IMG/VR virus record: IMGVR_UViG_3300027710_000072
Span: 1 to 36,046 of that record
Length of the DNA: 36,046 nucleotides
Reading direction: 5' to 3' (one strand)
Source: a virus
Below are positions 1-36,046 of the stretch, one piece after another. Every line of letters starts with the position of its first letter. Positions within the stretch are counted from its first letter, which is position 1. The notes under the pieces were generated by a model. The model was not told the origin of the DNA, ran no database searches, and saw only the letters and a list, made by a program, of their open reading frames with translations. Both the position numbers and the translations under genes were made by a program.

Positions 1-99
1 GCGGCCTGGAGGATAACCGTGCTTGATGTGATTAAACTCATAAGCGGCGTGACCGTAATGCTCGCTGCTGTTTATTACTTCTCCCGTTTCCTGGGTTGA
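1..99 (+). CDS. C-terminal end of a membrane protein, or a 26-residue membrane micro-protein
   Basis: Frame 1 is open from the window edge to the TGA at 97-99 and encodes a hydrophobic segment ending YYFSRFLG, which looks like a single transmembrane helix. The frame may continue from outside the window. It could also start at GTG 19, which has a good Shine-Dalgarno sequence (GGAGGA, 8-13) 5 nt upstream and would give a 26-residue protein. No family is recognised. Confidence 0.4.
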   Translation, partial: AAWRITVLDVIKLISGVTVMLAAVYYFSRFLG

Positions 100-110
100 G
101 TCAACCGCGA

Positions 111-370
111 GTAAAAAGTAAAAAGTCGAAGGCGGCCTGGTAGAGGAACCGCAAGTTGTTTGTGTTTAACCGCTGCCTGGAGGAGGACCTCCGCCAGATG
201 CCAACCGTTGAAGTTGTTGGGATGAGTGGGACAGAACCCTGGCGTGGACAACCGTGATGCTGCCAGGTGAACCGCTGAAGTTATTGAGATGTTGGTACCA
301 GGACCAGTCGGACCGCAAGGACCAACGGGACTCATGGGCCCAACCGTTAATTAATAAGTTGTTGTGATGT
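111..370 (+). repeat. R1 copy plus degenerate R2 array, non-coding
   Basis: The stretch 100-587 holds no convincing gene. An R1 copy lies at 111-125. Four AAGTTRTT-type units start at 153, 211, 278 and 356, spaced about 58-78 bp, each shortly after an AACCG element. They are degenerate reverse-oriented relatives of R2 (consensus here AAGTTRTTGNGATG). Repeated CCTGG and AACCGY words add to the patchwork. Protein binding, origin or regulatory roles are all possible. Confidence 0.55.
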
Positions 371-413
371 CTACCTGGCGGCCAACCGTCTTCTGAGCCA
401 CGCTCAAAATAAC

Positions 414-442
414 TTGACAACGGCGTGCCTAGGGAGTAGACT
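414..442 (+). promoter_or_regulatory. Sigma70-type promoter
   Basis: TTGACA at 414-419, 17 bp, TAGACT at 437-442. The spacer holds AACGGCGTGCC. Transcription would start near 449, within the perfect hairpin at 444-466, and run towards whiB. Confidence 0.65.
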
Positions 443-443
443 G

Positions 444-466
444 CTTTCGCATCTCCGATGCGAAAG
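444..466 (+). other. Perfect 10-bp hairpin downstream of promoter
   Basis: CTTTCGCATC at 444-453 and GATGCGAAAG at 457-466 pair perfectly around the loop TCC. No U run follows, so it is more likely a leader hairpin or an operator than a terminator. Confidence 0.5.
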
Positions 467-469
467 TGA

Positions 470-486
470 ACTTCCAAATAACTTTT
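470..486 (+). repeat. R2 repeat copy, forward
   Basis: ACTTCCAAATAACTTTT, nearly identical to the copies at 15971, 16948 and 18249. It lies upstream of the whiB promoter at 553. Confidence 0.6.
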
Positions 487-552
487 GTACAACGGCCCGC
501 CGCCAGGACCGTCTCCTCCTCCACCACCCGAACCGCCACCAAAAAATAAAAG

Positions 553-581
553 TTGACAACGGCGAGCGCTGCTGTTACGTT
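553..581 (+). promoter_or_regulatory. Promoter for leaderless whiB
   Basis: TTGACA at 553-558, 17 bp, weak -10 TACGTT at 576-581. The predicted start is about 588, which is the A of the whiB ATG. The spacer carries AACGGCGAGCG, shared with the promoters at 414 and 3771. Confidence 0.55.
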
Positions 582-587
582 GCTGCC

Positions 588-875
588 ATGGATACAAAAA
601 TTATTGAAAGACTAAAGCCAACCGCTGACTTCTATGCATGGCAGGAGCACGGCCTGTGTAGGGACGAAGATAGTGAATTGTTTTTTCTTGACCCTGGTCA
701 ACGGGGACATGAGAAAGCGGCCCGCGAATCAAGAGCGCTCGCAGTATGTGGGGCGTGCCCAGTAAGAACGGCGTGCCTTGAACACGCACTCAACGTCCCC
801 GAGCAATACGGGGTGTGGGGAGGCATGACCGTTGAACAACGGCAAGCGCTAGTAGGGAACCGATGGGACTCTTAA
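588..875 (+). CDS. whiB: WhiB-family iron-sulfur transcriptional regulator
   Basis: The 95-residue protein has the WhiB four-cysteine signature: C24, then C54-x2-C57-x5-C63, followed by the GVWGG turn (75-79). WhiB proteins bind a [4Fe-4S] cluster and act with the primary sigma factor at promoters; they are confined to actinobacteria and their phages. ATG 588 is chosen over the upstream in-frame TTG at 414 because that TTG is a promoter -35 box, and because the promoter at 553 would start transcription at the ATG itself, giving a leaderless mRNA. The next gene overlaps its 3' end. Phage WhiBs can block or redirect host WhiB regulation; which applies here is unknown. Confidence 0.93.
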   Translation: MDTKIIERLKPTADFYAWQEHGLCRDEDSELFFLDPGQRGHEKAARESRALAVCGACPVRTACLEHALNVPEQYGVWGGMTVEQRQALVGNRWDS

Positions 876-1129
876 CCGCTTGGCTTGCGTATGAACTCGT
901 GAAGCACAATGTGAAGTATGCGTATGAGCGTGCACTGATAGACATTGAGGAGATGCAGAGCGATGTCTACGAGTTCGAGGAGATTGAACCGAACACCTAC
1001 TACGAAATTATTGATGGACAGTTTGTGGATGTTGTAACGGGTGAGATTGCAGAACTTCCGAAGACTACAGAAGTAACCGCTGAAATGGAAGAGACCGCTA
1101 GAGCACGACACGATTTGACAACGGATTGA
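863..1129 (+). CDS. Small acidic protein overlapping whiB
   Basis: This 88-residue protein starts at ATG 863, inside the last codons of whiB, so translation is probably coupled. The N-terminus (MGLLTAWLAYELV) is hydrophobic or amphipathic and could touch a membrane. The rest is strongly acidic (EFEEIEPNTYYE). No family is recognised. Co-transcription with whiB suggests a regulatory or takeover role, but this is inference. Confidence 0.7.
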   Translation: MGLLTAWLAYELVKHNVKYAYERALIDIEEMQSDVYEFEEIEPNTYYEIIDGQFVDVVTGEIAELPKTTEVTAEMEETARARHDLTTD

Positions 1130-1212
1130 GACCGCTGTTACTTTGAGATTCGCAAAGCCGTTTAGAACATCTACCTTTCTCGTTTTAAACACTATGGCTT
1201 GGTTTGATGGGT

Positions 1213-1246
1213 TTCCCCGCCATCAGCGAACACGGGGACTTTTTTA
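1213..1246 (+). terminator. Intrinsic terminator after the whiB operon
   Basis: TCCCCG (1214-1219) pairs with CGGGGA (1233-1238), followed by a T run at 1240-1246. Confidence 0.75.
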
Positions 1247-1257
1247 TTAGACACGAC

Positions 1258-1286
1258 TTGACAAAATGAAATCCAACCATTATACT
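1258..1286 (+). promoter_or_regulatory. Sigma70-type promoter
   Basis: TTGACA at 1258-1263, 17 bp, TATACT at 1281-1286. It drives the 56-residue gene at 1314. Confidence 0.8.
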
Positions 1287-1313
1287 TAGACCAACAACTA
1301 CACAGGGGGGATT

Positions 1314-1484
1314 ATGGATACAGTCCAAAAAATCAGACTGCACTGGTCTGATGGCACCACCAACACTGTCTTTCAAGACGATGTTGTTGATTTACTTCTC
1401 GACCAAACTTTCATCAATGATGAAAGCGGGAAGCGCCCAGTAACTGTCGTAAAGACAGAACGCGTTACAGTTGAACGCAAATAA
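1314..1484 (+). CDS. 56-residue hypothetical protein
   Basis: It starts MDTVQKIRLHWSDGTTNTVF and ends TVERK. It is a one-gene cassette: a strong promoter at 1258, a GGGGGG ribosome site just before the ATG, and an intrinsic terminator at 1496. The short alternating polar/hydrophobic sequence suggests a small beta-rich fold. No function is recognised. Confidence 0.75.
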   Translation: MDTVQKIRLHWSDGTTNTVFQDDVVDLLLDQTFINDESGKRPVTVVKTERVTVERK

Positions 1485-1494
1485 CTAAGGTAAG

Positions 1495-1525
1495 GCCCCC
1501 GTCTCAACAGCGGGGGTTTTTCTTT
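1495..1525 (+). terminator. Intrinsic terminator
   Basis: CCCCCG (1496-1501) pairs with CGGGGG (1511-1516), followed by TTTTTCTTT. Confidence 0.85.
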
Positions 1526-1535
1526 GTGTCGTAAC

Positions 1536-1565
1536 TTGACAAGTTGTTTTCAGTCTGTTTAGATA
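1536..1565 (+). promoter_or_regulatory. Promoter of a structured leader
   Basis: TTGACA at 1536-1541, 18 bp, TAGATA at 1560-1565. The predicted start (about 1572) falls on the first bases of the 11-bp stem at 1571. Confidence 0.65.
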
Positions 1566-1570
1566 CATCT

Positions 1571-1646
1571 TGTGTCTGGAGCGAATTCCAGATGGATGAC
1601 GAAGAGGGTTGAGTTCCTAGGACAAAAAGCCCGTTCTCCAGACACA
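1571..1646 (+). ncRNA. Structured 5' leader RNA closed by an 11-bp stem
   Basis: TGTGTCTGGAG (1571-1581) is perfectly complementary to CTCCAGACACA (1636-1646). Inside, GGGTT (1606-1610) can pair with AGCCC (1628-1632). A competing hairpin, CTGGA (1576-1580) with TCCAG (1587-1591), would break the outer stem, so two states are possible. The stem starts at the predicted +1 and ends about 10 nt before the ribosome site of the gene at 1670. No known riboswitch class was matched by eye. Confidence 0.6.
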
Positions 1647-1669
1647 CCAACCAAATGAAAGGAAGTTGT

Positions 1670-1918
1670 ATGAAAGTCAAAGACCTGGTTCAGATGGTAA
1701 CTACCAATTACGATGCTGAAGACGAAGTCATTGTTTTAATTTATTCAAAGGACACATTTGATTATCCCGAGGATGACGAGATGGTTCTTACAGATGAGGG
1801 CTGGCTCAAGATGGTTGAGGAGATGGAATCCTCTGGAGGACTAGACCCCCACGACCAACATCTTTCAAATGTCCTTAGCGAGATGTCCAGCGAGTATGCG
1901 GAGATTGTTTCAGAATGA
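1670..1918 (+). CDS. Small acidic protein, paralogue of those at 2239 and 10654
   Basis: ATG 1670 is preferred to ATG 1655 because AAAGGA lies just ahead of it at proper spacing. The 82-residue product shares a pattern with the products at 2239 and 10654: an acidic D/E-rich strand, a V-x-x-Y-S-K or equivalent core, and a TDE-x-W block (TDEGW here). No function is known. It is translated from the structured leader at 1571 and overlaps the next gene as ATGA. Confidence 0.75.
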   Translation: MKVKDLVQMVTTNYDAEDEVIVLIYSKDTFDYPEDDEMVLTDEGWLKMVEEMESSGGLDPHDQHLSNVLSEMSSEYAEIVSE

Positions 1919-2013
1919 AAAAGTGTGCAAACTGCGGAGAAGCCAAAAAAGTAAAACCTCACTACTGGCAGAGTGTTGATGAGGTAGAACTTTTATGTAA
2001 AGAATGTATTTGA
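1915..2013 (+). CDS. 32-residue zinc-ribbon micro-protein
   Basis: It starts in the ATGA overlap with the gene before and ends at TGA 2011-2013, inside the next promoter's -35 box. The product has two CxxC knuckles, C4-x2-C7 and C28-x2-C31, 20 residues apart, as in rubredoxin-like zinc ribbons. It is one of about a dozen such micro-proteins here. The function is unknown. Confidence 0.7.
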   Translation: MKKCANCGEAKKVKPHYWQSVDEVELLCKECI

Positions 2014-2037
2014 CAAATAAAAATAAATTGTTAGACT
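2010..2037 (+). promoter_or_regulatory. Sigma70-type promoter
   Basis: TTGACA at 2010-2015, 16 bp, TAGACT at 2032-2037. The -35 overlaps the stop of the 32-residue gene. An A/C-rich leader with ACCAACCAA precedes GAAAGGA. Confidence 0.75.
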
Positions 2038-2065
2038 TACACCACCAACCAATGAAAGGAAAGTT

Positions 2066-2242
2066 ATGCAAAACAATTACGCGTTCGTAATAAAACTTGC
2101 AGGGAATGTCCTTGCAAAGAATGAAAAAGAAGCAGTCAAAAAAATAAATGCACACCTAGACGACCTAGGAAAAATAGATTCAGAGAAGCACGACCTACAT
2201 TGGCCGGACGCTTCGTGGGATTTAGAAAGGGAACTGGTATGA
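2066..2242 (+). CDS. 58-residue hypothetical protein
   Basis: It starts MQNNYAFVIKLAGN and ends DLERELV, with ribosome site AAAGGAA a few nt upstream. The first half could form a beta-alpha unit with a lysine-rich helix (NEKEAVKKINAHL). The stop overlaps the next start (ATGA). No family is recognised. Confidence 0.72.
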   Translation: MQNNYAFVIKLAGNVLAKNEKEAVKKINAHLDDLGKIDSEKHDLHWPDASWDLERELV

Positions 2243-2514
2243 GTAACGAAGTAGAAGAACTAGAACAAGACAGCGAGTTCATTACTGCTGGCGCACTTGC
2301 GGAGTATGTCTCTCAAGAATTTGAAGAAGATGAACTTGTTTCATACAGAGTCTATTCAAAGTCAGATGTTGAGTCAGACCTTGGCTATGAAATCACAGAT
2401 GAGCAATGGGTAAAGTTCCTTCGGCTTTGGGAAAACGATGATGTCCTCAATGAGGTTCGCGCCGCGGCTTGGATGGAAACAGTAGAAGTAATTCGTCAAG
2501 AAGTAGAAGGGTAG
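2239..2514 (+). CDS. 91-residue acidic protein, paralogue of 1670 and 10654
   Basis: ATG 2239 overlaps the preceding stop (ATGA), so it is preferred over an upstream in-frame start near 2200. The core (EEDELVSYRVYSKSD, then TDEQWVKFL) matches the gene at 1670 in order and spacing. Predicted alpha/beta, highly acidic, probably cytoplasmic. The function is unknown. Confidence 0.75.
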   Translation: MSNEVEELEQDSEFITAGALAEYVSQEFEEDELVSYRVYSKSDVESDLGYEITDEQWVKFLRLWENDDVLNEVRAAAWMETVEVIRQEVEG

Positions 2515-2518
2515 TGAA

Positions 2519-2977
2519 ATGGGATACACACATTATTTTACAAAGGTAGGAACGAGTCCAGATGATTCGCTTCGTTTTGAGATGTTTGCTCGCGGTGCTC
2601 GCACCATCATTGACTACGCAACAACTTACGAAGGTATCCAAATTGCAGATGCGATGGGCGACAACTTAGGCAAGTGGGAAATCACTGATGAGGTTGTAGC
2701 ATTCAATGGCTTCGGCGCGGATTCACACGAGTCTTTCTATTGGAGCACTAAGTCTGATGGATTTGATTTTTGTAAGACTGCCTATAAGCCATACGATGCG
2801 GTAGTTACAGCGTGCCTTATTCATCTCAAAGATGTCTATGGCGACTTAGTGGAAATCGGTTCGGATGGGTCTTGGTCTGACTGGGCGCTAGGGGCACGCC
2901 TTTACCGCAACGCAACGGGCTTGACCGCGGAAAATTTTTTGAAGAGAGAAGAGATGACAGGAGTGAAAAGTGAGTAA
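2519..2977 (+). CDS. MGYTHYF-type conserved phage protein
   Basis: The 152-residue product opens MGYTHYFTKVG, an N-terminus I associate with a widespread phage and prophage protein of unknown function. It has many aromatic residues and no transmembrane segment. It follows the previous stop by 4 nt and overlaps the next gene by 8 nt, so it lies in the 2066-3463 operon. Confidence 0.8.
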   Translation: MGYTHYFTKVGTSPDDSLRFEMFARGARTIIDYATTYEGIQIADAMGDNLGKWEITDEVVAFNGFGADSHESFYWSTKSDGFDFCKTAYKPYDAVVTACLIHLKDVYGDLVEIGSDGSWSDWALGARLYRNATGLTAENFLKREEMTGVKSE

Positions 2978-3314
2978 ATCAAAAACTTCTTTAGATAAAC
3001 TATCTTATCCTGAATGGCAAACAGTCCATCATTTTGTTTATAAAATGAATTCTATGTTTCCTTGGGTGGATAATAATTGTCCTACGCCTTTTGACTTTGC
3101 GGAAGTTTTAGAGGCTTGTGGATTTGTTTTTGTTCCTAAAGCAAAAAAGCCTTTAGAAGATACAGTTATTGAAAAAATGGAACAAGAGTTTCTACTTAGA
3201 GGCTTTGTTATAGATGGTAGCGATGAGAGAGTGGAAGACGGCATTCGTCCTTCTTTCGAGGTTGCTCTAGATATGACCGCTGATTTAGATGAAGTCTCTA
3301 TTGTTCGTAGATAA
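2970..3314 (+). CDS. 114-residue hypothetical protein
   Basis: A GTG start at 2970 overlaps the end of the preceding gene by 8 nt. The product starts MSKSKTSLDKLSYPEWQ. The middle has an aromatic stretch (MFPWVDNNCPTPFDF) and the C-terminus is charged. The coding sequence is more AT-rich than its neighbours. No family is recognised. Confidence 0.72.
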   Translation: MSKSKTSLDKLSYPEWQTVHHFVYKMNSMFPWVDNNCPTPFDFAEVLEACGFVFVPKAKKPLEDTVIEKMEQEFLLRGFVIDGSDERVEDGIRPSFEVALDMTADLDEVSIVRR

Positions 3315-3334
3315 GTTGGTGTAGGATTACATCT

Positions 3335-3463
3335 ATGAACCACTTATTTGTTGAAGTTCCCGATAGGGATGACGGCTTCGGGATGATTACTATTTGTTCC
3401 ATCTGTGCGGTAGCGCAGGATGATTCAAACTTAGAGGAAGTCTGCCCCGATACCCTAGACTAA
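3335..3463 (+). CDS. 42-residue micro-protein with a CxxC motif
   Basis: ATG 3335 follows the previous stop by about 20 nt. The product has CSIC plus a third cysteine in EEVCPDTLD (C-x2-C-x15-C), a partial zinc-ribbon pattern. It is the last gene before the terminator at 3481. Confidence 0.55.
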   Translation: MNHLFVEVPDRDDGFGMITICSICAVAQDDSNLEEVCPDTLD

Positions 3464-3480
3464 TTCAAACGCAACAAACG

Positions 3481-3529
3481 GCGTGCCAATAATTTCGTGC
3501 GAGACACGGAGTTGGCACGCTTTTTCTTT
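3481..3529 (+). terminator. Intrinsic terminator
   Basis: GCGTGCCAA (3481-3489) pairs perfectly with TTGGCACGC (3512-3520), followed by TTTTTCTTTT. Confidence 0.85.
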
Positions 3530-3572
3530 TGTCTAACCGCTGAAGATTTCCGCCGCCAGGCAAGACATCTTG

Positions 3573-3754
3573 AAGTTGTTGGGAAGTCGGGACTGAACAC
3601 ATTTGCTGCCAGCGCTGTATAAGTTATTTGGAAGTCTGGAACCGTCCGGGCCCCGGAGAGCAAAAAGTAAAAACGGCGAGCGCTTATGCCGAACCGAGTA
3701 AAAAGTAAAAAGTCGCAGATGCGCTGAGCCGAACCGCACAAGTTATTTGGAAGT
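3573..3754 (+). repeat. Second R1/R2 repeat array, non-coding
   Basis: The gene-free stretch 3464-3804 holds three reverse-oriented R2 copies (AAGTTGTTGGGAAGT at 3573, AAGTTATTTGGAAGT at 3621 and 3740) and two forward R1-type copies (3660-3674, with GC for GT, and 3698-3712). AACCG words are interspersed, as in the array at 1-600. It ends at the promoter at 3771. Confidence 0.7.
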
Positions 3755-3770
3755 GCGTAACGCGTAGCGC

Positions 3771-3798
3771 TTGACAAATCAACGGCAAGCGTTAGACT
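3771..3798 (+). promoter_or_regulatory. Promoter for a leaderless gene
   Basis: TTGACA at 3771-3776, 16 bp, TAGACT at 3793-3798. Predicted +1 is 3805, the A of the ATG. The spacer holds AACGGCAAGCG. Confidence 0.7.
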
Positions 3799-3804
3799 GG
3801 TGCT

Positions 3805-3957
3805 ATGAAAAAGAAAAACGCTCTTGACGGCTTGCTTCGCTTGCGAGGTCGCTTTGTGCTGAACCAAAAAGCACAGGTGTTTGCCGACAAGAGAAACAAA
3901 CGAAACCGCACTCGTTCGGAAAACAAACGGCGTGCCTTAGAGGAACAGGGAGAATAA
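3805..3957 (+). CDS. 50-residue highly basic protein
   Basis: The product is rich in Lys/Arg (MKKKNALDGLLRLRGRF, then DKRNKRNRTRSENKRR), which suggests nucleic-acid binding. Predicted leaderless: the promoter at 3771 places +1 on the ATG and no ribosome site precedes it. It is followed after 3 nt by the gene at 3961. Confidence 0.65.
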   Translation: MKKKNALDGLLRLRGRFVLNQKAQVFADKRNKRNRTRSENKRRALEEQGE

Positions 3958-3960
3958 ATA

Positions 3961-4227
3961 ATGACCGCTACAAAACAAGACACGATACAAGAACGCTGGA
4001 ACGCTGGATACTACTCCGCACTCAACGGAGCAACTATTGTGAAGTTCCTACGCACAGACACAGACGAGTTCGGTGGAAAAGGGTTTCCTATGTTCCTCGT
4101 CAAACTCGCCAACGGACAACTAACGGAACTTGTTGTATCTCAAGACGAAGAAGGAAATGGCGGTGGGTTCTTATTCGGACTTCCCGATTACACACTTCCC
4201 GAGTTTCGGCGCTTGACAGAAAAATAA
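3961..4227 (+). CDS. 88-residue hypothetical protein
   Basis: It starts MTATKQDTIQERWNAGYYSA; a purine-rich ribosome site (AGGGAGAA) is upstream. The middle looks like paired beta strands (FPMFLVKLANGQLTELVV). The last codons contain the -35 box of the next promoter. No family is recognised. Confidence 0.72.
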   Translation: MTATKQDTIQERWNAGYYSALNGATIVKFLRTDTDEFGGKGFPMFLVKLANGQLTELVVSQDEEGNGGGFLFGLPDYTLPEFRRLTEK

Positions 4228-4240
4228 AAATCGTTAGACT
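4213..4240 (+). promoter_or_regulatory. Sigma70-type promoter
   Basis: TTGACA at 4213-4218, 16 bp, TAGACT at 4235-4240. The leader contains ACACCAACCAACAGAAAGGA. Confidence 0.78.
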
Positions 4241-4267
4241 TACACCAACCAACAGAAAGGAAGTCCA

Positions 4268-4948
4268 ATGCCAAATTGGGTCTATAACAATCTCTCAATA
4301 GAGGGAACAGAAGAAGCCATTGCAAAAGTAAAGGCTCAACTCAACAAGCCAATCGTAAAACAGTATGGCGAAGATAAAGAGCCAACTACTTACTCAAATC
4401 CCATCTTTTCGTTTTGGAACATTATTGCTCCACCTGAAGATAAGTTAGATGAATACTTCGGGACTCACGGATTTGATGGCGAGAAATCTACTGGTGATAC
4501 TGAATACAACTGGTATAACTTCAACAACAATAAATGGGGAACGAAGTGGGATGTCGCAGTATCAGATGAAGAGAAGTTTCCTGAAACTGAAATAACTGGA
4601 GAATCTGCTACACACATTTCTTATCGTTTCAATACTGCGTGGTCGCCACCACTTCCTGTTATTGAGGAACTATCTGTTCAACACCCTGAACTACAAATAA
4701 CTTTGGAGTATGAAGAAGAACAAGGTTGGGGTGGAGAAATCTACTGGGACTCAACTGGTTCAAGTATCATAAATGAATACGACATACCTGACTCACACAA
4801 AGATTATGTTGCTAGAGATAACGAAGATGGTTGTCTTTGCGCTACTGAAGACGACCCTAAAGAGTGGTATAAAGATTGCCCGAACAACAACGCAAGTCCA
4901 ATAGAACTTCACGAAGTTCGTGAGATAGAGATAGTAGGTGCTGAATAA
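4268..4948 (+). CDS. Api92/DUF1281-like ferredoxin-fold protein
   Basis: The 226-residue protein opens MPNWVYNNLSIEGTEEAI and has NNNKWGTKWDVAV in the middle, then SYRFNTAWSPPLPVIEELS. This NW-N-L-x-I-x-G and WGTKWD pattern is that of Api92-like/DUF1281 proteins of phages and plasmids, predicted ferredoxin-like folds of unknown function. The C-terminal 50 residues add a cysteine-bearing acidic tail (DGCLCATEDD, KDCPNNN). It is first in a two-gene operon from the promoter at 4213. Confidence 0.82.
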   Translation: MPNWVYNNLSIEGTEEAIAKVKAQLNKPIVKQYGEDKEPTTYSNPIFSFWNIIAPPEDKLDEYFGTHGFDGEKSTGDTEYNWYNFNNNKWGTKWDVAVSDEEKFPETEITGESATHISYRFNTAWSPPLPVIEELSVQHPELQITLEYEEEQGWGGEIYWDSTGSSIINEYDIPDSHKDYVARDNEDGCLCATEDDPKEWYKDCPNNNASPIELHEVREIEIVGAE

Positions 4949-5184
4949 TGTCAGAAGAACTAAACGAAGAAATGCCACCACAACCACAAATCCATTACTT
5001 TGCTATGGACGGAAATTATGGAAGTGCTGATGGGATTGTCCTTTGCCAAACCCAATTTTGGACAGAGGAAGATTGGGCAGAGGTTGAGAACTGCACAGAC
5101 AGCGAGAGAGGCAATAAGGCAGTAGAAGTCTCTCGTCAGTATGGCAATCTCTTGATGGATTTACCTGACCAAGATACGATTTGA
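4948..5184 (+). CDS. 78-residue acidic hypothetical protein
   Basis: ATG 4948 overlaps the preceding TAA by one base (TAATG), so it is probably translationally coupled. The product is acidic with conserved-looking segments YFAMDGNYGSADGIV and FWTEEDWAEVENC. The stop overlaps the -35 of the next promoter. The function is unknown. Confidence 0.75.
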   Translation: MSEELNEEMPPQPQIHYFAMDGNYGSADGIVLCQTQFWTEEDWAEVENCTDSERGNKAVEVSRQYGNLLMDLPDQDTI

Positions 5185-5209
5185 CAATAGCCTATCCAAC
5201 CTTTACACT
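5181..5209 (+). promoter_or_regulatory. Sigma70-type promoter
   Basis: TTGACA at 5181-5186, 17 bp, TACACT at 5204-5209. The same TTG could be mistaken for a start codon. Confidence 0.72.
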
Positions 5210-5237
5210 TACACCAACAACCAAGAAAGGGAAAAAG

Positions 5238-5405
5238 ATGGACACAATGACAAGTTATGAAATAACTTTTCAAACTCCAAACTACACCTTGCACACACAG
5301 GGCGTAGGAGCAGATGAAGATGAAGCGGTTGCGGACGCAATCAAGAATCTCAAGGACGAAGATGGGATAGATGTTTCTAAGGCTTGGGTTTTAGAAGTCG
5401 AATAG
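5238..5405 (+). CDS. 55-residue hypothetical protein
   Basis: ATG 5238 follows AGAAAGGGAAAAAG. The in-frame TTG at 5181 is rejected because it is the promoter -35. The product (MDTMTSYEITFQTPNYTLHT, then GADEDEAVADAIKNL) looks like a small beta-alpha-beta fold similar in shape to DUF-type phage dsRBD-like proteins, but no family is assigned. Confidence 0.7.
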   Translation: MDTMTSYEITFQTPNYTLHTQGVGADEDEAVADAIKNLKDEDGIDVSKAWVLEVE

Positions 5406-5464
5406 GAACAGCACCACCCCCAAAGACAGGGAGAATTAGGGGGCGACACGCCGAAAGTCATAAC

Positions 5465-5492
5465 TTGACAATCGGGAAGTGTTCGGTAATAA
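5465..5492 (+). promoter_or_regulatory. Promoter of the 5533-7065 operon
   Basis: TTGACA at 5465-5470, 16 bp, TAATAA at 5487-5492. GAAAGGA lies upstream of the GTG at 5533. Confidence 0.68.
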
Positions 5493-5532
5493 TTCTCTTA
5501 CCTAGCAAAACTAAACGAAAGGAAACACCCAA

Positions 5533-5988
5533 GTGCTAAGTAAAGAAAAAGATGTTCAGGGAGTCGGAGTTTATGCCGAGTTCCGTAAGACAGGACAAGT
5601 AATGCAAGTCATTATTACTCCTGACGCTTACACAACAGCAGGAACTTTAGTTCCTATGACCTTTGTTCGTAGAGTGATTACACCAAGCACTCCACGCAAA
5701 CAATGGAAAACTTCTATTCTGCGCTCTAAGGAATTAGAGGAAATCGTAGAAAGTGGTGGAACACTCCAAGATAGCGCAAAGGAGAACTTCACAGAACTTC
5801 GTATGCGCCACGCAACTTCATACTTTGATAGTGTGATTAGTCAAGGCTGGGCTTTAGAAAAGACCCCACTTCTTGTAGAGGTATCTCGCGGAGACGCAGA
5901 CGACCTTGCCAAAGGTAAGACACCTAATAAAATCCTTTATCGTGTTCATCTATCTCGGAAGGCTCTCGCCTTTCCTGAATTAGTATAA
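5533..5988 (+). CDS. Unknown protein in the MoxR/VWA cassette
   Basis: GTG 5533 follows AAAGGA at about 9 nt. The 151-residue product has no recognised domain. It contains a long beta-rich N-terminal half (VYAEFRKTGQVMQVIITPD) and a helical C-terminal half. It lies 27 bp upstream of the MoxR-like ATPase in the same operon, so it may be a substrate, adaptor or regulator of that ATPase; that role is inferred from position only. Confidence 0.72.
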   Translation: MLSKEKDVQGVGVYAEFRKTGQVMQVIITPDAYTTAGTLVPMTFVRRVITPSTPRKQWKTSILRSKELEEIVESGGTLQDSAKENFTELRMRHATSYFDSVISQGWALEKTPLLVEVSRGDADDLAKGKTPNKILYRVHLSRKALAFPELV

Positions 5989-6015
5989 GAAAAGAAAGAC
6001 AGGGAGAAATACAAA

Positions 6016-7065
6016 ATGACAACAATGAAAGAGCAGTATGCTCAACTAAGTCCAAATCTGACCCCAAGCCTTTGGGATACGATTATTGAAGTTGCCACAC
6101 AGGGAGTAAATGAGAGTGCTTCAACTACACTTAGTGCAGTTGTTCCCCCAAGTGGTCGCTATGTTGCTCGCGCAAGTGGCGCAGATAGAAAGCCAAGAAA
6201 ACCTAAGATGAGTTCTTTACCAAGCATTGACGCTCTAGTTGGAGATGATGTTTATTTCCGACCTAATGGTTCTAAGTATGTTGCTCGTATGTGGGGAAGC
6301 CACCAAGATGTAATGGCTCTGCGTAATGCGAGAGAAGCAACTAAGCAAGCAGTTCTCACAGGTGAAGGTTCGCCTTTGTTCCCAATGTTTTATGGCGCAC
6401 CCGGCACAGGTAAAACTGCGTTGGTTGAAGCAACCTTCGGTGATGAAATGCGAACACTCGTTGGACACGGAGATATTGAAGTTTCCGATATGCTCGGTAA
6501 CTTTATCCAAACACCAAGTGGAACTTTTGATTGGATTGACGGAGATTTGATTTGGTGTATGGTCAATGGTTGGGTTTATTTCGTAGATGAAATTGGTCTG
6601 ATTGACCCAAAGGTTCTTTCAATTCTTTATGGTGCTATGGACGGACGCAGAGAAGTTGTTGTATCTGCGAATCCTGAACGCGGAGTTATCAAGGCTCACC
6701 CTGATTTCTTTGTGGTTAGTGCTACAAATCCAAACGCACCCGGAGTTCGTATCAGCGAAGCATTGAGTTCTCGTTTCACTCTCCAAGTTGAAATGACAAC
6801 TGATTGGAACTTGGCTAAGAAACTTGGCGTTCCTGCTATGTTGATTACTGCTTCACAAAATCTTTCACGCAAGCAACTTTCTAACGAAGTTTCTTGGTGT
6901 CCTCAAATGCGTGAGTTGCTTGCGTTCCGAGATATTTCAACAACTTTCGGAACAGAGTTCGCTATCTCTAACTTGATTGCGAGCGCACCTGAAAATGACA
7001 GAGCAACTGTCGCAGATGTTCTCTCTCGCTCCTTCGGGGCAGAGTGTAAGACAGCCAAAATCTAG
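6016..7065 (+). CDS. MoxR/CobS-type AAA+ ATPase
   Basis: The 349-residue protein has Walker A GAPGTGKT (127-134), Walker B with the catalytic pair DE (WVYFVDE, 186-192), sensor-1 asparagine in SATNPN (N238) and an arginine-finger candidate (SSRF, R253). MoxR-type AAA+ proteins form hexamers that remodel target proteins or metal centres with a VWA-domain partner, and such a partner is encoded next (7239). The first 60 residues are low in similarity to anything I know. The ATPase core looks intact. Confidence 0.9.
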   Translation: MTTMKEQYAQLSPNLTPSLWDTIIEVATQGVNESASTTLSAVVPPSGRYVARASGADRKPRKPKMSSLPSIDALVGDDVYFRPNGSKYVARMWGSHQDVMALRNAREATKQAVLTGEGSPLFPMFYGAPGTGKTALVEATFGDEMRTLVGHGDIEVSDMLGNFIQTPSGTFDWIDGDLIWCMVNGWVYFVDEIGLIDPKVLSILYGAMDGRREVVVSANPERGVIKAHPDFFVVSATNPNAPGVRISEALSSRFTLQVEMTTDWNLAKKLGVPAMLITASQNLSRKQLSNEVSWCPQMRELLAFRDISTTFGTEFAISNLIASAPENDRATVADVLSRSFGAECKTAKI

Positions 7066-7097
7066 CCCTTCCCTGTCGCTAGGTTTTGGTTCGGGTA

Positions 7098-7140
7098 GGG
7101 GTTGAGTGAGCCTTCTTGGGTGCGCTCGCTCCCCCTATCC
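7098..7140 (+). terminator. Long hairpin after the ATPase gene
   Basis: GGGTAGGGG pairs with CCCCCTATCC around an inner GAGTGAGC/GCTCGCTC-type stem. There is no good U run, so termination is plausible but not certain. Confidence 0.5.
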
Positions 7141-7165
7141 ACCCCCAACACGCCAAAGACAGGAT

Positions 7166-7194
7166 TTGACAAAAGGAAAACAAAAGAGGATACT
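7166..7194 (+). promoter_or_regulatory. Promoter of the VWA gene
   Basis: TTGACA at 7166-7171, 17 bp, GATACT at 7189-7194. Predicted +1 is about 7201, the start of a 7-bp hairpin (TATCAGG 7200-7206, CCTGATA 7214-7220). Confidence 0.65.
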
Positions 7195-7199
7195 AGGGT

Positions 7200-7220
7200 T
7201 ATCAGGTCGGAAGCCTGATA
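7200..7220 (+). promoter_or_regulatory. 5'-terminal mRNA hairpin
   Basis: A perfect 7-bp stem with a 7-nt loop, beginning at the predicted +1 of the VWA transcript and ending about 20 nt before the ATG. Confidence 0.55.
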
Positions 7221-7238
7221 CTAACGAAGGGGAAAGAA

Positions 7239-9026
7239 ATGGCTCATCTAAAGTTTGACGATACACGAACAGCGCACACGCCTGTCGAGTGGTTATCAGT
7301 AGGACGCGATATTGGAACGCTTGCTAACAAGTGGTCTAATCGCGGAGATTTAGTTGCTTATGTTGGCGCAGGTGCAGGTGGTATCGCTCCTGCTTGCTAC
7401 AACCCAACACTTTCAGAAGTTGAAGTAAATGTTGAAATCGCATTTGGAAAAGGTATTACACCTGAACAAATTGGCGACCTAACTAATCGTTCAACTCATT
7501 ACGAATATCCAAAGGCGATTGGTGCGATTATGCACGAAGCCTTCCACGCTCGCTTCTCTAGTTGGTCTATGCCAAAGGCGTATAGCGAACTAAAGCCTGA
7601 CGAATACCAAGCACTTGTATTGCTAGAGGAAAGTCGCATTGAGTATCGCGGTCTAACTGCTATGCCAACTGCTCGTCCTTTCCTTCGTGCTTGCGCTATG
7701 GAAATTGTTATTGGAGATGTAAAAGAAGGTGCGGAAAAGACAAGCACAACTCAATCACTTACTAATCTTGTTGGTCTTGTTCATAGTCGCATTGACGCAG
7801 GTATTCTTGACGCAGATGAAGTTTCTCTAATTACAGAAATGATTGAGAAGGAACTTGGTCTTGAAGTTGTTGAGAAGTTGCGCTCGCTTGCTCGTCAAGC
7901 ACAACTCCACACTAACGATACTGACCTTACAGATATTTACCCTATCGCTATTGAGTGGGCGAAAATTGTTCGTGAGTTAGCGAAAGAGCGCGGAGATGAA
8001 GGAACTCCCGAAGGTGGTATGGGTTTCCCTATCCCTATGGAAATGTTAGAGGAAATACTTGACGCACTAAAAGAAGGTGCTTCAACAGTAGAAGTAAATA
8101 ACTTTGACGAACTCTCTGACGCAGAGCAATCAGATGATTGGAAAGAGCAAGCACAATCAAAGGCTAAGGAAAGTCAGGAACGCTTAGAGAATAAAGAAAT
8201 CTCAACAGAGATTTTCTCAAAGTCGTCAGGGCCGGGCAAGAGCAGAACTGATAGTAAGTTGTTAGAAACTCGCAACCCAACAGGTGCGGAGCGTTCTGCG
8301 TCAGTTCTTATTGGTCGCTGGTTAGAGAAGGCTAAGTATCGTGAGCGAGATATTATTGAAAGAACTAGCGAAGTGCCACCCGGACGCTTACGCACTCGCG
8401 CAATCGTTCAACGCGAAGCACAACGCTCTCGCGGTATCTATACAAAGGTAGAGCCTTTCCGAAAGAAAGTTCGCAAGCACACAGACGACCCAACTCTCAA
8501 AGTTGGAATTATGGTTGATATTAGTGGCTCAATGGGAAGTGCTATGAACCCAATGGCTACAACTGCGTGGGTTATGTCGTCAGCAGTAAATCGTATTCAA
8601 GGTGAGTGCGCTATGGTCTATTTCGGTAATGATGTTTTCCCTGTTCTAAAGTCAGGACAAAAGTTAGAACAAGTAAATGTTTATTCAGCAGAGGACGGAA
8701 CTGAAAAGTTTGAGCGAGCATACAAAGCACTAGAAGGTTCTCTCAACTTACTCAATGGAAGCGGAGCGAAGTTGCTCGTAATCGTTTCTGATGGTTGCTA
8801 TTCAGGCAACGAACCTGCCAATGTTCGTAGGGCTATGGCTCAATGCGAGAAGGCTGGCGTTGCGGTTGTATGGCTACCATTTAGCACTTCACACAGAGCC
8901 AATGATTTGGGTGGTGGATACGCTAAAGTTATTGACGACATTACTAATCCTGCGGAAGCAAGTGAAGTAATTGGCAAGGCGTGTGCAGACGCGCTAACTA
9001 AAGTTGGACAGAGGGCGGTTGCCTAA
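7239..9026 (+). CDS. HExxH metallopeptidase-like plus VWA-domain protein
   Basis: The 595-residue protein has an N-terminal region with HEAFH (99-103), an HExxH zinc motif, followed by LLEESRIEYR (128-137), whose glutamates could be the third ligand. An acidic linker (about 250-330) and a basic segment lead to a C-terminal von Willebrand A domain with a full MIDAS: DISGS (427-431) and SDG (517-519). CobT-like VWA partners of MoxR ATPases have a related layout. With the ATPase at 6016 it probably forms a chaperone-type pair. It has its own promoter and ribosome site (GGGGAAAG). Whether the HExxH is catalytic is not known. Confidence 0.88.
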   Translation: MAHLKFDDTRTAHTPVEWLSVGRDIGTLANKWSNRGDLVAYVGAGAGGIAPACYNPTLSEVEVNVEIAFGKGITPEQIGDLTNRSTHYEYPKAIGAIMHEAFHARFSSWSMPKAYSELKPDEYQALVLLEESRIEYRGLTAMPTARPFLRACAMEIVIGDVKEGAEKTSTTQSLTNLVGLVHSRIDAGILDADEVSLITEMIEKELGLEVVEKLRSLARQAQLHTNDTDLTDIYPIAIEWAKIVRELAKERGDEGTPEGGMGFPIPMEMLEEILDALKEGASTVEVNNFDELSDAEQSDDWKEQAQSKAKESQERLENKEISTEIFSKSSGPGKSRTDSKLLETRNPTGAERSASVLIGRWLEKAKYRERDIIERTSEVPPGRLRTRAIVQREAQRSRGIYTKVEPFRKKVRKHTDDPTLKVGIMVDISGSMGSAMNPMATTAWVMSSAVNRIQGECAMVYFGNDVFPVLKSGQKLEQVNVYSAEDGTEKFERAYKALEGSLNLLNGSGAKLLVIVSDGCYSGNEPANVRRAMAQCEKAGVAVVWLPFSTSHRANDLGGGYAKVIDDITNPAEASEVIGKACADALTKVGQRAVA

Positions 9027-9039
9027 TGTTCTAAAAGAA

Positions 9040-9109
9040 GTGTTGGTTCGTGTGGTGCGTCCTTCCAACGCAAGTCAGTTCCACCACAACTGAACCTGCG
9101 AACCAACAC
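9040..9109 (+). ncRNA. Structured RNA candidate, 11-bp closing stem
   Basis: GTGTTGGTTCG (9040-9050) is perfectly complementary to CGAACCAACAC (9099-9109). Inside, TGTGGTG (9051-9057) pairs with CACCACA (9082-9088), which is also the loop of a CAGTT/AACTG hairpin (9076-9080, 9088-9092), so a pseudoknot is possible; TGCGT/ACGCA (9056-9060, 9068-9072) is another small stem. It lies 13 bp after the VWA stop and just before a strong terminator. It could be a processed 3'-UTR sRNA. Confidence 0.55.
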
Positions 9110-9161
9110 CCTAAGTAGGTGAAGCCCCCTTACCCCCTTTGTGGGGCTTCACTTACTACTT
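9110..9161 (+). terminator. Strong terminator hairpin
   Basis: AGTAGGTGAAGCCCC pairs with GGGGCTTCACTTACT over about 15 bp with one G-T, with an alternative CTAAGTA/TACTTAG register. It closes the VWA/RNA unit. Confidence 0.75.
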
Positions 9162-9162
9162 A

Positions 9163-9177
9163 GTAAAAAGTAAAAAC
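9163..9177 (+). repeat. R1 repeat copy, forward
   Basis: GTAAAAAGTAAAAAC, directly after the terminator and 19 nt before the GTG at 9197. Confidence 0.8.
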
Positions 9178-9196
9178 CAATGACGAAAGGATAGAA

Positions 9197-9637
9197 GTGA
9201 AAACAATAAATGAATTACTTGAAGGTGCGGAAGTTGTTTGGGCTTCTATGTTTTCAGGAGTTGCTCCCGATTTAGAGAAACAAGACGACAGCCTTTGGTA
9301 TGAAGGTGATGGATTTATTTGCAAAGTTTCTTACAAAGGGTTTGAGGTAGATGTTTATGCAGATGGAGAAGTTCGTGTAATCCACGAACCAACAGAAACA
9401 ATACTTAGAACTGCGTCAGATTTTTATGGCTTGGGTATAAATTGTGATGAGGACTTACGCCTTGCTAATGGCGAGAACGCCTTGAATTGGGATAACAATA
9501 ATTGGTTTGACCTTTACTGTCGGGGCGAGCATTTAGATTGGGTATGCGACAGCATTTCAGAGGCTCTCCAAAACGCGAGTTCCTATGTGAAGGAACAGTA
9601 TGAAAATGAAAAGATGTTGCTACTTGACTTTGCGTAA
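9197..9637 (+). CDS. 146-residue hypothetical protein
   Basis: GTG 9197 follows GAAAGGATAGAA. The acidic, aromatic-rich product has a beta-rich middle (GFICKVSYKGFEVDVYADGEVRVI) and a helical C-terminus. No family is recognised and no clear promoter precedes it; R1 at 9163 is the only recognisable element between it and the upstream terminator. Its last codons carry the next -35 box. Confidence 0.75.
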   Translation: MKTINELLEGAEVVWASMFSGVAPDLEKQDDSLWYEGDGFICKVSYKGFEVDVYADGEVRVIHEPTETILRTASDFYGLGINCDEDLRLANGENALNWDNNNWFDLYCRGEHLDWVCDSISEALQNASSYVKEQYENEKMLLLDFA

Positions 9638-9652
9638 GTGAAGTGAGACAAT
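9624..9652 (+). promoter_or_regulatory. Sigma70-type promoter
   Basis: TTGACT at 9624-9629, 17 bp, GACAAT at 9647-9652, followed by the inverted repeat TAGTTCT/AGAACTA (9652-9658, 9665-9671). Confidence 0.6.
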
Positions 9653-9684
9653 AGTTCTCAACCAAGAACTAAAGAAAGGGAAAA

Positions 9685-10212
9685 ATGCACACTTGTCAGA
9701 TTATGTTGATTGAGGCAGATAGCGCACAGGACGCTATTGACTACGCCAAAACAACTATTACTTATTCAGAAACTCCATACCCTGCGTGGTCAGATTGGCA
9801 CGGGGGTCTTGACGACGGGCTTGCTGGTCGCTGGTCAGGGTTGTTTGAAGGCTGGGAAGAGAACAGAGATGTTCTTGCATACACAGAGAACCCCGTTCTT
9901 GCAAACGACATTATCAAAGACTTTGCTAGTTATCGTAAAAAAGAAATGTTGCGATACCTAGAACAAATAAAAACAGAAGGTTTCAACTTAGAACAACTTG
10001 TTGAGGACTACAACCCAAACAAGTTCAACTATGGCTCAACTATGGACGCTTGGTCTTTACTGCGGTTAGGACGACTTCTCTCTAATGATTGGTGTTCTGA
10101 TACAGGTGTTTATGACCTAAAGGAACACTCGGCAAACCTAGAGTTCTTTTGGGAACGAGTGGAGAAAGACCCGACACGCCAATATCTAGTGCCGATTGAC
10201 TTCCACTTTTAA
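9685..10212 (+). CDS. 175-residue hypothetical phage protein
   Basis: ATG 9685 follows AAAGGGAAAA. The N-terminus (CQIMLIEADSAQDAIDYAK) resembles a short beta-alpha unit, followed by PAWSDWHGGLDDGLAGRWSG, a tryptophan/glycine-rich block I associate with conserved phage proteins of unknown function. The helical C-terminus ends in PIDFHF. Transcribed from 9624. Confidence 0.75.
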   Translation: MHTCQIMLIEADSAQDAIDYAKTTITYSETPYPAWSDWHGGLDDGLAGRWSGLFEGWEENRDVLAYTENPVLANDIIKDFASYRKKEMLRYLEQIKTEGFNLEQLVEDYNPNKFNYGSTMDAWSLLRLGRLLSNDWCSDTGVYDLKEHSANLEFFWERVEKDPTRQYLVPIDFHF

Positions 10213-10224
10213 TTTTGTTATTAT
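10196..10224 (+). promoter_or_regulatory. Sigma70-type promoter
   Basis: TTGACT at 10196-10201 (overlapping the previous stop region), 17 bp, TATTAT at 10219-10224. Confidence 0.72.
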
Positions 10225-10251
10225 TAGCCAACCAACTAGAAAGGGAAACAA

Positions 10252-10491
10252 ATGCAAACAGAGTTCGGAAAGGTAGTAGAGGAAACAACTTACATAGTTG
10301 AAACCCCTACTTGCACAATGTGTGGCAAGGGTGGAACAGTTGAAGTTCCTATGAAGGGATTTCTTATTCGCCAACTAGGCGGTGCTATTCAAGACGCTTA
10401 CCCTGAAATGGATAAGGCGTTGCGTGAGCAAATGATTACAGGCACGCACCCAAGTTGTTGGGAAGTTATGACGGGCGGGTGGCAAGAGTGA
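10252..10491 (+). CDS. 79-residue CxxC protein
   Basis: ATG 10252 follows AGAAAGGGAAACAA. The product has TCTMCGKGG near the N-terminus and a third cysteine in HPSCWEV, a partial zinc-knuckle. It overlaps the next gene as GTGA. A sequence close to reversed R2 (AAGTTGTTGGGAAGT) occurs inside the coding region near 10453. The function is unknown. Confidence 0.75.
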   Translation: MQTEFGKVVEETTYIVETPTCTMCGKGGTVEVPMKGFLIRQLGGAIQDAYPEMDKALREQMITGTHPSCWEVMTGGWQE

Positions 10492-10628
10492 ATATCTGTC
10501 GCAAGTGTGGCTGGGAAGTAAAGCAAGATTTTGGTTTGTGGGTAGATACATACAACGGCTCGATTTGTGATTGGCGTGGAGATGTTCCACTACCGCACGA
10601 ACCTAACCGACAACTGGCGAACGCCTAA
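10488..10628 (+). CDS. 46-residue zinc-ribbon micro-protein
   Basis: GTG 10488 lies in a GTGA overlap with the preceding stop. The product starts MNICRKCGWEVKQD and has a later cysteine in GSICDWRGD (C-x2-C plus C), like short actinophage zinc ribbons. Translationally coupled. The function is unknown. Confidence 0.65.
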   Translation: MNICRKCGWEVKQDFGLWVDTYNGSICDWRGDVPLPHEPNRQLANA

Positions 10629-10637
10629 CCGAGAAAG

Positions 10638-10652
10638 GTAAAAAGTAAAAAC
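10638..10652 (+). repeat. R1 repeat between ribosome site and start codon
   Basis: GTAAAAAGTAAAAAC lies between GAGAAAGG and the ATG at 10654. Confidence 0.8.
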
Positions 10653-10653
10653 T

Positions 10654-10899
10654 ATGCAAGTGAAAAAACTAATAGAACAACTAACGGCATACGACCCTGA
10701 AACCGAGTTGCTTGTTGCATACTGGGATAAAGAGTGTGTCGAGGGATACGCAGACGGCTTGACCTTGACAGACGAACAATGGGGGCAAGTCTGCGACAAG
10801 TATGAAGACGGCGAGTGGTATTTCCAAAGTTCTGCTGCCGAAGACTTCGTTGATTTAGCGAACGAGGTATTAGCAGAAACGGCAAGCCCTAATGACTAA
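10654..10899 (+). CDS. 81-residue acidic protein, paralogue of 1670 and 2239
   Basis: The product (VKKLIEQLTAYDPETELLVA, then TDEQWGQV) follows the same D-P-E-x-E-L-L-V and TDEQW layout as the genes at 1670 and 2239. This version has the clearest family look: short N-terminal helix, beta strand, TDEQW turn, helix. R1 sits between the ribosome site and the ATG. The stop overlaps the next start. Confidence 0.78.
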   Translation: MQVKKLIEQLTAYDPETELLVAYWDKECVEGYADGLTLTDEQWGQVCDKYEDGEWYFQSSAAEDFVDLANEVLAETASPND

Positions 10900-11053
10900 C
10901 CGCTGGAAAATAACTTTCGTGTCGCACTTCGGAACAGAGGTGAGTTCCGAAACGCAACGGGGTGCTGAAGCACAAGCCCGAGAGTGGTTGGAGAACGAAT
11001 ACGGACACGACCTCTCACGCTCAACCGAGATAGAAGTGGAGAAACTGGATTGA
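10892..11053 (+). CDS. 53-residue hypothetical protein
   Basis: ATG 10892 lies inside the last codons of the previous gene (AATGACTAA). The product (MTNRWKITFVSHFGTEVSS, then AEAQAREWLENEYG) looks like a beta-alpha-beta micro-domain. It ends TTGA, overlapping the next gene. No family is recognised. Confidence 0.68.
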   Translation: MTNRWKITFVSHFGTEVSSETQRGAEAQAREWLENEYGHDLSRSTEIEVEKLD

Positions 11054-11265
11054 AAGTAAAAAGTAAAAAGTGGATAGTGCGTGGATACTTCTCTGAAGAT
11101 GAAACCGCAACAAATGCTTATTACGAAGTAGAAGCAGAAACCGAAGCCGAAGCCGAGCGCATTGGAGAAGCAAGGGCTAGGGCTGACTTCCCTTATGACC
11201 TAATCAAAGGGGCTGGGTTCGTAGCAGAGCCATACAGCGAAGCCCGTGCGTGGGGAAAGGTGTGA
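11050..11265 (+). CDS. 71-residue hypothetical protein beginning in R1
   Basis: TTG 11050 in a TTGA overlap is the likely start; an upstream frame opening at 10984 is covered by the previous gene. Codons 3-7 (VKSKK) are encoded by an R1 copy. The body (NAYYEVEAETEAEAERIGEA) is a beta strand then an acidic helix, like the previous gene. The function is unknown. Confidence 0.65.
   Translation: MKVKSKKWIVRGYFSEDETATNAYYEVEAETEAEAERIGEARARADFPYDLIKGAGFVAEPYSEARAWGKV
11056..11070 (+). repeat. R1 repeat inside a coding start
   Basis: GTAAAAAGTAAAAAG read as V-K-S-K-K, codons 3-7 of the gene at 11050. Confidence 0.75.
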
Positions 11266-11333
11266 GCCAAATCACAAAAGATTTTTTGGCGACACGCTCA
11301 TTTGGATTTGCTTATCGCTTGGCAAAAGGGTAA
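11262..11333 (+). CDS. Possible 23-residue micro-protein
   Basis: GTG 11262 overlaps the preceding stop (GTGTGA). The product is MSQITKDFLATRSFGFAYRL plus three residues. The overlap is typical of this genome, but the peptide is very short and may be only a coupling leader. The following 11334-11400 holds no convincing gene. Confidence 0.3.
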   Translation: MSQITKDFLATRSFGFAYRLAKG

Positions 11334-11400
11334 AGTTCTCTTTGTTAGGTCGGATACCTAATGAACGACAAATACAAAACGACGAAGGGAATTGGGCACT

Positions 11401-11787
11401 ATGCCTAGAACCAAAGTTGAAACAGAAGTAACAACAAAGGTTGTTACCTCTATCAGCACCACACAGGTTGCGCTAGACGCAACCAACGCAAGCACCTTGT
11501 TGGTGGAACTTTCTAATACGAAAGACGCTATCAAGGCAAATCAAGACAAGGAGAAGGCTCTCAAGGCTGAACTCTATGCGCTACTCGGCTACACACTTGT
11601 TGCAGACGAGTGGGTAGGAACTGCGGAAGCAGGAACTATCGGCGGTAATGTTGTTGTTCGTGTAGCAACAGTAAATGCCACAAAACTTGATAAGGAAAAC
11701 CTTTTCAAGGCACACCCAACAGTTGAAGCCCTACTCAAGGACTTCACAATTCCAGCCCCTTACAAGGCTCTCAAGACAGGCAAGTAA
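11401..11787 (+). CDS. 128-residue coiled-coil-type protein
   Basis: ATG 11401 follows GAAGGGAATT. After a Thr/Val-rich N-terminus comes a helical segment (ELSNTKDAIKANQDKEKALK) likely to form a coiled coil, then a beta segment and a C-terminal LLKDFTIPAPYKALKTGK. This layout (helix, then a KxxPYKxLK end) resembles phage proteins of unknown function. It is closed by the terminator at 11793. Confidence 0.75.
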   Translation: MPRTKVETEVTTKVVTSISTTQVALDATNASTLLVELSNTKDAIKANQDKEKALKAELYALLGYTLVADEWVGTAEAGTIGGNVVVRVATVNATKLDKENLFKAHPTVEALLKDFTIPAPYKALKTGK

Positions 11788-11792
11788 TTGCG

Positions 11793-11826
11793 AGGAAGCC
11801 CCTCACCCGAAAGGGTGGGGGGTTTC
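11793..11826 (+). terminator. Intrinsic terminator
   Basis: GCCCCTCACCC pairs with GGGTGGGGGG around GAAA, followed by TTTCTTAC. Confidence 0.8.
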
Positions 11827-11842
11827 TTACAAAACAGGGATA

Positions 11843-11857
11843 GTAAAAAGTAAAAAC
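11843..11857 (+). repeat. R1 repeat copy, forward
   Basis: GTAAAAAGTAAAAAC between a terminator and the promoter at 11885. Confidence 0.8.
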
Positions 11858-11884
11858 ACAAACGACACGCAGGGGAGAGATAAG

Positions 11885-11913
11885 TTGCAAAACCAAAAAC
11901 TATTTGATAAGGT
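11885..11913 (+). promoter_or_regulatory. Promoter for a probably leaderless gene
   Basis: TTGCAA at 11885-11890, 17 bp, TAAGGT at 11908-11913. Predicted +1 is 11920, the A of the ATG. Confidence 0.5.
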
Positions 11914-11919
11914 TGCACT

Positions 11920-12372
11920 ATGACCAACAAAAAGAAATACACACACAACCCATTACGAAGCAAAGTAATTCACAGTTACGAACCTATCTCACAGAAAACT
12001 TCTGATGATGGTTACGAACTAATCATAGACAAAGACACACTTTGGTTGCCGACCTGCAAGACACAGGAGAAGGAACTCAAAGACTCTGACCTTGTTCGCC
12101 ACGAAGATTATGTTTATGCTCAAAGACTTATGGAGCATAGAGATTTGCGGACACGAATTATTATTGCGAAGTTAGAACACGGGGGCGACCTATCCCTAGA
12201 GGAAATGCGCCACTACGAGATGGCTTCACAATTAGAACAATGCGAGGAGTGCCTAGTCATAGACCTGACTTCACACCTAGACCTCTTGGACTTTATGCCA
12301 GTAGAGGAAGTTGTTTATAAGTCTAAGGAAGAAAACTCAGACGAAGACTCGGACGAGTGGGACGAAGAATAG
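11920..12372 (+). CDS. 150-residue protein with acidic tail
   Basis: The product starts with a basic segment (MTNKKKYTHNPLRSK) and ends in a nearly pure Asp/Glu tail (EENSDEDSDEWDEE). A CEEC pair lies in LEQCEECLVIDL. The bipolar charge suggests a DNA-mimic or a protein-binding role, but no family is recognised. Predicted leaderless. Confidence 0.72.
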   Translation: MTNKKKYTHNPLRSKVIHSYEPISQKTSDDGYELIIDKDTLWLPTCKTQEKELKDSDLVRHEDYVYAQRLMEHRDLRTRIIIAKLEHGGDLSLEEMRHYEMASQLEQCEECLVIDLTSHLDLLDFMPVEEVVYKSKEENSDEDSDEWDEE

Positions 12373-12374
12373 AC

Positions 12375-12403
12375 TTGACTTTGGGGAAAGATAGTTTTAT
12401 ACT
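12375..12403 (+). promoter_or_regulatory. Sigma70-type promoter
   Basis: TTGACT at 12375-12380, 17 bp, TATACT at 12398-12403, followed by TAGGGTAA as at 16629. Confidence 0.78.
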
Positions 12404-12427
12404 TAGGGTAAGAAAAGGGGGAAAGAA

Positions 12428-13396
12428 ATGAAGCCAGCACAAACGATAGAAATGCTTGGGGACTTCCAAGCAAAAATGACGCAACCTAATTTCAAGGAAG
12501 TTCTTCGCTACCAAATATCAAATATAGTGGAGAAGCAAGGTTGGAAAACAGACAAACTAAAAATTGCAAACGAGTCGGTAGAATACATAGCACACTACTC
12601 AAAAAATCTTATTCCATATTTAGTCAAAGATGAAATGACTAATCTAATTATCCACGCTTCTAAGATGTTGGATAAAGATGATGTTATTGACTTAGACTTA
12701 CTTCCGTCAAAAGAAGGCTTCGTTGAGTTTGAGAAGCCACTAGAAATCTATGATGTTCGCGGACACTTACTTCTAATTCATTACTTTGTGTGGATGTCGT
12801 ATGAAAATACATTAGTTATCTTAGCGTTCAACGACCAATACAAATGTCCCGATATGATTGCGGAACAAGCCAAATCCCTAAGCCCCGATAAAAAGTATTG
12901 GGACTTCTACTCAACTGCGGTTGGTCGCTGGGGTTATGTCGGACTTCTCAAAACAGATGTTGGCGACACCATTGGCGCAGAACAAATTGAATACCCTGAA
13001 TATGTAAAGCAGACTTATCTAGAAAATCACGGGGTAGAAATCGGAACTTCTACAAATGCTCTTAGACTTTTTCACACTTACTTGCTTCTTATGAGTCAAA
13101 GTATTGTTGCGGTATCTAAAGAGCGTGCGGAGAAGAAGGACGCAAAAAGATTAGAAAGAGCAAAACTTCCTAGCGAAATTACAGTAGTTCAATTTAGAAA
13201 AACTAAATACACAGGTTCGGGTTCTAGTAGTGGCAAAGAAATAGATTGGTCGCACAGGTGGCTAGTCGGCGGTCATTGGCGTTGGCAACCTTACAAGGAC
13301 AATACTAAGAAGCGGATTTGGATTGCTCCGTATGTGAAGGGGCCGGAGGACAAGCCTCTAGTAATGAAGGACAAAGTTTATGTCCTTGCAAAATAG
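12428..13396 (+). CDS. Conserved actinophage protein with SHRW-HWR-KGPEDKPL block
   Basis: ATG 12428 follows GGGGGAAAGAA. The 322-residue protein is helical for most of its length and ends with a distinctive block (274-311): WSHRWLVGGHWRWQPY, then WIAPYVKGPEDKPL. I recognise this C-terminus from many actinobacteriophage and actinobacterial plasmid proteins of unknown function. The His/Trp/Arg density suggests nucleic-acid or phosphate binding, unproven. Confidence 0.8.
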   Translation: MKPAQTIEMLGDFQAKMTQPNFKEVLRYQISNIVEKQGWKTDKLKIANESVEYIAHYSKNLIPYLVKDEMTNLIIHASKMLDKDDVIDLDLLPSKEGFVEFEKPLEIYDVRGHLLLIHYFVWMSYENTLVILAFNDQYKCPDMIAEQAKSLSPDKKYWDFYSTAVGRWGYVGLLKTDVGDTIGAEQIEYPEYVKQTYLENHGVEIGTSTNALRLFHTYLLLMSQSIVAVSKERAEKKDAKRLERAKLPSEITVVQFRKTKYTGSGSSSGKEIDWSHRWLVGGHWRWQPYKDNTKKRIWIAPYVKGPEDKPLVMKDKVYVLAK

Positions 13397-13399
13397 GAT

Positions 13400-13430
13400 T
13401 TGACTTTCCACTAGGGTAGTGGAATAATAA
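13400..13430 (+). promoter_or_regulatory. Promoter whose 19-bp spacer is a palindrome
   Basis: TTGACT at 13400-13405 and TAATAA at 13425-13430 flank a 19-bp spacer made entirely of TTCCACTA-GGG-TAGTGGAA. An overlong 19-bp spacer filled by a dyad is the layout of MerR-type activated promoters. Confidence 0.65.
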
Positions 13431-13456
13431 GTCAAAGAAAGAAAGGGAGAAATAAA

Positions 13457-13687
13457 ATGGCTGAACACCATTTCGTAGTGAAGTATGACGACAACCTAAA
13501 CCATTGGTCGGTTGATGTTGAGAGTGAAGAAGTGCGGTTTCCTGATGGAACTATTTGGGACGAGCAGACAAGCACTTGGCAATACTCTTATCAAGGTAGT
13601 GAAAAGTTTTTCACCTTACCTGATGGCTCAACCTCTGACGACCTTGACCAAAAGTTTGGCGAGTTCATAAGTAGGTTGAATAACTAA
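13457..13687 (+). CDS. 76-residue conserved phage protein
   Basis: The product (MAEHHFVVKYDDNLNHWSVD, then FPDGTIWDEQTSTWQY) is a small beta-rich protein. The HxFVVxYDD and DGTIWD motifs resemble proteins found in actinophages; the function is unknown. It is first in a three-gene operon (13457-14257) under the palindrome promoter at 13400. Confidence 0.78.
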   Translation: MAEHHFVVKYDDNLNHWSVDVESEEVRFPDGTIWDEQTSTWQYSYQGSEKFFTLPDGSTSDDLDQKFGEFISRLNN

Positions 13688-13923
13688 TGGACGAGATAAA
13701 TCTTTCAAGAACAGTAATGTTTGTTGGCGATTACTTTACGCTAATGACGACTATCGTTCTTCATAATGAATTGCGGAACGAAGGAGAGAGCGATAACGAC
13801 TTCGCTATTCGTTGCGCTTCTATCTTTATGGAAGAATACTATGGGTTTGATGTTGCCAAAGTATCTAACGACATTGGTGTCGTAGATGAAAATGGAGAGG
13901 AGATAGAAAATGACGACGACTAA
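13687..13923 (+). CDS. 78-residue acidic protein
   Basis: ATG 13687 overlaps the preceding TAA by one base. The product has a hydrophobic helix (SRTVMFVGDYFTLMTTIVL) and an acidic C-terminus (ENGEEIENDDD). It overlaps the next gene by 14 nt. The function is unknown. Confidence 0.73.
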   Translation: MDEINLSRTVMFVGDYFTLMTTIVLHNELRNEGESDNDFAIRCASIFMEEYYGFDVAKVSNDIGVVDENGEEIENDDD

Positions 13924-14257
13924 CTTAGACTTTATTGTTTCACTTACAGACAAGATAGAGAGTGGAGAACTTGATAGCCACTTACAAATCTTGCGTCAAG
14001 CGGTTGATAAACGAATTGAGGAGAAGCGCGGTTCGCTAAAACTTTCTGACTTCCTAGTTGGCGACAAGGTTCGTATCAACGAGCGTTGCGGAACTAAATA
14101 CCTTGTTGGAGAAACAGCACAAATTGTTGGCATTAGGCGAAGCAAGATTACTGTAATGCTGGACAACCCCACAGGGCGGTTCGCCCGAAAGTCGGGTAAT
14201 GGCGAAACTATTTCTGCCGAGGTCATTGTCCCGATAGCCATTGTGGATAAAATCTAA
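13910..14257 (+). CDS. 115-residue protein with a KOW/SH3-like C-terminus
   Basis: ATG 13910 lies within the end of the previous gene. An N-terminal helix is followed by FLVGDKVRINERCGTKYLVG, then IVGIRRSKITVMLD, a pattern typical of KOW/SH3-like small barrels (V-G-D-x-V then G-x-x-A-x-I-x-G). Such barrels often bind RNA or transcription complexes. The family assignment is by pattern only. Confidence 0.72.
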   Translation: MTTTNLDFIVSLTDKIESGELDSHLQILRQAVDKRIEEKRGSLKLSDFLVGDKVRINERCGTKYLVGETAQIVGIRRSKITVMLDNPTGRFARKSGNGETISAEVIVPIAIVDKI

Positions 14258-14267
14258 ACGCGGTTTG

Positions 14268-14292
14268 CCGAAGTAAAAAGTAAAAACTTCGG
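14268..14292 (+). repeat. R1 copy displayed in a hairpin loop
   Basis: R1 (14273-14287) is flanked by CCGAAG (14268-14273) and CTTCGG (14287-14292), which pair perfectly and would place R1 in the loop. Confidence 0.7.
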
Positions 14293-14307
14293 TGTAAAAT
14301 AGAACCA

Positions 14308-14408
14308 CCTAGTGCGAGGCGTTCCCCTTTCTGCCTTGCCTAGATGAGAGCAGACATACCCTTCTCTGCTCCGCCGACTTCCCCTTCCCCTGTCTTGTGG
14401 GAAGTCGG
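14308..14408 (+). ncRNA. Candidate structured RNA with three hairpins
   Basis: The non-coding stretch 14258-14477 holds three stems in series: CTAG-GC-AGGC/GCCT-GC-CTAG (14309-14343, small bulges), GAGCAGA/TCTGCTC (14348-14371, perfect 7 bp) and CCGACTTCCC/GGGAAGTCGG (14374-14408, perfect 10 bp). A TAAAAT (14295-14300) would start a transcript at about 14307, but no good -35 is seen. The last stem could also terminate. Confidence 0.45.
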
Positions 14409-14421
14409 TGTGTGTCTATTC

Positions 14422-14449
14422 TTGACTTTCTAAATTATTTTGTTATACT
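14422..14449 (+). promoter_or_regulatory. Sigma70-type promoter
   Basis: TTGACT at 14422-14427, 16 bp, TATACT at 14444-14449. Confidence 0.75.
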
Positions 14450-14477
14450 TGCTCTTACAAACAACTAAGGGGGACAA

Positions 14478-14726
14478 ATGGCTGTAAGCACTTACCAAGA
14501 AATTGCTAGACACTTCGGACACGAAATAACAGTTGATGTATGGGGCAACGAAGATAACGCCTCTATCACTTGTGAAACTTGTTCTGAAATCTTGATTGAC
14601 TTTGATAACAACAGCGAGATAGGCACTTGCGACGACTGCGAAACAACTTATGATGTTGGCTCACAGATAGACCACTGCGCCGATTGCGGAACTTGCTGGG
14701 AACACTGCAAGCGACACGCCGAGTAA
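14478..14726 (+). CDS. 82-residue multi-cysteine zinc-binding protein
   Basis: ATG 14478 follows AAGGGGGACAA. Eight cysteines occur as four pairs (CETC, CDDC, CADC and C-x2-HC in CWEHC), plus histidines, enough for two zinc ribbons. The N-terminal 30 residues are ordinary. The function is unknown; similar small cysteine-rich proteins are numerous in this window. Confidence 0.78.
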   Translation: MAVSTYQEIARHFGHEITVDVWGNEDNASITCETCSEILIDFDNNSEIGTCDDCETTYDVGSQIDHCADCGTCWEHCKRHAE

Positions 14727-14729
14727 GGT

Positions 14730-14759
14730 TCTTGACTTACCGAGTCAAGAGAGTAAAAT
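14730..14759 (+). promoter_or_regulatory. Promoter with its -35 inside an inverted repeat
   Basis: TTGACT at 14732-14737, 16 bp, TAAAAT at 14754-14759. TCTTGACT (14730-14737) and AGTCAAGA (14743-14750) form a perfect 8-bp inverted repeat with 5 nt between, covering the -35. Confidence 0.65.
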
Positions 14760-14784
14760 TAGGGGAAAGAAAGGGGGAAACCAA

Positions 14785-14982
14785 ATGGCAAAATACGAAC
14801 ACATAGAAGTTGCGCTATCAGGTCAAGACGGCAACGCCGTTGCGATTATGGGACGAGTGGCTACGGCTCTACGCCGAGCAAGCGTTTCACAGGAAGAAAT
14901 CAACCGCTTCCTTGATGAAAGTATGGCTGGCGACTACGCTAATGTTCTTCGCACGGCTCACAAATGGGTGTCCGTTTCCTAA
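14785..14982 (+). CDS. 65-residue conserved phage protein
   Basis: The product contains LSGQDGNAVAIMGRVATALRR and SQEEINRFLDESMAGDYANVL, a combination (LSGxDGNAxxIMGRV, GDY) that I recognise in many actinophage genomes as a conserved small protein of unknown function. Full length for the family. It is a one-gene cassette between the promoter at 14730 and the terminator at 15001. Confidence 0.8.
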   Translation: MAKYEHIEVALSGQDGNAVAIMGRVATALRRASVSQEEINRFLDESMAGDYANVLRTAHKWVSVS

Positions 14983-14997
14983 CGGCAAACACTTAGG

Positions 14998-15029
14998 AAG
15001 CCCCTGTCTAACGGCAGGGGTTTCTTTTT
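14998..15029 (+). terminator. Intrinsic terminator
   Basis: CCCCTG (15001-15006) pairs with CAGGGG (15015-15020), followed by TTTCTTTTTG. Confidence 0.85.
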
Positions 15030-15069
15030 GCCCAAATCACCTGTATAAAAAACCTCTACCCTTTTGGGT

Positions 15070-15315
15070 ATGGATATTATTGCTAAAGACTTTCACGCTA
15101 ACGGCTCTGGCGAGCCTTTCGTTGTTGCCATTGTAGATGACCCCTCTGACGGGGACGCTAAACTTGTTATTATGTTTGGCGATACTGACTATACCGCCGT
15201 TCTTTCGCTAGACTATCTCATTAGAGGCGAGGATATTTCTGCGAAATACAACGGGCATCACGGCGATAAGTATGAACAACTTAGAGAAGAACTCTGGGAC
15301 GGGTTCTGGAAGTAG
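15070..15315 (+). CDS. 81-residue hypothetical protein
   Basis: ATG 15070 is the likely start (a TTG two codons earlier is in frame). No ribosome site is obvious; a TACCC-TTTT-GGGTA hairpin (15057-15070) abuts the ATG, and a TATAAA lies at 15044. The product has beta strands (PFVVAIVDD, AKLVIMFGDTDYTAVLSL) and a helical end. The stop is immediately followed by R1. Confidence 0.65.
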   Translation: MDIIAKDFHANGSGEPFVVAIVDDPSDGDAKLVIMFGDTDYTAVLSLDYLIRGEDISAKYNGHHGDKYEQLREELWDGFWK

Positions 15316-15329
15316 TAAAAAGTAAAAAC
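15315..15329 (+). repeat. R1 repeat copy, forward
   Basis: GTAAAAAGTAAAAAC begins at the last base of the TAG stop of the gene at 15070; the gene at 15354 starts 24 nt later. Confidence 0.8.
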
Positions 15330-15353
15330 TGAAGGGTAACGGGAGAGAAGAAG

Positions 15354-15929
15354 ATGACGACTATCGCTGGAGTGCAAGGGGAGAACTGGGCTGTCGTCGG
15401 ATATGACTCACGAGTAACCGAAGAAAACGAAAAGATTTACTCACTTCCAAAAGATAATGGCAAGATGTTCAAGAACGGGAACTACATCATTGGCGTTGCT
15501 GGAGATGTTAGAGCGATAAATATTCTTTGCTACATATTCAAACCGCCCGTCATTAGCCCCTCAACCTATGGTCTAAGGTTAGACAAATTTATGACCGCTT
15601 CCTTTATCCCCGAGATGAAGAAATGTTTTGAGGAAAACTCTTACTCTAAAGACGGCGACAACGATAGCAATATTATGGTTGTAATCAACGGGACTATCTA
15701 TGAGATAGGCAACGACTACTCTTGGGCTAGAGATGAAAGCGGTATCTACGCTATCGGAACAGGTTCTTCCTACGCACTTGGTTCTTTACTTGGAACTATG
15801 GAAACCCGTAAAAGAACTTTATCTACGGCTAAGACTTTGGTTAGACAAGCCCTAACTATTGCCACGAAACTTGACCCGAACTCTGCCCCACCGATTTACA
15901 TAAATGTTCAGTATTACGGGGAGAAGTAA
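15354..15929 (+). CDS. Proteasome-beta/HslV-like N-terminal nucleophile hydrolase
   Basis: The 191-residue protein starts MTTIAGVQGENWAVVGYDSR. Taking T2 as the catalytic threonine exposed after Met removal, D18 corresponds to Asp17 of proteasome beta subunits, and K37 (in GKMFKNGNYIIGVAGD) is a good match for Lys33 with a short insertion. IYAIGTGSSYALGSLLG (about 131-147) matches the family's G-S/T-G-S-x-Y-A-x-G motif. This suggests a self-assembling threonine peptidase with no visible propeptide. Ribosome site GGGAGAGAAGAAG. R1 copies lie directly before and over the end of the gene. Confidence 0.85.
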   Translation: MTTIAGVQGENWAVVGYDSRVTEENEKIYSLPKDNGKMFKNGNYIIGVAGDVRAINILCYIFKPPVISPSTYGLRLDKFMTASFIPEMKKCFEENSYSKDGDNDSNIMVVINGTIYEIGNDYSWARDESGIYAIGTGSSYALGSLLGTMETRKRTLSTAKTLVRQALTIATKLDPNSAPPIYINVQYYGEK

Positions 15930-15986
15930 AAAGTAAAAACCTGCGCTCGCCGGCGTTCGCTGCGGGGGCAACTTCCAAATAACTTT
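15926..15986 (+). repeat. Composite R1-GC spacer-R2 element
   Basis: R1 (15926-15940) contains the stop codon of the hydrolase gene. About 30 bp of GC-rich sequence with CGCCGGCG follow, then R2 (ACTTCCAAATAACTTT, 15971-15986). The promoter at 16008 lies downstream. Confidence 0.75.
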
Positions 15987-16007
15987 GGCGTGTCGTGCCT
16001 AGAGGAC

Positions 16008-16035
16008 TTGACTTTTCTTGTTAGTTTGTTATACT
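16008..16035 (+). promoter_or_regulatory. Promoter of a structured leader
   Basis: TTGACT at 16008-16013, 16 bp, TATACT at 16030-16035. Predicted +1 is 16042, one base before the 11-bp stem. Confidence 0.72.
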
Positions 16036-16042
16036 TATGCTA

Positions 16043-16121
16043 ATTCGGTAGGGGAAAGTCGCTGGACACCTGAACGCTTTTAACTTGCAAGGGGCGGAAA
16101 CAATACGACTCCCTACCGAAT
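16043..16121 (+). ncRNA. Structured 5' leader RNA closed by an 11-bp stem
   Basis: ATTCGGTAGGG (16043-16053) is perfectly complementary to CCCTACCGAAT (16111-16121). The helix continues past a 3-nt bulge with AGTCG (16057-16061) and CGACT (16106-16110), 16 bp in all. An inner CGCTTTT/AGGGGCG stem is possible. The layout matches the leader at 1571 (11-bp closing stem at +1, about 75-80 nt, micro-gene operon downstream), but the inner sequences differ. No known riboswitch class recognised. Confidence 0.65.
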
Positions 16122-16145
16122 CTAACTACTAGCAAGGGGAGCAAG

Positions 16146-16256
16146 ATGAAGATTTCAACAAAGGCAAAGTGTGTCGAGTGCTCGCGGGTATTCGATTTAC
16201 TAAACGACAATGACGCTAATGAGTGGGCGTATGGACACGACTGCGAGGTGGAGTAA
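16146..16256 (+). CDS. 36-residue CxxC micro-protein
   Basis: ATG 16146 follows AAGGGGAGCAAG. The product (MKISTKAKCVECSRVFDLLN, then YGHDCEVE) has C-x2-C plus HDC, a possible single zinc knuckle. It overlaps the next start by one base (TAATG). First gene behind the structured leader. Confidence 0.65.
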   Translation: MKISTKAKCVECSRVFDLLNDNDANEWAYGHDCEVE

Positions 16257-16582
16257 TGGTTGATTACAGTTTAGTAGAAGAAAGAGTGAAAGACGCAAAG
16301 GCTATTGCTTTTGATACTTGCCACAAGATTTACTTGTTAATGGATGATGAGCAGGTAGAAAAAATGCGTGAGTATGGATACGACCCATTAGTAACTAGCG
16401 CGGAAGCAGACCCCGACCTAATGCTAGAAATGCTAAAGGACTGGTATGAAAGTTCTTGCAACCTTAGATTTATTGACGCGGTAAGCACACACCCAACAGA
16501 CCCGAACTTAGGATTTGAAACTCTCATAGGGCAGGGCGAAAACTTTCAAGATGATGAGGAAGATTTAGAGGAAGAAGATTAA
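16256..16582 (+). CDS. 108-residue acidic protein
   Basis: ATG 16256 in the TAATG overlap is preferred over the in-frame start upstream at 16223. The product is helical and ends in an Asp/Glu tail (FQDDEEDLEEED). No family is recognised. Second gene of the 16008 operon. Confidence 0.73.
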   Translation: MVDYSLVEERVKDAKAIAFDTCHKIYLLMDDEQVEKMREYGYDPLVTSAEADPDLMLEMLKDWYESSCNLRFIDAVSTHPTDPNLGFETLIGQGENFQDDEEDLEEED

Positions 16583-16604
16583 GACACGCCCATAAGTTAT
16601 TGAC

Positions 16605-16634
16605 TTGACTTTCGCGGTCTTGGTGGTTTATACT
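16605..16634 (+). promoter_or_regulatory. Sigma70-type promoter
   Basis: TTGACT at 16605-16610, 18 bp, TATACT at 16629-16634. Confidence 0.72.
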
Positions 16635-16660
16635 TAGGGTAACAAGAAAGGGGGAACACA

Positions 16661-16849
16661 ATGCGTGCTATTAAGAAGCAAGGCGAATACAGACTCTATC
16701 GCGTAGAGAATCACCTTGAACTATGGCGTGGCGTGTTCGGTGGGGAATATTCCTATCGTGCAGGTTATGTCGCAAACGCGGAGAACTTTGAATACGCAAT
16801 AGATGTTGCGGAAGAAGAAATGCGTTGCCTTATGGCAGAGGCAATATAA
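16661..16849 (+). CDS. 62-residue hypothetical protein
   Basis: The product (MRAIKKQGEYRLYRVENHLE, then NFEYAIDVAEEEMR) looks like a beta hairpin plus helix. It is a one-gene cassette: promoter 16605, ribosome site AAAGGGGG, terminator 16862. The function is unknown. Confidence 0.75.
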   Translation: MRAIKKQGEYRLYRVENHLELWRGVFGGEYSYRAGYVANAENFEYAIDVAEEEMRCLMAEAI

Positions 16850-16858
16850 GCCTTAAAG

Positions 16859-16890
16859 AGAAGCCCCGCAGAAATGCGGGGTTTTTCTTT
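16859..16890 (+). terminator. Intrinsic terminator
   Basis: GCCCCGCA/TGCGGGG stem around GAAA-type loop, followed by TTTTTCTTTT. Confidence 0.88.
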
Positions 16891-16902
16891 TGCGGTAGGA
16901 GA

Positions 16903-16964
16903 GTAAAAAGTAAAAACTTATGCGGGGGCTGTCCCTCGCGGTGCTGAACTTCCAAACAACTTTT
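16903..16964 (+). repeat. Composite R1-GC spacer-R2 element
   Basis: R1 at 16903-16917, about 30 bp of GC-rich spacer, R2 (ACTTCCAAACAACTTTT) at 16948-16964. It follows a terminator and precedes the CRP-like site at 17025. Confidence 0.78.
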
Positions 16965-17024
16965 GCACGCCTATTGGCTAAAACCCTTAGCAAAATAAAT
17001 GTTAAGTTTTTCGGTAACTTTTTA

Positions 17025-17040
17025 TGTGATGTATCTCACA
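17025..17040 (+). promoter_or_regulatory. CRP/GlxR-type operator
   Basis: TGTGATGTATCTCACA fits TGTGA-N6-TCACA and the GlxR form with central TA. Its centre lies about 63 bp upstream of the predicted start of the gene at 17117, a class I activator position. Confidence 0.7.
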
Positions 17041-17059
17041 CTCGCGGTCTATTTAATAC

Positions 17060-17089
17060 TTGACTTACGACACTACATAGTGTTATTAT
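17060..17089 (+). promoter_or_regulatory. Promoter with palindrome abutting the -10
   Basis: TTGACT at 17060-17065, 18 bp, TATTAT at 17084-17089. ACACTA-CA-TAGTGT (17070-17083) ends against the -10; its CACTA/TAGTG half-sites match those in the spacer at 13406. Confidence 0.68.
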
Positions 17090-17116
17090 TGCCTTACAGG
17101 GAAAGGGGGATACCAA

Positions 17117-17299
17117 ATGGGTATCGCAATAGGCACGACAATTACAGTCGAATTTGACGCTCGTCAAATAGCACAACTCGACTGCATTCTCCAAGAGTTC
17201 TATATGCACAACTGGAGAGAAGAAAATAAGTTCGAAGAAATAAATGTCGAACGAGTTCGCAATGTGTTCAAGGCTCTCCACGCTGCGGGTTACAGATAA
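17117..17299 (+). CDS. 60-residue hypothetical protein
   Basis: The product starts MGIAIGTTITVEFDARQIAQ and ends RNVFKALHAAGYR; a beta strand then helices. It is a one-gene cassette with promoter 17060 (CRP-like site upstream), ribosome site AAAGGGGG and terminator 17314. No family is recognised. Confidence 0.74.
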   Translation: MGIAIGTTITVEFDARQIAQLDCILQEFYMHNWREENKFEEINVERVRNVFKALHAAGYR

Positions 17300-17310
17300 A
17301 CAATTAGGAG

Positions 17311-17342
17311 AAGCCCCACCGAAAGGTGGGGTTTTTTCTTTG
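17311..17342 (+). terminator. Intrinsic terminator
   Basis: CCCCACC (17314-17320) pairs with GGTGGGG (17325-17331) around GAAA, followed by TTTTTTCTTT. Confidence 0.9.
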
Positions 17343-17361
17343 CTTGCGGTTCATTAAATAC

Positions 17362-17390
17362 TTGACTTATTGCGGTTGATGGTTTATTAT
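17362..17390 (+). promoter_or_regulatory. Promoter for a leaderless gene
   Basis: TTGACT at 17362-17367, 17 bp, TATTAT at 17385-17390. Predicted +1 is 17397, the A of the ATG. Confidence 0.72.
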
Positions 17391-17396
17391 TCAACT

Positions 17397-17609
17397 ATGA
17401 CCCAAACAAACCTAACAGACCCAACAACAAACAAAACCTATACATACAAGGGCTTCGTGCCTACCTCACGCCTTTCATACAATTGCTCTGAAAAGAGCCA
17501 CAACCTTTGCACTAAAAATCCACAAGAGTATGCCGATACTTTCGGCTTCGACTTTGCGAAGGCATATTGTTGCCTTTGCTCTTGCCACTTCTCGGAAGGG
17601 GGGGACTGA
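17397..17609 (+). CDS. 70-residue cysteine-rich protein, predicted leaderless
   Basis: ATG 17397 coincides with the predicted +1 and has no ribosome site, so translation is probably leaderless; an upstream in-frame start at 17370 lies inside the promoter. Cysteines occur in SYNCSEKSHNLC and as AYCCLCSCHF, suggesting zinc binding. The function is unknown. Confidence 0.72.
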   Translation: MTQTNLTDPTTNKTYTYKGFVPTSRLSYNCSEKSHNLCTKNPQEYADTFGFDFAKAYCCLCSCHFSEGGD

Positions 17610-17610
17610 T

Positions 17611-17727
17611 ATGTATTGCGTTGGTTGCCATAAAGGGGACAGCGAAACTGCAACACACCAACTAATTCCACAAGGTGCAAAGTGTTGCGAGTGTGCGGAG
17701 TGTCCCGACTTGACTTGCGGTAAATAG
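17611..17727 (+). CDS. 38-residue cysteine-rich micro-protein
   Basis: ATG 17611 follows GGAAGGGGGGGACTGAT. The product has seven cysteines (MYCVGCHKGD, then AKCCECAECPDLTCGK), a dense zinc- or metal-binding pattern. It follows the previous stop after one base. The last codons contain the next -35. Confidence 0.68.
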   Translation: MYCVGCHKGDSETATHQLIPQGAKCCECAECPDLTCGK

Positions 17728-17738
17728 TTAGTTATACT
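17710..17738 (+). promoter_or_regulatory. Sigma70-type promoter
   Basis: TTGACT at 17710-17715, 17 bp, TATACT at 17733-17738. Confidence 0.75.
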
Positions 17739-17764
17739 TACAACAACAAAGAGAAAGGGAGTAT

Positions 17765-18139
17765 ATGCAAAAACAAAAAGCAATAGTTATAGACACAGAT
17801 GGTAAAAAGTCCGTGGTCGAGTTCGAGTTCAAAAACTCATATAAGACACTAAGCGATGCCGTTGGTGGATATATCGAATGTGTTGGGCTAGAAGGTGCGG
17901 ATATGTGGTGCAACGAGAATGGTATTGCGGAAGGCTTGCCACTCAATATGGTTGCTTCGGCTATCTACTATGAAGCGTTCAACGCAAGTAATCCGATTCT
18001 CGGTAATGTAATCATTACTGGCGGTGCGGATGAAGAAGGGGAAACACTCGGACTAACAGATGAGCAAGTGGCTCACTGGCTTGAATACGACAAGCATATT
18101 ATTCCGACAGCCTACCTACTGGGCGGGCTATACAACTAA
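17765..18139 (+). CDS. DUF3846-family protein
   Basis: The 124-residue product has the family pattern: a Val-rich start, VGGYIECVGLEGADMWCNENG, EGLPLNMVASAIYYEAF, then GNVIITGGADEEGETLGLTDEQV. DUF3846 proteins are common in phages and plasmids; the function is unknown. Ribosome site AGAAAGGGAG. Closed by the terminator at 18154. Confidence 0.85.
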   Translation: MQKQKAIVIDTDGKKSVVEFEFKNSYKTLSDAVGGYIECVGLEGADMWCNENGIAEGLPLNMVASAIYYEAFNASNPILGNVIITGGADEEGETLGLTDEQVAHWLEYDKHIIPTAYLLGGLYN

Positions 18140-18152
18140 TCTTCCCCCGTAA

Positions 18153-18191
18153 GGAGAGGGTGCGGTTCCCCCCGCACTCTCTCTTTTTTTT
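18153..18191 (+). terminator. Intrinsic terminator
   Basis: GAGAGGGTGCGG (18154-18165) pairs with CCGCACTCTCTC (18172-18183), one G-T, followed by a run of nine T. Confidence 0.9.
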
Positions 18192-18201
18192 TGCGGTGAT
18201 A

Positions 18202-18264
18202 GTAAAAAGTAAAAACTTTCGTTGATTCCGGGCCCTCGCCGGTCCGACACTTCCAAACAACTTT
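18202..18264 (+). repeat. Composite R1-GC spacer-R2 element
   Basis: R1 at 18202-18216, a GC-rich spacer with GGGCCC, R2 (ACTTCCAAACAACTTT) at 18249-18264, then the promoter at 18276. Confidence 0.78.
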
Positions 18265-18275
18265 CTCGATTTGAC

Positions 18276-18305
18276 TTGACTTTCTTCGTGATAGGTTGTT
18301 ATACT
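18276..18305 (+). promoter_or_regulatory. Sigma70-type promoter
   Basis: TTGACT at 18276-18281 (with a second TTGACT 5 bp upstream), 18 bp, TATACT at 18300-18305. Confidence 0.75.
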
Positions 18306-18332
18306 TCGGTTACCTAAAGAAAGGGGGCTCAA

Positions 18333-18719
18333 GTGGATACACTTGAAACACAAGTAGTTACTCTCGAAAGTAACTGCAATTGCACTAATGAGGATGAAAG
18401 TCCTTCCGAAGAATGCTTCGGTTGTTATGAAGACTCACTAAGTAATCTCGAATACCTAAAGGATGAATGGGTAAAGAGAATTGGTGGAAAGTCGTTCTCT
18501 AGCGTAATTAGTTACGCAAGCGGAATGGGTTGGATGAAGACAAGCGGACACGCTTCCGTGTCTTTAGATGACCTTCATCGCGCCGTTACTTTGCGTGGCG
18601 ACTTCACAATTACTTTCACACTTGAAGGTAATGAATTGACTGCGGAGCGTTCATCGCACGATGAACCTATGGGCGGAGCAAGATTCCGCTTCGTTCCCGA
18701 ATACGAAGACGAAGACTAA
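18333..18719 (+). CDS. 128-residue hypothetical protein
   Basis: GTG 18333 follows AAAGGGGGCTCAA. The N-terminus has four cysteines (NCNCTNED, then ECFGCYED), possibly a zinc site; the middle is helical and the C-terminus beta-rich (GDFTITFTLEGNELTAERSS). No family is recognised. One-gene cassette. Confidence 0.75.
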   Translation: MDTLETQVVTLESNCNCTNEDESPSEECFGCYEDSLSNLEYLKDEWVKRIGGKSFSSVISYASGMGWMKTSGHASVSLDDLHRAVTLRGDFTITFTLEGNELTAERSSHDEPMGGARFRFVPEYEDED

Positions 18720-18735
18720 ACAACTTCCCTAAAAA

Positions 18736-18765
18736 GTCCCCTGCCGAGAGGTGGGGGATTTTTTA
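18736..18765 (+). terminator. Intrinsic terminator
   Basis: TCCCC-TG-CC / GG-TG-GGGGA stem around GAGA, followed by TTTTTTATT. Confidence 0.78.
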
Positions 18766-18810
18766 TTGCGCTCGCGGGTAGGTTGTTGCGAAGTGGGGAC
18801 TCAGGGGAGA

Positions 18811-18863
18811 GTTTTTACTTTTTACACGCTCCGGCGTTCGCCTCGCCTCAACTTCCAAAAGTT
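18811..18863 (+). repeat. Composite element with R1 reversed
   Basis: The gene-free stretch 18720-19115 starts with a terminator, then R1 reversed (GTTTTTACTTTTTAC, 18811-18825), a GC-rich spacer and a diverged R2 (ACTTCCAAAAGTTATCC, 18851). R1 here shares an ACGCTC extension with the copy at 24247. Confidence 0.65.
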
Positions 18864-18881
18864 ATCCACAGGTTGGAATCG

Positions 18882-18897
18882 TGTGATGTAACTCACA
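18882..18897 (+). promoter_or_regulatory. CRP/GlxR-type operator
   Basis: TGTGATGTAACTCACA, exact consensus. It is the reverse complement of the site at 26435. Centre about 64 bp upstream of the start predicted from 18919. Confidence 0.75.
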
Positions 18898-18918
18898 CCA
18901 CGACACGCCGAGTATAAG

Positions 18919-18947
18919 TTGCGTTATGGTATCCAAAACGCTACAAT
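18919..18947 (+). promoter_or_regulatory. CRP-associated promoter of a leader or small RNA
   Basis: TTGCGT at 18919-18924, 17 bp, TACAAT at 18942-18947. It would transcribe 18954 onward, which holds a GTG-AGG-AAC-TAG mini-ORF and an ACTAGGCG/CGCC-ACTAGG-type hairpin before the promoter at 19022. Confidence 0.55.
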
Positions 18948-19021
18948 ACTCCTACAACAACTAAACAGGGTAGAAAAGTGAGGAACTAGGCGAAACCCCG
19001 CCACTAGGTAAAACTAATAAC

Positions 19022-19050
19022 TTGACTTATCAAGAAAAAAGTTTTATACT
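19022..19050 (+). promoter_or_regulatory. Sigma70-type promoter
   Basis: TTGACT at 19022-19027, 17 bp, TATACT at 19045-19050. CTTGA-CTTA-TCAAG forms a small inverted repeat over the -35, as at 14730. Confidence 0.75.
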
Positions 19051-19115
19051 TACACCAACAACTAAATAACAACTGAATACCAAATACAAATGACAAAATG
19101 AAAAGGGGAAACAAA

Positions 19116-19379
19116 ATGTCAGTATCAACACTTTCAGCAACAAAGTGGGTTCTTGTAAAGGCTTCAGACGGAACTCGCGGTCAGAATGGCAAGAAGAAGA
19201 TTTACGAGATTACTCTCGAAGGCAACAAGGTAACAATGGTTTGGGGAATGGCAGAGAAGCCACAACGCCAAAGCAAGACAATGTTTTTCGGAAGCACACA
19301 AGAGGCTCGCTGGTTTGCTCTTGATAAGAAGAACGCAAAGGTTTGGGATAGAGGCTACTCACTAGCCTACGAAGCCTAA
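19116..19379 (+). CDS. WGR-like small protein
   Basis: ATG 19116 follows AAAGGGGAAACAAA and is preferred to the in-frame ATG at 19098. The 87-residue product (KKKIYEITLEGNKVTMVWGM, 27-45; FFGSTQEARWFALDKKNAKV; DRGYSLAYEA) resembles the WGR domain, a nucleic-acid-binding fold of PARP and bacterial ligase/repair proteins, with the arginine of WGR replaced by Met45. Probably binds DNA or RNA ends; inferred by pattern. Confidence 0.7.
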   Translation: MSVSTLSATKWVLVKASDGTRGQNGKKKIYEITLEGNKVTMVWGMAEKPQRQSKTMFFGSTQEARWFALDKKNAKVWDRGYSLAYEA

Positions 19380-19394
19380 GACACGCCGAAGGTG

Positions 19395-19429
19395 CCCTAC
19401 TTGCTAAAAAGTAGCGAGTAGGGTATTCT
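19395..19429 (+). promoter_or_regulatory. Promoter fused to a terminator-like inverted repeat
   Basis: CCCTACTTGCTA (19395-19406) and TAGCGAGTAGGG (19412-19423) pair with one G-T. The left arm ends in the -35 TTGCTA (19401-19406); the right arm abuts the -10 TATTCT (19424-19429), 17-bp spacing. Confidence 0.6.
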
Positions 19430-19464
19430 TCACCTAACAACAAAGTTTCTAAGGGGGAACTAAA

Positions 19465-19830
19465 ATGAGCGAAGTAATTTACGAAGCAGGGCAGAGAGTA
19501 ATTGCTAAGAACGAAACTATCTACAACGATAGCGAAACTCTCTTGATGATTGACGATGTTCTTTATCAAGGTGGAGAAGGTTTTTCTGCTCTTGATGTTT
19601 TCGTTTGCGATGTTCTAGAGAACCAAGCGAACTACTCAATTAGCGGAGAGATTTTTAAGATTGAGGATTGGTCTGGAACTATCTATGTTTATCATCGCTA
19701 CGATAATTGCGAGTGTATGTCTGATGATGAAGGCAACGAAATTAAAGCCAAGTGCGATTGCGAAGGCTCTTACACAATGTTTAACTCAAAGTCCGTAGAT
19801 GTAATCACAATGGTAAAGAGGTGGCGATAA
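19465..19830 (+). CDS. 121-residue hypothetical protein
   Basis: ATG 19465 follows AAGGGGGAACTAAA. The product is beta-rich with cysteines in DNCECMSDDEG and KCDCEGS, a possible CxC/CxC metal site. It overlaps the next ATG by one base. No family is recognised. Confidence 0.76.
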   Translation: MSEVIYEAGQRVIAKNETIYNDSETLLMIDDVLYQGGEGFSALDVFVCDVLENQANYSISGEIFKIEDWSGTIYVYHRYDNCECMSDDEGNEIKAKCDCEGSYTMFNSKSVDVITMVKRWR

Positions 19831-19931
19831 TGCGGAAGGTAATGATTTATGTCGCTTGCTGGCGGTGCGGTAAGCAAATGAGGATTGACCAAGACAACTA
19901 CTACAATGGATTGGTCTGCGGTAAGTGCTAA
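19830..19931 (+). CDS. 33-residue zinc-ribbon micro-protein
   Basis: ATG 19830 overlaps the previous TAA (TAATG). The product has CWRCGK and ends GLVCGKC: two CxxC knuckles 17 residues apart, a minimal zinc ribbon very like the micro-protein at 1915. Confidence 0.68.
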   Translation: MRKVMIYVACWRCGKQMRIDQDNYYNGLVCGKC

Positions 19932-19955
19932 GCCCGAAAGGGTTTAGGGCTGGTA

Positions 19956-19970
19956 GTAAAAAGTAAAAAC
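19956..19970 (+). repeat. R1 repeat copy, forward
   Basis: GTAAAAAGTAAAAAC, 24 bp after the stop of the micro-protein gene. Confidence 0.8.
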
Positions 19971-19996
19971 TTTCTATGTGCCCCCTAAACGACACG

Positions 19997-20048
19997 CTCT
20001 CTCCCCGAACCCCCTGATTTGACTTTCGGGGGGAGAGAGTGTTATACT
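19997..20048 (+). promoter_or_regulatory. Promoter flanked by a 10-bp inverted repeat
   Basis: CTCTCTCCCC (19997-20006) and GGGGAGAGAG (20030-20039) flank the -35 TTGACT (20019-20024); TATACT at 20043-20048, 18-bp spacing. The arms may bind a regulator. Confidence 0.62.
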
Positions 20049-20077
20049 TGGGCTAACAACAACGAAAGGGGAACAAA

Positions 20078-20263
20078 ATGTATGGATTACCTGATAGCGC
20101 AATAGTTGGAACTACTAGACGACTAGTGCGTGTGCGCCGTAAGCCTTCATCAAAGAGTTACTCTAGAAAGCAAGACGCAAGCGTGGCTAGGGTAATACTG
20201 AACTTGGCTGAGTATTACAGAGCAAAGCGAGCCGAAAAGAAAAGCAACACGCCAAAAAAATAA
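20078..20263 (+). CDS. 61-residue basic protein
   Basis: The product is strongly basic (TTRRLVRVRRKPSSKSYSRK, then AKRAEKKSNTPKK) with a short helical middle (VARVILNLAEYYRAKRAEKK). Probably binds nucleic acid. Ribosome site GAAAGGGGAAC. No family is recognised. Confidence 0.72.
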   Translation: MYGLPDSAIVGTTRRLVRVRRKPSSKSYSRKQDASVARVILNLAEYYRAKRAEKKSNTPKK

Positions 20264-20275
20264 AAGGCAGGGAAG

Positions 20276-20304
20276 TTGCCTAAATAGGTAAAGTGTTGTA
20301 TGCT
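20276..20304 (+). promoter_or_regulatory. Promoter with weak -35 and a +1 hairpin
   Basis: TTGCCT at 20276-20281, 17 bp, TATGCT at 20299-20304. Predicted +1 (20311) is the first base of a 7-bp hairpin, GTTGGTC/GACTAAC (20311-20329). Confidence 0.6.
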
Positions 20305-20357
20305 TATCTTGTTGGTCAAGGGGACTAACAAAAAGACGAAATGAAAAGGGGCAAGAA

Positions 20358-20513
20358 ATGAAAACAGAAGCAAAGTATGTAAGACGCAGACTTGCGGTAG
20401 GAATTATTTTTATCGCACTTATTTTGTGGGCGTTAGATGCCACAACACCTGAAATGTGTAAAGTGCCAACAGAGCAGATGAACCAATTCTGCATAGACTT
20501 GTTGTATCCATAA
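20358..20513 (+). CDS. 51-residue single-span membrane protein
   Basis: Basic N-terminus (MKTEAKYVRRR) then a hydrophobic helix (LAVGIIFIALILWALDAT); positive-inside would place the C-terminal part, which has two cysteines (EMCKV, QFCID), outside the cytoplasm. First of a cluster of small membrane proteins (20358-21850). Ribosome site AAAGGGGCAAGAA. Confidence 0.74.
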   Translation: MKTEAKYVRRRLAVGIIFIALILWALDATTPEMCKVPTEQMNQFCIDLLYP

Positions 20514-20526
20514 GGGGGAAATGAAA

Positions 20527-20691
20527 ATGAATAACACGGAACTAACGCCAGAGATGGCAGAGAAGATTCTAAAACTTGCGTTTGCTACTGATGAGCAAAT
20601 GAAAGAGTGGGAAGCCCTGCCAACACGGGAAGCAAGAAAAAACTATTGGGACACTCTCCCACTACCAAAACTAAAGAGAAAGGGAAACTAA
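20527..20691 (+). CDS. 54-residue soluble micro-protein
   Basis: ATG 20527 is preferred over the in-frame ATG 20521, which is too close to the GGGGG ribosome site. The product is helical (TPEMAEKILKLAFATDEQMK) with a basic end (LKRKGN). It overlaps the next gene by one base. The function is unknown. Confidence 0.68.
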   Translation: MNNTELTPEMAEKILKLAFATDEQMKEWEALPTREARKNYWDTLPLPKLKRKGN

Positions 20692-20843
20692 TGTATTTAG
20701 ATACAGGAACGCTTATAGGACTTACTATTGCGCTCGCCAGTTCGTGCGCCGTAATGGTAATCTCAATAATGTCCCACCGAAATCTCACAAAAGAGAATTA
20801 TCGGTTGCGGAAACTACTACGCGACGAAAGGAGTAAAAAGTAA
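20691..20843 (+). CDS. 50-residue single-span membrane protein
   Basis: ATG 20691 sits in a TAATG overlap. A short N-terminus, a hydrophobic helix (LIGLTIALASSCAVMVISIM) and a basic C-terminal helix (LTKENYRLRKLLRDERSKK). The last codons and the stop are encoded by an R1 copy. Confidence 0.72.
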   Translation: MYLDTGTLIGLTIALASSCAVMVISIMSHRNLTKENYRLRKLLRDERSKK

Positions 20844-20847
20844 AAAT
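20833..20847 (+). repeat. R1 copy spanning a stop and a start codon
   Basis: GTAAAAAGTAAAAAT encodes the end and stop of the gene at 20691, and its last bases begin the ATG of the gene at 20846. AAAGGAG precedes it. Confidence 0.78.
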
Positions 20848-21013
20848 GGACACAACAGAAATAATTGCTGACGCTAACTGCGACTTTAGTTGCCAGTTCG
20901 AGTGGATTGAGATTTCGTCAAACTTCTTTGGCGTATCTGTCTATACCCCAGCACTAATTGTTGGATTGCTTGGCTATGGAATCTATCGAGTTATCAAGAA
21001 GAGGCGCGGATAA
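20846..21013 (+). CDS. 55-residue single-span membrane protein
   Basis: The product starts MDTTEIIADANCDFSCQFEW, then a hydrophobic helix (YTPALIVGLLGYGIYRVI) and a KKRRG end. By positive-inside the N-terminus is outside. Start codon within R1. It overlaps the next gene by one base. Confidence 0.72.
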   Translation: MDTTEIIADANCDFSCQFEWIEISSNFFGVSVYTPALIVGLLGYGIYRVIKKRRG

Positions 21014-21498
21014 TGACTAAGCCCACTTGGGATAAGTTCGAAGAAGCAACTCCAGTTGTAAATGGGAAGAAGATTGACCTTGACCCCCATCAAACAATTT
21101 GGAAGAACAGGTTTTATGTTGTCGTCAAGACAATTTTAGAACCTGAACTTGGCGAAGCGAGTGGAGTTCATCTCTCGATTCGACACAATGAACGCAAGGC
21201 TATTAGGGATTGGCGACACTTCCAGCGTATCAAGAACGAACTTGCAGGTGCTGAAAGAGAAGCCGTAGAAATCTTCCCGCCTGAAAGCCAACTTGTTGAT
21301 ACCTCTAACCAATACCATCTTTGGGTTTTACCTGAAGGCACAACTTCTTTCTTTACTTGGAACGAAGGAAGGCACGTTACAAGCAACGCACAAGACCCCC
21401 AGACTGCGCTATGGCTTAGAGAAAAGGGTTTAGACCCTGCGGTAATTCGTAACGCGGTTCAACGACCTTACGAAGATGAAGAGGACAAGTCTGCGTGA
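21013..21498 (+). CDS. Conserved phage protein with IRDWRxxQRIKNEL motif
   Basis: The 161-residue product contains HLSIRHNERKAIRDWRHFQR followed by IKNELAGAEREAVEIFPPES and DTSNQYHLWV. This block is a well-known conserved segment of phage and plasmid proteins of unknown function. The C-terminal 50 residues are acidic. It follows three small membrane/micro-protein genes with one-base overlaps, so all are one operon. Confidence 0.83.
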   Translation: MTKPTWDKFEEATPVVNGKKIDLDPHQTIWKNRFYVVVKTILEPELGEASGVHLSIRHNERKAIRDWRHFQRIKNELAGAEREAVEIFPPESQLVDTSNQYHLWVLPEGTTSFFTWNEGRHVTSNAQDPQTALWLREKGLDPAVIRNAVQRPYEDEEDKSA

Positions 21499-21701
21499 GA
21501 GTAGCAAAAAGTAAAAAGTTAGAAGCCAGCGCAAGTTCTCTGTATCGCGGTGGTCTTTCGATAGATGATGTGGCTAAAGAACTTGCCGTGTCCTATCGTT
21601 GCGCTCGCAAAGCGATTCAAGGTGGTGGGGCTGAGATAAGAAACCCCTCTGCTAGAACTAAAGGACGAACAAGTCCTAAAGGAAAGAAGGGAAACAAATG
21701 A
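21495..21701 (+). CDS. 68-residue helix-turn-helix protein
   Basis: GTG 21495 in a GTGA overlap. After MRVAKSKK (encoded by an R1-type copy) comes a helix-turn-helix-like segment (GGLSIDDVAKELAVSYRCAR) and a basic tail (RTKGRTSPKGKKGNK). Probably a small DNA-binding regulator. It overlaps the next gene by 4 nt. Confidence 0.75.
   Translation: MRVAKSKKLEASASSLYRGGLSIDDVAKELAVSYRCARKAIQGGGAEIRNPSARTKGRTSPKGKKGNK
21504..21518 (+). repeat. R1-type copy inside a coding start
   Basis: GCAAAAAGTAAAAAG (one change from R1) encodes A-K-S-K-K, codons 4-8 of the HTH gene. Confidence 0.65.
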
Positions 21702-21850
21702 ACAACTTGAATATAGTTTGGACTGCTGTCGGAACTGTCTTGTTTGGCTTAGCGTCTTTTATAGCGTCTTGGCAAGGTAGTGTGGCGTGGTCTATTAGTT
21801 TGGGCTTGTCTGCGGTTGCCTCTGCAACCTTAGCAAGTCGAGAGAAGTAG
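21698..21850 (+). CDS. 50-residue membrane protein with two hydrophobic spans
   Basis: ATG 21698 in an ATGA overlap. The product has two short hydrophobic stretches (IVWTAVGTVLFGLASFIASW and VAWSISLGLSAVASATLA) separated by QGS, ending SREK. A small hairpin membrane protein; a holin-like or superinfection role is possible but unsupported. Confidence 0.7.
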   Translation: MNNLNIVWTAVGTVLFGLASFIASWQGSVAWSISLGLSAVASATLASREK

Positions 21851-21920
21851 GCTAAACCCCTTTTCCCTACTTCTCCGAGAGTTAGGCTGTCGGTGGCTTC
21901 CCCCACTTACAGCCTTTCTT
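21842..21920 (+). terminator. Two hairpins after the membrane-protein operon
   Basis: GAGAAGTAGG (21842-21851) pairs with CCTACTTCTC, and AGGCTGT pairs with ACAGCCT around an inner GTGG/CCAC, followed by TTTCTTTTCC. Confidence 0.65.
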
Positions 21921-21933
21921 TTCCTCTGCTTGC

Positions 21934-21962
21934 TTGACTTTTTAGGTGATGTTAGTTAGTAT
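21934..21962 (+). promoter_or_regulatory. Promoter for a leaderless gene
   Basis: TTGACT at 21934-21939, 17 bp, TAGTAT at 21957-21962. Predicted +1 is 21969, the A of the ATG. Confidence 0.7.
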
Positions 21963-21968
21963 TGCCCT

Positions 21969-22373
21969 ATGGAAAATTCATTATGCTCGTTCACCTCCCG
22001 CGCTCGCTACATTGGTGGCGTAGATTGCGGTTCGCCTGTAACTCACACCTTCGATGGCGCACTTCTTTGTCGCGACCATTACATCTACGAATCACGCGCT
22101 TACGCTGTCTGCAACTCTTGCCACGCCCCTAAGTATGAAGATGTGCGTGTGTTTGAAATCGAGCACACCTGCTCTGCCATTGACGCGGGTGCTGACTGTA
22201 TGCACTTCGAGGACACTCGTTACTGCACCTGCGAGTCTGACGCTCTTGTTGCGCTCTGCCAAAACTGCGATGAGTTTCTTCGCCTTGTCGAAGACAGCAC
22301 TTATTGCCAAAACTGCTATGACGGTTTTGAGGAAGAAGACCGTTTTTATCACGCAACCTATAATTCACAGTAA
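21969..22373 (+). CDS. 134-residue cysteine-rich protein, predicted leaderless
   Basis: No ribosome site; +1 coincides with the ATG. The product has some fifteen cysteines in repeated pairs (CNSC, CTC, CQNC, CQNC) with histidines, compatible with three or more zinc sites, and an acidic linker. The fold is not recognised. Followed by a terminator at 22387. Confidence 0.75.
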   Translation: MENSLCSFTSRARYIGGVDCGSPVTHTFDGALLCRDHYIYESRAYAVCNSCHAPKYEDVRVFEIEHTCSAIDAGADCMHFEDTRYCTCESDALVALCQNCDEFLRLVEDSTYCQNCYDGFEEEDRFYHATYNSQ

Positions 22374-22386
22374 CCTGTGGATAACT

Positions 22387-22416
22387 AGCCCCGTGCCGAA
22401 AGGTGCGGGGTCTTCC
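22387..22416 (+). terminator. Terminator-like hairpin
   Basis: GCCCCG-TG-CC / GG-TG-CGGGG around GAAA, followed by TCTTCCTCT. Confidence 0.6.
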
Positions 22417-22427
22417 TCTGCGGGGAA

Positions 22428-22494
22428 CTTTTTACTTTTTATGCGTGTCCCCAAGCCCTCGCGCTCGCCAGGTTTCACAACTTCCCAACAACTT
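22428..22494 (+). repeat. Composite element with R1 reversed
   Basis: R1 reversed (CTTTTTACTTTTTAT, 22428-22442), a GC-rich spacer with GCGCTCGCC, and R2 variant ACTTCCCAACAACTT (22480-22494), then the promoter at 22520. Confidence 0.7.
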
Positions 22495-22519
22495 CTCTCT
22501 GATTCCCTTCTAATTGCCC

Positions 22520-22548
22520 TTGACTTCTATGATGGAGTGTTATATGCT
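22520..22548 (+). promoter_or_regulatory. Sigma70-type promoter
   Basis: TTGACT at 22520-22525, 17 bp, TATGCT at 22543-22548. Confidence 0.65.
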
Positions 22549-22571
22549 ATGTCTTGAAAGGGGGGTATCAA

Positions 22572-22988
22572 ATGGATACTCAAGTTGCAACAAGATTGCC
22601 TTCTAAGTCCGAATGGGCGGAACTTTATGAGGCACTTTCTAAACTTCCTAAATCTAAATACGCTATCCCAACTTCCGAGATTATTTCGGATTTCTTAGCG
22701 GATAAAATCCACGGCGACCTACTTTTTGTAGAGGTTCGTGAATACAAAAAGACCCCATACCTACGCAAGTTGTTGGGTTCTATTGGCTGTTTCACTCGTA
22801 TCAAGCCTAATGCGCTCGACACGCTTGCGTTTGTGCGTATCTTGGCTTCTGACCCTCACAAATACGCTCGTATCTTCGGTGAGCACTATCGTTGCTGTGC
22901 AAAGTGCGGTGCTGAACTCACTGATGAGCGTAGTCGTGAGTTATCCCTAGGGCCGGAGTGCCGAAAGGCGTTTGGCTACACCAAGTAA
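22572..22988 (+). CDS. 138-residue protein with a C-terminal DUF6011-like zinc finger
   Basis: ATG 22572 follows GAAAGGGGGG; an upstream TTG at 22554 is rejected. The C-terminus (CCAKCGAELTDERSRELSLG, then PECRKAFG) matches the small C-x2-C-G-x-x-L-T-D ... GPEC zinc finger (DUF6011-like) seen in phage DNA-associated proteins. The N-terminal 100 residues are helical and unrecognised. Confidence 0.8.
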   Translation: MDTQVATRLPSKSEWAELYEALSKLPKSKYAIPTSEIISDFLADKIHGDLLFVEVREYKKTPYLRKLLGSIGCFTRIKPNALDTLAFVRILASDPHKYARIFGEHYRCCAKCGAELTDERSRELSLGPECRKAFGYTK

Positions 22989-22997
22989 CTCTATGAT

Positions 22998-23030
22998 GGA
23001 AGGTCGTTCCCGCCCCTGTGCGGGGGCGAC
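22998..23030 (+). terminator. Terminator-like hairpin
   Basis: GTCG-TT-CCCGC / GCGGG-GG-CGAC around CCCTGT, followed by TTTCCTG. Confidence 0.6.
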
Positions 23031-23067
23031 TTTCCTGACTTTAGTGTGCTAAGGTAAGTCTGTAAGT

Positions 23068-23160
23068 AAAACCTTGTAATGCAAAGTGCATTAGAAAGTA
23101 GGTTGCAATACCTATCTCCCCAGAGCGGGTGATACAGGTGGGCTAGTCCAGCCACCTTGT
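23068..23160 (+). ncRNA. Structured leader of the endolysin gene with competing stems
   Basis: TAATGCA-AAG-TGCATTA (23077-23093, perfect 7 bp) can be extended by AACCT/AGGTT (23070-23074, 23100-23104). The same TAGGT (23099-23103) can instead pair with ACCTA (23110-23114), so the two folds exclude each other. A third hairpin, AGGTGG-CT/AG-CCACCT with a one-base bulge (about 23136-23157), precedes AAAGGAA. No promoter is obvious. No known riboswitch motif (including ydaO) seen. Confidence 0.45.
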
Positions 23161-23186
23161 CCTGTCCCCTAACAAAGGAATAATCA

Positions 23187-23783
23187 ATGCAGAAACTCGA
23201 AAGCAAGACTATTGAACAAATTGTAAGCGTGGTCATCTCGGTCATTCTTCTATCGGTATTTTCTACCTTTGTTCAAAGTTCCAGAGCCGAGCAACAACCT
23301 ATGCCAGTATCTATCGCTTCGGTAGAGTCTGAAATAGCAAAGAAAACTGAAGAAATACGCTTGTTAGAACTCAAAAAGTTCTCCCAGCAAAAGACTGCCT
23401 TCACTGATGAAGACCTAGCCCGACTGCTTCACGCGGTTGGCTTCGAGGGTAAAGCCTTGAAGACTGCTTGGGCTGTCGTCAAGAAGGAGTCAAATGGTCG
23501 CCCTCTTGCCTTCAATGGCAATACAAGAACAGGCGATTCGTCATACGGCATATTCCAAATCAATATGATTGGCGGTCTTGGCGTTACACGCCGAGATAAG
23601 TTCGACCTTGATAGCAATAAAGACCTCTTCGACCCAGTAGTCAATGCTCAAATTGCCTACCATATGAGTCGTGGCGGTGAAGACTTTACTGCTTGGAAAA
23701 TCTCTGCCCCTTATACAAATAGGGACGAGATTAGATACAAGGAGTGGTATGCCAAGTTCCCTGAAGGAGTCGTCAATGAGTAA
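23187..23783 (+). CDS. Lysozyme-like (SLT-type) endolysin with N-terminal anchor
   Basis: ATG 23187 follows AAAGGAATAATC. Residues 11-30 form a hydrophobic helix (signal anchor), then a coiled linker (45-65). The catalytic domain has KKESNGRP (99-106, Glu101 as the likely acid), GNTRTGDSSYGIFQIN (111-126) and FDPVVNAQIAYHMSRGG, the classic lytic transglycosylase/lysozyme pattern. A signal-anchor endolysin exported by the host is likely. First of the lysis genes (23187-24588). Confidence 0.87.
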   Translation: MQKLESKTIEQIVSVVISVILLSVFSTFVQSSRAEQQPMPVSIASVESEIAKKTEEIRLLELKKFSQQKTAFTDEDLARLLHAVGFEGKALKTAWAVVKKESNGRPLAFNGNTRTGDSSYGIFQINMIGGLGVTRRDKFDLDSNKDLFDPVVNAQIAYHMSRGGEDFTAWKISAPYTNRDEIRYKEWYAKFPEGVVNE

Positions 23784-24189
23784 TGAAGACCTTTATAGTG
23801 TCTTTACCCCTGCGGTAGAGCCTGAAGCCGTTGTAGAGCCCGTGGCTGTGGTTGAAGAACCTGCCCCTGTCCCTGCCGTGGCTGTTGAGCCTGAACCAGT
23901 AGTAAAAAGTAAAAAGTCCCCCGCTGTCGTTTCAACAACTGCGGGAGTTGTTTCGTTGTCTGCGCTTGGAAACAAGTTTGCTCACAACTCTGCGTCTGTG
24001 GCTTTAGTTCAAGAACAACTTATTGCTCTTGGATTTGATGACGCGGGTTCTGATAATCGTGGACATCTAAGCGAAGGAACTAAGAAAGCCCTTGCTGACT
24101 TTTGCGGTTGTTCAACCCAAGAACTCGTCGTAGATGAAAAACTTATTACTAAGTTATTCAAGAACACCGCGGTAGAAGTCGTAGCCTAA
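23776..24189 (+). CDS. Pro/Glu/Val-rich protein with a peptidoglycan-binding-like domain
   Basis: ATG 23776 overlaps the endolysin stop by 8 nt; an in-frame start at 23671 lies deep inside the endolysin gene and is rejected. Residues 12-45 are an EPV/EPA-rich linker, then KSKK encoded by R1. The C-terminal half (SVALVQEQLIALGFDDAGSD, then GHLSEGTKKALADFCG) fits a PG_binding_1-like three-helix domain. Probably works with the endolysin on the cell wall. Confidence 0.78.
   Translation: MSNEDLYSVFTPAVEPEAVVEPVAVVEEPAPVPAVAVEPEPVVKSKKSPAVVSTTAGVVSLSALGNKFAHNSASVALVQEQLIALGFDDAGSDNRGHLSEGTKKALADFCGCSTQELVVDEKLITKLFKNTAVEVVA
23902..23916 (+). repeat. R1 repeat inside a coding region
   Basis: GTAAAAAGTAAAAAG encodes V-K-S-K-K in the linker of the protein at 23776. 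Confidence 0.75.
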
Positions 24190-24206
24190 ACACCTTTCCA
24201 ATAATC

Positions 24207-24253
24207 AACGCTCGGTTCGTCATCTAAAATTGACTAGCCGAGCGTTGTTTTTA
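24207..24253 (+). terminator. Intrinsic terminator overlapping R1
   Basis: CAACGCTCGG (24207-24216) pairs perfectly with CCGAGCGTTG (24238-24247), followed by TTTTTAC, which is the start of a reversed R1. Confidence 0.78.
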
Positions 24254-24261
24254 CTTTTTAC
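24247..24261 (-). repeat. R1 repeat copy, reversed
   Basis: GTTTTTACTTTTTAC on the plus strand, serving as the U-rich tail of the terminator. Confidence 0.78.
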
Positions 24262-24294
24262 ACGCTCTGTGCAGGACAAGGAAGGACGGCACAA

Positions 24295-24588
24295 ATGGCA
24301 AAATCAAAAGGAGAGGTTGAAGTAAGTCGGGACGACAAGACTATTGAGAAAGCAAAAATGCTCATTGGTCGCGTCATCGCTACTTTCGCTGCCTCGGGAC
24401 TATCCGTAGTCGGAGCAGGTTCTTTGTTTGGTATTGAAGTATGGAAGTCTATTGCCCTTGCGGGTGGTTTGGGTGTCGCTACTGTTGTAGAGGCTTTGTC
24501 CCGTGCCTACCTTGCTGACGGAAAATTGACTACATCTGAAATCAACGAAGCCTTTGCGCTTGTAGATAAGCGTAAGTCCGCCGAGTAG
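24295..24588 (+). CDS. Putative holin
   Basis: The 97-residue product has a charged N-terminus (MAKSKGEVEVSRDDKTIEKA), one or two hydrophobic segments (RVIATFAASGLSVVGAGSLF and SIALAGGLGVATVVEALS) and a soluble C-terminus (GKLTTSEINEAFALVDKRKS). Size, topology and position after the endolysin and its partner suggest a holin of the r1t-like/actinophage kind. The call rests on context and topology. Confidence 0.65.
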   Translation: MAKSKGEVEVSRDDKTIEKAKMLIGRVIATFAASGLSVVGAGSLFGIEVWKSIALAGGLGVATVVEALSRAYLADGKLTTSEINEAFALVDKRKSAE

Positions 24589-24599
24589 TTCATAAATAA

Positions 24600-24635
24600 G
24601 AAGCCCCCTAGATTATTCGTCTAGGGGGTTTTCTT
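24600..24635. terminator. Bidirectional terminator between convergent genes
   Basis: CCCCCTAG (24604-24611) pairs with CTAGGGGG (24621-24628), with TTTTCTT on the plus side, between the holin gene and the minus-strand gene at 24634. Confidence 0.82.
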
Positions 24636-24783
24636 ATGCTATTAGGCAGAGCCTACTTTTACTTTGAGCGTGGAGCCATACTGTAATCCACCCACGCTCG
24701 CGGTCATATACCTCTGCACCTTGTGTAAGTTGTTGGCACTTTGGACAAGTCCCAAGAAACTCGTGGTCGTCTAACTCTTTCAC
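24634..24783 (-). CDS. 49-residue CxxC micro-protein
   Basis: The start GTG (24783-24781) lies in a GTGA overlap with the preceding gene; a longer frame to 24816 is covered by that gene. The product has LGTCPKCQQLTQ and a late cysteine (SRLCLIA). Last gene of the minus-strand operon beginning at 25503. Confidence 0.65.
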   Translation of the reverse strand: MKELDDHEFLGTCPKCQQLTQGAEVYDRERGWITVWLHAQSKSRLCLIA

Positions 24784-24899
24784 TCTTTGTCCTTTTTCAT
24801 CTCGACATAGTGGCAAGGCTTACATAGCCCCTCTCCACCCCCACCGAACTTAGGATTGAACCAAGTCTGACATTTAATACATTGTTGCGGTTTAGCCAC
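24780..24899 (-). CDS. 39-residue zinc-finger micro-protein
   Basis: GTG at 24899-24897 lies within the last codons of the 203-residue gene. The product has CIKC and CKPCHY flanking a GGGGEG loop, a C-x2-C-x15-C-x2-C zinc ribbon. Middle gene of a three-gene minus-strand operon. Confidence 0.68.
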   Translation of the reverse strand: MAKPQQCIKCQTWFNPKFGGGGEGLCKPCHYVEMKKDKE

Positions 24900-25503
24900 G
24901 GCGGTTCTTTTCTAGGATTGGTTGGAAGCATTTAGATTTACCTGTGGTTTCTCGGTAACCATATCGTGTTAAGCGGAATTGGATTGCACCAATAGTTACA
25001 CCCAATATCTTTGCAAGACGATATACGGAAATGCCTTGTGTTGTTATGGCTTGATTGAGAAGGTAGGTGTATTCATCTGCCTCTGCTCGATACATCTTGC
25101 CGTGTCCTCTTACCTGTTGGGCAAGTGGTTTGAGTTCTAATAGTCTGTCCAGCATTTCTTTTGGAAGTTCGGGATAAACTTTAGAATACTTTGTTTCTCG
25201 CGGTGGCTTTGGGATAGGTAAATCACCAATGAGAGAAGTGTCGCTCATTGTTTGTTGAGCAAGTTGTCTTACTCGTTCTCGTGAAATATCTACTGCCCTT
25301 GCGATTGCGGAGTCTGTCCAGCCAGCCTCGCCCAATGCAATTATGTATTGGTTGCGTTGCTTTATATTGCTAATACCCTTGAAGATATCTAATACATCTT
25401 GCGGAAGTTCTTGCTTTCGCTTGATGATTTTTCCTTCTCCACTCGCCACAATTTTATATGTAACGCGTTTAGGTTTAGTCGTTGTCGTTATCTCTTTCGT
25501 CAT
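24892..25503 (-). CDS. Double helix-turn-helix DNA-binding protein
   Basis: The 203-residue product has two HTH segments: 58-83 (EAGWTDSAIARAVDISRERV) and 156-181 (GISVYRLAKILGVTIGAIQF), joined by a region with PELPKEMLDRLLELKPLAQQ (110-129). The same architecture occurs in the gene at 29375. Probably a phage transcription regulator. It leads the minus-strand operon; ribosome site AAAGGAAGAA. Confidence 0.82.
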   Translation of the reverse strand: MTKEITTTTKPKRVTYKIVASGEGKIIKRKQELPQDVLDIFKGISNIKQRNQYIIALGEAGWTDSAIARAVDISRERVRQLAQQTMSDTSLIGDLPIPKPPRETKYSKVYPELPKEMLDRLLELKPLAQQVRGHGKMYRAEADEYTYLLNQAITTQGISVYRLAKILGVTIGAIQFRLTRYGYRETTGKSKCFQPILEKNRRG

Positions 25504-25532
25504 TTCTTCCTTTCGTAGTTTGTCTTATAGCA

Positions 25533-25561
25533 AGCATAACCCATAGGATTAGTGATTGCAA
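25533..25561 (-). promoter_or_regulatory. Minus-strand promoter
   Basis: On the minus strand TTGCAA (25561-25556), 17 bp, TATGCT (25538-25533). Reads into the HTH gene. Confidence 0.65.
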
Positions 25562-25570
25562 GTTGAGAGG

Positions 25571-25864
25571 CTACCCCTTGCGGAGTGCCTCTTTTACTAG
25601 CGTTACTGCCTCGAAGTCATTACCGCCAATGTTGTATTGGAATACCTCTGTAAGTGCAGGTCTTCCCATTTCGTAACGCTTCCAGTCGTAGATTGTCGCT
25701 ACTGTGCCGTTCTCGAAAACAATAACCCACTCGACTGTTACCTTGTCGCCCTCTGCGAAGTATTCAGGTTCTCCGAAGGTTTCAATAAGTTGAGCAAGTG
25801 TTGAAGTTACATAGCCTTTGAGTGAAGTCCCGTAGGCTTGCTCAGGGTCTAATGTGAATTGCAT
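25571..25864 (-). CDS. Conserved actinophage protein, SLKGYVTSTLAQLIETFGEP family
   Basis: ATG 25864 follows GAAAGGAAACAAA; the upstream extension to 25921 is promoter. The 97-residue product contains GTSLKGYVTSTLAQLIETFG, DKVTVEWVIVFENGTVATIYDWK and NIGGNDFEAVTLV, a pattern I recognise as a widespread actinophage/actinobacterial protein of unknown function, full length here. It has its own promoter, separate from the operon at 25503. Confidence 0.82.
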   Translation of the reverse strand: MQFTLDPEQAYGTSLKGYVTSTLAQLIETFGEPEYFAEGDKVTVEWVIVFENGTVATIYDWKRYEMGRPALTEVFQYNIGGNDFEAVTLVKEALRKG

Positions 25865-25892
25865 TTTGTTTCCTTTCGTAGTTGGTAGATAT

Positions 25893-25921
25893 AGCATACA
25901 GAATATGTTGCAACAATGCAA
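25893..25921 (-). promoter_or_regulatory. Minus-strand promoter
   Basis: Minus strand TTGCAT (25921-25916), 17 bp, TATGCT (25898-25893). Confidence 0.68.
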
Positions 25922-25955
25922 GTTTATTTCTCTCCACCCCCTGTGCGGTGTCTAA

Positions 25956-26005
25956 AAGTTGTTTGGAAGTTGCCAGCATCTAGCCACTAAGTTTTTACTT
26001 TTTAC
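25956..26005 (-). repeat. Composite R1-spacer-R2 element on the minus strand
   Basis: Read on the minus strand: R1 (26005-25991), about 20 bp, R2 (ACTTCCAAACAACTT, 25970-25956), then the promoter at 25921. The same order as the plus-strand elements, so the unit flips with transcription. Confidence 0.72.
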
Positions 26006-26027
26006 TCAAAATCAAAAAATGAAATGC

Positions 26028-26060
26028 AAAAAAAGAAACCCCCGATTTCTCGGGGGCTTC
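26028..26060 (-). terminator. Minus-strand intrinsic terminator
   Basis: CCCCCGA (26039-26045) pairs with TCGGGGG (26050-26056); on the minus strand a U-rich run follows. Confidence 0.85.
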
Positions 26061-26069
26061 TCGCTAACT

Positions 26070-26321
26070 TTAGTAGCGAAGTTCCTCAACCTCGCAAGAC
26101 ACTAGATACGCTAAGCGTCTATCTAAAATCCTTCTGCCGTATTCTTTGGCTAGGCGCTCTGCCTCTGCCTTTGTGTCTGCGTGGAAGGTTGCGGAGCGTG
26201 CGTCCATTTGTGGAAGTGTGTGCTTTCGTGGCTCAAAATGTGCAAGAAAAATTTGCTTTCCGTTTTTGTTTGTGCCGTTCATTATTGAGATTAGTTCTGC
26301 GTCTGTAATGATTTGAGACAT
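26070..26321 (-). CDS. 83-residue hypothetical protein
   Basis: ATG 26321 follows AAAGGAAAGCAA; an extension to 26408 is promoter. The product (MSQIITDAELISIMNGTNKN, then HADTKAEAERLAKEYGRR) looks like a small helix-strand-helix protein. One-gene cassette with its own CRP-like site, promoter and terminator. The function is unknown. Confidence 0.75.
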   Translation of the reverse strand: MSQIITDAELISIMNGTNKNGKQIFLAHFEPRKHTLPQMDARSATFHADTKAEAERLAKEYGRRILDRRLAYLVSCEVEELRY

Positions 26322-26373
26322 TTGCTTTCCTTTGTTAGTTGCCTTGCCCCCTGTGGCTTGGCTTCTTGGTGTA

Positions 26374-26402
26374 ATTTTACTAAAAATGTTTAGGAGTTGC
26401 AA
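26374..26402 (-). promoter_or_regulatory. Minus-strand promoter, weak -35
   Basis: Minus strand TTGCAA (26402-26397), 17 bp, TAAAAT (26379-26374). CRP-like site centred about 75 bp upstream of the predicted start. Confidence 0.68.
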
Positions 26403-26434
26403 GTCCATTTGGGGAAATTGTTTAGATGTGCGGG

Positions 26435-26450
26435 TGTGAGTTACATCACA
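26435..26450. promoter_or_regulatory. CRP/GlxR-type operator
   Basis: TGTGAGTTACATCACA, a full consensus palindrome; reverse complement of the site at 18882. Confidence 0.75.
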
Positions 26451-26467
26451 TTTTTCGGCGCTCGCAA

Positions 26468-26482
26468 GTTTTTACTTTTTAC
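26468..26482 (-). repeat. R1 repeat copy, reversed
   Basis: GTTTTTACTTTTTAC on the plus strand, 17 bp beyond the CRP-like site. Confidence 0.78.
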
Positions 26483-26502
26483 ACAATTTTAATTTTTCCA
26501 GC

Positions 26503-26532
26503 AAAAAAGAAACCCCCTCTTTCGAGGGGGCT
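26503..26532 (-). terminator. Minus-strand intrinsic terminator
   Basis: CCCCCTC (26513-26519) pairs with GAGGGGG (26524-26530), followed on the minus strand by TTTCTTTTTTGC. Confidence 0.87.
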
Positions 26533-26545
26533 TCCCTTTCCAGAC

Positions 26546-26767
26546 TTATTCTTCCCCGATTTGCTTCAGGAAATCATTGACAATATCTAGAGCCTTTTCA
26601 CGACCCTTTAGACCTTTGCCTGTGTCAATTCCTGTTAGACGCTTGAACGCCTTTAGGCTTGACTCTTTAGAAAGTTGCATTCGCAACTCTGTGCGGATTT
26701 CAAGTTCTAGACCCTGCTTCAAGATGAAGAGTTGAATTGGGCTTACTTGAATTTCAACTACGGACAT
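26546..26767 (-). CDS. 73-residue helical protein
   Basis: ATG 26767 follows AAAGGGGGAAACAAA; the in-frame extension to 26887 is promoter and CRP-like site. The product (MSVVEIQVSPIQLFILKQGL, then KAFKRLTGIDTGKGLKGREK) is mostly helical. One-gene cassette. No family is recognised. Confidence 0.74.
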   Translation of the reverse strand: MSVVEIQVSPIQLFILKQGLELEIRTELRMQLSKESSLKAFKRLTGIDTGKGLKGREKALDIVNDFLKQIGEE

Positions 26768-26795
26768 TTTGTTTCCCCCTTTCTTTGTTAGCCTA

Positions 26796-26824
26796 AGCAT
26801 ACATTTTTTGTAGGGGTAACGCAA
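26796..26824 (-). promoter_or_regulatory. Minus-strand promoter, weak -35
   Basis: Minus strand TTGCGT (26824-26819), 17 bp, TATGCT (26801-26796). CRP-like site centred about 74 bp upstream of the predicted start. Confidence 0.68.
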
Positions 26825-26855
26825 GTCCATTTGGCATTTTGTGCCACATAATTCG

Positions 26856-26871
26856 TGTGAGTTGCACCACA
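26856..26871. promoter_or_regulatory. CRP-like operator, imperfect
   Basis: TGTGAGTTGCACCACA, one mismatch to TGTGA-N6-TCACA and a TG instead of central TA. Confidence 0.55.
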
Positions 26872-26874
26872 TAG

Positions 26875-26905
26875 AAAAACCCCCCACATTTCTGCGGGGG
26901 GCTTC
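26875..26905 (-). terminator. Minus-strand intrinsic terminator
   Basis: CCCCCC (26880-26885) pairs with GGGGGG (26896-26901), with TTTTTC on the minus strand. It ends the gene at 26917. Confidence 0.78.
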
Positions 26906-26916
26906 TCTTTAGTTCT

Positions 26917-27171
26917 TTAGGCTGATGTAGTCGCTAGGACTACGACCTCTTCTTCTTTGACCTCTGCGGGTGTTGGGTGGTTGAGGACAAGATAAAGAAT
27001 TTCCTCTGCACTCATTTCACGATGAGGTTCTCCGTAAGTTTCTTCTTGGATTACTACCTTGTCAATAGGTGCGGTTGCACCTAATAGGAGTTCTCTTACT
27101 TGTGCCTTTGTGTCAATGATGTAGTAGTAAGTAGTTCCCTTGATAGTTACTGCGGTTCCATATGCTGACAT
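26917..27171 (-). CDS. 84-residue hypothetical protein
   Basis: ATG 27171 follows AAAGGGGAAACAAA. The product has a beta-rich N-terminus (MSAYGTAVTIKGTTYYYIID) and an acidic helix (HREMSAEEILYLVLNHPTPA), ending in a Val/Ala tail. One-gene cassette with a +1 hairpin and an upstream palindrome. The function is unknown. Confidence 0.75.
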   Translation of the reverse strand: MSAYGTAVTIKGTTYYYIIDTKAQVRELLLGATAPIDKVVIQEETYGEPHREMSAEEILYLVLNHPTPAEVKEEEVVVLATTSA

Positions 27172-27192
27172 TTTGTTTCCCCTTTTTTCTTT

Positions 27193-27217
27193 TTATTAGC
27201 ACCCTCTGTGCTAATAA
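27193..27217 (-). promoter_or_regulatory. 5'-terminal mRNA hairpin, minus strand
   Basis: TTATTAGCAC (27193-27202) and GTGCTAATAA (27208-27217) pair perfectly over 10 bp with a 5-nt loop. The predicted start is about 27215. Confidence 0.6.
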
Positions 27218-27221
27218 GATA

Positions 27222-27250
27222 AAGATAACTTATTTCCTGCGGTATTGCAA
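27222..27250 (-). promoter_or_regulatory. Minus-strand promoter
   Basis: Minus strand TTGCAA (27250-27245), 17 bp, TATCTT (27227-27222). Confidence 0.62.
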
Positions 27251-27287
27251 CTCTAAAATGGTCTATGACTAGTCATACTTTTTAGAG
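27251..27287. promoter_or_regulatory. Nested palindromic operator candidate
   Basis: CTCTAAAA (27251-27258) and TTTTAGAG (27280-27287) flank TATGACTAGTCATA (27264-27277), itself a perfect palindrome. It lies just upstream of the -35 of the promoter at 27245. Confidence 0.55.
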
Positions 27288-27297
27288 TGTCTAGGCA

Positions 27298-27322
27298 ACA
27301 AAAAACCCCCTTGCGGGGGTTC
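27298..27322 (-). terminator. Minus-strand intrinsic terminator
   Basis: CCCCC (27306-27310) pairs with GGGGG (27315-27319), with TTTTTTG on the minus strand. Confidence 0.82.
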
Positions 27323-27337
27323 TCTGTAATTCTTTTA

Positions 27338-27523
27338 TTACTTGCTTCTCTTACCTAAGCGGTAAGCGACATAGAGCAACGGGATTCCTAGAATTGCTCC
27401 ACCATTAGTCATCTCTACCAGACTTACTAATAGACCTAAAGCAACGCTTCCAACAATAATTGCAAGGGTTATCTTTGCGTAGATAGTAATTCCCTTGACT
27501 ACCATTTTGTCTGTCTTGTTCAT
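27338..27523 (-). CDS. 61-residue membrane protein
   Basis: ATG 27523 follows AAAGGGGAAACAAA. The product has a charged start (MNKTDKMVVKG), two hydrophobic segments (ITLAIIVGSVALGLLVSLV and AILGIPLLYVAYRL) and a KRSK end. One-gene cassette under a CRP-like site. The role is unknown. Confidence 0.75.
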   Translation of the reverse strand: MNKTDKMVVKGITIYAKITLAIIVGSVALGLLVSLVEMTNGGAILGIPLLYVAYRLGKRSK

Positions 27524-27569
27524 TTTGTTTCCCCTTTTGCCTTACCCCTGCGGTTTGGCTTATACGGAT

Positions 27570-27597
27570 AGCATACACTTTCTAGCCCCATACGCAA
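27570..27597 (-). promoter_or_regulatory. Minus-strand promoter, weak -35
   Basis: Minus strand TTGCGT (27597-27592), 16 bp, TATGCT (27575-27570). CRP-like site centred about 64 bp upstream of the predicted start. Confidence 0.68.
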
Positions 27598-27619
27598 CCC
27601 CATAGCCACCCCTTCGCCC

Positions 27620-27635
27620 TGTGAGTTATGCCACA
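27620..27635. promoter_or_regulatory. CRP-like operator, one mismatch
   Basis: TGTGAGTTATGCCACA: one mismatch in the right half. Confidence 0.6.
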
Positions 27636-27639
27636 CCCC

Positions 27640-28238
27640 ACGCCTAAGTTACTGACGAGTAGCGAAGTTATTAGATACCCCACCCCCTGCATTTCCTAGA
27701 CCTATACCCCCCTCTGCTAGTCCTAGACAAGTCAAGACCTAATACATATACCTACCCCCCACCCCCCACCTATTTCTAAACTTTTACTTGAGAGTTATTA
27801 CTAGACATCTTGGCAAGACTTTACTTTCATAAGTTGTTCATACTTGCTAGACCTAAGCAAGCCTATTAGACACCTAAACAAATAACTAAGACCTAACTTG
27901 AGTCATAGTTCATAAGAAAGTTGAGTCATATTGACTCAAGTTTGCTTCTACCTAGGCACTACCTAAATTTATAACAAAATGTTACAAAGAAAAATAAAAA
28001 AATTACTATGCCACCCCCCCCACCCCCCTTCGCAAAAAATAAATAAATAAATTTATAACAAAATGTTATTTTTCCGGAAACGATTTGGAAAAGCCCTCCG
28101 ATATAGCGCTTCCTTCTCACAGGCCAAAAGCATTTAATGGAAAGGTTCATACTTTCGATGCTTTCGTCCAAGAGTCTTTGCCCTCATAGTCTGATAACAT
28201 TAGGCACAAGAAGTTTTCCCACATCTAAGGGAGTTTGA
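27640..28238. other. Gene-free region with direct and inverted repeats
   Basis: No gene is supported on either strand. It contains repeated CTAGACC/CTAAGACC words (27690-27895), pyrimidine tracts rich in C, three TGAGTCA/TGACTCA half-sites (27896-27941), an AT-rich stretch with AAATAAATAAATAAAT (about 28038-28053) and two copies of AAATTTATAACAAAATGTTA (about 27964 and 28052). It separates the minus-strand genes from the virion genes and may hold an origin or a major regulatory switch. Confidence 0.6.
27896..27941. repeat. Overlapping inverted repeats with TGAGTCA half-sites
   Basis: ACTTGAGTCA (27896-27905) is the exact reverse complement of TGACTCAAGT (27932-27941), and TTGAGTCA-TAT-TGACTCAA (27921-27939) is a second perfect inverted repeat sharing the right arm. 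Confidence 0.65.
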
Positions 28239-29336
28239 GTGAAGTTCGAGGGTTTCTTTCCACCGCACCCGTTGCAACCAACCCAGTATGGGATTTTAAG
28301 TGTTGCCCGTTTGTCGGAACTTGTGGAGAAGGAAACTGCTAAAGACACAGAAGAGCGCTGGGTTCGCGGCTACTCTCATATCTTTGAGACCAACCCAACT
28401 ATCCGCCTTCTCCGTGGAAGTGGCGCAGTTGCTCACGAAATTAACGATGCAACAGGGGACCCACGCTATATAGATGTAAAGCCATTCTTTATTGAGGTTG
28501 AGGATTACGCCACCACAATGAGCATGGGCGGAGAAGACCGTAAGGCAAAGATTGTTCGTCAACTTGAAGCAGGAACTCAGAAGTCAGTTGAGCACGAGTT
28601 CTATCACGGATATTCAACTCGCGCCGACAATAGTGGTAATCAGTATTTAACTAAAGCAACAACACTAACAATTGTCAATAATTCAACTTTGTATCAAATC
28701 CAAGAAGGTCTTGGCTTTCTTGAGTATGCCATCGCTCAATCTCCGCTTGGTGAGCAGGGCGTGATTCACATGACCCGTGATATGGCAGCACTTCTAGGTA
28801 GTCAGTGGATTCTTGAGCGTCCAGATAAAAACGGTATCCCACATCTTGAGACAACTAACGGCACTCCCGTTTGTGTCGGCTCAGGGTATGACGGTTCTGG
28901 TCCAAAAGTGGCTATTGCTACAACTACTGTTTCAGGTGCAGGTCTTTGCACAATTACAACAGAGACACCTCATGGTTTGGCTCAAAATGACAAAGTTGTT
29001 ATTGAAGAAGAGGTTGCTCGTTTTAATGGGATATGGACAGTTACTAGCACTCCAACCCCAACAACATTTACTTTTGCTATTACTGGTGCTTCTCAGGTAG
29101 AAACTGCTGGGCAAGGAATTGCATTCTTTGGGCCAGACCAAGACCACAAGTGGATGTATGCAACAGGTTTAGTTGATGTAAACCTAGGAGATATAGAAGT
29201 TGTTAATACTGAGCGTGGTCACGGATATAACGTTTCAGGAAACCAAAACGATATTAGACTCAAGGCAATTCGCCCAGCAGCAGTTCATCACGAGCCATCT
29301 GTTCACTACGGCGTAAAGGTTCAGGTCCACCAGTAA
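28239..29336 (+). CDS. Virion (probably capsid-related) protein with a beta-sandwich insertion
   Basis: GTG 28239 follows AAGGGAG. The 365-residue protein opens HPLQPTQYGILSVARLSELV. EAGTQKSVEHEFYHGYSTRA (110-129) and GVIHMTRDMAALLGSQW (174-190), followed by GTPVCVGSGYD, resemble a family of actinophage virion proteins near the portal that may be HK97-like. Residues about 223-298 look like an inserted beta-sandwich (TETPHGLAQNDKVVIEEEVA, then NGIWTVTSTPTPTTFTF), a motif common in phage structural proteins. Major capsid is possible but unproven. Confidence 0.68.
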   Translation: MKFEGFFPPHPLQPTQYGILSVARLSELVEKETAKDTEERWVRGYSHIFETNPTIRLLRGSGAVAHEINDATGDPRYIDVKPFFIEVEDYATTMSMGGEDRKAKIVRQLEAGTQKSVEHEFYHGYSTRADNSGNQYLTKATTLTIVNNSTLYQIQEGLGFLEYAIAQSPLGEQGVIHMTRDMAALLGSQWILERPDKNGIPHLETTNGTPVCVGSGYDGSGPKVAIATTTVSGAGLCTITTETPHGLAQNDKVVIEEEVARFNGIWTVTSTPTPTTFTFAITGASQVETAGQGIAFFGPDQDHKWMYATGLVDVNLGDIEVVNTERGHGYNVSGNQNDIRLKAIRPAAVHHEPSVHYGVKVQVHQ

Positions 29337-29374
29337 TCTCTGTACGGCTTTTAAAAATGCTGTACAATAGAGCA

Positions 29375-29875
29375 ATGAAACAGAAGGTAAAACTCCCCGA
29401 CGACGAGGTTAGGTTTATCTCTGCTCTTGACCCCGTTTTAGTCCCCTCCCGCCTTAGAGCGCTATGGGAAGCAGGTTGGTCTCTAGGAATTATTGCTTCC
29501 TCAATCAAACCAGCCAAGCCAAAATCAACCGTGCATTTCTGGGTAAAGAACGCTCCCTCCACAGAACAGCGTCGCCAGATACCATTGCCGCCACCAAAAT
29601 CTTTAACAGTCTCTGCTCCTATTTTAGGAACCCCTAGAACTCGCTCTATCTCTCCTACAGTTCCTCCAGAACTAAAACCACGCTTGCAGGAACTATCAGC
29701 GCTGGCAAAGCGCTACCGTGCCAAGACTTCTGATGATAGCCCGCTAGCCCAAGCAAACAGGGAACTAACAGAACTATCGCTCACGCTCTATCACAGAGGA
29801 GTTCCTGCTGCTGATATTGCAGAAGCGGCTGGAGTTACCTATCGTGCAATGGCTCGGCGGTTGAGTAATGGCTAG
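29375..29875 (+). CDS. Double helix-turn-helix protein
   Basis: ATG 29375 has no ribosome site and lies 7 nt after a TACAAT (29363-29368), so it may be leaderless, though the -35 is poor; an upstream in-frame start at 29357 is rejected. The 166-residue product has HTH-like segments at 30-57 and 139-163 (HRGVPAADIAEAAGVTYRAM) and the PPELKPRLQELSALAKRYR linker seen in the gene at 24892. It could be a regulator of virion genes or, by position, a terminase small subunit. Confidence 0.72.
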   Translation: MKQKVKLPDDEVRFISALDPVLVPSRLRALWEAGWSLGIIASSIKPAKPKSTVHFWVKNAPSTEQRRQIPLPPPKSLTVSAPILGTPRTRSISPTVPPELKPRLQELSALAKRYRAKTSDDSPLAQANRELTELSLTLYHRGVPAADIAEAAGVTYRAMARRLSNG

Positions 29876-30215
29876 GCTATATAAAACAGCATCTGGAACC
29901 TACTCCGAGTCTGAACTAGTTGTTGCCGTCTGGGTCAATCCAAATCGCAAAAAAGGACGCTCTCAGGCTAGACTTCTTGAAACACTTACAACAGATAATT
30001 CTAGTATCCCTATTGCATTTCCTTTAGAGACACTTCAGAGGATTCAGTCGTGGATGTTCTGCCCTGTGGCTCACGACCCATCAGATTTAGACCTATGGCT
30101 AGTCCTAGAAAACGGAGCAACAAGAGAGAAGCCTCTTTTAGTTCCGCTAACGATTGCTAAAAAGGCTCTAGGCTGGCAAGATTTCCATATCCCTTCAGAA
30201 TATACGGAGAAATAA
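29868..30215 (+). CDS. 115-residue hypothetical protein
   Basis: ATG 29868 overlaps the HTH gene by 8 nt. The product has basic segments (NPNRKKGRSQARLLETLT) and a C-terminal EKPLLVPLTIAKKALGWQDF. No family is recognised. It overlaps the next ATG by one base (TAATG). Confidence 0.74.
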   Translation: MARLYKTASGTYSESELVVAVWVNPNRKKGRSQARLLETLTTDNSSIPIAFPLETLQRIQSWMFCPVAHDPSDLDLWLVLENGATREKPLLVPLTIAKKALGWQDFHIPSEYTEK

Positions 30216-30583
30216 TGAAAGTTCAGGCAGATGTCTTTCCAGCAGTGATTGCTCTTGCCGAACCTGGCTCCCTAGAAGATTACATGGAGTTGACCCCTAA
30301 AGGTGCTGCTCCTGAAGGAACTCGACGTCTAGACCGTTGCCGTGTCGTGGTTTTCAACGATATGTTGATGGTTGCTGTTGACTCTCCCGAAGGGGCAAAA
30401 CTTGTCTTCCGTGAAGCGTGTCATTCCTATATTAAGGATGACCAGAAAATTCACAGGGTAATTACCGAAAGCGGAAAGATTATCTCTTTCCGCAAAGACG
30501 ATAACTGCGGCTGTGGCTCTAGACTCAGAACATGGAACCCTTACGGACACATACTGATGGCTACGGATGGCGAAAATGACTGA
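30215..30583 (+). CDS. 122-residue hypothetical protein with a CGCG motif
   Basis: ATG 30215 in a TAATG overlap. The product has beta-rich segments (CRVVVFNDMLMVAVDSPEGA) and KDDNCGCGSRLRTW, which could hold a metal. No family is recognised. It overlaps the next gene. Confidence 0.74.
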   Translation: MKVQADVFPAVIALAEPGSLEDYMELTPKGAAPEGTRRLDRCRVVVFNDMLMVAVDSPEGAKLVFREACHSYIKDDQKIHRVITESGKIISFRKDDNCGCGSRLRTWNPYGHILMATDGEND

Positions 30584-30866
30584 GCCACTTACCTTTGTAA
30601 TAGCAGCGCTAGCCGTATATAGAGTCTCTAGATTTATTACTACAGATACGCTTTTTAACCCAATCCGAGATAGAATATGGAAGAGGTTTCCGCCAGAGAC
30701 TTCAAAGTTTGGATACTGGTTTACTTGCACTTGGTGTACGTCCATTTGGGTCGCATCACTATCTGAAATATCCCGTATCATTAATCCCAGCATCACATTG
30801 GGCATCCAAACAGTGTTCGCACTGTCTGCCCTTGCGGGGCTGTTAACTGCATACGAGGAAAAGTAA
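30567..30866 (+). CDS. DUF1360-family membrane protein
   Basis: Starts at ATG 30567 or, equally likely, 30576. The product follows the DUF1360 pattern: a hydrophobic N-terminal helix (FVIAALAVYRVSRFITTDTL), FNPIRDRIWKRF, then WFTCTWCTSIWVASL with a CxxC, and a second hydrophobic helix. DUF1360 proteins occur in phages and in sporulating bacteria; the function is unknown. A 12-codon ORF (30866-30904) between it and the portal gene may couple translation. Confidence 0.82.
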   Translation: MAKMTEPLTFVIAALAVYRVSRFITTDTLFNPIRDRIWKRFPPETSKFGYWFTCTWCTSIWVASLSEISRIINPSITLGIQTVFALSALAGLLTAYEEK

Positions 30867-30904
30867 TGTCCTTAGTATTCCGTAACAAAGACGAGGAGTT
30901 TTAA

Positions 30905-32659
30905 GTGGGCGTTTTTAAGCGCGATGAACAAGGCGAATCTGCCGAGATTGTTCCTACTCCCGTCACCCCTAAAGCAAAGCCACAGAAGCGCACCAATAAA
31001 TCAAAACAAACAGGTCGCTCTCGTCAAGTAGTTTTAAATCAGACACCAAAAGTAACTGGTGCAGCATCAGTATTTTTATCTCAGCCAAACTCAGCACAGG
31101 CTGCTAACTATTCAACACCACGCACACTTACTGCCGCAGCAGCCCAAGTAAAGATTAATGACAAGGGCGAGTTCGAACAGTTCAAGCATCGTCGCACTGC
31201 TGCATCGTCAGCATGGCAAGCAGAGGCTTGGGAGTATTACGACGCAATCGGTGAAATCAAATATGCATTTAACCTAGTTGCATCTGTTGTATCTCGTATT
31301 CGTATCTACTCAGCGGTAATTGAGAACGCACATGAAACTCCAGTTGCAGTGAAGTCATCTACACAGATTGACCCACGCCTTGGTGCAGCAGCAGAGCGTG
31401 CACTTGCACGACTTGACTCTGCATACGGCGGACAGGCTGGTCTTCTAAAAGATGCAGCACTTAATCTTTCAGTTGCTGGCGAATGCTACTTAGTTCAAAT
31501 GCCAGAGCGCCCAGGTTCAGGACTACCTGAGTCTTGGGACATTCGTTCCGTTGATGAAGTTATGGCAGATGCTCGTGGTGGATTCAACATCATTGGTCGC
31601 CGTGAGCAATCATCTGGCGGACAAAATCAAAACAATGCAACAAATCGTCTTTCAAAGAATGCATTCGTAGGACGCATCTGGCGTTCACACCCACGATACT
31701 CAGATGAAGCAGATTCATCACTTCGTGGTTTGCTTGATATGTGCGCTGAACTTCTTTTGCTTAACCGCACCTTCCGTGCAACAGCACGCTCTCGCCTAAA
31801 CGCTGGCGCACTTTATCTTCCAGACGGTCTTTCAGTTGCTGCACAAGGCGACCCAGACCAGCCATACGATTCAGATAACGAGTTGAATCCAAACTTTACT
31901 GCCGAGGAGGCAGAGGACGAGTTTGAAGAGCAGTTGATTGATGCGATGACAACTCCGATTCGTGACGAAGAGTCCGCATCAGCAGTTGTTCCTCTTATTA
32001 TTCGTGGTCCAGCAGAACTTGGCGACAAGATTAAGCAGTTTAAGTTTGAGCGTTCATTCGACCCATCACTTGCAGAGCGTTCAGACCGTGTTCTAGAGCG
32101 CATCTTGCAGGGACTTGATGTTCCAAAGGACGTTGTTACAGGACTTGCAAACGTTAAGTATTCAAACGCACTTCAAATTGATGAAGCACTTTACAAGGCA
32201 CACATTGAACCAATGATGTTGCTCATCTGCGATGCGCTTACAGTTGTTTATCTTCGTCCATACCTCATTGCACAGGGCTACAGCATTACAGATGTTGAGA
32301 AGATTGTTATTTGGTATGACCCATCAGCAGTTGCAACACGCAATGACCGTGCAGCAGATGCAGATTCAGGTCTTGACCGTGGTGCAATCTCACTAGACAC
32401 ATGGCGTCGTGCTCACGGCTTCTCATCTGCCGATGCACCTACTTCAAATGAAATGGCGCTTCGTCTTTTGTCTGAGCGTGGAGCAATTACACCTGAACTT
32501 ACTGAAGCAATGCTTCAAGCACTTGCACCAGAGATTATGGATGCTGTTAAGCAAGCACAACAGGCTTCATCTGTTGCGCCTATCCCACCAGATGTCCAGC
32601 AAATTCTTGAACAAGCAACTAGTGGACAAGAGCCAGCACCAGAAGGAGAGCAGCAATGA
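30905..32659 (+). CDS. Portal protein
   Basis: GTG 30905 follows GAGGAG. The 584-residue protein has a disordered basic/Ala-rich N-terminus, then EAWEYYDAIGEIKYAFNLVA, a long alpha/beta core, a central acidic insertion (about 320-345) and a helical C-terminus with LQGLDVPKDVVTGLANVKYS and Gln-rich end. This order fits SPP1/HK97-type portals of actinophages: the dodecameric ring through which DNA is packaged and to which the tail attaches. Confidence 0.85.
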   Translation: MGVFKRDEQGESAEIVPTPVTPKAKPQKRTNKSKQTGRSRQVVLNQTPKVTGAASVFLSQPNSAQAANYSTPRTLTAAAAQVKINDKGEFEQFKHRRTAASSAWQAEAWEYYDAIGEIKYAFNLVASVVSRIRIYSAVIENAHETPVAVKSSTQIDPRLGAAAERALARLDSAYGGQAGLLKDAALNLSVAGECYLVQMPERPGSGLPESWDIRSVDEVMADARGGFNIIGRREQSSGGQNQNNATNRLSKNAFVGRIWRSHPRYSDEADSSLRGLLDMCAELLLLNRTFRATARSRLNAGALYLPDGLSVAAQGDPDQPYDSDNELNPNFTAEEAEDEFEEQLIDAMTTPIRDEESASAVVPLIIRGPAELGDKIKQFKFERSFDPSLAERSDRVLERILQGLDVPKDVVTGLANVKYSNALQIDEALYKAHIEPMMLLICDALTVVYLRPYLIAQGYSITDVEKIVIWYDPSAVATRNDRAADADSGLDRGAISLDTWRRAHGFSSADAPTSNEMALRLLSERGAITPELTEAMLQALAPEIMDAVKQAQQASSVAPIPPDVQQILEQATSGQEPAPEGEQQ

Positions 32660-33129
32660 ACGTAGAGAAGCCAGAAGTAGTAAATGGTCTTGCTAATTCA
32701 CTTAGCAACGCTGTTGTAATGTATTTCAAGGCTCACGGGCATCACTGGAATGTTGTTGGTAACGACTTCTCACAGTTCCATGACTTCTTTGCAGAAATCT
32801 ACGAAGATGTCTACAGTTCTTTAGACCCACTTGCAGAAAGTATTCGCAAGATGGGCGCTATCGCTCCATACCGCCTTGTTGAGTTTGCTCGCATGGCTGA
32901 TATTCAGGACACAGAGGTTGGCCAGAACGCTATGGCAATGTGCAAAGACCTTTACGATGCTAACGACACAGTGCTTATCTCTTTGAACAATGCTTTTGCT
33001 GCTGCAAACTCTTCTAACGAGCAGGGGATTGCAAACCTAATTGCAGAGCGTATTGATATGCACCAGAAGTGGCGCTGGCAGTTAGATGCATTTCTTACAG
33101 CAGAAGATTCAGTAGGACGAGGATTCTAA
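32656..33129 (+). CDS. Dps/ferritin-like protein
   Basis: ATG 32656 overlaps the portal stop (ATGA). The 157-residue four-helix product has the Dps ferroxidase spacing: H30 (HGHHWNVVG), H42, D57 and E61 (SSLDPLAESI) match His51, His63, Asp78 and Glu82 of E. coli Dps. The Asp67 position is Ala46, with Glu47 next to it. Dps proteins oxidise and store iron and can coat DNA. Its place inside the head operon suggests virion packaging or capsid association, which is inference. Confidence 0.82.
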   Translation: MNVEKPEVVNGLANSLSNAVVMYFKAHGHHWNVVGNDFSQFHDFFAEIYEDVYSSLDPLAESIRKMGAIAPYRLVEFARMADIQDTEVGQNAMAMCKDLYDANDTVLISLNNAFAAANSSNEQGIANLIAERIDMHQKWRWQLDAFLTAEDSVGRGF

Positions 33130-33130
33130 A

Positions 33131-34255
33131 ATGGCACAAAAGTGGATTGACGATATAGATAACGCAGTAATTACTGCTGCCTCTAACAACGGTCCTTGCT
33201 GGGACGGCTATAAGCAAGTTGGGATGAAAGAAAAAGACGGAAAGATGGTTCCTAACTGCGTCCCCGTTGATGCTTCAGATAATTCAGAGTTTGCAGCAAA
33301 AGAAAAAAGAACAATTTCTCAAACTCCTGCTCCTAAGAAAGACCAGATTAAAGGCTCAGACAAGAACAAAAAAGGTTCTGCATCTGGTTCTAAGAAAGTT
33401 GTATTTAGTAAAGCAACAGAAGCATCTTTGGCAGAAAAAGTTAAGACCCACAATGCAAAAGCACCTGAAGGTCGCAAAGCAACACTTGGAATGCTTAAGG
33501 CTGTTTATCGCCGCGGGGCTGGAGCATTCTCCGTATCACATCGCCCAGGTATGAATCGCAATCAGTGGGCTATGGGTCGCGTCAACGCCTTCCTTAAACT
33601 ATTAAAGTCTGGCAAGCCATCAAACTCTGCATACAAAACAGATAATGATTTACTTCCAGCAGCCCATCCACGTTCTACAAAGAAGTCAGCATCTATCACC
33701 GCTTCTGGATTAATTCCAGAAGAAAGAGATTTAGCAGAAGCGCTAATTGCAATTACACAGAAGCATGGTCCATTTGACCAAGACGGTAGCGGAGTCTGGG
33801 CTGGTTATACACCTGCATCAGAAAATGAAGTTAAAGATATTGGCGTTAAGTGCGCCAACTGCGTCTTCTTCCAAGGACCGAACAAGTGCCAGATTATCTC
33901 TCTTGAAGTTGAGGCAGATGGTAAGTGCCGCTTTGCTGTAATCCCAGAGGGTGTTGTTTCAGTTAAGCAAGATTATAAAGAACTTGAAGATGAAATTGAA
34001 AACTACTCAATTGACCAAGAACTTACAGTAGAGATTAAAGATAAAGAAGATTACGAGTATGCAGAAGACGCTATCCTTGCTATGACAGAATACTCTGGTT
34101 ACGGGTATGAAGCAGAACCTGCCATTCGTGCATCTTGGCTTCGTGCAGTCCGTAATGGAGATGACCCATTCCTACGAGCAGGAATGCTTGCAGTTATGGG
34201 AAGAGATAGTCTTGATGGAAACTTACTTCCTATCCTTGAGGAGGACGGCAAATAA
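33131..34255 (+). CDS. Head-module protein with a four-cysteine site and a DLLP-HPRS domain
   Basis: The 374-residue protein has GYKQVGMKEKDGKMVPNCVP (26-45), a motif seen in phage head proteins; a basic linker; AVYRRGAGAFSVSHRPGM through DLLPAAHPRSTKK (124-185), a domain also in the next gene; and C241-x2-C244-x8-C253-x12-C266, a zinc or iron-sulfur site. The C-terminus is acidic. A scaffold, protease-associated or capsid-assembly role is likely by position; the exact role is unknown. Confidence 0.74.
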   Translation: MAQKWIDDIDNAVITAASNNGPCWDGYKQVGMKEKDGKMVPNCVPVDASDNSEFAAKEKRTISQTPAPKKDQIKGSDKNKKGSASGSKKVVFSKATEASLAEKVKTHNAKAPEGRKATLGMLKAVYRRGAGAFSVSHRPGMNRNQWAMGRVNAFLKLLKSGKPSNSAYKTDNDLLPAAHPRSTKKSASITASGLIPEERDLAEALIAITQKHGPFDQDGSGVWAGYTPASENEVKDIGVKCANCVFFQGPNKCQIISLEVEADGKCRFAVIPEGVVSVKQDYKELEDEIENYSIDQELTVEIKDKEDYEYAEDAILAMTEYSGYGYEAEPAIRASWLRAVRNGDDPFLRAGMLAVMGRDSLDGNLLPILEEDGK

Positions 34256-36046
34256 TGAGTAGAGTAGTGCGTCGCTTTGGTTATGCCATCTCTCCTAATG
34301 GAGCACAGGCCAGCACCTTCAAACAGGCTGCCTATTTGCGTGAGAAGGTTATTGAATTCATTGACTCTACCAATGCTGAAGCATCTACATCTCGTCGTCT
34401 AACTCGTGGTGCTGCATTTGCAGTTGTTCACCGCTCACTTGTTGCAACAAAAGATTTGCCATTCTCAATCCGCGAGCACATTGCAATGAAAGAACTTTCA
34501 CAATATGTGACGCTTCTTCAGAACAATAAAGTTGCTGCGATTAAGCCAAGCCACACAGACCTTCTTCCTGTAGCACACCCACGCTCAACAAAGATGCACA
34601 CATTGACAGCATCTGCTCTCCTTTCAGCACGAGCAAACTGGTATGCAGATGATTCACGCATCACCAACGAAAAAGTAAAGTCAATTGTTGCCTCTGCATA
34701 TACAGCACGTTTTGGTTCTGTAGAGCACTCTTATTACTCAGCAGTTCTTGCATCACTTCCACAGGGCTCAATCCCACAGGACATTCTTGTATCTCTTACT
34801 GCTGATGGAAACTCTTCAGCAGAACGTTCTCTTCGTGCTCGTTTACAGCGTCGTGACCGTTTCGGTCAGTTTGCTTTTATGGGTGGCGGTATGCGTGCTC
34901 TTATTCGTATGGCTAAAGACGGACAAGTTCGTAGCCTCACGGGTCGTCCTATTGCAGATGGTCCTGATGGTGATGATGTTCAAGTAGAACTTCCAGATGG
35001 TCGTATTGCAAATATCCCTGCATCTAAAGGCGAGTTTATCTCTGCAATTATCAATCCTACAAAGGACGGTTTCTCACCAGTTCCTGCAAAGGTTTCTTCG
35101 GAAGACAATGATGTAATTATTAATGAAGCAGATTTAAAGTTTGTTGACGCACCTGCTGGTTTCAAAAAGGTTGGCGAAAACAAGTGGCAAGGCATTGATG
35201 AAAAGAATGCTGGAATTGTTGTTAGAAAAGCCGAAGATGGCTCTTTAAATGTTGAATTTGAGTTTATGAGTGGCTCAGCGCAAGAGATTGGTAATTTTAG
35301 CGACTGGGAAGATGCATTTGATGGAATTACTGCTTGGGACGAAGAACTAACCGAAAGCGCTAAAAAATCAGACGCTAAAAGAAAGAAAGAACAAGAAGAA
35401 AAAGATAGTCGTCCAAAACTTCCTGACCCTGACGAAAATATTCAAGTAGTAGAGTTTGATAAAGATGGAAAGCCAAAAGGACCTGCAAGAGATGCTTTCC
35501 CTAAAAAGTTTGCTTTCAACTACCCAGAGGGTGCATACAAGATTTCTAAAGACCCTGATGCAGACATTGAAGAGTCATACGAAGACCCTACACAAATTGC
35601 ACAGTACGCAGATGAGCGCGACCTTATTGCCGCTTTGGAAGAAGGACTTCTTCCTAAGAAGGAAGGTCAGAACGCTACTGGCTACGGAAACATTAATACT
35701 TATGATGGAGAACAAATAGTTCCTGTCGAAAATCTCTATCTTGCTTTGCAAGAAATGGGTGGAGACCCAGAGTTAGAAGTTGCTCGTATTTACGACAAGC
35801 AACTTGGCACATCTGAAAACGAAGATAACCTTCTTGGCTCACGCAAGCAGGAAACTATTTCAGAGCCAACTCCTGAACTTGATAAAGCATTTATCCGTGA
35901 GACAAAAGAACTTGGTCCAGACATTGAGCCAGCAACAGAAGAACCTGCATTTGATGCAGAGAAGTTTGATGCTGCTCCACTTCCTGCACTTCTTGAGGGT
36001 CTTTCAGAGACTGAACTTGCTCGCTTTATGGAATCAGAGGACCACA
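34255..36046 (+). CDS. Large head-module protein, cut by the window edge
   Basis: ATG 34255 overlaps the previous TAA by one base. At least 597 residues are encoded before the window ends. Residues about 49-122 (RGAAFAVVHRSL through DLLPVAHPRSTK and TASALLSARA) are related to the domain at 124-194 of the previous protein. Later parts are acidic and repetitive with KSDAKRKKEQEEKD-type linkers. Possibly a multi-domain capsid-assembly or injected virion protein. Confidence 0.72.
   Translation, partial: MSRVVRRFGYAISPNGAQASTFKQAAYLREKVIEFIDSTNAEASTSRRLTRGAAFAVVHRSLVATKDLPFSIREHIAMKELSQYVTLLQNNKVAAIKPSHTDLLPVAHPRSTKMHTLTASALLSARANWYADDSRITNEKVKSIVASAYTARFGSVEHSYYSAVLASLPQGSIPQDILVSLTADGNSSAERSLRARLQRRDRFGQFAFMGGGMRALIRMAKDGQVRSLTGRPIADGPDGDDVQVELPDGRIANIPASKGEFISAIINPTKDGFSPVPAKVSSEDNDVIINEADLKFVDAPAGFKKVGENKWQGIDEKNAGIVVRKAEDGSLNVEFEFMSGSAQEIGNFSDWEDAFDGITAWDEELTESAKKSDAKRKKEQEEKDSRPKLPDPDENIQVVEFDKDGKPKGPARDAFPKKFAFNYPEGAYKISKDPDADIEESYEDPTQIAQYADERDLIAALEEGLLPKKEGQNATGYGNINTYDGEQIVPVENLYLALQEMGGDPELEVARIYDKQLGTSENEDNLLGSRKQETISEPTPELDKAFIRETKELGPDIEPATEEPAFDAEKFDAAPLPALLEGLSETELARFMESEDH

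Follow-up and report, generated by a model that had tools for sequence, protein, structure and literature searches.

A conserved promoter-proximal RNA with a variable palindromic loop in uncultured phages, a candidate for homodimerisation by loop-loop kissing

A structured RNA element begins at a predicted phage promoter

The element analysed here lies in a 36-kb virus record in IMG/VR, the whole 36,046-nucleotide stretch of which is called the window, between a protease gene and a gene for a CxxC micro-protein (Table 1). Direct reading of the sequence revealed an inverted repeat at 16043-16121, in which ATTCGGTAGGG (16043-16053) pairs with CCCTACCGAAT (16111-16121) and an inner stem, AGTCG (16057-16061) with CGACT (16106-16110), encloses 44 nt (16062-16105). 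The stem-loop is real, and its letters agree with the original prediction of an 11-bp stem, a GAA bulge, AGTCG/CGACT and 44 enclosed nucleotides. The same prediction had the helix starting one base past the transcription start, and the TTGACT-16-TATACT promoter indeed places +1 at about 16042. Note that about 1.3 promoter-type matches were expected by chance in the searched region. In most of the 38 distinct homologues a -10-like hexamer was also present 5-8 nt 5' of the stem.

The minimum free energy (MFE) of the region was -33.6 kcal/mol, compared to -22.3 +/- 2.8 kcal/mol for the shuffled sequences (z = -4.0; 0 of 200 shuffles as good), and the reverse strand folds with a similar score, as expected of any inverted repeat. 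Inside the closing helices P1 and P2, the RNA carries a hairpin, P3, and two segments, UGGNCACCUGAACG and CGGAAACAA, whose unpaired or never-varying positions are invariant or nearly so. The first of these segments holds a mini-hairpin, GG (16064-16065) with CC (16069-16070) around an NCA triloop, and has one exception in a single member, L095, with A rather than C after the N. Since the GG/CC pairs never vary, the mini-hairpin has no covariation support. The third pair of P3, 16077-16094, is A-U, C-G, G-U or U-A across the homologues. A hammerhead-like reading of CUGAACG...CGGAAAC was rejected, since the hammerhead consensus is absent from this core, which also has no evident arrangement for a cleavage site, and so was a resemblance of GAAAGUCG..CACCUGAA to 16S rRNA, the GAA part of which is not conserved.

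Two short repeats were also observed in this DNA. With at most 1 mismatch, AGTAAAAAGTAAAAA has 20 copies in the window compared to 0.01 expected, often just after genes. They are mostly on the + strand (e.g. at 110, 3697, 9162, 11055, 14272, 15314, 15925, 16902, 18201, 19955 and 23901), with - strand copies from 18.8 kb on (e.g. at 18812, 24248, 25992 and 26469), and the sequence is also repeated in the relatives L017, L025, L120 and L123. The second repeat, AACTTCCAAAYAACTTT, was found with at most 1 mismatch at 469, 15970, 16947 and 18248 (+) and at 25955 (-), and at 9 window sites when 2 mismatches were allowed (0.02 expected). It precedes several promoters by some tens of bases, among them that of the RNA described here, and is possibly a regulator site.

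Table 1. Features of the RNA locus and of the second leader in the window
Feature	Position	Strand	Remarks
Family B leader RNA	1571..1646	+	Separate structured family; CCUAGG palindrome 1616-1621
HslV/proteasome-like protease gene, immediately upstream	15354..15929	+	Pfam Proteasome; PHROG HslV
Promoter: -35 TTGACT 16008-16013, 16-nt spacer, -10 TATACT 16030-16035	16008..16035	+	Predicted +1 ~16042
Structured RNA element (family A)	16043..16121	+	R1 covariance model match 16041-16123, 103.6 bits
P1 5' arm, 11 bp, partner 16111-16121	16043..16053	+	Compensatory change in 10/11 pairs
GAA bulge	16054..16056	+	Sequence variable; CUA, CCA and others in homologues
P2 5' arm, partner 16106-16110	16057..16061	+	Compensatory change in 4/5 pairs
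Core UGGNCACCUGAACG, nearly invariant	16063..16076	+	Holds mini-hairpin and start of P3
P3 hairpin, 16075-16079 with 16092-16096	16075..16096	+	Third pair 16077-16094 varies
Palindromic apical loop CUUGCAAG	16084..16091	+	Hexamer UUGCAA 16085-16090
Invariant core CGGAAACAA	16095..16103	+	Homologue alignment
P2 and P1 3' arms	16106..16121	+	CTAA next in 26/38 distinct homologues; CTAAC here
36-aa CxxC micro-protein gene MKISTKAKCVECSR..., first downstream gene	16146..16256	+	Shine-Dalgarno-like AAGGGG 16134-16139

The fold is conserved among related phages

Relatives of the element, which we call family A, were recruited by pattern and model. An exact search with a partial stem gave one relative, a gapped core pattern gave 23 contigs, and further core patterns gave 48, 20, 13 and 67 contigs, partly overlapping. 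A covariance model built from 17 gap-free sequences (R1, alignment A4) confirmed 41 matches, 36 of them distinct, every one with E < 1e-9. Ten of the pattern matches (L004, L007, L008, L035, L038, L039, L043, L049, L057 and L060) lie inside unrelated sequence and were discarded as chance. Family A comprises about 50 IMG/VR contigs (36 distinct sequences), in records of 9 to 161 kb, many of which are fragments. Each phage record searched holds one copy, with the sole exception of G028 (locus L069), which has two, at 4954-5037 and 13791-13872, with the palindromes CTGCAG and GCATGC. Downstream of one of these L069 copies come a GGAGAGAG...CTCTCTCC hairpin and then a new TGATATAAT promoter.

The original prediction depended on the fold persisting in homologues, and the fold held. 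In the larger family A alignment 96.8% of the cells were paired, the covariation score was 0.653, compared to 0.205 +/- 0.012 for shuffled alignments (0 of 500 as high) and to 0.09 to 0.15 for slid controls, and 18 pairs had changed on both sides. In support of this, a gap-free MAFFT alignment made with no model fitting gave 97.6% paired cells and a covariation of 0.477, compared to 0.166 when shuffled. The homologue cells include 42 G-U but 7 A-C combinations, which indicates that the + strand RNA is what selection acts on. Judging by these patterns of change, family A is almost certainly a conserved functional RNA.

The family does not correspond to a described RNA in Rfam 15, which gave 0 matches for the whole window at the gathering score, 0 for 15930-16260 at E <= 10 and 0 in six homologous loci; Rfam searches with both window leaders and several homologues, at gathering and permissive thresholds, also returned nothing relevant. 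Among cultured phages, no family A relative was found by blastn with the region and two divergent cores, nor by model checks of Actinomycetia phage DSL-LC01, Pumpernickel, Mimi and Sixama. The R1 model and the exact core pattern found the element in 0 of 396 sampled Actinomycetota genomes. An exact-pattern scan of GTDB, with a pattern that spans only the C-type third of the members, gave 5 matches (L063-L067); none exceeds 17.4 bits, and they look like chance rather than members. The nearest cultured relative of the window's portal protein is that of DSL-LC01, from Dishui Lake (75% identity), followed by those of Microbacterium phages, and judging by this protein the lake phages that carry family A would be actinophages.

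The genes downstream of the RNA are interchangeable

The element had been described as lying ahead of a CxxC micro-protein operon. This is correct in this phage (ORF 16146-16256) but does not extend to the family: clustering of the first proteins encoded downstream of 39 elements gave 19 clusters, a small one of which includes the CxxC micro-protein. Since this gene is swapped among phages, we rejected the RNA as a regulator of the CxxC gene; a coding explanation was rejected too, since the loop variants have no common reading frame or start codon. Downstream genes this interchangeable suggest that the RNA is not serving one gene. Moreover, the next gene has its own promoter, placed between it and the RNA, in five distinct loci (L003, L012, L069a, L079 and L085), and in L017 a new promoter follows after one small gene. 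As a point against a separate noncoding RNA, most loci have no clear terminator 3' of it; in L069a a hairpin and then a weak U-run follow the RNA, and in L079 and L085 U-runs lie directly 3' of P1 and overlap the next -35. The swapped genes and the separate promoters make it fairly likely that the function of family A is independent of the downstream gene. Upstream, 32 of the 40 phage loci have a relative of the HslV/proteasome-like gene, at a median distance of 109 nt from the element, and this conserved neighbour probably reflects shared ancestry of that part of the genome.

Such gene arrangements bear on the roles that a structured leader may have. A riboswitch or metabolite aptamer would explain the 5'-UTR position and an invariant junction core sized like a small aptamer, but it is very unlikely here: the genes that follow share no function, there is no evident alternative pairing of the kind a switch would use, Rfam gave no match, and there are the two-copy and separate-promoter cases. 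Since the genes lack a common function, aptamers for different ligands, also raised by the original prediction, are not favoured. Processive antitermination, in which the RNA would act on RNA polymerase from the nascent leader as HK022 put does, agrees with a structured RNA at the +1 of a phage promoter that is indifferent to the downstream gene. However, there is little to antiterminate when another promoter follows at once, as in the five loci, or after one small gene, as in L017, and nothing in this mechanism calls for a palindromic loop. We consider it most unlikely.

The main rival to the dimerising RNA proposed below is a generic leader acting in cis, the others being less likely. Here the stem at +1 would block 5'-end-dependent decay or set a ribosome standby site, and the palindrome would be secondary. 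The element is at +1, the next start codon, which has a Shine-Dalgarno-like sequence, is usually 13-36 nt away, and variable downstream genes are compatible with a generic leader. Since this 13-36 nt gap is seen in most phages, a cis effect on the next gene is also plausible. As a full explanation, however, the generic leader appears rather unlikely: the element is nearly always single copy, in records of up to 160 kb, though other promoters lack a leader of this kind; for stabilisation alone an invariant core and a self-complementary loop would be superfluous; and in the five loci mentioned above a new promoter separates the RNA from the next gene.

The apical loop changes but remains self-complementary

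P3 is tipped by some 4 loop nucleotides (NNAA) and a segment of 8 nt, at the centre of which the distinct members carry one of seven hexamers: TTGCAA (11 members), TCTAGA (10), CCTAGG (9), GCATGC (2), TCTAGG (2), GCTAGC (1) or CTGCAG (1). Six of these forms are perfect palindromes, and the seventh, TCTAGG, is self-complementary via G-U. This palindromic loop, the most telling feature of the element, is absent from the original prediction. Overall, the hexamer is palindromic in 94% of the distinct family A members, compared to at most 14% for the other 6-nt windows of the alignment, which never showed more than one kind of palindrome. As in loops of the type of the retroviral dimerisation initiation site (DIS), a self-complementary loop of at least 6 nt is maintained as its sequence changes. 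Note that the hexamer was absent from every search pattern and that its two inner pairs were absent from the R1 model, so the palindromicity is no product of the search or of the alignment.

The bases next to the centre of the dyad covary (U-A 22, G-C 12, A-U 2). Since neighbouring bases cannot pair within one strand, the pairing under selection in the loop would be intermolecular or, with lower probability, a feature of the DNA. The second of these options, in which the palindrome would be the operator dyad of a dimeric phage regulator placed inside the transcribed region, would suit six perfect dyads that vary among phages, as regulators of different specificity might require. But the dyad coincides precisely with the tip of an RNA hairpin that has a covarying, G-U-rich stem, and its flanks, AA on the 5' side and GG on the 3' side, are conserved yet asymmetric, which makes a DNA site improbable. 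In terms of energy, the predicted self-duplexes of the loops range from -8.6 to -14.3 kcal/mol, and two six-base palindromes of retroviral type gave -7.9 and -10.9 kcal/mol.

The hexamer also switches between near-identical phages. Flanks were compared by blastn. In 28 pairs of distinct elements a flank reached 85% identity or more across at least 150 bp, and 10 of these pairs had differing hexamers. In one pair both flanks are alike (85% and 91%, about 600 bp), yet TTGCAA is replaced by TCTAGA; L054 and L142, the longer locus of the L084 contig, have an identical P1/P2 5' arm, with TCTAGA in one and CCTAGG in the other. The loop thus changes as a block and keeps its self-complementarity, although these changes are few, with seven forms, and kinship among the members is only partly controlled. 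Such block switching among close relatives would also be expected if the loop kissed another host or phage RNA of the same or complementary sequence, self-complementarity being a by-product, and CCUAGG is present in a second RNA of these phages, family B (see below). However, an outside target would not force a palindrome in every version, and the family A loop differs from CCUAGG in 8 of the 8 records that also hold family B; we regard this reading as quite improbable. Given how the loop varies, the family A RNA probably homodimerises by loop-loop kissing.

A second leader RNA is found in some of the same phages

A similar layout had been claimed for a leader at 1571, and this was borne out: the RNA there is closed by a stem at +1 and has two hairpins, a short one and one with a palindromic tip. 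This family B leader starts just past a promoter and precedes unrelated genes. It is present in 8 records, the models R2 and R3 matching seven further phages beyond the window, all of which also carry family A, about 11-15 kb apart where positions were compared. P1 of family B is 95% paired, with 12 pairs changed on both sides (0 of 500 shuffles), and its second hairpin has CCUAGG in every member whose sequence was read.

The suggestion that the two leaders form one class stands in part. Each is an RNA with a conserved fold and the plan is shared, but the models fail to detect each other's element: R1 with filters off had no match to 1571-1646, and R3 matched only its own element in the window and not 16043-16121. 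The invariant cores of the two families also differ. Families A and B are alike in layout, a likeness by analogy that does not show common descent. The loop of family A is CCUAGG in 0 of 8 phages with family B, compared to 11 of 37 (Fisher one-sided p ~0.08, relatedness ignored). This avoidance, together with the two differing palindromes of G028, hints at loop types that do not cross-react, and is not significant alone.

Discussion

We favour, on balance, a model in which family A is a phage-specific noncoding RNA made from the +1 of a sigma70-type promoter and able to homodimerise by kissing of its palindromic loops. The position at the promoter, the fold of the + strand, the core and the self-complementarity of the loop are established by sequence comparison. 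In the proposed mechanism, the RNA would be transcribed from that +1 and its long closing stem at the 5' end would make it stable, while two copies would kiss via 6-8 bp, like the dimerisation loop of retroviral genomes. The invariant core may be the part that does the work, probably by binding a protein or ribonucleoprotein of the host or the phage. Since the next gene is freely swapped and sometimes has its own promoter, the RNA would act independently of it, in trans or else in the manner of a generic leader. Dimerisation would make this activity dependent on RNA concentration and specific to the loop type.

A much less probable extension is that family A is a self-recognition RNA, whose loop would be a fast-changing type label pairing only with copies of its own type. 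Such an RNA could signal superinfection or incompatibility, or could sense concentration inside an infected cell, and family B could then be a second, non-cross-reacting channel. The loop switches in 10 of 28 pairs, the G028 palindromes and the avoidance between the A and B loops are consistent with this extension but not conclusive.

Many loop sequences that are always self-complementary would be the signature of an RNA homodimer in the evolution of a tiny phage RNA. Functional RNA homodimers are seldom documented (PMC7357161). Since an RNA of about 80 nt is easy to transcribe, its dimerisation, loop specificity and partner are quickly testable. Moreover, little is known of how uncultured actinophages take over their hosts, and family A, present in many phages presumed to be of this kind, offers a way to study this. 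Should the loop indeed be a type label, it would represent a novel means of self/non-self discrimination in phages.

Several known RNAs share some of these features. The put RNA of HK022 is a structured RNA located right after a phage promoter; we know of no relation between it and family A in sequence or model, and unlike put, family A has a gene arrangement that gives no call for antitermination. Guanidine-II and other riboswitches have small hairpins in the 5'-UTR that are able to kiss through palindromic nucleotides (PMC7357161). Unlike guanidine-II, family A lacks tandem hairpins and a function conserved in the genes downstream, and its palindrome is a hexamer rather than a dinucleotide. 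GOLLD, ROOL and OLE are homo-oligomeric noncoding RNAs of phages and bacteria, of unknown function, with intermolecular contacts conserved by covariation (PMC12286853). They have several hundred nucleotides or more, are often near tRNA islands and form complex multimers, whereas family A has about 80 nt, opens a promoter transcript and would use a palindrome.

The pRNA of phi29 is a phage RNA that multimerises by pairing between loops, which vary in sequence but stay complementary. These loops are mutually complementary and not palindromic, and they serve a packaging motor of the phi29 type; in contrast, family A is located among small genes in tailed phages, apparently actinophages, whose portal protein belongs to another family. 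The phi29 pRNA is also mentioned in PMC7357161. Finally, as regards the retroviral loops, family A, like the HIV-1 DIS, has a purine-flanked six-base palindrome in the apical loop of a 5' leader. The DIS palindrome varies by strain (GCGCGC, GUGCAC) and its self-complementarity is kept. In HIV-1 the apical loop with its 6-nt palindrome lies beside conserved unpaired purines in the 5' leader (PMC7357161). Unlike the DIS and the palindromic kissing loops of the oskar 3'-UTR, family A belongs to DNA phages and its dimer is a prediction from sequence. Also unlike the DIS, its loop is borne on an arm of a multi-branched RNA whose junction core is invariant, and has at least seven forms.
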